A DNA stretch of 37,737 bases from Bacillota bacterium. Its GTDB lineage: Bacteria; Bacillota; Clostridia; Lachnospirales; WQUN01. Every line of letters begins with the position of its first letter. Within the stretch, counting starts at the first letter, position 1. This document shows, piece after piece, positions 1 to 37,737 of this stretch. Location: NCBI GenBank assembly GCA_009782085.1, contig WQUN01000251.1, positions 1-37,737 on the forward strand, written 5' to 3'. The position numbers and the translations under genes are program-made. The notes beneath the pieces are model-generated. The model was not told where the DNA came from, made no database searches, and saw nothing but the letters and a program-made list of their open reading frames with translations.

Positions 1-2
1 TC

Positions 3-2798
3 CTGGCGGCCGTCCTGGCTTTGATCCCCTCCCTCCCGGCCCTCGCCGCGGAGCCGCTCTTCGAGCTGACGACGCGGCGGGCGGTCACGAAGGGCGTTAC
101 ATACGAGGAGAACCGGCAGGTCACGGACGCCGGGCTGCTGGACATCCACGTCCTGACGATCCCCCTCGACGACCCGTACATAACCGTCGGCCCCGCCGCG
201 TCGGCAAACGACGCCGGCCTGAAGGAGACCGTGACGCGGCTTCTCGCGGACAACGGGGCCGTGGCCGGGACAAACGGCGACTTCTTCGGCCTCGCCGGGG
301 ACCATTCCTCCGCGTTCGGCCCGGAGGTCAAAGACGGGAAGCTGCTGTCCCTGAACACGTCCTTCAATAAGGAAGAAAACGAGTTTTCCGGGTTTTTCCT
401 GGACAACACGAACAACCCGTTCATGACGTTCATCCAGACCGAGATACACTTTTACAACGACGGCAAGGAGAATATCGCCGTCAGCGCGATAAACAAGGTC
501 TCGGACTTCGTTCTGCCCGTTATAATAACCCCGGCGGCCATGTCCGACACGGCCTCCGTCGACGCGCGGTTCGGCGGGCTTTTGAAGGTCGTGGTCAGCG
601 GACAAGCCATTTCTTACGTCTCCCGGAAGGGCGAGACGGTCAAAGTCCCGGCCGACGGCTACGTCCTGGTGATCCAGGAGGCCTCCGCGGACTGGTTCGG
701 CCCGTTCTTCAAGGCAGGGCAGAGCGCGGAGCTGAAGATCAGCACCAAGGGCGTCGACCTAAGCAAGATAGTCGCGGCCATCGGCGGCGGCGGGCGCATC
801 CTCGCCAACGGCGAGATCGTCTCCTACGGCACGATACCGGCGGGGCGGCAGCCGCGCACGGCTTTGGGCATCACCCGGGACAAGAAGCGGCTCATATTGG
901 CCGAGGTGGACGGCCGCTCGTATTCCATCGGCGCGACGAACGACGAGATGGGCCGGATCATGCTCCGCTACGGCGCGTACAACGCCATGCACCTGGACGG
1001 CGGCGGCTCGTCCACGATGGTCATAAAGGAGCCCGGCGCGGCGGACTACACCGTCGTCAACAACCTCTCCGACGGCGTCCAGCGCAAGGTGGTGAACGCC
1101 TTCGGGGTGTACGACAACGCCCCGGCGGGGCAAGTTTCGCGGATCGCGGTCAGGCCCGGGAGCGGGCGCGCCTTCCTGGGCTTTCCGGTAATCCTGGACG
1201 TCTACGGCCTGGACGAGTATTACCACAGGATCGACCTCGACCCGGCCCGGCTGACGCTGACCTCGGACGACCCGGCGGGCGTAATCGAAAACGGCGCGTA
1301 TACCGCCGGAAAGAGCGGGACGGTCACGTTCACCGCCTCCTACGACGGCCTGACCGGGACGGCTTCGCTGGGCGCTGAGGCTCTCGAGGAGCTGGACTGC
1401 GGCGTCGGCGAGATAAGGACGATGGAAGGCGGCAGGACAGCCCTGAGCTTCACCGGCATGGGCGGCAGCGGCGAACAGACCCCCATTACGGACGGGATCA
1501 CCTACGAAATCAGCCCCTCCGGCCTCGGCCACATGGAAGGGAACGTTTTCGTGGCCGACTCGGGCGGGCTTGGGTCGATAAAGGCTTCCGCGGCGGGGAT
1601 CCCGGCCTATGTGGCCGTGTACTCCGGCGGCGTCGAGACGCCCGTCTGCGATTTCGAGGGGGGCAAGGAACTGGGCTTCGCCGCCTATCCGGACACCGTG
1701 ACCGGCGGCGCCTCCTACGACGGCGCGCGCTTCAAGGACGGCGCGTCCGCGGCGAAGCTCGACTACGGTTTCAAGGTATACGACTCCACGCAGGCGGCCT
1801 ATCTCACGTTCGCGGAGCCCGTCAAATTCGACGGCCCGCTTGTGGCCCTGAAACTGTGGGCCTACGGCGACGGCAAGGGCTACTGGCTGCGCGGCAGGAT
1901 AACCGACGCCGGCGGGACGGCGTTTCCGATAGATTTCGCGAAAAACGTGGACTGGACGGGCTGGAAGCAGGTCACGGCGGTTTTGCCGGAGGACGCGAGC
2001 TATCCCGTGACCCTCGACAGGATATACATAGCCAGCCTCAACAACACCTCCGACGCCGGCGGGACGCTCTGGTTCGACGCGCTCTCGGCCGTCGCCCCGA
2101 TAAGCGGCGGGGTAGTCCTCCCGGACGCCCCGAAATACTCCGACGTCCTGCGCGCGGACCTGAGCGGCGCGCCGGATTTCGGCCAGGACGTCACCGTCAC
2201 GGCCCCGACGGTCTGGAAAGCCCCGGACGTGGAAACTGCGGACGGGGACGCGCGGGTACAAGCGCCGAAGGACTACGACGCGGTGCGCGCGGCCGTCCTG
2301 GCGTCTATGCGGCGGGACTGCCCCAGGGGCCTCTACCTGGGAGACACCGGCTTCGAGTATAAGTACGACGGCTTCGGCGCGTACCAGTGGAACACGGGCT
2401 ACGTCATGCACAGGGTGAGCACCACGGCGGTGCTCCAGATGACCGCCGCCAAGGGGGGGCTTCTGGCCTCCAACCCGAAGCAGTGGGCGGGTTTTTCCAA
2501 GGACGTGGCCGCGATGGACCCGGACTGCGTCATCGTGGAGCTGGACGCGAACCCACTGGAAAACTGGGACAAGGAGTTCGAGCTGTTCCACCTGGCCCTG
2601 GCGCGGTACGCGGACGCGGGCAAGCGCGTGTTCGTGGTGTCCGCGGATGGCCGGGACACGTCGGTGACGTCCAGGGACGGCGTCCGGTACATAAACCTCG
2701 GGAGCCTTTGGAACGCGGACGGGACGAGGAACGCGGATTACAGGGTTTTAAGGTTTCGGATAGACGGGAAGAATGTCAAGTATGACTTGCAAAAATAA
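3..2798 (+). CDS. Secreted phosphodiester glycosidase (NAGPA-like) domain protein, 5' partial
   Basis: The reading frame is open to the window edge. The track's start at 21 is a TTG inside a hydrophobic stretch (LAAVLALIPSLPALAAEP), which looks like a signal peptide core plus an AxA cleavage site, so the true start lies upstream. Residues about 60-370 carry the phosphodiester glycosidase (NAGPA/DUF2233) pattern: AGTNGDFF, GGGGRILANGEIV, RQPRTALGI and HLDGGGSSTMV. Next come a Big-like segment (about 375-460), a segment resembling a carbohydrate-binding beta-sandwich (about 540-700), and a C-terminal domain I do not recognise. The family cleaves phosphodiester-linked sugars and in bacteria is found with exopolysaccharide or wall-polymer genes. 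The 3' end overlaps murJ by 26 bases, so the two are probably co-transcribed. Family call is firm; the substrate is unknown. Confidence 0.88.
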   Translation: MAAVLALIPSLPALAAEPLFELTTRRAVTKGVTYEENRQVTDAGLLDIHVLTIPLDDPYITVGPAASANDAGLKETVTRLLADNGAVAGTNGDFFGLAGDHSSAFGPEVKDGKLLSLNTSFNKEENEFSGFFLDNTNNPFMTFIQTEIHFYNDGKENIAVSAINKVSDFVLPVIITPAAMSDTASVDARFGGLLKVVVSGQAISYVSRKGETVKVPADGYVLVIQEASADWFGPFFKAGQSAELKISTKGVDLSKIVAAIGGGGRILANGEIVSYGTIPAGRQPRTALGITRDKKRLILAEVDGRSYSIGATNDEMGRIMLRYGAYNAMHLDGGGSSTMVIKEPGAADYTVVNNLSDGVQRKVVNAFGVYDNAPAGQVSRIAVRPGSGRAFLGFPVILDVYGLDEYYHRIDLDPARLTLTSDDPAGVIENGAYTAGKSGTVTFTASYDGLTGTASLGAEALEELDCGVGEIRTMEGGRTALSFTGMGGSGEQTPITDGITYEISPSGLGHMEGNVFVADSGGLGSIKASAAGIPAYVAVYSGGVETPVCDFEGGKELGFAAYPDTVTGGASYDGARFKDGASAAKLDYGFKVYDSTQAAYLTFAEPVKFDGPLVALKLWAYGDGKGYWLRGRITDAGGTAFPIDFAKNVDWTGWKQVTAVLPEDASYPVTLDRIYIASLNNTSDAGGTLWFDALSAVAPISGGVVLPDAPKYSDVLRADLSGAPDFGQDVTVTAPTVWKAPDVETADGDARVQAPKDYDAVRAAVLASMRRDCPRGLYLGDTGFEYKYDGFGAYQWNTGYVMHRVSTTAVLQMTAAKGGLLASNPKQWAGFSKDVAAMDPDCVIVELDANPLENWDKEFELFHLALARYADAGKRVFVVSADGRDTSVTSRDGVRYINLGSLWNADGTRNADYRVLRFRIDGKNVKYDLQK

Positions 2799-4392
2799 AA
2801 AACCCTCCTCCGTCTTCAAAACCGTCGCCCTCATGACGGCAATAACCTTCGCCGGCAAGCTGCTGGGCCTCGTGCGGGAGAGCGTGATCTACGCGCGCCT
2901 CGGGACAGCCTCTTTGGAGGCGGCCGCCGTCAATTACGCAACCATGCTGCCGAACCAGTTCATGGACGTAATGTTCGCGGCGGTGGTAACGGCCAGCTTT
3001 ATACCGGTGTTCAACCTCGTCATGCAAAAACGGGGCAAAAACGAGGCTTTCGAGATGAGCTACAGGTTCATTTCGCTGATCCTGCTTGTTTCCGCGGCGG
3101 TCACGGCCGTTCTGACGCTTCTGGCGGGGCCGGTCATCTCCTCGTACGACGGCGGCAGGACGCCCGGGGTCTTGCGTCTGGGGACGACTTTGCTCAGGGT
3201 GATGCTCCCGATAATCGTCATAAGCTGCGCGGCGTTCTCGCTCACGGGTATCCTGCAGTCCCTCGGGGAGTTCAACATTCCGGCGGCAATGGCGCTTGTC
3301 TCCAACTCCGTGATTTTGGTCTATCTGATTTTTTTCCTGGACAGATTCGGCGTGACCGGGCTTTGCGCGGCGTTCTTGCTGGGCTGGGCGGCGCAGCTGC
3401 TGATGCAGATCCCGTTTTTGCTGAAGAATGGCTTCAAATTCAAATTCAGGCTCCCCAGCCCCGCCAAAATCCGCCGGGACGGCGATTTCCGCGAAATCGG
3501 CCTGTTGGCCGTCCCGGTCCTGGTGAGCACATGGGTCGCGCCGGTCAATCTCATAGTCAACGGCAAGGCCGCTTTACAGAGCGCATACGGGAGTCAGGCC
3601 ATGGTCACGCTCGCGCGCGCCAACACCCTCTACGCCGTGCTGGCGGGCGTCCTTGTGCTCTCCGTCTCCAACCTCATCTTCCCCAAGCTCTCCGCTTTGG
3701 CGGCCAACGACGAGGCGGAGGCTTTCGGCGCGGCTTTGAAGCAGGCCCTCCGCGCGCTTTTATACCTGCTGATCCCGATGGCGCTCGGCCTGATGGCCGT
3801 AAGCCGTCCCCTGATCCGGCTCTACCTGGAGCGCGGCAGCTTCGACGCCCTGTCCACGAGCCTGACGTCCTCGGCGCTGACCTGCTTCGCCGCCGGTATG
3901 CCGGGCTTCGGGCTGCAAACCGTGCTCGCGCGCGGCTTTTACGCCCGCCGGGAGGGCAAAACGCCGCTATACACCGGCCTCGCGGCCATGGCCGTCAACC
4001 TCGGCCTGAGCTTCCTGCTGGTGCGGTTCATGCGAGGCGCGAGCGGGCCGGCTCTGGCCTCGTCGGTCTCCGTCTCTGTCGTGGCGGGGCTGATGCTCTG
4101 GCGCATGGGCAGGCGGAACAGGTACGCGCTGGACCGGAAGATGCTCGTTGACGCGCTTAAAATGCTGATCGCCGGGGGCGTCATGTTCGGGGCGGCGGTT
4201 TTGACCGGCGCGGGCGTACGGGCGCTGGGGGCCGGCGGGCTTTTGGGGCGGATTCTGGCCGTGGTCCTGCCGGTTTTGGCCGGGATAGCCGTGTATTTCC
4301 CGCTGACCGCGGCGATGCGGCTGGAGGAGGCCAGGACGGCATGGAAGATGGTTGGAAACAAGAAAAGAGGCCTGACGTGTACAAAATCCTAA
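2773..4392 (+). CDS. murJ: MurJ/MviN lipid II flippase
   Basis: A 539-residue polytopic membrane protein with about 14 hydrophobic segments. The N-terminal signature (ITFAGKLLGLVRESVIYARLG followed by MLPNQFMDVMFAA) is typical of MurJ/MviN of the MOP superfamily, which flips lipid-linked peptidoglycan precursor to the outer face of the membrane. The length fits the family. It starts inside the end of the upstream glycosidase gene; a second ATG three codons later (2782) is an alternative start. The gene downstream begins inside its 3' end, so the three form a translationally coupled block. A paralogue dedicated to a different lipid-linked polymer is possible, because the neighbours are polymer-modifying enzymes rather than peptidoglycan genes. 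Confidence 0.92.
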   Translation: MSSMTCKNKKPSSVFKTVALMTAITFAGKLLGLVRESVIYARLGTASLEAAAVNYATMLPNQFMDVMFAAVVTASFIPVFNLVMQKRGKNEAFEMSYRFISLILLVSAAVTAVLTLLAGPVISSYDGGRTPGVLRLGTTLLRVMLPIIVISCAAFSLTGILQSLGEFNIPAAMALVSNSVILVYLIFFLDRFGVTGLCAAFLLGWAAQLLMQIPFLLKNGFKFKFRLPSPAKIRRDGDFREIGLLAVPVLVSTWVAPVNLIVNGKAALQSAYGSQAMVTLARANTLYAVLAGVLVLSVSNLIFPKLSALAANDEAEAFGAALKQALRALLYLLIPMALGLMAVSRPLIRLYLERGSFDALSTSLTSSALTCFAAGMPGFGLQTVLARGFYARREGKTPLYTGLAAMAVNLGLSFLLVRFMRGASGPALASSVSVSVVAGLMLWRMGRRNRYALDRKMLVDALKMLIAGGVMFGAAVLTGAGVRALGAGGLLGRILAVVLPVLAGIAVYFPLTAAMRLEEARTAWKMVGNKKRGLTCTKS

Positions 4393-6614
4393 TGACCACC
4401 ATGCGGCTGGACATAGGCGGCGCGGAAACGCATATCCTGGAGTTGTCCAAGGCCCTGAAAAAGCGCGGCTACGAGGTTTTCGTCGCCTCGAACGGCGGTG
4501 GCTTCGTCCGGGAGCTCGCCGCCTGCGGGATACCGCATTACGACGTCCCGCTGCACACGAAACGGCTTACGAGCCTGATAAAGTCCTACCGGACGCTAAA
4601 AAGGATCATCGCGGGCAACGACATCCGCCTGGTTCACGCCCACGCGCGCATCCCGGCGTTTATCTGCGCCCTTCTGCAAAAAAAGCTAAATTTCCGGCTT
4701 GTGACCACCGTGCACTTCGTGTTCAACGCGGCGTTCCCGTTCAACATCATCTCCCGCTGGGGGGAAAAGAGCCTGGCGGTCAGCGCGGATCTGCGCGAAT
4801 ATCTGGAGGAAAACTACGGCGTCCCGCCGGGGAACATCACGGACACCGTGAACGGCATAGACACGGAGCGGTTCGCCCCCGGCGCGCCGGACGCGGGCGT
4901 CGCGGAGGAATTCCGGCTGGAGGAAAACCGCTTTCGGATCGTCCACGTGTGCAGGATGGATAAAAACAACGACCGGACGACGTATAAGCTGATGGACGCG
5001 GCGGAGCGGCTGTACGCGGAAAGGCCGGAAATCCAGCTCGTCATCGTCGGCGGCGGGGACGACGAGGCTAATATAGCCAAAGCGGCGAACGAACACAACT
5101 CCCGGACGGGCGGGCGGCTGGTCATCTTCGCGGGCAAGCGGCACGACGTCAGGGAGTTTCTGACCAACGGCAAAGTCTTCGCCGGCATCAGCCGCGCGGC
5201 CATGGAGGCCATGTCGATGGAGATGCCGGTGATTTTGGCCGGGGAGCACGTATATCCCGGCTATCTGGGGATTTTCAGGGAGGAAGTGCTGGAAAAAGCC
5301 GTGGCGACCAATTTCACCTGCCGCGGCTTCGAGGAGCCCACCGCCGAAAAAATCGCGCGGGACATAGCGGCGCTTATGGACACGGACGCGGCCGGGCTTA
5401 AAAAACTCGGGCGCTACGGCCGGGAGATCATCATGAAAAATTATTCCGTCGAGAGGATGTGCGACGACGCCGCCGCGGTCTATGAGTCTCTGCGCAAGCC
5501 GCCGAAAAAGCCGGTGGACGTGGTCATTTCTGGGTATTACGGCTTCAAGAACAGCGGGGACGACTATCTGCTGAAGGCCATAATCGAGGGCCTCCGCGGC
5601 CTGCGCCCCGCCATAAGCGTCGTCGTCCTGTCCCGGAGGCCGGAGGACACGCGGAAAATCTACGGCGTGGAGGCCGTGAACCGCTTCAACTTTCCCGCGG
5701 TCGGCGCCTTGCTCAAGAAGACGAGCCTTTTGGTGACCGGCGGCGGAAGCCTTATCCAGGACGAGACTAGCACCCAGTCGCTCCTCTATTACCTCTGGGT
5801 CATAAACGCCGCCGGGAAGCGCGGCTGCCGGAACATGCTCTACGCTAACGGGATCGGCCCCGTCCTGCGGCCGAAGAACGCCCGCCGCGCGGCGAAGGCG
5901 CTGAACAAAGTCGATCTGATAACTTTGCGCGACGAACAGTCCCTTGCGGAGCTGAAGAAATTCGGCGTGACAAACCCGGAAATCGCCGTCACAGCCGACC
6001 CCGTGTTCAGCCTGCGGGACGCGGACGGCGGCGGGGCGGAAAAGCTGCTCCGCGGCCTGGGCGTCGGCGAGGGCAAAGAGTATTTCGCGGTCTCCGTCCG
6101 CAGCTGGAAGCGGAACAGGCCGGGCTTCGAAGAGGAGATAGCCGCCTTCGCCGACCGGGCCGGCGAAAAGTACGGCCTCACGCCTGTGTTCATCATCATG
6201 CGCCAGGCCGAGGACGCCGAGATCACGAAAAAGATCATCGGCCTGATGAAAACCCCGGCGGCGCTTCTGGGCCCGGACAGCGCGGCCGGGTCGATCCCCG
6301 GCGTCGCGGCCGGGGCGCGGTTCGTCCTCGGCATGAGGTTCCACGCCGTCGTCTACGCGCTCCAGAGCGGAACGCCCGCGATCGGGCTGGTGTACAACCC
6401 CAAGGTAAAGGCCGTGATGGACGTGTTCGGCCAAAGCCTGTACGCGGACGTCGGCGATTTCGACGCCGCCGGGCTCTGCGGGTTCGCGGAGCAAATCATG
6501 GGGGACAGGGAGCGCATCGCCGAAGACATATCCCGCATCGCGCAAAACGAGGCCGCGAAGGCGGAGGAGAACAACGGGCTTTGCGTGGGGCTGCTGGAGA
6601 GGCCGCTATTTTGA
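4377..6614 (+). CDS. csaB: Two-domain protein: GT4 glycosyltransferase fused to CsaB-type polysaccharide pyruvyl transferase
   Basis: About residues 1-365 form a GT-B family 4 glycosyltransferase: GGAETHILELSKALKKRGYEV near the N-terminus, VHAHARIPAF, VNGIDTERF, and an acidic EAM region near MEAMSMEMPVILAG. About residues 380-745 form a CsaB-like pyruvyl transferase: SGYYGFKNSGDDYLL, GGGSLIQDETS, LYANGIGPV and GMRFHAVVYALQSGTPAIG. CsaB attaches pyruvyl ketals to secondary cell-wall polymers, which then bind SLH-domain surface proteins. I prefer the GTG at 4377 (AAGAGG six bases upstream, MYKILMTTMRLDIGGAETH) over the track's 4341. It overlaps murJ by 16 bases and, at its end, the convergent thpR by 9. 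No frame break is visible at the domain junction. Confidence 0.88.
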   Translation: MYKILMTTMRLDIGGAETHILELSKALKKRGYEVFVASNGGGFVRELAACGIPHYDVPLHTKRLTSLIKSYRTLKRIIAGNDIRLVHAHARIPAFICALLQKKLNFRLVTTVHFVFNAAFPFNIISRWGEKSLAVSADLREYLEENYGVPPGNITDTVNGIDTERFAPGAPDAGVAEEFRLEENRFRIVHVCRMDKNNDRTTYKLMDAAERLYAERPEIQLVIVGGGDDEANIAKAANEHNSRTGGRLVIFAGKRHDVREFLTNGKVFAGISRAAMEAMSMEMPVILAGEHVYPGYLGIFREEVLEKAVATNFTCRGFEEPTAEKIARDIAALMDTDAAGLKKLGRYGREIIMKNYSVERMCDDAAAVYESLRKPPKKPVDVVISGYYGFKNSGDDYLLKAIIEGLRGLRPAISVVVLSRRPEDTRKIYGVEAVNRFNFPAVGALLKKTSLLVTGGGSLIQDETSTQSLLYYLWVINAAGKRGCRNMLYANGIGPVLRPKNARRAAKALNKVDLITLRDEQSLAELKKFGVTNPEIAVTADPVFSLRDADGGGAEKLLRGLGVGEGKEYFAVSVRSWKRNRPGFEEEIAAFADRAGEKYGLTPVFIIMRQAEDAEITKKIIGLMKTPAALLGPDSAAGSIPGVAAGARFVLGMRFHAVVYALQSGTPAIGLVYNPKVKAVMDVFGQSLYADVGDFDAAGLCGFAEQIMGDRERIAEDISRIAQNEAAKAEENNGLCVGLLERPLF

Positions 6615-7121
6615 AACCGTATGTATCGCCGTATACGTCAGTTTCCCCCGTATCCGCTCAGACTTCATCAGGTCTATCGCCGAGACGGTCTCCCCGAACG
6701 GCTCCGTCTCCCACGGCTTCTCCCCGGTCACGACCTCGCGCCCGAGGGTTATGTGCGGATGGTAATCCCCGGCGTCGACGGCGAAACCGTCCCGGAGGAG
6801 CCTTTCGGTCAGCTCCCGCTGCAAAGCCAGAAGCGGCTTGCTCTCCCGCACGCCGGCCCACCATATGTCGCCCCCCCGGCGGCCGAACCGCCCGACGCGG
6901 GCTATAACCGCCGGAAACGGCTCGAAATCGGCCGCGTCCATGGCCGACCTGACGCGGGCTGTTTGCGCGGCGTCGCACTCCCCGATAAAGACGAGGGTCA
7001 GGTGCAGATTGTCCGGCTCGGAGAAGTTCCCGGCGGAGGATTTGCCCCGCAGCCCGTCCCGAAGGGCCAGCAGCCGCTCGCGCACGGCGGGGCCGAAGTT
7101 TATGGCTATGAAAAGACGCAT
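6606..7121 (-). CDS. thpR: RNA 2',3'-cyclic phosphodiesterase (LigT/ThpR family)
   Basis: A 171-residue 2H phosphoesterase. The two HxTx catalytic motifs are present: HLTL at residues 40-43 and HITL at 123-126, and the N-terminus MRLFIAINF is typical. The family hydrolyses 2',3'-cyclic phosphodiester RNA ends; the physiological role in bacteria is poorly defined. The ATG at 7121 is preceded by GGAGGG at good spacing. It converges on the csaB fusion with a 9-base overlap of the two 3' ends, leaving no room for a terminator between them. Confidence 0.93.
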   Translation of the reverse strand: MRLFIAINFGPAVRERLLALRDGLRGKSSAGNFSEPDNLHLTLVFIGECDAAQTARVRSAMDAADFEPFPAVIARVGRFGRRGGDIWWAGVRESKPLLALQRELTERLLRDGFAVDAGDYHPHITLGREVVTGEKPWETEPFGETVSAIDLMKSERIRGKLTYTAIHTVSK

Positions 7122-7150
7122 GGAATAACCCTCCCTCAGAATAAAGCCTA

Positions 7151-7278
7151 AACGGTCAAGACCGTTCCCAGATAGAAACCGGAACGGTCAAGACCGTTAC
7201 AAGACAGAAACCGGAACGGTCAAGACCGTTACAAGATAGAAACCGGAACGGTCAAGACCGTTCCCTACAGAACCGTTG
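7151..7278. repeat. Four 32-bp tandem units, each with palindrome AACGGTCAAGACCGTT
   Basis: The 16-base palindrome starts at 7151, 7183, 7215 and 7247, an exact 32-bp period. The linkers differ slightly (CAGATAGAAACCGG, CAAGACAGAAACCGG, CAAGATAGAAACCGG). The last copy runs into CCCTACAG, so read on the minus strand it begins CTGTAGGGAACGGTC. The same palindrome recurs at 7608 and three times between rplW and rplB. Confidence 0.9.
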
Positions 7279-7346
7279 TTTGTTCAATTATTCCACAATT
7301 AATTCATTGTATATGTATACTGACAATCGAAAACATTGCCGTTTCG

Positions 7347-7374
7347 TAGGGACGAACGCCCTCGGCCGTTCGCC
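7347..7374 (+). repeat. TAGGG-type hairpin
   Basis: TAGGGACGAACG is followed by a short loop and CCGTTCGCC, giving an inverted repeat with the same TAGGG lead-in as the hairpins in the ribosomal operon but a different stem. Confidence 0.6.
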
Positions 7375-7390
7375 GTATTTGCCGGTTCCA

Positions 7391-7450
7391 TACCGGATAA
7401 GGAAAACATTTGCCGACGGCATGGGGGGATAATGTTTTCGTACTCCGGTA
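7391..7450. repeat. 60-bp inverted-repeat element (TACCGGA...GAAAACATT arms)
   Basis: The left arm TACCGGATAAGGAAAACATT is mirrored by the right arm AATGTTTTCGTACTCCGGTA. A second copy of 66 bp with the same arms lies at 12195-12260 upstream of the RlmM-like gene. Confidence 0.75.
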
Positions 7451-7463
7451 TATCCTCCGCGAA

Positions 7464-7559
7464 GTCAGATACGGACAACCGTGGCGGTCGTCACTGTCAG
7501 ATACGGACAACCGTGGCGGTCGTCCCTGTCAGATACGGACGACCGGTGCGGTCGTCACT
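7464..7559. repeat. Three 32-bp tandem repeats
   Basis: Units start at 7464, 7496 and 7528 with the head GTCAGATACGGAC. Each contains a small inverted repeat, clearest in the third (GACGACC...GGTCGTC). There are only a few substitutions between units and no spacers, so this is not a CRISPR array. Confidence 0.88.
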
Positions 7560-7607
7560 GCCATACGGCAAATGTTTTCTGACACAGTATAATATCCGAT
7601 CCGCTCG

Positions 7608-7696
7608 TAGGGAACGGTCTTGACCGTTCCGGGCCCTGACCGTTCCGGGCCTAATCCGTTCCGGGCCTTGACCGTCCCGCATCCTAACCGTCCCGC
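7608..7696. repeat. TAGGGAACGGTC hairpin followed by decaying half-copies
   Basis: A full TAGGGAACGGTCTTGACCGTTCC palindrome is followed by about four degenerate partial repeats of TTGACCGTTCCGGGCC. The pattern suggests local slippage from one complete unit. Confidence 0.75.
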
Positions 7697-7724
7697 GGCA
7701 GAGGCCCTCATCCCGCCCACAACA

Positions 7725-7834
7725 GGCGACCTCTATAAACTGTCATCCTGAGCGAAGCGAAGGATCTTAAACAGCCAAAACATAAGATTCTTCGCTGCGC
7801 TCAGAATGACAAAGATGGGTTTGTAGAGGCTGCC
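7725..7834. repeat. 110-bp dispersed element, copy 1
   Basis: The outer ends are inverted repeats (GGCGACCTCTATAAAC and GTTTGTAGAGGCTGCC). The inside is a second long inverted repeat, GTCATCCTGAGCGAAGCGAA against TTCGCTGCGCTCAGAATGAC. Related copies are at 20566, 33492 and, degenerate, inside the methyltransferase gene at 13021. The right end overlaps the 3' end of the prepilin peptidase ORF and supplies its last codons and stop. Confidence 0.88.
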
Positions 7835-8973
7835 AACAGCAGACTCGCGCACGTCCCGAGCCACATGAACGGCCCGAGCGGCACGCGCGTCTTTCGCCCG
7901 GTTTTGCCGGCGGCGGCCATGCCGACCCCGCCGACGGCCGCGGCAGCCATCGAGAGGAATACGGCGGGCATAACGCCGCGAAAACCCAGATACAGGCCGA
8001 TCGCCGCCGCGAGCTTCACGTCCCCCGCGCCGAGGCCCCCGCGCGCCAACGCGTAGGCGGCCAGGAACAGCCCTCCGGCCAGGGCCGCGCCGAGGGCGGA
8101 GCCGGCGAACACGCCCGGCGCGGCGGCTGGGTCGCCGTAAGCCCTCGCCGCCGCCGTCAGGGCCCAAGCCCCGGCCATACAGGCCAGCCATTTGTTCGGG
8201 ATGAGCCCGCTTCTGAGATCCCTGACGGCTATGGCCGCCAAAAAGGCGTTCAGCGCGCAGCATTGCAGCGCGTATAAATGCCCGGCCGAGGGGCCGCGGA
8301 CGCGGAAGAACAGGGCGGCGAAACAGAGCGACAGAACAACCCCGGCGGCGTAAAACGCGGCGGCCGGCGGGGCGGCCGGCCACGCGCAGGGGCCGGGAGC
8401 GCCGGGCGAACGCCCGTAAAAGCGCGGATGAGCGGCCGGCCCCGCAACGGGGCCGGAAATATGGGCGTTTCGTTTTGAAACGGGCTGAAAACGAGCCCGA
8501 AATGCGCGGCTTCTGGCGCTTTCGGACGAAGTTTGAAGCCTATTTTCTATGGTGATAGTCGTAAAAAGCGTTGATGCGTCGTTATGCGGGCCGCCCCTAC
8601 AGTTACAAAAGGCGCGTTTGCACGATTTCGCAGGGGCGGCGTTCTGCCGCCCGCCCGTATCAACACTGTTTGCGACTATCACCTTTTCTATCGAAATCGC
8701 TATATCTGCCGAACGCCCATTAAAACACTGCGGAGCGTCCGTCCCCGCGCCGGGGCCGGTAGCGCCGGCCGAACGCCCGTCAAAACGCGCAAAACGCGGC
8801 TGGGCGTCCTGCCCCGCGCCGTAGCCGGTAGCGCCGACTAAACGCCCGTCCAAGCGCGGCGGGATCTCCGTACCGCCGTCGGAAACGCCGGGCCGGGGCG
8901 ACAGCGGTGAAGCCTCCGGCGCCGTTTTTTTTCCGCGGCGGGTCCCGGGTTCGTATATGGCTGATAACGGCAA
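7801..8973 (-). CDS. A24-family prepilin peptidase with repeat-derived N-terminal region
   Basis: The C-terminal half (codons in about 7830-8390) is a polytopic A24 aspartyl peptidase. Both catalytic Asp motifs are visible: VRDLRSGLIPNKW and GAGDVKLAAAIGLYLG. The family cleaves leader peptides of type IV pilin-like proteins at the membrane. The first about 190 codons lack family similarity and consist of repeated GRSxGATGPGAG-like units plus an in-frame MITE. The ORF starts at a TTG with AGGTGA upstream (8973). I see no ATG or GTG close to the peptidase domain, so the start is uncertain. The last about eleven codons and the stop come from the 110-bp element. No pilin genes are nearby. The domain call is firm; whether this gene is functional is open. 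Confidence 0.7.
   Translation of the reverse strand: MPLSAIYEPGTRRGKKTAPEASPLSPRPGVSDGGTEIPPRLDGRLVGATGYGAGQDAQPRFARFDGRSAGATGPGAGTDAPQCFNGRSADIAISIEKVIVANSVDTGGRQNAAPAKSCKRAFCNCRGGPHNDASTLFTTITIENRLQTSSESARSRAFRARFQPVSKRNAHISGPVAGPAAHPRFYGRSPGAPGPCAWPAAPPAAAFYAAGVVLSLCFAALFFRVRGPSAGHLYALQCCALNAFLAAIAVRDLRSGLIPNKWLACMAGAWALTAAARAYGDPAAAPGVFAGSALGAALAGGLFLAAYALARGGLGAGDVKLAAAIGLYLGFRGVMPAVFLSMAAAAVGGVGMAAAGKTGRKTRVPLGPFMWLGTCASLLLAASTNPSLSF
8543..8691. mobile_element. 133-bp MITE with 28-bp TIRs and 8-bp target-site duplication
   Basis: The element spans 8551-8683. The left end GGTGATAGTCGTAAAAAGCG matches the reverse complement of the right end (GGTGATAGTCGCAAACAGTG). Over 28 bp there are four mismatches. 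TTTTCTAT occurs immediately outside both ends (8543-8550 and 8684-8691), a perfect 8-bp target-site duplication. The interior holds GGGGCGGC/GCCGCCC hairpins and no ORF of its own. Element plus duplication add 141 bp, a multiple of three, so the surrounding ORF stays open. Confidence 0.85.
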
Positions 8974-9024
8974 TGTTTCACCTGTCTTTGCTTTTTGGGA
9001 TGGACTTGTCCGATGACCTGTATG

Positions 9025-10227
9025 TTATGGTTTCCCCGACGGCCATTCCTCATTCAGCAGCGTCAGCCCTTCCCCGTCCTTGCCGACCCTGTAATCGGCC
9101 GCGTAATCCACATGGCCCCAATACGCGTCGCTCTCCTTGTACCCGTGCACAAATACGCTGAACGATACGCCGTCGCCGGTCACAACGACGTTTTCGTAGC
9201 CCATGCGGTCGCTGTCGTCAAACTTTGGCAGAGCGGACGCCCTGAACAGCGTCACCATATCGCCGCCGTCCGGCCTGCAGCGCACAAGGTCGGAAATCGG
9301 CAAACCGTCCGCGTATGATACTCCGGTATCGCGATCCCCATAGAAGTATGTCTCGCCGGTGTCGTGCCTCCCATAAAAACAGCCGTCCCCGGCGCATAGG
9401 ATGACCGGGTAAACCGCCGCGCCAAGGTATTCGTTTTCCGAACCGTCGGGGCGCACGCGGCGCAAACCCTCCGGGCTTTCCGTGCGCGCGAATGTGAAAT
9501 AGTTGTAATAAATCCATTCCCCGACAATGAAAAATTTGTCGTCATCCGTCAAATTCAATTTCACCGCGTCGGAGCCGTCTTTTTTCACGCAGGCAAAATA
9601 TCCGTTAAACAGCATGGCGCTCCCTTCGTAGTCCCCCACGCACACGACCGCCCAGTCCCCGCAAACCCCGAAACAGACGACAGACGGCCGTTCCGCCAAG
9701 CCGTCGTCATATGTCCGGAATACGGCGGACGGAAAAGCCGCGAGCCGCTTGGGAGGCGATTCGCCGCCGCCCGGAGACTCGCTGTAAAGCACGCAGTCGT
9801 ACCCTTCGAATCTGTAGAAATATTGCGTTTCTCCGTCTGCCCCAACGAAATGACCGCCGTTGTCCGGCCGCGTCCGAATAACCGGAGAATCAGCGGTTCC
9901 GGCCGCCTCCGCGCCGTGAGACGCGCTTTCAACCGCCGCCGGACTGTCAAAAGGGACAGGGTTTTCAACCGCCGCCGGACTGTTAATAGGGGCAACGCTT
10001 CCAACCGCCGCCGGACTGTCAATAGGGGCAACGCTTTCAACCGCCGCCGGACTGTCAACATACGCTGCGCTTTCATCCGCCCCGGAAGCGGCGGCAGGGT
10101 TCGCGCCCCCTTCCATCCCCAAACCGGCGGCAGGCGCAGGCTCCGTGTTTTTATCCCGCGCGCAGCCGGCGGCGTTTGCCAACAGGAAAATCAGGATAAA
10201 CGCCAATATCGGTTTCGGTATTTTCAT
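9025..10227 (-). CDS. Lipoprotein with DUF5050-like repeat domain
   Basis: 400 residues. The N-terminus MKIPKPILAFILIFLLANAAGC ends in a lipobox with Cys22, so the protein is probably anchored on the outer face of the membrane. Residues about 45-105 are a low-complexity stalk of four 12-residue repeats (DSPAAVES type). The rest has recurring short YFYRF, GEWIYYNYF and GCFYGRHD blocks separated by about 40-50 residues, reminiscent of the DUF5050 beta-propeller-like family; this is a tentative assignment. Its ATG overlaps the stop of the penicillin-binding protein gene (ATGA), with GGGAGC upstream, so the two are translationally coupled. A sensor or wall-associated role is only a guess. Confidence 0.75.
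   Translation of the reverse strand: MKIPKPILAFILIFLLANAAGCARDKNTEPAPAAGLGMEGGANPAAASGADESAAYVDSPAAVESVAPIDSPAAVGSVAPINSPAAVENPVPFDSPAAVESASHGAEAAGTADSPVIRTRPDNGGHFVGADGETQYFYRFEGYDCVLYSESPGGGESPPKRLAAFPSAVFRTYDDGLAERPSVVCFGVCGDWAVVCVGDYEGSAMLFNGYFACVKKDGSDAVKLNLTDDDKFFIVGEWIYYNYFTFARTESPEGLRRVRPDGSENEYLGAAVYPVILCAGDGCFYGRHDTGETYFYGDRDTGVSYADGLPISDLVRCRPDGGDMVTLFRASALPKFDDSDRMGYENVVVTGDGVSFSVFVHGYKESDAYWGHVDYAADYRVGKDGEGLTLLNEEWPSGKP
9930..10073. repeat. Four 36-bp in-frame tandem repeats coding for the lipoprotein stalk
   Basis: The motif CAACCGCCGCCGGACTGT starts at 9930, 9966, 10002 and 10038, an exact 36-bp period. It encodes SPAAVE-type 12-residue units on the minus strand. Confidence 0.9.
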
Positions 10228-11636
10228 TGTAAGCTCCCTAAACGCCGATTCTCCGCTTCCAGCGCCTTCTCCATCACGCTCTTTGCCATTCCGAGCACCT
10301 TTGAGCTCCCGCCGATATTCTCCCCGAGCACGCAGACGACGGCTGCCGGCTTGTCCGCCGGGGCAAAGCCGACGAACCAGCCGTGATCCGCCCCGTTGGG
10401 GTTTTGCGCGGAGCCGGTCTTCCCGGCCATTGTCACGCCGTCCGGCGCGGCGTTTCTGCCGGTGCCGTTTTCGACCGCGCCGGTCATCATCTCCGTCAGT
10501 GCCCGCGCCTGTTCCGCGCTCATGGCCTGGCGGAGCATCTCCGGCATGACATTGCCGGTCTCGTAGCCCCCGGCGGTAAGCTCGCGGTCGACGACGTAGG
10601 GCTTCATCATGATGCCGCCGTTGGCCACGGCCGCGGCGACCAAGGCCATTTGCAAAGGCGTCGTCATCGTTCTGCCCTGCCCGATGGCCGTCTCGACGAT
10701 CTCGTTTCCGCCCGCGCCGGCGTCCAGCGGGAAGGAGCCGTCGCCGTGTTCCAGGGAAAAATCGAGCGTGGAGTTGAACAGCGCCGCCTCGGCGGCGGAG
10801 CGCAGGTTCCGCGGGCCGACCCGTAGGCCCAGCGCGGCGAAAAAGGTGTTGCAGGACACGGCGAACGCCCGTTTAATGTCCTCCCGGCCGTGGGCGGTCC
10901 CGTTGAAGCAGCTTATTGTCCTGCCGCCGAAATCGCCGGAACCCTTGCAGTCGTATTCGAAGCCGTATACGTCGGGCAGGCTTTGCAGCGCGGCCAGAGC
11001 GGTTATTATCTTGAAAACCGAGCCGGGCGGATACATCCCCTGGCTGGCGCGGTTCAAAAGGGGGCTGTTGTCCGTGTCGCCGCGGAGCTTGTCCCAGTCC
11101 GCGGCGATAGTGTTCGGGTCGAAGTTCGGGTAGGAGACCATCGCGAGCACCTTCCCCGTGGAGGGCTCCAGGACGACTACCGCGCCCTTGCGCCCGCCCA
11201 GCGCGTCGTACGCGGCCTGCTGCACGTCCGCGTCCAGCGTCAGGACGAGGCTGTTGCCCTTGACGGGCGCGCCGGTCAGCAGCCGGCCGATCCGCTGGAT
11301 CACCTCCAGGTGGGGGTTTTCGAGCTCGAAGTTGAACTTGGCCTCTATCCCGGATAAATGATTTTTATCGGCGCAGCCGACCGCGTGGGCGAAGAGCCGG
11401 CCGTACGGGTATGTCCTGGCGTCCGCCGCGCCCGAGGCTATGACGCGGTTTTGGGCGTCCAGGATGTCCCCCCTGACCACGTCTTCCTTTTCCAGGCTGA
11501 CGCGGGGGTTCAGCGGGCTGTTGACCACAGTCCCCGCGTCAAAGACGATAAACTTCGCCAGATACGCGACCAGCGCCGCGAACAGGAGGAAGTAGAGCCA
11601 GAACACGCGCCGGATGCTTTTTTTCATGGCGTCCAT
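10224..11636 (-). CDS. Class B penicillin-binding protein (D,D-transpeptidase)
   Basis: 470 residues with one N-terminal membrane segment (about 12-31) and a periplasm-side transpeptidase domain. The three active-site motifs are present: SVFK at 206-209, SCN at 261-263 and KTG at 406-408. Class B PBPs cross-link peptidoglycan during elongation, division or sporulation. The short N-terminal region fits the small PbpA/FtsI-like group of Firmicutes. No SEDS partner (FtsW/RodA) gene is adjacent. The start is the ATG at 11636; an ATG three codons on is also possible. The downstream lipoprotein gene overlaps the stop by four bases. The upstream spacer is AT-rich (TTGTGA...TATATT), a possible weak promoter. 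Confidence 0.92.
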   Translation of the reverse strand: MDAMKKSIRRVFWLYFLLFAALVAYLAKFIVFDAGTVVNSPLNPRVSLEKEDVVRGDILDAQNRVIASGAADARTYPYGRLFAHAVGCADKNHLSGIEAKFNFELENPHLEVIQRIGRLLTGAPVKGNSLVLTLDADVQQAAYDALGGRKGAVVVLEPSTGKVLAMVSYPNFDPNTIAADWDKLRGDTDNSPLLNRASQGMYPPGSVFKIITALAALQSLPDVYGFEYDCKGSGDFGGRTISCFNGTAHGREDIKRAFAVSCNTFFAALGLRVGPRNLRSAAEAALFNSTLDFSLEHGDGSFPLDAGAGGNEIVETAIGQGRTMTTPLQMALVAAAVANGGIMMKPYVVDRELTAGGYETGNVMPEMLRQAMSAEQARALTEMMTGAVENGTGRNAAPDGVTMAGKTGSAQNPNGADHGWFVGFAPADKPAAVVCVLGENIGGSSKVLGMAKSVMEKALEAENRRLGSLQ

Positions 11637-11691
11637 CTATTCACCCATATGCAAGGCATATTTTCTGTAGTAATATATACCGGATTAAATA

Positions 11692-12165
11692 TCACAAGCA
11701 CTGGAAAAAGTCAATCCAATCCAGAATGACGCCCGAGAATACCCAGCCTTTCGGCGTCCAGCGGTAGCCGGAGAGGGAGCGCTTGCCGCTGTATGTCGGA
11801 TAGAGCCAGAAGCCTCCGCCGCTTTTAAGCCAGATATACGTGTGCCGCCCGACGCAGCCGCTCGCGGAGCGGGCGTTGACGGCGTTTTCGCCGGGTAATA
11901 CCGTTTCGGAGGGCGTACGCTCCGGCGGCGCGCCCGGCGGTTTCTCCGGAAGGGCGCAGATCGGGACAGGCCCCGGCGGCGCGGACACGCGGCGGCTCTC
12001 CGTCCGGGCGGCCGGATCGGGCAAGCGGTATGTAAGCTCACATCGGCGGGTGATTTCCGCGCCGGCGCCGTAATAACAGGAGGCAAACGGCTCCCGCCCC
12101 GGGCGGGGTTCGGGTTTTTCGGCCGTCAGCTGCTCATCGCCCATAAGATCGCCCATAAGATACAT
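11692..12165 (-). CDS. Small protein with aromatic-rich C-terminus, function unknown
   Basis: I start it at the ATG at 12165 (MYLMGDLMGDEQLTAEKP), which has AAGGAGAG at ideal spacing, rather than the track's 12213; this gives 157 residues. The middle is Pro/Glu-rich and low in complexity. The last about 60 residues (GRHTYIWLKSGGGFWLYPTY then GYRWTPKGWVFSGV) resemble a short Clostridia family usually annotated without good reason as 'transporter', in which a similar FWFYP...GYRW...GWVYYG block ends in FQCF; here the end is FFQCL. That resemblance is from memory. No membrane segment or signal peptide is obvious. Confidence 0.65.
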   Translation of the reverse strand: MYLMGDLMGDEQLTAEKPEPRPGREPFASCYYGAGAEITRRCELTYRLPDPAARTESRRVSAPPGPVPICALPEKPPGAPPERTPSETVLPGENAVNARSASGCVGRHTYIWLKSGGGFWLYPTYSGKRSLSGYRWTPKGWVFSGVILDWIDFFQCL

Positions 12166-12194
12166 CGCATTCTCTCCTTGCGGCATGATATAGA

Positions 12195-12260
12195 TACCGG
12201 ATGCAGAAAACATTTGCCAACGACGTAGACAGAGGAGGCTAATGTTTTCGCACTCCGGTA
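12195..12260. repeat. 66-bp inverted-repeat element, second copy
   Basis: The arms TACCGGATGCAGAAAACATT and AATGTTTTCGCACTCCGGTA match the element at 7391-7450. It lies between two divergent genes. The right arm sequence also recurs at about 20551-20568, at the far upstream end of the methyltransferase ORF. Confidence 0.75.
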
Positions 12261-12510
12261 GAAAATCCCCAAATATATGATATGAACCCGGTGATGATTT
12301 TGACCGACTTTATCTTCACATCCCAGGACGATTCCTGGGACATGGCGCTCGCGGAGGCGCGGGACAGCCTGAAAGGCGTGGGCTTCGCGCTCCGGCGCTG
12401 GCTAAGGCGGGGCGTAGGCCTCGCGTCGGCGGAGGGCGGCTTTTCCGAAATCTCCGTGGCCCTCGCGAACAGGGGGCCTGTTTTCATCCGGCATATTTTT
12501 CCTGTGGAGT

Positions 12511-13893
12511 TTGTCGCGGATATGGCGGATTTCGCGGGGGATTTCCTGGCGGGGAGCACGGGCAACCGGCGCGGCTTGGGCGAAACGAGCGGCGGGGAGG
12601 GGCGGCGCTGCGGGGACGTTGCAGCCGAGCGGCGGGGGTGGCGAGGCAAGACTGTGCTGCGAGAACAGCCGGCGCTGCGGGGATGGAATGAGCGGCGGGA
12701 ACGCCGTAATATGCCCGCGCGGCGATAGCGAAATGAGCGGACAGAACTGCGGGGACGGCTGGCGTTGCGGGGGCGTTGCAAACGGACGGCGCGGCGAGGG
12801 CGAAATACGCGGCGGGGGCGGCGGGGCCGGACTCGGACTGCGCGCGGAAGGCGTCGCGTCCCGCATTGCTTTGAGGCTGCGTGAAATGACGCCGCCGGGC
12901 GGGACTTTTTCGGTACAGGTCCGCGTACTGGACACGGAGGGCGCGAATTACGCGGAAAGCGTGAGAGAGACGGACAATCGGCCTGAAAATAACGATCAGC
13001 TTGAAAATAATCATAAATATGTCACCCTGAGCGCAGCGAAGGGTCTGAAGATTCTTCGCCGCGCTCAGTATGACGCCGGATCATTTACTAATCCGAACGG
13101 CTGCAAGGAGGGCGCTGAGAATGACGCGGGCGCGATACGCGCGGAAATTGCGATGGAGGGGAACCGCGCGGCGGCACATGAAAATGAGGCGGGCGCGGAG
13201 CGCCTTTTCCCCGGCAAGGGCGGGCTCGCCCGCCTGGCTGCCGATTATCTGGAAGGCCTCGGCTTTGTCCAGGACGCGAAAAACCCCCTGAACGTCGTCT
13301 CAATACTGGCCGACGGCGGGCTTGTCCGCGCGGGCGTCTCCCGCGCCGGCGAAAACCTCAGCGCCTGGCCGGGAGGGATGCGCCGGTTCGAACGGGGGGA
13401 AGAGAGGGTCAGCCGCGCGGAGTTCAAGCTGCTGGAGGCCGCGGAGGTCTTTTCGCTCGATATGGCCTCTTTCCGCCATGCGCTGGACCTGGGCGCGGCT
13501 CCGGGCGGTTGGAGCCGCATCCTGGCGGAGGCCGGCGCCGAGGTCTGCGCCGTGGACCCGGCTACGCTGTCCGAGAAGCTGCGATCGTACCGGAATATCC
13601 GGCATTATCGCGTGACGGCTCAGGAGTTTATCCGAACGGGCGCCCAAACCTTTGACCTGATCGTCAACGACATGCGCATGGACGCCGCCGAGTCGGCGAA
13701 GATCATGCTGGACGCCGCCGGGATGCTGAAAGACGGCGGGACGATGGTCATGACGCTGAAACTTCCGGAGGCGAAAAAAAGAGCGGCCATGGACAGGGCG
13801 CTGTCCGTCCTGGCCAAAAAGTACGGCGGCCTGAGGGCGAGGCAGCTTTTCCACAACCGCTCGGAGGTTACGGTGACGGGAAGGAAACGCTAA
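12511..13893 (+). CDS. Open frame carrying the intact FtsJ-like methyltransferase domain of the split gene
   Basis: This is the ORF a gene caller would report. Its first about 115 codons translate repeat DNA (Gly/Arg/Cys-rich) and are probably not native. The catalytic half is complete: LDLGAAPGGWSRIL for SAM binding, and the K-D-K-E tetrad visible as RAEFKLLEA, VNDMRMD, MTLKLPEA and RSEVTVTG. Conservation of the tetrad suggests selection until recently. The actual translation start is unclear. It converges on melA with 26 bases between the stops. Confidence 0.55.
   Translation: MSRIWRISRGISWRGARATGAAWAKRAAGRGGAAGTLQPSGGGGEARLCCENSRRCGDGMSGGNAVICPRGDSEMSGQNCGDGWRCGGVANGRRGEGEIRGGGGGAGLGLRAEGVASRIALRLREMTPPGGTFSVQVRVLDTEGANYAESVRETDNRPENNDQLENNHKYVTLSAAKGLKILRRAQYDAGSFTNPNGCKEGAENDAGAIRAEIAMEGNRAAAHENEAGAERLFPGKGGLARLAADYLEGLGFVQDAKNPLNVVSILADGGLVRAGVSRAGENLSAWPGGMRRFERGEERVSRAEFKLLEAAEVFSLDMASFRHALDLGAAPGGWSRILAEAGAEVCAVDPATLSEKLRSYRNIRHYRVTAQEFIRTGAQTFDLIVNDMRMDAAESAKIMLDAAGMLKDGGTMVMTLKLPEAKKRAAMDRALSVLAKKYGGLRARQLFHNRSEVTVTGRKR
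12590..12845. repeat. Degenerate GC-rich repeat block inside the methyltransferase gene
   Basis: Recurring GGCGCTGCGGGGACG, AATGAGCGG and GCGGCGGGG-type words without an exact period. The block interrupts an otherwise recognisable protein and contains the point where the coding frame changes. Confidence 0.55.
13021..13075. repeat. Degenerate copy of the 110-bp element, core only
   Basis: GTCACCCTGAGCGCAGCGAA and TTCGCCGCGCTCAGTATGAC correspond to the inner inverted repeat of the elements at 7725, 20566 and 33492. Here it is translated in frame (VTLSAAKGLKILRRAQYD) within the methyltransferase ORF. Confidence 0.8.
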
Positions 13894-13919
13894 ATCCCAG
13901 TTTGTCTTTATTCTTTCCC

Positions 13920-15239
13920 TTACTTAAACCGCCCCAAATACTCCCTGTTCGCCTCGAACATCTCGTCCACCATGTCAGAAATCTCCTGCATCGAGCACAC
14001 GGCCGCGGTCAGCGGGTCGTTCAACACGGCGTGGAATATCTTGCGCCTGTCGCCCTCGAGATACCCCTCCACCGTCAGCTCCTCGATCTGCGCGCTCGTG
14101 CCGACCAGTATCGCGACCTGCTTGGGCAGCGGCCCGACGTGGATCGGCCTGATGCCCTCCTTGCAGGCCACCACCGGCACCTCCACGCAGCAGCCCGGCG
14201 GCAGGTTGTCGATCAGGCCGAAGTTGCGGACGTTCCCGTTGAACTGGAACATCGTGTTGTCCCCGAAAACGCCGTTGAAGATGTACGCGGCGTATTCGCG
14301 GCCCCGGGCGATGTCCACCGTCTCCTGGTTCAGGTAGTCGTCTATGTCCTTTTGCCAGCTTCCGTCCTCGCGGCTGAGATACTCGTTAAGTATATACGCG
14401 TAGACGCCGGGGTTCCAGCCGGTGCCGTGGGTGCAATATTTCTCGATCAGGTCGGGCCGCTTCCGGAACCAGGCGTTGTACTCGGAGTTGTGGCCGGACG
14501 ACTCCGTGACGTAGAGGCCGAAATGCCTGAACATCTCGTTGCGGACGATCTCCTCGTTGTATATCTCCGGCTTCGCCACGGCCTCGCGGATCCTGGGATA
14601 GGCGTCGGCGCCGTTGACCTTGTACTCCAGATAGAAGGCCTGGTGGTTGATCCCGGCGCAGAGGTAGGTCACTTCCTTCTCATAATCGGCGCCGATCCAG
14701 CGGGCCAGCATCTCCGCGGTCCCCTGGACGCTGTGGCACAGGCCTGTTATGTTGAGCTTCGTCTCGGACTGGAGCGTTCGGCAGAGCATAGCCATAGGGT
14801 TGGTGTAGTTCAGGACGACCGCGTTCGGCGCGTACTTTTCGATGTCCCGGCAGATCTCCAGCATCGGCGTGATGGTGCGCAGATAGCGGAAAATGCCCGA
14901 CGGCCCGCGCGTGTCGCCGATATTCGTGTCCACGCCGTATTTCTTCGGAATTTCGATGTCCGTGCGGAAAATCCGCGGCCCGCTCGCCAGTATGGTGATG
15001 AGCACGCCGTCCGCGCCCGAAAGCGCCTCCGCCCGGTTCGTCGTGACCGTCACCTTCGCGGGATAGTTCCCCTGGGCGATGATCTTTCTGACCGCGCGGG
15101 AGACGTAGTCCAGCCGCTCGGTGTTGATGTCCATCAGCGCGACCTCGCAGTCCGCGAAAGCGGGGAACGTCAGGATGTCCTTGACCAGCGTCCTCGTGAA
15201 GCCGAAGCTCCCCGCCCCGATAAACGCTATCTTTTTCAT
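13920..15239 (-). CDS. melA: Glycoside hydrolase family 4 alpha-galactosidase (MelA-like)
   Basis: 439 residues, the usual GH4 length. The N-terminal NAD-binding loop reads GAGSFGFT. Further family motifs are [29 protein letters not shown] and [15 protein letters not shown]; the Cys and His residues in these fit the Mn2+ site. GH4 enzymes use NAD+ and a divalent metal to hydrolyse alpha- or beta-glycosides by a redox-elimination route in the cytoplasm. The MelA subgroup acts on alpha-galactosides such as melibiose. AAGGAGG precedes the ATG. The gene has its own promoter and no sugar transporter beside it, so substrate uptake is encoded elsewhere. Alpha-glucosidase specificity cannot be excluded. 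Confidence 0.9.
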
Positions 15240-15282
15240 GGCCTACCTCCTTGGGATATACGATATGTGGAGTACGCACTAC

Positions 15283-15310
15283 ATTATACAGCCGGGGGCG
15301 GGAATGTCAA
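15283..15310 (-). promoter_or_regulatory. Sigma-A-type promoter of melA
   Basis: On the minus strand, TTGACA and TATAAT, both perfect consensus, are separated by 16 bp. The -10 lies about 45 bases upstream of the melA start codon. No operator palindrome was recognised. Confidence 0.85.
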
Positions 15311-15319
15311 CGGAGCGAG

Positions 15320-16108
15320 TTAAAACCATATGGAAAAATACCTGGCCAAATATGTATCCGTTTCGTCTTTCCCCAGAACTTCCTCCCTGACGCACCCGTC
15401 CCCCTCGTAAACCCTGAACGCGTTCCCGTCCATGGTCATCCTGCCGCCGGGCGTTTTCAGAGAGATCATATATTCCTTGTTGAAGATCGAATCCGGGTGC
15501 TTCTCGCACCAGAAGCTCAGCACGGCGAAGTCCGCGTCGGCCTGGGGCTCCTCCGTGAACGCGTAGAACGGCCGCCAGACGCCCCTGAACCGCTGGTGTA
15601 TCACGTGGCCGTAGAAGCTGTCCCACTCCACGCGGTAAGCCTCGCCGTTCCACTGCTCCTGCACCTCGCCGCGGACGAGCCTTAGCGGATACCGCGGGGC
15701 CGCTATCCCGACGCCCGCGTCGCAGACATACCGTTCCCCGGCGCAGCTGACGACCAGCACCCGATGCCTTCGCATCGGTATCTCCGGGCTATCGTCGGTC
15801 AGAAACCTCCCCGCGAAATCCGCCGTGTCGAAGCCCAGATCCCTCAGCAGGCCGCCGAAAGCCCCGTTCAGCTCGAAGCAGTAGCCGCCCCTTTTGCGCG
15901 TGACAATCTTGCCGTAAAGATCATCCGGCTTCATGGAGAGCGGCGCGCCGCGGATTATGTCCGCGTTCTCGTAGGGCACGTGCGTCACATGCGCGTACTG
16001 GAGGGCGCGGAGGGTGTCCGGGGTCAGATCGAGCGGGCCGGAATAGGCTATCCTGGCGAGGTAGGCGCGGATCTTGGCGTCTGTGTAAGAATTGGCGCTC
16101 CCGTCCAT
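15320..16108 (-). CDS. nat: Arylamine N-acetyltransferase
   Basis: 262 residues from the ATG at 16108, which has GGAGG five bases upstream; the track's start at 16138 is less likely. The cysteine protease-like catalytic triad of the NAT family is present: Cys77 in RGGYCFELN, His115 in RRHRVLVV and Asp130 in VCDAGVG. These enzymes transfer acetyl groups from acetyl-CoA to arylamines and hydrazines, or in some pathways form amide bonds. It follows rpoD in the same direction, after a short palindromic spacer. The in vivo substrate is unknown. Confidence 0.92.
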   Translation of the reverse strand: MDGSANSYTDAKIRAYLARIAYSGPLDLTPDTLRALQYAHVTHVPYENADIIRGAPLSMKPDDLYGKIVTRKRGGYCFELNGAFGGLLRDLGFDTADFAGRFLTDDSPEIPMRRHRVLVVSCAGERYVCDAGVGIAAPRYPLRLVRGEVQEQWNGEAYRVEWDSFYGHVIHQRFRGVWRPFYAFTEEPQADADFAVLSFWCEKHPDSIFNKEYMISLKTPGGRMTMDGNAFRVYEGDGCVREEVLGKDETDTYLARYFSIWF

Positions 16109-16144
16109 ATTTCCCTCCATCGCGCGTCGTTTGCACATCGTATT

Positions 16145-16164
16145 ATACGAATCCCGATTCGTAT
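16145..16164. repeat. 20-bp palindrome next to the rpoD stop codon
   Basis: ATACGAATC and GATTCGTAT flank a two-base centre. There is no T-run, so it is a poor terminator. The half-site ATACGAATC recurs at about 20533 and near the right edge of the window (37699). Confidence 0.6.
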
Positions 16165-17252
16165 TACTCCAGATAATCCTTCAGTTTCTTGCTCCTGCTG
16201 GGGTGCCTCAGCTTCCGGAGCGCCTTGGCCTCGATCTGCCTGATCCTCTCCCTGGTCACGTTGAACTCCTTGCCGACTTCCTCCAGCGTCCGCGCCCTGC
16301 CGTCGTCCAGGCCGAAGCGCAGGCGGAGGACTTTTTCCTCCCTGTCCGTCAGGGTGTCCAGCACGTCGATGAGCTGCTCTTTCAGGAGGGTGAACGCGGC
16401 CGCCTCTGAGGGCGCCTGGATCTCGCTGTCCTCGATGAAGTCGCCCAGGTGGCTGTCCTCCTCCTCGCCTATGGGCGTCTCCAAAGAGACGGGCTCCTGG
16501 GCGATCTTCATTATCTCGCAGACCTTCTCGACGGGCATCTGCATCTCCTTGGCCAGCTCGTCGGGGGTCGGGTCGCGCCCGTATTCCTGGAGGAGCTGCC
16601 TGGACACGCGTATCAGCTTGTTTATCGTCTCCACCATGTGCACGGGTATGCGTATCGTCCGGGCCTGGTCCGCGATGGCGCGGGTGATGGCCTGGCGTAT
16701 CCACCACGTGGCGTAGGTGCTGAATTTGTAGCCCTTTTTGTAGTCGAACTTCTCGACGGCCTTGATGAGGCCGAGGTTGCCCTCCTGGATCAGGTCGAGA
16801 AAAAGCATCCCCCTGCCGACGTAACGCTTCGCTATGCTGACGACCAGGCGGAGGTTCGCCTCGGCGAGCCGCCTGCGGGCCGCCTCGTCGCCCCTTTCCA
16901 TCCGCTTGGCCAGCTCTATCTCCTCGTCCGCCGAAAGAAGCGGGACCTTGCCGATCTCCTTCAGATACATGCGGACGTGATCGTCTATGTTGATGGTGCT
17001 TTCGACCAGCGAAAGGTCGATCTCCTTCTCGGCGTCGTCCTCCAGCTCCACGATGCCCAGGACGTCGATCCCCTGGCTGTCCAGATATTCGTACACCTTG
17101 TCCACCTGATCGGGATCCAGGTCTATGTCGCCCAGAAAATCCATTATTTCCTTATATTCCAGCAGTGATTTCTTCTTTTTGCCGATCGCGGCGAGCTCTT
17201 TCAGCCGGTTCATCAACAGGCTGTCGTCGACGGATTTCATGGACACGCTCAT
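16164..17252 (-). CDS. rpoD: Primary sigma factor RpoD/SigA
   Basis: 362 residues. Region 1.2 ([22 protein letters not shown]), the region 2.1-2.4 core ([20 protein letters not shown], then [18 protein letters not shown]) and region 4.2 ([20 protein letters not shown]) are all present. It lacks the long non-conserved insert of proteobacterial RpoD, as expected for the SigA of Firmicutes. The protein directs RNA polymerase to housekeeping promoters of the kind seen before melA, dnaG and rpsJ here. The start is ambiguous: ATG at 17252 directly follows GGGAGAGG, while a GTG two codons later has better spacing. It lies 50 bases after dnaG in the same direction. Confidence 0.97.
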
Positions 17253-17301
17253 CCTCTCCCGAGAAAACCCGCAAATCAGGCTTTCTCAACCGTTTACTAT
17301 T

Positions 17302-19161
17302 CTAACCATCTGATATTGTTATATACAAATTTTCCACATTTTTTCTGGTTTCCAGCAAATCTTTCATCAGCGGCGGGTCGTTTGCCGCCGCCTCTATCTG
17401 CGTTTTCAGGTACGTCTTTTTTATTTTGAGAAGCGCGTCGTTGATTTCCCTGTTGAATTTTCCCCGGTCCGCATAGCTCAGGCTGTCTTTGTAAACGTCC
17501 GACGCGGCGCTTTGCTCCTCCGCCGTCTCGAAAAAGCTGCACAGCCCGGCGGGGACCGGCGGCTCGTTTTTGTCCCAGGCGGCGCAGACCAGCTCCAGCA
17601 GCCTGGCGTATACCTCCCCGCCAAGCTCGCGCGGCTCGAGGTGCGGCCTCACCGCGGCGCAGACGGCCCTGTCCGCGGTCATCCAGTACAATAGGCTCCT
17701 GCGGGCGTCGTCCAGCCCTTTCTCCCGCGGGGACGACCGGTTCCGGGGGCCGCTTTGCCGCCCCCCGGCAAATTCCGGTTGTTCTCCGTAATCTTCCTTA
17801 CGAGGCGCTTCCCGCCTTTGCGTCTCTCTTGTCTGCGCCTCCCTGCGCCGCTCCCTCTCCGCTTCTTTCAGGATTTCCCTGTCCGCCTCGCTTCCGACGG
17901 CCTCCGCGCTGAGCCCCGCGACGGCCGCTATCTCCTTGCCGTAGGCCTCGCGCTCGATGGCGCTGGGGAGGCTCGCGACGATCTTCGCGGCCTCGGCGGC
18001 GAACTTCACCTTCTGGTCGGTCCTGTCCAGGTCATAGCCACGGAGAAGCTGGCTCACCCGGAAGCGCACGTCCGGCTCCGCCTCTTTCAAAAGCTCCCGG
18101 AAGGCGTCCGGCCCGTATTTCCGTATGTACTCGTCCGGGTCCTTCGCGTCTTTGACCCGGAGCACTTTGACCGGCAGCCCGTTTTCCCGGAACACGGGTA
18201 TCGCCCGTAAGGCGGCCTTCGTCCCGGCCTCGTCGCTGTCGAAGAGCAGAACCGCCTCCCCGCAGTATTTTCGGAGCAGCCGGATATGGTTCACGTTGAA
18301 CGCCGTGCCCAGCGCGGCCACGGCGTTTTCGAACCCGGCCTGGTGCAAGGCGATGACGTCCATATACCCCTCGACCAGAATGATCGTTCTGCTCCCGGCC
18401 TTGCGGGCGAACTGGACGCCGTAGAGGTTGCGGCTCTTGTCAAAGGCGGGCGTGTCCGGGGAGTTGAGGTATTTCGGCTCGCCCCCGTCGAGTACCCGGC
18501 CGCCGAAGCCGACGACGCCGCCGGACGGCTCGATGATCGGGAACATCAGCCTGCCGTGGAACCTGTCGCGAAGGGCCCCGTTCCTGTCCGGCACGGCCAG
18601 GCCGGCCGTTTGGACCTCGCCTTCCGCGCAGTCATGCGCTTTCAGGTGCGAAATCAGGCTTGTCCTGTCCGTGGGCGAAAAGCCGAGGCCGAACCTGACT
18701 CTGGTTTTGGGGCTGACGCCGCGCGCGTCCAGGTACCGGGACGCCGCGCCGCCCTCGAAGGTTTTCAGGGCGTCGTAGAAAAACCTCGCGGCCAGCCTGT
18801 TGATCTCCAGCACGCGCTCCCGCTCCTTGGCCCGCCTGGCGTATTCGGACGCGTCGCGCCGGTCCGTCTCCGGAAGCGCGATATGTACGCGGTCGGCCAG
18901 CATTTTAAGCGCGTCGGGGAAGGTGTGGTTCTCGATCTGCATGATGAAGCCTATCACGTTCCCGCCGGCGCCGCAGCCGAAGCAGTGGTATATCTGTCGC
19001 TCCGCGTTCACCGAGAAGGAGGGCGATTTTTCGCGGTGGAACGGGCAAAGCCCGAAAAAGTTGCTCCCGCTTTTGCGCCGCAGCTGCACGTAGGACGAGA
19101 CCACGTCCACTATGTCGTTGGCCGCGCGGACCTCTTCGACGACCTCGCTCGGATAAAACAA
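17302..19161 (-). CDS. dnaG: DNA primase DnaG
   Basis: 619 residues. The N-terminal CHC2 zinc ribbon uses Cys39, His42, Cys60 and Cys63 (LCPFHREKSPSF, YHCFGCGAGG). The catalytic Toprim domain follows, with ILVEGYMDVIALHQAG and LLFDSDEAG for metal binding. A charged linker rich in Glu and Arg (about residues 440-490) leads to a C-terminal helicase-binding domain. DnaG makes RNA primers at replication forks. The start is a TTG with GGGGGAA upstream. It is co-directional with rpoD, the classic macromolecular synthesis pair; rpsU is not adjacent. Confidence 0.96.
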   Translation of the reverse strand: MFYPSEVVEEVRAANDIVDVVSSYVQLRRKSGSNFFGLCPFHREKSPSFSVNAERQIYHCFGCGAGGNVIGFIMQIENHTFPDALKMLADRVHIALPETDRRDASEYARRAKERERVLEINRLAARFFYDALKTFEGGAASRYLDARGVSPKTRVRFGLGFSPTDRTSLISHLKAHDCAEGEVQTAGLAVPDRNGALRDRFHGRLMFPIIEPSGGVVGFGGRVLDGGEPKYLNSPDTPAFDKSRNLYGVQFARKAGSRTIILVEGYMDVIALHQAGFENAVAALGTAFNVNHIRLLRKYCGEAVLLFDSDEAGTKAALRAIPVFRENGLPVKVLRVKDAKDPDEYIRKYGPDAFRELLKEAEPDVRFRVSQLLRGYDLDRTDQKVKFAAEAAKIVASLPSAIEREAYGKEIAAVAGLSAEAVGSEADREILKEAERERRREAQTRETQRREAPRKEDYGEQPEFAGGRQSGPRNRSSPREKGLDDARRSLLYWMTADRAVCAAVRPHLEPRELGGEVYARLLELVCAAWDKNEPPVPAGLCSFFETAEEQSAASDVYKDSLSYADRGKFNREINDALLKIKKTYLKTQIEAAANDPPLMKDLLETRKNVENLYITISDG

Positions 19162-19199
19162 ATGGATTCCCCCGAAAGCGATCTTTTTGAAGCCATCCG

Positions 19200-19230
19200 A
19201 TTATATATAATTCGCCATTTCCCCGGTAAA
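19200..19230 (-). promoter_or_regulatory. Putative promoter of dnaG-rpoD
   Basis: On the minus strand TTTACC is followed 17 bases later by TATATA, overlapping TATAAT at 19 bases. It lies about 40 bases upstream of the dnaG start codon. Confidence 0.55.
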
Positions 19231-19236
19231 CCCTTT

Positions 19237-20505
19237 TTAATAAAAATATTTTTCCACCGTAAAGATGAAGTCCGTATTATCGGCGTAATAATTGGCCAAC
19301 TCCGGCGCGCCGGCGGCTTTTGACTTTGAAAATACCGAGACGATCGCCTCGTCGCCGCGTTCCAGTGCGAAGCCGCACAGGGACAGGGTTTGCCTTAAGG
19401 TGTCCAGCGTGAAATGATAGGTGTGGGCGTTTTGAAAATAGCGCAGATAGTCGAAATTATACGCGCATATGTTCTTTATGCCCGGAACCTCGACGTAAAC
19501 GCGCCCTCCGTCGCGTAAAAGCCGCCTGACGACCCCGAATTCCCCCGGAATGTCCAGGAAGTGCTCCGCCGCGTGGGAGAGGATTATCAGGTCAAAGCTG
19601 TTTTCGTCCGTTTCCAGCAGGCTGCCGGAGCGCATGTTCCGGAGGTCGAGGCCCTTGCTTCCGCCGATCTCCAGGTACTCGCCCCCTATGTCAACGCCCA
19701 GGGCCTCGCAGCCGCTTTCCGCGAACGGCTCCAGTATCCCGCCCGCGCCGCAGCCGATCTCCAGCACGCGCGCCCTCTCCGGGAGGGCGTCTTTTACATA
19801 GTCCAGGATTTTTCGCCCGCGGCAGACCTGGGAGGCGTAGAATGGCTCCGAGGACACGTTCCAGGTGTAGAGCCGCCTGTACTCGCGCTCGTAGAATTCG
19901 CTGTAAGCCGCCTCCGTCATCCTCGGCCTTGTCAGCAGGAGGCCGCAATTCTTGCAGAGCGCCGTGGTCACGGGCAGGCCGTATCTGTCCTTATACGCGA
20001 TATCGGTGAAGCTCTCTCCGCCGCATACGCACGGGGGCGTTTCCAGCGCGTAGTGATTAGAGGACAGCTTATCCAGGACTTCCCGGCGGGCCGCTTCGGC
20101 GGATTCGTTCAGACAAGCGGCGCACACCCCGTCGCAGACGAATCTGCCGCTCAACAGGCGGGAATCGTTTTCCCGGCCCGGGCTGAATATTCCGGGCTCG
20201 AGGATTTTTTCGATTTCGTTCGCGAAGGGGATGAGCCGCCCCGCCGCCAGGGCGTTCAGCGCGCCGCGGTCATGCCCGGCGAGGCTTCGCGCGAACGACT
20301 CAAACGCGCGGCCGAAGCCGGCGAGCGAACTTTCCGGGACCAAACCGGAAGCCGCGCCGGCGAGCGCTTCCTTGCACGAGATCAGCGAGGGGACGTAGGC
20401 GTCGATTTCTTCGGCGCCGCGAGCCAAAGCCAACTGAACGGCGATCACCTTGAATATCCTGATTTTTTCCGTTACGGCGGGAAAGGCGCGGGCGTTTTCA
20501 GGCAT
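19237..20505 (-). CDS. Class I SAM-dependent methyltransferase with N-terminal Cys-rich region
   Basis: I start it at the ATG at 20505 (MPENARAFPAVTEKIRIF), with AGGG upstream, giving 422 residues; the track's start at 20568 runs into repeat and promoter-like DNA. The N-terminal half has an unrecognised helical region, then Cys pairs (CDGVCAAC, CVCGG, CKNCG) that look like zinc ligands. The C-terminal half is a Methyltransf_11/23-type fold: VLEIGCGAGGILEPFAESG for SAM binding, and FDLIILSHAAEHFLDIPG. A similar architecture occurs in sugar C-methyltransferases and in uncharacterised polysaccharide-locus enzymes. The substrate is unknown. It is transcribed divergently from the ribosomal operon. 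Confidence 0.78.
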   Translation of the reverse strand: MPENARAFPAVTEKIRIFKVIAVQLALARGAEEIDAYVPSLISCKEALAGAASGLVPESSLAGFGRAFESFARSLAGHDRGALNALAAGRLIPFANEIEKILEPGIFSPGRENDSRLLSGRFVCDGVCAACLNESAEAARREVLDKLSSNHYALETPPCVCGGESFTDIAYKDRYGLPVTTALCKNCGLLLTRPRMTEAAYSEFYEREYRRLYTWNVSSEPFYASQVCRGRKILDYVKDALPERARVLEIGCGAGGILEPFAESGCEALGVDIGGEYLEIGGSKGLDLRNMRSGSLLETDENSFDLIILSHAAEHFLDIPGEFGVVRRLLRDGGRVYVEVPGIKNICAYNFDYLRYFQNAHTYHFTLDTLRQTLSLCGFALERGDEAIVSVFSKSKAAGAPELANYYADNTDFIFTVEKYFY

Positions 20506-20565
20506 TGGATCCCTGTCCTCTGATATATTTTTATACGAATCTCGTGTAACCCCGGAGTGCGAGAA

Positions 20566-20699
20566 CACTATAAACTGTCATCCTGGGCGAAGCGTCATCC
20601 TGGGCGAAGTGTCATCCTGAGCGAAGCGAAGGATCTTAAACAGCCAAAACATAAGATTCTTCGCTGCGCTCAGAATGACAAAAAGGGGTTTTTGAGGTT
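20566..20699. repeat. 110-bp dispersed element, copy 2, with internal triplication
   Basis: The core GTCATCCTGAGCGAAGCGAA and its inverted partner match the copies at 7725 and 33492. Near the left end the word GTCATCCTGgGCGAAG is repeated in tandem, giving three heads. The outer ends are eroded compared with copies 1 and 3. Confidence 0.85.
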
Positions 20700-20747
20700 G
20701 ATTACAGTATGTTCAGTTCGCATAATAATATCTCGAAAAAATTTTTG

Positions 20748-20776
20748 TTGCATTCCGAAAACTTTTGTTATATAAT
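20748..20776 (+). promoter_or_regulatory. Promoter of the S10-spc-alpha operon
   Basis: TTGCAT (half-match to the -35 consensus) and a perfect TATAAT are exactly 17 bp apart, in AT-rich surroundings that contrast with the GC-rich neighbours. It is the only good plus-strand promoter upstream of rpsJ and would give a leader of about 365 bases. Confidence 0.75.
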
Positions 20777-20848
20777 GCCCCTCGTTGTGACGATTTCCAA
20801 GCGATGACGCGGAAGGTTGCCGGAATACCGGGGAATTTCCGTTAGCTA

Positions 20849-20948
20849 ATACCGATTCCGGATTAAACCGTTGAAAACAAGCGCCGCGAAACGCCGTGCG
20901 TTTCGCGTTTGGCGCGAAGTTTGAAACAAGTTTAATCTGAATCGGTAT
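20849..20948. repeat. 100-bp inverted-repeat element in the S10 leader
   Basis: The ends ATACCGATTCCGGATTAAAC and GTTTAATCTGAATCGGTAT are inverted repeats. The centre is a strong hairpin (GCGCCGCGAAACGC, loop CGT, GCGTTTCGC...GGCGC). A similar end sequence, TGATACGAATCTCAGATTAA, appears at 37697 and runs toward the window edge. Confidence 0.75.
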
Positions 20949-21018
20949 CAGGGGTCTAGGGATTGTTTCCCAGGCCCCGGTCCAGTTCCAGAAACCGGGC
21001 GGCAAATCAGTTTTGCGG

Positions 21019-21043
21019 TTCAACGGTATACCGTTGTTTTTTT
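21019..21043 (+). terminator. Candidate attenuator (intrinsic terminator) in the S10 leader
   Basis: CAACGG-TATA-CCGTTG forms a 6-bp stem with a 4-base loop, directly followed by seven T. It lies about 100 bases before rpsJ and downstream of the operon promoter. The 5' arm TTCAACGG is exactly complementary to CCGTTGAA at 20868-20875 in the same leader, which could form an alternative antiterminating pairing. The ligand or protein that would control it is unknown. Confidence 0.6.
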
Positions 21044-21147
21044 AAGCCTGACCTGGATACGCCCGGCTAAGTGTGCGGTTCCCGCCTGTCGCGCAAGGCA
21101 TTCTCAACCTTATCGGCCACAACCAAACGAAAAGGAGGGAATTTAGC

Positions 21148-21459
21148 ATGGCGAACCAAAAAATCCGCATAAGCCTGAAGGCGTACGACCACAAACTGAT
21201 CGACCAGTCCGTGACTCAGATCATAGACACGGCCAAGCGCACCGGCGCGAAGGTCTCGGGGCCGATACCCCTGCCGACCAAGAGGGAGATAGTCACCATC
21301 CTGAGATCGCCCCACATCGACAAGGACTCGCGCGAGCAGTTCGAGATGCGCACCCACAAGAGGCTGATCGACATCATCATGCCGACGCCCAAGACCGTCG
21401 ACGCCCTGACAAGGCTCGACCTGCCCGACGGCGTGGACATAACCCTTAAAATAATGTAG
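21148..21459 (+). CDS. rpsJ: 30S ribosomal protein S10
   Basis: 103 residues from the ATG at 21148 ([20 protein letters not shown]), preceded by AAGGAGGG; the track's start at 21073 is 25 codons too early. Conserved S10 blocks [20 protein letters not shown] and [10 protein letters not shown] are intact. S10 sits in the 30S head and in NusG-linked antitermination complexes (NusE). It is the first gene of the operon. The TAG stop codon forms the first three bases of a hairpin repeat (TAGGGGCGATT). Confidence 0.98.
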
Positions 21460-21674
21460 GGGCGATTGCCAATCGCCCGCATGTATCGGCAATTACCAAT
21501 CGCCCGCATGTATCGGCGATTACCAATCGCCCGCATGTATCGGCAATTACCAATCGCCCGCATGTATGTGCGATTGCAATCGCCCGCATGTATCGGCAAT
21601 TGCCAATCGCCCGCATGTATGTGCGATTGCAATCGCCCGCATGTATGTGCAATTATCAATCGCCCGTATGTACG
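21457..21674 (+). repeat. Eight tandem 26-27-bp hairpin units between rpsJ and rplC
   Basis: Units follow the scheme CGGCAATTACC-AATCGCCCGCATGTAT. The first, TAGGGGCGATTGCCAATCGCCC, has perfect 8-bp arms (21460-21467 and 21471-21478) and a 3-base loop. Later units keep a shorter stem of the form GCGATT/AATCGC or GCAATT/AAT. They lie within the transcribed operon. Confidence 0.93.
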
Positions 21675-21701
21675 GCGCGCCTTCCCCGGCGCGCGGCCCG
21701 T

Positions 21702-21724
21702 AGGGAGCGCCGACCCGGCGCTCC
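21702..21724 (+). repeat. TAGGG hairpin upstream of rplC
   Basis: GGAGCGCC and GGCGCTCC are perfect 8-bp arms around GACCC, preceded by TAG. It ends 10 bases before the rplC Shine-Dalgarno sequence. The theme GCGCCGACCCGGCG recurs after map. Confidence 0.8.
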
Positions 21725-21743
21725 GCAATAAGGAGGTAAAAGC

Positions 21744-22373
21744 GTGAAAAAAGCAATCATAGCGAAAAAGCTCGGCATGACGCAGGTCTTCGGCGCGAAG
21801 GGCGAACTGATCCCCGTGACGGTGCTGGAGGCCGGGCCCTGCGTGATCGTGCAGAAAAAGACCCTGGAGAACGACGGATATTCCGCCCTCCAGGTGGGTT
21901 TCGGCGACATAAAGGCCAAACGGGTGATAAAACCCGCGAAGGGGCACTTCGACAAGGCGGGCCTGAAGCCCTCCAAGGTCCTCAGGGAGCTTAAGCTCGA
22001 CGATTCCGACAGCTACGAGATCGGCAGCGTCATCCGCGCGGACATGTTCGCGGCCGGCGAGATGGTGGACGTCTCGGGCGTCTCCAAGGGCAAGGGTTTC
22101 CAGGGCGCAATCAAGCGCTACGGCCAGCACAGGGGTCCCATGAGCCACGGCTCGAAATACCACAGGGGCCTGGGCTCCATGGGTTCCGGAACCTCCCCCG
22201 GCCGCGTCAAAAAGGGCAAGCACATGCCCGGCCACATGGGCCGCGTGAAGGTCACCGTCCAGAACCTGATGGTCGTCCGGGCGGACGCCGAAAAGAACCT
22301 GCTCCTCGTAAGGGGCGCGGTGCCCGGCGCCAAGGGCGCGATACTGATGGTCAAGAACACGGTAAAAGGCTGA
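21744..22373 (+). CDS. rplC: 50S ribosomal protein L3
   Basis: 209 residues from a GTG start ([20 protein letters not shown]) with AAGGAGG upstream. The L3 signatures [19 protein letters not shown] and [15 protein letters not shown] are intact. L3 is an early 50S assembly protein near the peptidyl transferase centre. It is separated from rpsJ by a 284-base repeat-filled spacer, unusually long for this junction. Confidence 0.98.
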
Positions 22374-22425
22374 TCGTATAGAAGTAAAGTTTATATAGAA
22401 GTGAAGAAGTAAAGGAGGCACGTTT

Positions 22426-23046
22426 ATGGCAACCGTCGACGTATACGATATGTCCGGTCAGACAGTCGGCACGATGGAGCTGGACGACGGCATATTCGGG
22501 ATCGAGGTAAACGAGCACGCGGTGCACATGGCCGTCGTGCAGTATCTGGCGAACCAGCGGCAGGGCACCAAGTCGGCCAAGACGCGGGCGGAGGTCAGCG
22601 GCGGCGGCATCAAGCCGCGCCCCCAGAAGGGCACCGGCCGCGCCAGGCAGGGTTCGACCCGCGCGCCCCAGTGGACGGGCGGCGGGGTCGTTTTCGCGCC
22701 GAAGCCGAGGGATTTTTCGATGAAGGTCAACCGCAAGCTCAAGAGGCTCGCGCTCAAGTCCGTTCTGACGGACAAGGTCAACAACAACAATCTCATAGTT
22801 CTGGACAGACTCTCCCTCGACGAGATCAAGACCAAGGAAATGCGTAAAATCTGCGACAACCTGAACCTCGGCAAGGCCATGATCGTCATAGACGGCTCCG
22901 ACCGGAACGTCATCCTCTCCGCCAGGAACCTGCCCGGCGTCAAGACGGCCGCCGTCAACACCATCAACGTCTACGACATCCTCCGTTTCGAGAAGTTCGT
23001 CGTGACCAAGGACGCCGTGGAGAAAATGCAGGAGGTGTACGCGTAA
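22426..23046 (+). CDS. rplD: 50S ribosomal protein L4
   Basis: 206 residues. The loop region [20 protein letters not shown] and [19 protein letters not shown] is typical of L4, which lines the exit tunnel and in some bacteria represses its own operon. AAAGGAGG precedes the ATG. The 52-base spacer before it contains short direct repeats (ATAGAAGTAAAG, ATAGAAGTGAAG). The stop overlaps the rplW start by one base (TAATG). Confidence 0.98.
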
Positions 23047-23345
23047 TGGCCGATCTGAAATATTACGACATACTGATGAGGCCGGTGGTCACGGAGAAGT
23101 CCATGAACGACATGTCGACGAAGAAATACGCCTTCTACGTGCACCCGCAGGCCACGAAGGTCCAGATAAAGGAAGCGGTGGAGAAGCTCTTCGACGGCAC
23201 AAAGGTCGAAAAGGTCAACACCATGAACAAGCAGGGCAAGGTCAGGAAGCGCCAGAAAGCTACGGGCAGGACGCCGGCCAGGAAAAAAGCCATCGTCCAG
23301 CTCTCGGCGGACAGCAAGGAGATCGAATTCTTCCAGGGGATGTGA
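23046..23345 (+). CDS. rplW: 50S ribosomal protein L23
   Basis: 99 residues ([20 protein letters not shown]) with the usual KYAFYVHPQATKVQIKEAVE and KVEKVNTMN segments. L23 lies at the tunnel exit and docks trigger factor and SRP. It is translationally coupled to rplD through the shared A of TAATG. Confidence 0.98.
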   Translation: MADLKYYDILMRPVVTEKSMNDMSTKKYAFYVHPQATKVQIKEAVEKLFDGTKVEKVNTMNKQGKVRKRQKATGRTPARKKAIVQLSADSKEIEFFQGM

Positions 23346-23346
23346 T

Positions 23347-23374
23347 CTGGAGGCTGGAAGCTGGAAACTGGAAA
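23347..23374 (+). repeat. Four 7-bp tandem units (CTGGAAR) after rplW
   Basis: CTGGAGG, CTGGAAG, CTGGAAA, CTGGAAA follow directly after the rplW stop. The unit is the reverse complement of the TTTCCAG unit found before rplQ. Confidence 0.85.
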
Positions 23375-23378
23375 AAAC

Positions 23379-23477
23379 ATGCAGGGAACGGTCTTGACCG
23401 TTCCGGACGCCAATATGCAGGGAACGGTCTTGACCGTTCCGGACGCCAATATGCAGGGAACGGTCTTGACCGTTCCC
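23379..23477 (+). repeat. Three 36-bp tandem repeats with palindrome GGGAACGGTCTTGACCGTTCC
   Basis: Units start at 23379, 23415 and 23451 with the head ATGCAGGGAACGGTC; the third diverges after its palindrome. The core is the same as in the arrays at 7151 and 7608, over 15 kb away. It occupies most of the 167-base rplW-rplB spacer. Confidence 0.93.
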
Positions 23478-23512
23478 GGACACCAGAAAATCGAGCATTG
23501 GAGTTGGAATAA

Positions 23513-24346
23513 ATGGGCGTAAAACGATACAGGCCGTACACCGCCTCGCGCCGGCACATGACCGTCTCCGACTTCGCGGAAGTCACGAAGAAAAAGCCGG
23601 AGAAGAGCCTTATGACGCGCGTGAAGAACACGGCCGGCCGTAACAACCAGGGCAAGATCACCGTCCGTCATATCGGCGGCGGCAGCAAGAAACAGTACCG
23701 CATCATCGACTTCAAGCGGAGCAAGGACGGCATCCCGGCAAAGGTCGTCGGCATCGAGTACGACCCGAACAGGACGGCGAATATCGCTTTGCTGTCGTAT
23801 ATGGACGGCGAGAAGAGCTACATCCTCGCCCCCCACGGCCTCAAGGTCGGCGACAGGCTTATGAGCGGGGAGAGCGCCGAGGTCCGCCTCGGGAACGCGC
23901 TTCCGATGAGGCTGATACCCATCGGGACGGAGATACACAACCTCGAGATGAAGCCCGGGAAGGGCGCGCAGCTCGTGCGTTCCGCGGGCAACGCGGCGCA
24001 GCTCATGGCCAAGGACGAGAAATACGCCACAGTGAGGCTCCCCTCCGGCGAGATGCGCCTTTTGCCGGCGGACTGCCGGGCCACGGTCGGCCAGGTCGGC
24101 AACCTGGACCACGAGCTCCTGAACATCGGCAACGCGGGCAAGAAGCGGCACATGGGCATCAGGCCGACGGTTCGCGGCTCCGTCATGAACCCCAACGACC
24201 ACCCGCACGGCGGCGGCGAGGGCCGCGCGCCGATCGGGCGGCCGGCCCCGTCCACCCCCTGGGGCAAGCCGGCGCTGGGCTACAAGACGCGCAAGAAGAG
24301 AAAGGCTTCCAACAAGATGATCATCCGCCGCAGAGGCATGAAGTAG
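23513..24346 (+). CDS. rplB: 50S ribosomal protein L2
   Basis: 277 residues, standard length ([20 protein letters not shown]). The C-terminal block [17 protein letters not shown], containing the conserved His of L2, is intact. L2 is needed for subunit association and peptidyl transfer. The ribosome-binding site is poor (GGAGTTGGAATAA), unlike its neighbours, perhaps because the repeat-filled spacer replaced the native one. The TAG stop is part of a TAGGGGCGCGC hairpin. Confidence 0.98.
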
Positions 24347-24392
24347 GGGCGCGCAGCTGCGCCCGCATATAGGGGCGCATTTCGCGCGTCCG
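24344..24392 (+). repeat. Two TAGGGGCGC hairpin units after rplB
   Basis: TAGGGGCGCGCAGCTGCGCCCG starts with the rplB stop codon. A second, imperfect unit TAGGGGCGCATTTCGCGCG follows after CATA. The flanks (TAGGGGCG...CGCCCGCAT) match the rpsJ-rplC array while the stem differs. Confidence 0.85.
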
Positions 24393-24408
24393 TAAAAGGA
24401 GGCAAAAC

Positions 24409-24693
24409 ATGGGCCGTTCGCTCAAAAAGGGGCCGTTTATCGACGGGCACCTGATGAAAAAAGTCGTGGATATGAACAAGGCTTCCAATAAATCGGTCAT
24501 AAAGACCTGGTCGCGCCGTTCGACCATATTCCCGGAGATGATCGGGCTGACGATCGCCGTCCACGACGGCCGCAAGCACGTGCCGGTCTATATCACGGAG
24601 GACATGGTCGGGCACAAGCTCGGCGAGTTCGCCATGACGCGCACGTACCGCGGCCACGGCAAGGATGCCGAAAAGAAATCGAAAGTGAAATAG
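24409..24693 (+). CDS. rpsS: 30S ribosomal protein S19
   Basis: 94 residues ([19 protein letters not shown]). The S19 block [23 protein letters not shown] is intact. S19 binds the 30S head with S13. AAAGGAGG precedes the ATG. Its TAG stop is followed by GGACGACGCCCGG, resembling a degraded TAGGG hairpin. Confidence 0.98.
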
Positions 24694-24796
24694 GGACGAC
24701 GCCCGGCCGCCGGCGGCGGCGGATGAAAGGAGGGCGGCGTTCTCTGAGTGCGGGGCGAGCGAAACGCTGGCCCGCTACGAAGAGAGGAGCCATTCT

Positions 24797-25264
24797 ATGT
24801 CAAAGGGACACCGCAGTCAGATCAAGCAGGACCGCAACGAGGAGCATCGGGACAGGCGCCCCCATGCCCATCATAAATACGCCCGCGTCTCGGACACGAA
24901 GGCCAGGATCATCCTGGACGAGATCAAGGGCAAGAGCGTCGCGGCGGCGCAGGGCATTTTGAGCTACTCGCCCAGGTACGCGGCCTATATAGTAAAGAAG
25001 GTCCTGGATTCGGCCGTCGCCAACGCCGAAAACAACCTCAACATGGACGCCTCCGACCTGTTCGTCCAGGAGGTTTTCGCGAACCAGGGGCCGACGCTCA
25101 AGCGGATCACCCCGAGGGCGCGCGGCATGGCCTACCGGATCAACAAGAAAACCAGCCACATTTCGATATATCTGAACGAGAGGCCGGACAAACCGGTCAA
25201 AGCGGAAGCCGCCAAAACGGGCAGATCGCCGAACAGGGCGGCAAAACAGGCGGGAGGTAAATAA
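24797..25264 (+). CDS. rplV: 50S ribosomal protein L22 with terminal extensions
   Basis: 155 residues against about 110 for typical L22. The core runs from about residue 24 ([20 protein letters not shown]) through [21 protein letters not shown] basic/acidic N-terminal extension of about 22 residues ([20 protein letters not shown]) and a C-terminal tail rich in Lys and Ala are extra. No internal ATG, GTG or TTG near the core offers a shorter start, and GAGAGGAG supports 24797. L22 lines the exit tunnel with L4. The stop overlaps rpsC by one base. The 103-base GC-rich spacer before it contains a spare AAAGGAGGG. Confidence 0.96.
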
Positions 25265-26019
25265 TGGGCCAGAAAGTAAACCCCCACGGACTGAGGCTGG
25301 GCGTGGTCAAGGAATGGGACTCCGTCTGGTACGCCGAAAAGGATTTCAGCAAGTATCTTGTGGAGGACTTTAACCTCCGCAGGTACATCAAGAAAAAACT
25401 CTTCGCCTCCGGCGTCTCCAAGATAAGCATCCAGAGGACGACGGACCGCGTGAAGATCACCGTCCACACCGCCAAGCCGGGCATCATCATCGGCAGGAGC
25501 GGCCAGGCCATCCAGGAGCTGACGAACGAGCTGCAAAAGCTCTCGACGCAGCGGGTCATGGTCAACATCGAGGAGGTCCGCAGGCCGGAGCTGGACGCCC
25601 AGCTCGTGGCCGAGGCCATCGCGAAGGACCTGGAGAACCGCGTGACCTTCCGCCGCGCCATGAAGCAGGCGATGAGCCGCGCCATGAAGCTCGGCGCGAA
25701 GGGCATCAAGACGTCCGTGTCCGGACGCCTCGGCGGCGCGGACATCGCCAGAACCGAGCACTATCACGAGGGCACGATCCCTCTGCAAACGCTCCGCGCG
25801 GATATCGACTACGGCTTCGCGGAGGCGGACACCACCTACGGCAAGCTGGGCGTGAAGGCGTGGATATACAAGGGCGAGGTTCTTCCCAAGAAGCCCAGGT
25901 CCGAGCGGCCCGACAGGCCCGAGCGGTCCGAGCGGCTCGAGCGCTCCGAAAGGCGCGAGCGGCCCGACAGGCATGATCGAAGGGACAGGGAAGGGAGCGG
26001 TCGCCATGCTAATGCCTAA
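25264..26019 (+). CDS. rpsC: 30S ribosomal protein S3 with Arg/Glu-rich tail
   Basis: 251 residues. The N-terminal block [20 protein letters not shown], the KH domain with [14 protein letters not shown], and the C-terminal [15 protein letters not shown] are present. After residue 217 the tail is a low-complexity run of PER/SER/RDR repeats up to the stop. The tail DNA contains repeated GAGCGG words, suggesting slippage. S3 forms part of the mRNA entry channel. The gene overlaps rplP by 14 bases. Confidence 0.97.
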
Positions 26020-26464
26020 AAGGGTAAAACACCGCAAGCAGTTCCGCGGGCGCATGAAGGGCAGGGCCACGCGGGGCGTAAGCGTGACCTACGGCGATTA
26101 CGGCCTCGTGGCGCTGGAGCCGAGCTGGGTCACGTCCAATCAGATAGAGGCCGCGCGTATCGCCATGACGCGTTTCATCAAGCGCGGGGGCCAGGTTTGG
26201 ATAAAGATATTCCCGGATAAGCCGGTGACGGAGAAGCCCGCCGAGACCCGCATGGGAAGCGGCAAGGGCTCGCCGGAGTTTTGGGTCGCGGTCGTGAAGC
26301 CGGGCAGGGTCATGTTCGAGCTCGGCGGCGTCAGCGAGGAGGACGCCAAGGAGGCGCTCCGCCTCGCCGCGCACAAGCTGCCCCTTAAGTGCAAGATCGT
26401 CTCCAAGGCCGAGCAGATAAAAGCCGAACAGGAACTGATGGAAGGTGATGCCGGTGAAAAGTAA
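26006..26464 (+). CDS. rplP: 50S ribosomal protein L16
   Basis: 152 residues from the ATG at 26006 ([20 protein letters not shown]); the track's start at 25973 lies deep in the rpsC tail. L16 signatures [17 protein letters not shown] and [19 protein letters not shown] are intact. It helps position tRNAs in the A site. GGGAG lies upstream within rpsC. The C-terminus is slightly longer than usual and its coding sequence contains the rpmC ribosome-binding site. Confidence 0.97.
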
Positions 26465-26666
26465 AAGATATCTCAACGACATGAGATTAAAAACCGTGGA
26501 TGAGCTGGACGCGGAGCTGGTCAGCGCCAAGAGGGAGCTTTTCAACCTGAGGTTCCAGAACGCCACGAATCAGCTTGACAACACCGCCAGGATTACCGAC
26601 GTAAGGAAGAACATCGCGAGGATTCAGACCATAATCACCCAGAAAAAGATGGGGCTGTCGGATTAG
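26454..26666 (+). CDS. rpmC: 50S ribosomal protein L29
   Basis: 70 residues from a GTG at 26454, which has GGAAGG eight bases upstream. ATG at 26448 and GTG at 26445 are alternatives with tighter spacing. The core ([37 protein letters not shown]) is typical of L29, a tunnel-exit protein. It overlaps the end of rplP. Confidence 0.94.
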
Positions 26667-26687
26667 TAAAGGCTGGGAGGCGATAAT

Positions 26688-27032
26688 TTGGAAGACAACC
26701 TGGACATAAGGCCCGGCGGCGATACGGCGGTCATGACCGAGGAGTTCTCCGGGGACGGGGAGGCGGCCGGGAACAAGCCGGAGCGCAACCTTCGAAAGAC
26801 CAGGATAGGCAGGGTGGTCAGCGACAAGATGGACAAGACGATCGTCGTGGCCGTCGAGAACCACGTAAGGCACCCCCTGTACGGCAAGATCATGAAGCGG
26901 ACTTATAAGCTGAAGGCCCACGACGAGAAAAACGAGTGCGCCGTCGGCGACCGCGTGAGGGTCATGGAGACCCGCCCGCTGTCGAGGGAAAAGAGATGGC
27001 GGCTGGTTTCGATATTGGAGAAGGCGAAATAA
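26688..27032 (+). CDS. rpsQ: 30S ribosomal protein S17 with acidic N-terminal extension
   Basis: 114 residues against about 85 for typical S17. The start is a TTG with GGGAGG seven bases upstream. The first about 32 residues are acidic and Gly-rich ([20 protein letters not shown]) and absent from ordinary S17, which begins at [20 protein letters not shown]. The core continues through the normal [14 protein letters not shown] block. An internal ATG at 26733 would give a shorter form but has no good ribosome-binding site. Confidence 0.95.
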
Positions 27033-27046
27033 ACCGGCGATGCACG

Positions 27047-27118
27047 CAGGGGCGGCAGGGGCGGACGGCATCCGCCCGTCAATTCGAACCGCGCATAGGG
27101 GCGGACAGCGTCCGCCCG
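27047..27118 (+). repeat. Two GGGGCGGAC hairpins between rpsQ and rplN
   Basis: CAGGGGCGGACGGCATCCGCCCG and TAGGGGCGGACAGCGTCCGCCCG (from 27096) are imperfect direct repeats of each other, each with a stem of seven or more pairs. The lead-in and exit bases match the other TAGGG hairpins. Confidence 0.85.
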
Positions 27119-27138
27119 CCAGTCAGGAGGTTTTCACA

Positions 27139-27507
27139 TTGGTACAACAGGAATCGAGGCTCGTTTCCGCCGACAACTCCGGCGCTAAGGAGCTCCTGTG
27201 CATCCGCGTGCTGGGCGGATCTCTGAGAAGATACGGCAGCGTGGGCGACATAATCGTCGCCACCGTCAAGGACGCGACGCCGGGCGGCGTGGTCAAGAAG
27301 GGCGAGGTCGTCAAGGCGGTCGTCGTCCGGACGAGGAAAGTTATCGGCAGGCCCGACGGCTCGTATATCAGGTTCGACGAAAACGCGGCGGTCATCATAA
27401 AGGACGACAAGACCCCGAGGGGCACGCGCATCTTCGGCCCCGTGGCCAGGGAACTCCGCGAGAAGCAGTTCGCGAAGATCATCTCTCTGGCCCCCGAAGT
27501 TCTTTAA
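27139..27507 (+). CDS. rplN: 50S ribosomal protein L14
   Basis: 122 residues, exactly the usual length, from a TTG at 27139 ([20 protein letters not shown]) with CAGGAGG eight bases upstream. The track's start at 27040 merely translates repeats. The [14 protein letters not shown] and [15 protein letters not shown] blocks are intact. It opens the spc part of the operon and forms intersubunit bridges. Confidence 0.97.
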
Positions 27508-27524
27508 TTTAAGGAGGCGGGCGA

Positions 27525-27890
27525 ATGGCTAAAGCGAAGGAACAGCCAAAACCCATTAAAACAAAGCTCAAACGCGGCGACAAGGTCAAGGTCATCGCGG
27601 GCAAAGACAAGGGCCAGACGGGAAAGGTGCTCTTCCTCGACAGGAACAAGGGCAGGATCATCGTCGAGGGCGTCAACATGATCACCAAGCACCAGAAGTC
27701 CAACATGTCCAACCGCTCCGGCGGCGTAATCCATAAGGAAGCGCCCATCCACGTCTCGAACGTCATGTACATGGACGGGAACAAGCCCTCGAGGCTGGGC
27801 TTCGAGGTGACGGTGGAGGAAAACGACGACGGCGTGGTGAATATCACGAAGCGCCGCGTCGCCAAGGCCACGGGAAATGTGATAGATTAG
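27525..27890 (+). CDS. rplX: 50S ribosomal protein L24
   Basis: 121 residues with an N-terminal KOW motif ([20 protein letters not shown]) and [17 protein letters not shown]24 is an assembly initiator. AAGGAGG precedes the ATG. The N-terminus carries about 13 extra Lys-rich residues. Confidence 0.97.
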
Positions 27891-27901
27891 AGGTGTGTAT
27901 A

Positions 27902-28447
27902 TTGAACCGGCTAAGGGAGTTTTACGAAAAAGACGTAGTGGACGCGATGACGAAAAAATTCTCCTATAAAAACAGGCTGGCCGTGCCCAAGATCGAGAAA
28001 GTCGTGATAAACATGGGCCTGGGGGACTGCAAGGACAACCCGAAGTCCCTCGAGGCGGCCGCGGGCGATCTGACGCTCATCGCCGGCCAGAAGCCCGTCG
28101 TGACCAAGGCCAAGAAATCCGTCGCGAACTTCAAGCTCCGCGCCGGGATGCCGATAGGCTGCAAGGTCTGCCTCCGCGGCGACAGGATGTACAGCTTCAT
28201 CGACAGGCTGATAAACATCTCCCTGCCGCGCGTCCGCGACTTCAGGGGCGTCAGCGCCGAGGCGTTCGACGGCAGGGGCAACTACACGCTCGGCGTCAGG
28301 GATCAGCTCATCTTCCCGGAGATACAGTTTGACAAGGTCGAGAAGATCAGGGGCATGGACATAGTTATCGTGACCACGGCGCACACGGACGAGGAGGCCA
28401 GGGAGCTTCTGACGCTGTTCGGGATGCCGTTCGTAAGGCAAAGCTAA
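27902..28447 (+). CDS. rplE: 50S ribosomal protein L5
   Basis: 181 residues from a TTG at 27902 ([20 protein letters not shown]) with AGAGGTG six bases upstream. The track's GTG at 27893 would overlap that site. L5 binds 5S r[16 protein letters not shown] and [18 protein letters not shown] are typical. It follows rplX by 11 bases. Confidence 0.96.
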
Positions 28448-28461
28448 ACGGAGGTAGTAAA

Positions 28462-28647
28462 ATGGCTAAGAAGTCCATGATTTTGAAACAGCAGCAGCCC
28501 GCCAAATTCTCGACCAGGCGGCACAACCGCTGCAAACTGTGCGGAAGGCCCCACGGAACCCTGCGCAAGTACGGGATTTGCCGCATCTGCTTCCGCGAGC
28601 TGGCCTACAAGGGCCAGATCCCGGGTATGAGAAAGGCGAGCTGGTAA
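28462..28647 (+). CDS. rpsN: 30S ribosomal protein S14, zinc-binding type
   Basis: 61 residues with the four zinc ligands Cys24, Cys27, Cys40 and Cys43 ([18 protein letters not shown]). This short C+ form is the usual S14 of Firmicutes housekeeping operons. GGAGG precedes the ATG. It is followed by an 87-base spacer with a GGCGCGC/GCGCGCC inverted repeat. Confidence 0.98.
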
Positions 28648-28734
28648 GGCCTGAGACGCTCGTAAGGGGCTATAACAGTATGGCGCGCGCCGCGCTGTCA
28701 GATACGGGCGCGCCGCAAGTAAGGAGGAAGCTTC

Positions 28735-29136
28735 ATGTCTATGTCAGACCCTATTGCCGATATGCTGACGAGGATCAGGAACGCGAACACGGCAAAGCAC
28801 GCAACCGTCGACATACCGTCGTCTCGCATGAAAGTGGCGATCGCCGACATCCTGATCCGTGAAGGGTATGTCAGGGGTTATGAGATACTCGAGGACGGCG
28901 TGAAAAAGACGATGCGCATAACTCTCAAATACGGCAGGGACAAGAGCGAAAAGGTGATCGGCGGCCTAAAGCGCATTTCCAAGCCCGGCCTCCGGGTCTA
29001 CGCCAGCGTGGAGGACATGCCGCGCGTCCTGGGCGGCCTGGGCGTGGCCATCGTCTCGACGAACAAGGGCGTCGTCACCGACAAGGAGGCCCGCAAGCTG
29101 GGCGTGGGCGGCGAAGTCCTGGCGTTTATATGGTAA
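28735..29136 (+). CDS. rpsH: 30S ribosomal protein S8
   Basis: 133 residues ([20 protein letters not shown]), with AAGGAGG seven bases before the ATG at 28735; the ATG at 28741 is also possible. The C-terminal [20 protein letters not shown] is typical. S8 binds 16S rRNA helix 21 and in some bacteria regulates the spc operon. Confidence 0.98.
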
Positions 29137-29170
29137 ACGAAGCACCCCGCGGATACAAGTTACTTTATTC

Positions 29171-29205
29171 CAGTATCCAGTATCTAGTATCCAGTATCTA
29201 GTATC
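29171..29205 (+). repeat. Five 7-bp tandem units (YAGTATC) running into the rplF ribosome-binding site
   Basis: CAGTATC or TAGTATC units run from 29171 to 29205. The next partial unit, TAGGAGG, is the Shine-Dalgarno sequence of rplF. Confidence 0.92.
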
Positions 29206-29218
29206 TAGGAGGCAGACC

Positions 29219-29773
29219 ATGTCGCGAATAGGTAAACTTCCGATAACGATCCCCTCGGGCGTAGACGTGAAAATAGACGACGGCAACGTCGTCACCGTCA
29301 AGGGCCCATTGGGGGAGCTGAAGCGGAAACTGTCGGCGGACATGAACATCGCGATGAAAGACGGCGCCGTGACCGTCGGGCGCCCCAACGACCTCAAGAG
29401 GTTCAAGGCGCTCCACGGCCTGACCCGCACCCTCCTCAACAACATGGTTTTGGGGGTGACCCAGGGCTTCACAAAGACGCTCGAGATCAACGGCGTCGGC
29501 TACAGGGCGGCGAAGTCCGGGAACAAGCTGACGCTGACCCTCGGGTATTCGCACCCGGTCGAGATGATCGACCCGGACGGGGTGACCTCCTCCGTGGAGG
29601 GCACGAACAAGGTCAAGGTCACGGGGATCGACAAGGAGAAGGTCGGCCAGTACGCGGCGAACATCCGCGCCAAGCGCCCGACGATAGTTTTCAACGCCAA
29701 CACCAACCCGAAGGGCATTAAGTACAGCGACGAAAAAGTCAGGAGCAAGGTCGGCAAGACAGGCAAGAAATAG
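29219..29773 (+). CDS. rplF: 50S ribosomal protein L6
   Basis: 184 residues (MSRIGKLPITIPSGVDVKID) with the duplicated L6 fold and the C-terminal signature NPKGIKYSDEKVRSKVGKTG. L6 lies near the factor-binding site. Its ribosome-binding site is the end of a heptamer repeat array. Confidence 0.98.
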   Translation: MSRIGKLPITIPSGVDVKIDDGNVVTVKGPLGELKRKLSADMNIAMKDGAVTVGRPNDLKRFKALHGLTRTLLNNMVLGVTQGFTKTLEINGVGYRAAKSGNKLTLTLGYSHPVEMIDPDGVTSSVEGTNKVKVTGIDKEKVGQYAANIRAKRPTIVFNANTNPKGIKYSDEKVRSKVGKTGKK

Positions 29774-29802
29774 CAGACGATAATGGCAGGGAGTGATATG
29801 CA

Positions 29803-30171
29803 ATGATAAAGAAGCCGTCCCGCAAAGAGATACGGGAAAAGCGCCATTACAGGATGCGCCATCATCTCTCCGGCACCGTCGCCAGGCCGAGGCTCGCCGT
29901 GTTCCGTTCAAATAAGCACATCTACGCGCAGGTCATAGACGATACGGCCGGGAACACGCTGTGCGCGGCTTCCACGATGGAGAAGGCGATCTCCTCCAAG
30001 CTCGACAAGACCTGGGACGTCAACGCGGCCAAGGCCGTCGGCGACGCGGTCGCCAGGAAGGCCCTGGAAAAGGGCATCACCGAGGTGGTTTTCGACAGGG
30101 GCGGGTACATCTACCACGGCAAAGTCCAGGCGCTGGCGGACGCCGCGAGGGAAGCCGGGCTTGTATTCTGA
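29803..30171 (+). CDS. rplR: 50S ribosomal protein L18
   Basis: 122 residues. [18 protein letters not shown] and [20 protein letters not shown] are typical of L18, which binds 5S rRNA with L5. The ribosome-binding site is weak (AGGGAGTGATATGCA before the ATG). Confidence 0.97.
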
Positions 30172-30190
30172 GAAGGAGGGTTATCTGACT

Positions 30191-30691
30191 TTGAAAAAAA
30201 TAGACGCAAGCACGCTTGACCTGAAAGACCGGGTCGTGACCATAAACCGCGTGACAAAGGTCGTCAAGGGAGGGCGGACGTTCCGCTTCGCCGCGCTTGT
30301 GGTCGTCGGGGACGAGAACGGCCACGTCGGCGCCGGCCTCGGCAAGGCGGCCGAAATCCCGGAGGCGATCCGCAAGGGCAAGGAGGACGCCAAGAAGAAC
30401 ATCGTCTACGTTCCCCGCAACGCCCAGAACAGCATCTACCACGACATGCTGGGCACCTTCGGCGCGGCGAGCGTGCTTCTGAAGCGCGCCCCCGAGGGGA
30501 CCGGCGTCATCGCCGGCGGCGCGGTCCGCGCCGTGCTCGAGCTGGCGGGGGTCCACAACGTCAGGACCAAGTGCCTCGGCTCGCGCAACAAGCACAACGT
30601 CGTCAACGCCACGCTCGCGGGCATAAAGGAGCTCAGAACCCCCGAGCAGGTCGCCGCGCTCCGCGGCAAGGACGTCGAGGAGATACTGTAA
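30191..30691 (+). CDS. rpsE: 30S ribosomal protein S5
   Basis: 166 residues from a TTG at 30191 ([20 protein letters not shown]) with AAGGAGGG about 10 bases upstream. The track's start at 30161 overlaps rplR and the ribosome-binding site. [19 protein letters not shown] and [17 protein letters not shown] are typical. S5 contributes to decoding accuracy and mRNA unwinding. Confidence 0.96.
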
Positions 30692-30748
30692 AACGCGTCC
30701 CCGGCGCGCCGGAGCCGGCAAGAGGATTTATCGAAAGGAGCAACTTTT

Positions 30749-30922
30749 ATGTTAAAGGTGACTTTGGTCAGGTCCAAGATAGGGACTTTGCCCAAGCAGA
30801 GAAAGATAGTCGAGGCCCTGGGCCTCGGTAAGATAAATTCCAGCAACACGCACCAGGACAACGACGCGATCAGGGGCATGATCCGGAAAGTCTCGCACCT
30901 GGTCAAGGTCGAGGAGATATAG
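30749..30922 (+). CDS. rpmD: 50S ribosomal protein L30
   Basis: This gene is missing from the ORF track because it is short. It encodes 57 residues ([20 protein letters not shown]) with the L30 pattern [28 protein letters not shown] precedes the ATG. It occupies the normal slot between rpsE and rplO. Confidence 0.96.
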
Positions 30923-30938
30923 GAGGAGGCTTCAGGCC

Positions 30939-31382
30939 ATGAAACTGGGTGAGTTAAAGCCGGCAGAGGGCGCGAAGAAGAAAGCCTTCCGGCGCGGCAG
31001 GGGCCACGGCTCCGGCAACGGCAAGACATCCGGCAGAGGGCACAAGGGCCAGGGGCAGCGCTCCGGCGCCGGCGGCAAGGTCGGGTTCGAGGGCGGCCAG
31101 ATGCCTCTCTACAGGCGGCTTCCCAAGCGCGGCTTCCACAACCGGAACACTAAGGAGATCATAGCCGTCAACCTGTCTTTGCTGAACAATGCGTTTGAAT
31201 CGGGCGACGTGGTCGACATCGCGGCCCTGCAGTCGAAGGGCCTTATCTCCAACCCGCGCGACGGCGTGAAGATCCTCGGCATGGGCGAGATGGAGAAGAA
31301 ACTGACGGTACGGGTCAACTATTTCAGCAAATCCGCGGCCGAGAAGATCGAAGCGGCCGGCGGCAAAGCAGAGGTGATCTAG
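30939..31382 (+). CDS. rplO: 50S ribosomal protein L15
   Basis: 147 residues. The Gly-rich N-terminal tail ([20 protein letters not shown]) and [17 protein letters not shown] are typical. The last codon is directly followed by TAG and then the TTG start of secY, so the pair is coupled. Confidence 0.98.
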
Positions 31383-32663
31383 TTGCTGAAGATACTGACG
31401 AACGCCTGGAAGGTTAGGGATATACGCAAAAAGCTGATCTTCATCATGTTCATCCTTCTGGTATACCGGATCGGCTGCCATATCCCCCTGCCCGGCGTCA
31501 ATTTACAACTGCTCGACTCGATAAGGCACGGCGCGCAGGCCAACACGACCCTCTTCGCGATGATCGCCGGCGGCGGCTTCGGCTCTTTGTTCGCCATGGG
31601 CATCGCGCCTTACATCACGGCGTCCATCGTCATGCAGCTTCTGACCGTGGCCATCCCCAAGCTCGAACAGATACAGAAGGAGGGCGAGGAAGGCCGCAAG
31701 AAGATACAGCAGATCACGCGCTTCGTGGCCGTGGGCCTGTCCCTTTTGCAGGCGTCCGCGACGGTCTACAGCTACGTGCATTTGCAGAACAACAACGGCA
31801 ACCTGTTCACCCACGCGAACTTCCTGGTGTACGCGGTCGCGGCGGTCGCCATGGTGGCCGGCACGATCTTCATCATGTGGATGGGCGAGGTCCTGACCGA
31901 GAAGGGCATAGGGAACGGCTCGTCCTTCATCATCTTCGCCAACATCCTCTCCAGCCTGCCCCAGGGCGCCCAGAGCATGATGATGCTCGTGACGGGCGGG
32001 GCCAACGTGGTCGTCGGCGTGATCAAGATAGTGCTCGCCTTAGCGGTCTTCGCGTGCATCATAGCCTTCGTCGTGCTCGTGCAGAGCGGCGAGCGCAGGA
32101 TACCGGTGCAATACTCCAAGAAACTGGTCGGCAAGCAGATGTACGGCGGCCAGAGCTCCTTCATACCGATAAAAGTCAACGTGGCCGGCGTTATGTCCAT
32201 CATATTCGCCATCTCGCTTTTGCAGTTCCCGTCGCAGCTGGCGGGCTTTTTCCCGAACAATCAGACCTTGCACAATATTTCCCTCTTTCTGGGGATGCAG
32301 CGCTTCAGCGGCGCGGCGCTCTACATGATTCTGATCTTCGTGTTCACGTTCTTCTATACGTCCTTCGCCATCAACACGACCGAAATGGCCGAGAACATGA
32401 AGAAAAACGGCGGCTTCATCCCGGGCATCAGGCCGGGCAGGCCGACCAGCGACTTCGTCAAGAAGACCGTCGACAGGCTGTCGTTTTTCGGCGCGTTCTT
32501 CTACTGCATGATCGCGCTGGTTCCGATCCTCTTCCAGAGGTTCGCGGGCGTCGGCTCCTTCGGCGGCACCACCCTGCTGATCGTCACCGGCGTGGCGCTG
32601 GAGTTCATCAAACAGCTGGAGTCCCAGCTCCTTATGAGGCACTATAAGGGATTCCTGAGCTAA
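31383..32663 (+). CDS. secY: Preprotein translocase subunit SecY
   Basis: 426 residues with ten hydrophobic segments. LVYRIGCHIPLPGVN in the first segment, MGIAPYITASIVMQLLTV, and the cytoplasmic loop with SGERRIPVQYSKKLVG are typical. SecY forms the protein-conducting channel with SecE and SecG. It starts at a TTG immediately after the rplO stop, with GAGGTGAT upstream. The stop overlaps the map start by one base (TAATG), so adk, which normally lies here in Firmicutes, is missing. Confidence 0.98.
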   Translation: MLKILTNAWKVRDIRKKLIFIMFILLVYRIGCHIPLPGVNLQLLDSIRHGAQANTTLFAMIAGGGFGSLFAMGIAPYITASIVMQLLTVAIPKLEQIQKEGEEGRKKIQQITRFVAVGLSLLQASATVYSYVHLQNNNGNLFTHANFLVYAVAAVAMVAGTIFIMWMGEVLTEKGIGNGSSFIIFANILSSLPQGAQSMMMLVTGGANVVVGVIKIVLALAVFACIIAFVVLVQSGERRIPVQYSKKLVGKQMYGGQSSFIPIKVNVAGVMSIIFAISLLQFPSQLAGFFPNNQTLHNISLFLGMQRFSGAALYMILIFVFTFFYTSFAINTTEMAENMKKNGGFIPGIRPGRPTSDFVKKTVDRLSFFGAFFYCMIALVPILFQRFAGVGSFGGTTLLIVTGVALEFIKQLESQLLMRHYKGFLS

Positions 32664-33433
32664 TGAGCATTTTCATCAAGAACAGGGAACAGATCGCGCT
32701 TATGCGCCAGGCCAACCGTATCGTCGCCGAGACCCACGCTTTGCTGGAGAGAAACATCCGGCCGGGCGTGACCACCGGGGAACTGAACCGCCTGGCCGAC
32801 GAGTTCATTCGCTCATGCGGCGCGGCGCCCTCTTTTCTGGGGGTGCCGTGCATGCTGGAGGACGGCGTTCCGTTCCCCGCCTCGGTCTGCGTATCGGTGA
32901 ACGAGGAGGTCATTCACGGGATCCCAGGTTTAAGAAGGCTCAAAGAGGGCGATATTGTTAGTATCGACATAGGCGCGGAATTCCGGGGTTTTCACGGAGA
33001 CGCCGCCCGCACCTTCGCCGTCGGCAAGGTCATGGCGGAGCGGCAAAAGCTCCTGGACGTGACCAAGGCGAGCTTCTTCGAGGGCATCCTCTTCGCCAGA
33101 CAGAACAACCACCTCCACCAGATATCCGGGGCGATCCAGGATTATGTGGAAAAAAACGGGTTTTCGGTCGTTAGGGATTTCATCGGCCACGGCATCGGCA
33201 GGCAGATGCACGAGGCGCCGGAGATACCGAACTTCAGGCCGAAAAGCCGCGGGCCCAAGCTCTCCCCCGGGATGACTCTGGCCGTGGAGCCGATGGTGAA
33301 CATCGGAACATATGAGGTCGAGATACTCGGCGACGACTGGACAGTGGTAACGAAGGACGGGAAGTGCTCCGCTCACTATGAGAATACGATTTTGATAACA
33401 GACGGCGATCCGGAGATCCTGTCCGTAATGTAG
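32663..33433 (+). CDS. map: Type I methionine aminopeptidase
   Basis: 256 residues. Metal ligands are seen in SIDIGAEFRGFHGDAARTF (two Asp), the His of FIGHGIGRQMHEAPEIPNF, the Glu of AVEPMVN and the Glu of HYENTILIT. The enzyme removes N-terminal Met from new proteins. It is coupled to secY. The last codons and TAG stop (GTAATGTAGGGG) resemble the following 30-bp repeat, so the extreme C-terminus may have been shaped by repeat insertion. Confidence 0.97.
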   Translation: MSIFIKNREQIALMRQANRIVAETHALLERNIRPGVTTGELNRLADEFIRSCGAAPSFLGVPCMLEDGVPFPASVCVSVNEEVIHGIPGLRRLKEGDIVSIDIGAEFRGFHGDAARTFAVGKVMAERQKLLDVTKASFFEGILFARQNNHLHQISGAIQDYVEKNGFSVVRDFIGHGIGRQMHEAPEIPNFRPKSRGPKLSPGMTLAVEPMVNIGTYEVEILGDDWTVVTKDGKCSAHYENTILITDGDPEILSVM

Positions 33434-33489
33434 GGGGCGCCGACCCCGGCGTTCATAATGTAGGGGACGCCGACCCCGGCGTCCGATAA
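33431..33489 (+). repeat. Two 30-bp TAGGG hairpin units after map
   Basis: TAGGGGGCGCCGACCCCGGC and TAGGGGACGCCGACCCCGGC start at 33431 and 33461, each followed by GT(T/C)C...ATAATG. The first TAG is the map stop codon. The first-arm change C to A is matched by the facing change to T (GGCG...to GGACG/CGTCC), keeping the stem paired. Confidence 0.88.
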
Positions 33490-33491
33490 TG

Positions 33492-33600
33492 GGCAACCTC
33501 TAAAACTGTCATCCTGAGCGAAGCGAAGGATCCTAAACAGCCAAAACATAAGATTCTTCGCTCCACTCAGAATGACAAAAAGGGCTTTATAGAGGCTGCC
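33492..33600. repeat. 110-bp dispersed element, copy 3, inside the ribosomal operon
   Basis: Ends GGCAACCTCTAAAAC and TTTATAGAGGCTGCC are inverted; the core matches copies 1 and 2 closely. It sits between map and the KOW protein gene, whose ribosome-binding site begins three bases after the element's right end. Confidence 0.9.
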
Positions 33601-33613
33601 AATAGGAGCAGAG

Positions 33614-33928
33614 ATGTTTTCCATAGGTCAGATAGTCTATTCAAAGAGCGGGCGGGACAAGGGGAACCCGTTCGTCGTCGTCCGGACGGAGGGGCGGTAC
33701 CTCTTCCTCGCCGACGGCAGGCTCCGCAAGCTGGAGCGGCCAAAGAAGAAAAAAGACATTCATGTTCAGAAGACAAACGCGTGCCCGGCCGGGATCAAGG
33801 CGGCTCTCGAGCAAAACCTCCGCCTTTCGGACGCGGACGTGAGAAAGGCGATTAAGGCGGAAACCGGGCCGCCGGACGGTCGCGGAGATCACAGGCTTGA
33901 CAAATATGAGGAGGCGGAAAATGTCTAA
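33614..33928 (+). CDS. L14e-like KOW-domain RNA-binding protein
   Basis: 104 residues. The N-terminal half ([40 protein letters not shown]) is a KOW/SH3-like fold resembling archaeal and eukaryotic L14e; the C-terminal half is an Asp/Glu-rich helix-like tail. Small proteins of this family occur between map and infA in many Clostridia, and a role in the ribosome or RNA binding is presumed, not shown. GGAG lies six bases before the ATG. The 3' end overlaps infA by 8 bases. Confidence 0.85.
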
Positions 33929-34139
33929 GAGCGATATGATCGAAGTGTCGGGGACGATCGTTGAAAAGCTGCCAAACGCCACCTTTCAGGTGGAATTGGA
34001 AAACGGACATAAAATCCTTGCCCATATTTCCGGCAAGCTCCGCATGAATTTCATCAGGATCATCCCCGGCGACAGGGTCCTGATCGAAATGTCGCCGTAT
34101 GATCTGACAAAGGGCAGGATAGTTTGGAGAGATAAATAG
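33921..34139 (+). CDS. infA: Translation initiation factor IF-1
   Basis: 72 residues, the standard length, from the ATG at 33921 ([20 protein letters not shown]) with GAGGAGG upstream; the track's start at 33897 is too early. The OB-fold blocks [18 protein letters not shown] and [18 protein letters not shown] are intact. Confidence 0.97.
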
Positions 34140-34161
34140 GTTCGCTGAAAGGATGATTGCC

Positions 34162-34275
34162 ATGAAAGTCAGGCCGTCTGTAAAGAAGATATGCGAAAAG
34201 TGCAAGATAATCAAGAGAAAAGGCGCGGTTCGGGTCATCTGCGAAAACCCGAAGCATAAGCAGAGGCAGGGCTAG
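34162..34275 (+). CDS. rpmJ: 50S ribosomal protein L36, zinc-binding type
   Basis: Not in the ORF track because it is only 37 residues ([20 protein letters not shown]). Zinc ligands Cys11, Cys14, Cys27 and His32 are present, so this is the C+ paralogue. It lies in its normal place between infA and rpsM. GAAAGGATG is a weak ribosome-binding site. Confidence 0.97.
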
Positions 34276-34304
34276 AAATCACCGAAAGGAGGCGCATGTA
34301 ATTA

Positions 34305-34673
34305 ATGGCGCGTATTGCAGGTGTTGATTTACCGAGGGAGAAACGCGTGGAGATCGGGCTGACCTATATCTTCGGCATCGGCCGCTCGAGTTCCAACCGC
34401 ATACTGAAAGAGGCCAGCGTCAGCCCGGACACGAGGGTGCGCGACCTGACAGACGACGAGGTCTCGCGCATCCGCGACGTTATCGACAAGACCCAGACGG
34501 TGGAGGGCGATCTGCGCAGGGAAGTCGCGCTGAGCATCAAGCGCCTGGTCGAGATCGGCTGCTACAGGGGCATCCGCCACAGGAGGAGCCTGCCCGTGCG
34601 CGGCCAGCGGACCAAGACCAACGCCCGCACCAGGAAGGGCCCGCGGAGGACCGTCGCGAACAAGAAGAAGTAG
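34305..34673 (+). CDS. rpsM: 30S ribosomal protein S13
   Basis: 122 residues ([20 protein letters not shown]). [19 protein letters not shown] is the typical C-terminal signature. AAAGGAGG precedes the ATG. The 111-base spacer that follows contains hairpins (GTTCGCAAAGCGAAC; CGCGCGTAAGCGCG) before the rpsK ribosome-binding site. Confidence 0.98.
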
Positions 34674-34784
34674 GAGACGCCGCCACGCACCGGCAAGAAG
34701 GCCGGACGCGCGTAAGCGCGGCGTTCGCAAAGCGAACGTGCTGATTCGGCGTTCCGCTAACCGCGTTATAAAGGAGGAAATCGA

Positions 34785-35186
34785 ATGGCGAAAAAGGCTG
34801 TGAAAAAGACCGCCGCGCGCCGGCGCCGCGACAGGAAGTTTGTCGACAAGGGTCAGGCCCATATCCAGTCCACTTTTAACAACACGATCGTGACAATCAC
34901 GGATCTGGCCGGCAACGCCCTTTCCTGGGCAAGCGCCGGGCAGCTGGGCTTCAAGGGCTCCCGCAAGTCCACGCCCTACGCCGCGCAGATGGCGGCGGAC
35001 ACGGCCGCGACCGCCGCGAAGGAATACGGCCTTCGGAGCGTCGAAGTCTACGTAAAGGGCCCGGGCAGCGGGCGCGAGGCGGCGATCCGCGCGCTCCAGG
35101 CGGCGGGGCTCGACGTCATGATGATAAGGGACGTGACGCCCGTCCCGCACAACGGGTGCCGCCCGCCGAAACGCAGGCGCGTGTAA
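34785..35186 (+). CDS. rpsK: 30S ribosomal protein S11
   Basis: 133 residues. [20 protein letters not shown] and [17 protein letters not shown] are typical. S11 forms part of the platform near the anti-Shine-Dalgarno helix. AAAGGAGG lies before the ATG. Confidence 0.98.
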
Positions 35187-35209
35187 TGGCTCGCCCCGAA
35201 ATGAGCGCC

Positions 35210-35240
35210 TTGACAAGACGGTGTTTATTAACGATATGCT
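35210..35240 (+). promoter_or_regulatory. Possible internal promoter upstream of rpsD
   Basis: A perfect TTGACA is followed after 19 bases by TATGCT, in a locally AT-richer part of the 84-base rpsK-rpsD spacer. The long spacing makes it weak if real. Confidence 0.3.
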
Positions 35241-35270
35241 ATACCAGTTTGCAAATAGCGGAGGAGATTT

Positions 35271-35897
35271 ATGGCTAGATATATCGGTCCCGTATGCAGA
35301 CTTTGCCGCCGGGAGGGCGAGAAGCTCTTCCTGAAGGGCGAAAAGTGCATGAAACAGAGCTGCCCGGTCAGCAAGCGGCCTGTGCCTCCCGGGCAGCACG
35401 GAGCGTCGCGCAGGAAACAGTCCGAGTATGGGCTCCAGCTTCGGGAGAAGCAAAAGGCGAAGAGGATATACGGCGTCCTGGAGGCCCAGTTCTATAACTA
35501 TTTCGTGGACGCCGACCGCCTTCCGGGCGTGACCGGCGACAACCTGCTGCGCCTTCTGGAGACGCGGCTCGACAACGTGGTCTACCGGCTCGGGTTCGGG
35601 CGCTCCAGGACGGAGGCCCGCCAGGTCGTCCGGCACAACCTCGTGCGCGTGAACGGCAAAAAGGTCAATATCCCCTCCTACCGCGTGCGCGTGAACGACA
35701 CGGTGGAGATCAAGGACGACGCCAAGTCGTTCCAGCGGTTCAAGGACATACTGGACGTGACCCATTCGAGGATCGTCCCGGCCTGGCTCTCCGCCGACCA
35801 CGAGAACCTGCGCGGCACGGTCATGTCCCTTCCGTCGAGAGATCAGATCGACCTGAACCTGCGCGAGACGCTGATCGTCGAGTTGTACTCGAAGTAA
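35271..35897 (+). CDS. rpsD: 30S ribosomal protein S4, zinc-binding type
   Basis: 208 residues with Cys9, Cys12, Cys26 and Cys31 as zinc ligands ([17 protein letters not shown]). The S4 domain block [20 protein letters not shown] is intact. S4 initiates 16S assembly and represses its operon in several bacteria. GGAGGAG precedes the ATG. Confidence 0.97.
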
Positions 35898-35909
35898 GGA
35901 GGTCAATGC

Positions 35910-36869
35910 GTGTTCGAATTTGAAAAACCTCGTATCGAAATCGCGGAGCTTTCGAGGGACGGCATCTACGGCCGTTTCGTTATCGAGCCTCTGGAGCGCG
36001 GGTTCGGGACGACGCTGGGGAATTCCCTGCGGCGGACCCTCCTGTCCTCGCTTCCCGGGGCGGCTGTGTCGAGCATCAAGATCGACGGCGTGTTGCACGA
36101 GTTCAGCACAATCCCGGGCGTTAAGGAAGACGTGACCGAGATCATCTTGAACCTTAAAAGCCTGGCCATCAGATACTTGGGCGAGAGCATGGAACCCAAG
36201 CTCGCGTATATCGACGCCGCCGGCGAATGCGAGGTCCGCGCCCGCGACATAAAGGTCAGTTCCGACATAGAGATCGCCAACCCCGATCTGCACATCGCCA
36301 CGCTGGACGGCGGCGACGCGAAGCTCTATATCGAGATGACGGTCACCAAGGGCAGGGGATATGTCAGCGCGGAGAAGAACAAGCGCCAGGACCAGCCGAT
36401 CGGCCTGATCCCGGTGGATTCCATCTACACCCCCGTCACAAAGGTCAACTTCCTGGTGGAGGACACCAGAGTCGGGCATATCACCGATTTTGACAAGCTG
36501 ACCCTCGAGGTCTGGACGAACGGGACAATAACCCCGGACGACTCCGTCAGCCTCGGCGCGAAGATTCTGAACGAGCACCTGATACTCTTTGTCGACCTGT
36601 CCGACAACGCGCGGAACGCCGAGATCATGATCGAGAAGGACGAGGGCCGGAAGGAAAAGGTCCTGGAGATGAGCATCGAGGAGCTGGACCTGTCCGTGCG
36701 CTCGTACAACTGCCTCAAGCGCGCCGGCATAAACACCGTGGACGACCTGACCAGCAAGACCGAGGAAGACATGATGAAGGTGCGCAACCTGGGCCGCAAG
36801 TCCCTGGAAGAGGTCCTGAACAAAATGGCCGAGCTTGGGCTGACCCTGAGCCCAAGCGAAGAAGTCTGA
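35910..36869 (+). CDS. rpoA: RNA polymerase alpha subunit
   Basis: 319 residues from a GTG ([20 protein letters not shown]) with AAGGAGG upstream. The N-terminal dimerisation domain ([20 protein letters not shown]) and the C-terminal domain ([20 protein letters not shown]) that contacts UP elements and activators are complete. Confidence 0.98.
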
Positions 36870-36877
36870 TTTTCTTT

Positions 36878-36912
36878 AGTTTCCAGTTTCCAGTTTCTAG
36901 CTTCTAGTTTCC
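36878..36912 (+). repeat. Five 7-bp tandem units (AGTTTCY) running into the rplQ ribosome-binding site
   Basis: AGTTTCC, AGTTTCC, AGTTTCT, AGCTTCT and AGTTTCC fill 36878-36912. The next partial unit AGTAGGGAGG is the rplQ Shine-Dalgarno region. Confidence 0.92.
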
Positions 36913-36930
36913 AGTAGGGAGGTTCCCGTT

Positions 36931-37467
36931 ATGTCCATTCAAAGAAAGCTTGGCCGTACGACCAGCCAGCGCAAGGCGATGCTGCGCAATCTGACGACCA
37001 ATTTACTATACCACGGCAAAATCAAGACCACCGAGACGAGGGCCAAGGAGGTCCGCAGTATCGCCGAGAAGCTCATCACCTTGGCCGTGAAGGAGCGCGA
37101 GAACTTCACGGAGCTCACGGTCAGGACGAAAGTCCCGCAGAAGGACAAAAACGGCAGGCGCATCAGGGCTTCGGCCGACGGCAAGCGCGTGACCGTCTAC
37201 AACGAGGTCGAGCGCAAGATCAAGGTCGACAAGCCTTCCCGCCTGAACGCCAGGCGCAAGATGCTCGCGACGCTCTACCCGGTCACGGAAGCTCCGAAGG
37301 ACGGCCGCAAGAAGCGGTCGGAATCCAGGTCGGTGGACATGGTCGCGAAGATGTTCAACGAGATCGCGCCCAAGTACGCCGACAGGAACGGCGGCTACAC
37401 CCGCATGATCAAGATCGGCCCGAGAAAGGGCGACGCCGCGGAGCTGGTGGTTATCGAACTTGTGTAA
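36931..37467 (+). CDS. rplQ: 50S ribosomal protein L17, long form
   Basis: 178 residues against about 115-130 in many bacteria. The N-terminal L17 core ([40 protein letters not shown]) and the C-terminal [20 protein letters not shown] are standard. Between them lies an insert of about 50 residues (about 70-125: [20 protein letters not shown] and following). Longer L17 forms occur in other Clostridia, so this is probably lineage-typical. It is the last gene of the operon. Confidence 0.96.
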
Positions 37468-37499
37468 GGGAAGATAAATGCTTGAAATGCCCGCAAAAT

Positions 37500-37533
37500 A
37501 AGGATTCTGTCCGGAGGATGAGGATCCTTTTTT
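37500..37533 (+). terminator. Intrinsic terminator of the ribosomal operon
   Basis: AAGGAT...ATCCTT arms enclose a smaller TCC/GGA stem, followed by a run of T (six including the last stem bases). It lies 33 bases after the rplQ stop. Confidence 0.75.
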
Positions 37534-37737
37534 CGGTTATACATTTATCCTGGGTTTGACACTTCCCCCCCCAAAGAAAAGGCGCAAACAAGGGAAAGCA
37601 TCGACGAAAAAGCGCTGGTTTGTCCCTACAGGCATGATTTCCGGCCGTTAAAGGGGTCGTAACCGAGCGATTGCAACGGGTTACAAAAATGACATCTGAT
37701 ACGAATCTCAGATTAAAACTTCACAGGCAGAGCCGAA
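37534..37737. other. Intergenic end of the window, no gene seen
   Basis: No ORF or RNA gene is recognised. TGATACGAATCTCAGATTAA at 37697 resembles the end of the 100-bp element in the S10 leader and probably begins another copy cut off by the window edge. Confidence 0.5.

Follow-up and report, generated by a model that had tools for sequence, protein, structure and literature searches.

The leader region upstream of rpsJ

The window, which is the whole stretch of DNA analyzed here (37,737 nt), carries rpsJ, the gene encoding ribosomal protein S10, followed in order by rplC, rplD, rplW, and rplB. As the first-pass annotation had proposed, a TATAAT promoter and a structured leader of the S10 operon precede rpsJ. 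The −10 element (TATAAT, 20771-20776) lies 17 nt downstream of TTGCAT (20748-20753), and transcription is expected to start near 20783. The structured leader is probably regulatory, and the promoter ahead of it is a good one. The promoter, the elements of the leader, and rpsJ are as follows.

20748 to 20776, + strand: sigma-70-type promoter, TTGCAT-17-TATAAT, recognized by sequence; in relatives, TATAAT is similarly spaced from GUUGUGAC
20784 to 20796, + strand: 5′ strand of helix P0, GUUGUGAC-GAUUU, from the conserved helix and the fold of the window
20809 to 20842, + strand: P1 hairpin with the AGGUUGC box, 5′ half of RF03136, from the RF03136 match and P1/P2 covariation
20847 to 20950, + strand: inserted palindromic repeat (TAATACCGATTC...GAATCGGTATCA), from related elements elsewhere in the genome and a predicted fold of −50.8 kcal/mol
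20951 to 20978, + strand: second hairpin of the insert, GGGGTCTAGGGA...TCCCAGGCCCC, predicted fold of −20.5 kcal/mol
20980 to 21003, + strand: P2 hairpin, GTCCAGTTCCAGAAACCGGGCGGC, 3′ half of RF03136, from its likeness to locus L030 and alignment A1
20999 to 21004, + strand: 5′ strand of helix P4, GCGGCA, pairing with UGUCGC at 21087-21092
21021 to 21043, + strand: terminator-like hairpin, CAACGG-TATA-CCGTTG plus seven T, from its fold and shuffles; the region is variable among relatives
21059 to 21074, + strand: ACGC-CCGGCUAA-GUGU (CCGG) hairpin; the ACAC/CCGG motif occurs in nearly all relatives examined
21077 to 21083, + strand: 5′ arm of the Shine-Dalgarno-masking helix, GGUUCCC, pairing at 7 of 7 positions with 21137-21143; covariation reached in 0 of 500 shuffles
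21087 to 21092, + strand: 3′ strand of P4, UGUCGC, from its pairing with GCGGCA and the conservation of P4
21132 to 21143, + strand: Shine-Dalgarno sequence AAGGAGG and 3′ arm of the masking helix, GGGAAUU, from the sequence and the R2 match
21148 to 21459, + strand: rpsJ (ribosomal protein S10), Pfam PF00338, E = 3.8e-39

Other repeats surround the leader. Just upstream of the promoter, three 17-bp repeats (GTCATCCTGGGCGAAGC; 20573-20690) run into an imperfect TGTCATCCTGAGCGAAGCG-type palindrome, and a similar palindrome adjoins another repeat copy at locus L128. Sub-threshold Rfam matches to microRNAs and small RNAs at 20603-20754 stem from this palindrome and were rejected as spurious. Within the operon, a tandem array of a 27-bp unit (ATGTATCGGCAATTACCAATCGCCCGC, 8.4 copies; 21454-21676) sits in the intergenic space that separates rpsJ from rplC, and a 36-bp unit is repeated 2.9 times between rplW and rplB (23379-23485), each unit holding the inverted repeat GGAACGGTC/GACCGTTCC.

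An Rfam scan of the window at the gathering threshold returned no match. Below the threshold, the leader scored 19.8 bits against the S10-Clostridia family (RF03136; gathering threshold, 35.1 bits) over 20796-20874, in an alignment that is misaligned across the insert, and P1 alone (20796-20844) scored 18.5 bits (E = 0.025 in a 61-nt search). Like members of this family, the leader lies in the 5′ untranslated region of rpsJ. Both strings of P1, AGCGAUGA and AGGUUGC, are present, and 20809-20815 pairs with 20836-20842. P2 is almost the same as its counterpart in L030 (GTCCAGTTCAAGAAACCGGGCGAC), and P0 closes with AAAUC at 21004-21008 in the window and as GUGAC/GUCAC in relatives. RF03136 places P2 directly after P1, whereas in the window 133 nt separate the P1 domain from P2. 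We attribute the low score to this insert, which parts P1 from P2 and thereby hid a match that the first-pass annotation had missed when it found no obvious resemblance to known leaders. Homology to the family, the conserved pairings, the insert, and the loss of a U-run described below all have computational support. We conclude, with a probability of about 0.7, that the S10 operon has its 5′ leader at 20783-21147 and that this leader is a diverged homolog of the S10-Clostridia leader, split by a repeat and carrying a 3′ switch domain at the start of rpsJ.

The repeat inserted between P1 and P2

The inserted repeat is a lineage-specific, dispersed palindromic element of ~98-105 bp found at at least 26 sites in the genome (for example, L118-L131 and L232-L241). 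Across the repeat family in this genome, the inner boxes TGAAAACnAGCGC and GCGCGAAGTTTGAA are fixed and the outer stems vary, being of GTCGTTTCG or TACCGATTC type. The main subfamily (A) comprises 26 near-identical full-length copies, some of them head to tail, and no copy of this subfamily was detected in 40 related genomes. For the dispersed element, neither a host gene nor a mobilizer was identified.

The insert is not present between P1 and P2 in any of 59 aligned relatives, and leaders of relatives from the same family (L006, L021, L022, and L224) are uninterrupted. All of the genomes searched come from outside the genus of the window, so the comparison does not bear on the age of the insert or on a possible assembly error. 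At one locus in an unrelated genome (L212, genome G079), ~60 extra nucleotides of hairpins lie between P1 and P2, suggesting that this junction tolerates insertions.

A conserved domain at the rpsJ start codon

RF03136 lies upstream of rpsJ in relatives, where P1 and P2 covary, and occurs in 98 of 146 genomes from the order. We aligned 59 leaders of relatives with that of the window after removing the window's insert (alignment A1). Conservation runs ~110-150 nt past RF03136, up to the rpsJ start codon. P0 (GUGAC/GUCAC) is paired in 97% of cells, with three two-sided changes, falling at two pairs, compared with 0.2 in shuffles. A long-range helix, P4, consists of GCGACAA/UUGUCGU and ACUGUAC/GURCAGU and is 95.1% paired in relatives, compared with 17-47% when slid by one to three columns. 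Covariation in P4 is weak, with a score no better than that of shuffles (295 of 500), because the helix is so invariant.

The second structure of this domain, hairpin T, has an outer helix that takes in the end of the Shine-Dalgarno sequence (AGUCACC/GGNGACU) and an inner helix (UCGUACU/AGUGCGA). It is paired in 86.8% of cells and has 30 two-sided changes, compared with 8.0 in shuffles, none of 500 of which reached this number; the result stood when the analysis was repeated without the window. P4 and T are mutually exclusive through a common strand, GUGUACAGUCACC-CUUGUCGU, and most of the 59 relatives show a difference of no more than ~5 kcal/mol between constrained folds of the two. A run of six to eight U separates T from AUG in all 59. 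The 5′ strand of P4, in turn, shares nucleotides with the 3′ strands of both P2 and P0.

Leaving the window out, we built a covariance model of the 3′ domain (R2); its single match in the 37.7-kb window is at 21051-21150 (36.5 bits, E = 5.9e-6). Across the order, the model matches 209 of 295 genomes, almost always once per genome, and wherever a match could be set against the position of rpsJ, it ends at the start codon of that gene. The conserved, predicted switch of the family is located there and not at 21043. An Rfam scan of 12 loci placed the 3′ domain in no family, and it is undescribed as far as Rfam and the literature searched show, with the 2007 Firmicutes S10-leader paper and supplements lying outside that literature.

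The state of the domain in the window

P1, P2, and the CCGG hairpin are retained in the window, as are the masking helix and the outer part of P4 (GCGGCA/UGUCGC). The masking helix, GGUUCCC/GGGAAUU where relatives have AGUCACC/GGNGACU, is fully paired through compensatory changes: a C-G pair has become U-A, and the usual A-C or A-G mismatch has become C-G. At the four uninterrupted leaders of the same family, an alternative pairing of GUUUC with GGAAC can be found by eye. Other parts have eroded. Inner P4 is lost or mostly G-U, the inner helix of T keeps three of seven pairs, and the sequence before the start codon reads UUUAGC-AUG, a run of three U in place of the six to eight of relatives. 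With the U-run gone, Shine-Dalgarno masking would be the means of any control exerted at the start codon. In an insert-free construct of the window, T is predicted to be more stable than P4 by 15 kcal/mol, which could mean that the switch is broken or has been rewired.

These losses could instead mean that the leader is decaying and that no regulation is left, with the insert, the lost U-run, and the weak P4 as stages of loss and the hairpin at 21021 as an incidental or weak constitutive terminator. The genome's own family often loses P1 and P2, and RF03136 has been lost in most of it (only G008, G009, and G013 score), which fits such a course, as do the energetic disfavor of P4 and the short U3 before AUG. 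Against decay stand a masking helix that is paired at all seven positions and shows compensatory changes, an outer P4 strand that still pairs, the CCGG hairpin, and the R2 score of 36.5 bits; we regard full decay as unlikely, if worth keeping in mind.

The terminator-like hairpin at 21021-21043

The first-pass annotation had also proposed an intrinsic terminator ~100 nt before rpsJ. The hairpin at 21021-21036 (predicted −7.1 kcal/mol) has six base pairs, four of them G-C, and a UAUA loop, and is followed at once by seven T (21037-21043). No other structure on the window's + strand combines a stem of six or more pairs, four or more of which are G-C, with at least six T in eight. A terminator of this kind arose in 1.9% of dinucleotide shuffles of the leader, or in 0.65% when seven T were required; shuffles of the whole window, both strands considered, gave one to four terminator-like hairpins each. 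The sequence occurs once in the 2.49-Mb genome even with up to three mismatches allowed, and the idea that it is a dispersed element was rejected on this basis. It is also unlikely to end an upstream transcript: the neighboring gene is a divergent methyltransferase gene (19237-20568, − strand), and the promoter lies between. At the same place in relatives, we found no conserved terminator; a U-tailed hairpin of any kind occurs in 8 of 121 leaders, and most of these are not comparable. The proposed element is thus real as sequence and, at P of ~0.01, modestly better than chance, and it is plausibly an intrinsic terminator, specific to this lineage and with no conserved counterpart.

Among members of the order, a canonical terminator downstream of P1 is absent from all 78 leaders in which six or more U precede AUG, and 2 of the 10 leaders without a U-run (the window and L007) have one (Fisher P = 0.012, a post hoc test that ignores relatedness). 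L007 and L191, which belong to one genus, have a canonical-type terminator, GGAACAACTCGGTTGTTCC-TTTTT, between P4 and the Shine-Dalgarno sequence and an AUG with no U-run before it; the L191 hairpin resembles that of L007 with one G-C pair fewer and falls below the G-C cutoff. These sequences hint that the termination function can move within the leader. In the window, the U-run would then have been lost and the hairpin at 21021-21043 would now be the leader terminator, fed by the same P0/P2/P4 domain. The split between leaders with and without a U-run speaks for such a relocation. Only two independent lineages contribute to it, however, and no structure gating the 21021-21043 hairpin was found in the window, which leaves relocation a rather improbable account.

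The weakest alternative is the attenuator of the first-pass annotation, controlled by L4 or S10, in which TTCAACGG of the terminator (21019-21026) would pair with CCGTTGAA at 20868-20875 as an antiterminator. Our sequence check confirmed the perfect 8-nt complementarity, which extends to 11 of 12 positions over a longer stretch, and the terminator-like hairpin with its U7 also speaks for the proposal. In 4.2% of shuffles, however, the hairpin region has a complement of at least 8 nt within the 228 nt that precede it, and the match is unconvincing after a free search. When imposed on the fold, the pairing carries a penalty of 12.5-13.3 kcal/mol for nascent transcripts with ends at 21026-21043 and of 17.5 kcal/mol for the full leader; it must open a −51 kcal/mol hairpin, and its Boltzmann probability is ~0 at all transcript lengths tested. 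The CCGTTGAA partner falls within the repeat at 20847-20950, which 40 relatives lack; that annotation had itself noted that part of the structure falls in a repeat element. The repeat's conserved box itself supplies the TTGAA half of CCGTTGAA, and other copies of the repeat carry the same TGAAAAC box. Neither pairing of the proposal is conserved in the 59 aligned leaders, where the antiterminator has no counterpart. With chance, energy, and conservation all against it, we rejected the antiterminator; the complementarity is most likely a coincidence, and the attenuator as a whole is highly improbable.

A model for the S10 leader of the order

The reading that we favor, a diverged and repeat-split S10-Clostridia leader with a switch domain at its 3′ end, suggests how such a leader might work; here, we infer the direction of the switch, its ligand, and any termination. 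The 5′ domain formed by P0, P1, and P2 is probably the protein-binding part. Because the 5′ strand of P4 shares sequence with the 3′ strands of P2 and P0, a stabilized P0-P1-P2 would exclude P4; other r-leaders suggest that the stabilizing ligand may be a protein encoded in the operon. With P4 blocked, hairpin T would form and transcription would stop, the ribosome-binding site would be masked, or both. Without the protein, P4 would form and the operon would be expressed. In the window, masking is the one output that can be discerned at the start codon, and a lineage-specific intrinsic terminator may be formed by the hairpin at 21021-21043. A broader proposal treats the order's S10 leader as a switch with two outputs: a single hairpin would serve both as a terminator, by means of the U-run before AUG, and as a Shine-Dalgarno mask, with a long-range antiterminator opposing it, and lineages without the U-run, including the window, would have moved transcription control to a newly acquired leader terminator. 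We put this forward tentatively, as a doubtful extension.

No piece of the leader is more widely kept than the ACAC/CCGG hairpin. It stays near the Shine-Dalgarno sequence even in family members without P1 and P2, which makes it a candidate contact site. At loci that have lost P1 and P2 (L008-L020, L023, L024, L027, L028, and L034), a short ACACRCCCGG-type hairpin is found, mostly 30-120 nt before rpsJ. It is possible that this hairpin alone constitutes a minimal leader.

These results bear on the regulation of the largest ribosomal-protein operon of Firmicutes, for which leaders have so far been predicted. A conserved pair of helices that exclude each other at the start of rpsJ, seen throughout an order of gut Clostridia, offers a directly testable mechanism, and the window shows how an S10 leader tolerates or loses parts once a repeat lands inside it.

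Relation to known S10 leaders

In E. coli, the S10 leader controls both transcription and translation, and its attenuation depends on L4 and NusA (PMC10931766). The window resembles this system in having a long structured leader ahead of the S10 operon and differs in that the only Rfam match in its leader is the sub-threshold one to S10-Clostridia. The rpsJ motif RLC-47-1 of Peptostreptococcaceae is a candidate leader in the 5′ untranslated region of the S10 gene in Clostridia (PMC11109978) and shares this location with the leader of the window.

The S10 leader of Bacilli (L067, L080, L098, L107, and L114) is closer, sharing the frame of the AGGUUGC hairpin, a GACACACCCGG-type motif, and P2 before the Shine-Dalgarno sequence. 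In Bacilli, the GACACACCCGG motif lies within the P1 loop, whereas in the window and related Clostridia it forms a separate hairpin near the Shine-Dalgarno sequence. Placed side by side, the Bacilli loci and L041, L136, and the window (21059-21074) show an apparent rearrangement of leader domains.

The S10-Clostridia r-leader has been treated as the Clostridia extension of the S10 r-leader reported earlier in Firmicutes (PMC7247131), and the literature searched contained no described mechanism or ligand for it. The class is therefore known, and the window holds a split and diverged copy that scores below the threshold and is not filed as a formal member. It shares with RF03136 its place upstream of rpsJ, a P1 with AGGUUGC, and a P2 hairpin of the GUC..GAC form, and departs from it in its score and in the separation of P1 from P2. 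The leader in this order also has the 3′ domain, with P4, T, and the CCGG hairpin, which the 81-position Rfam model lacks, and this domain is an addition to what that model contains.
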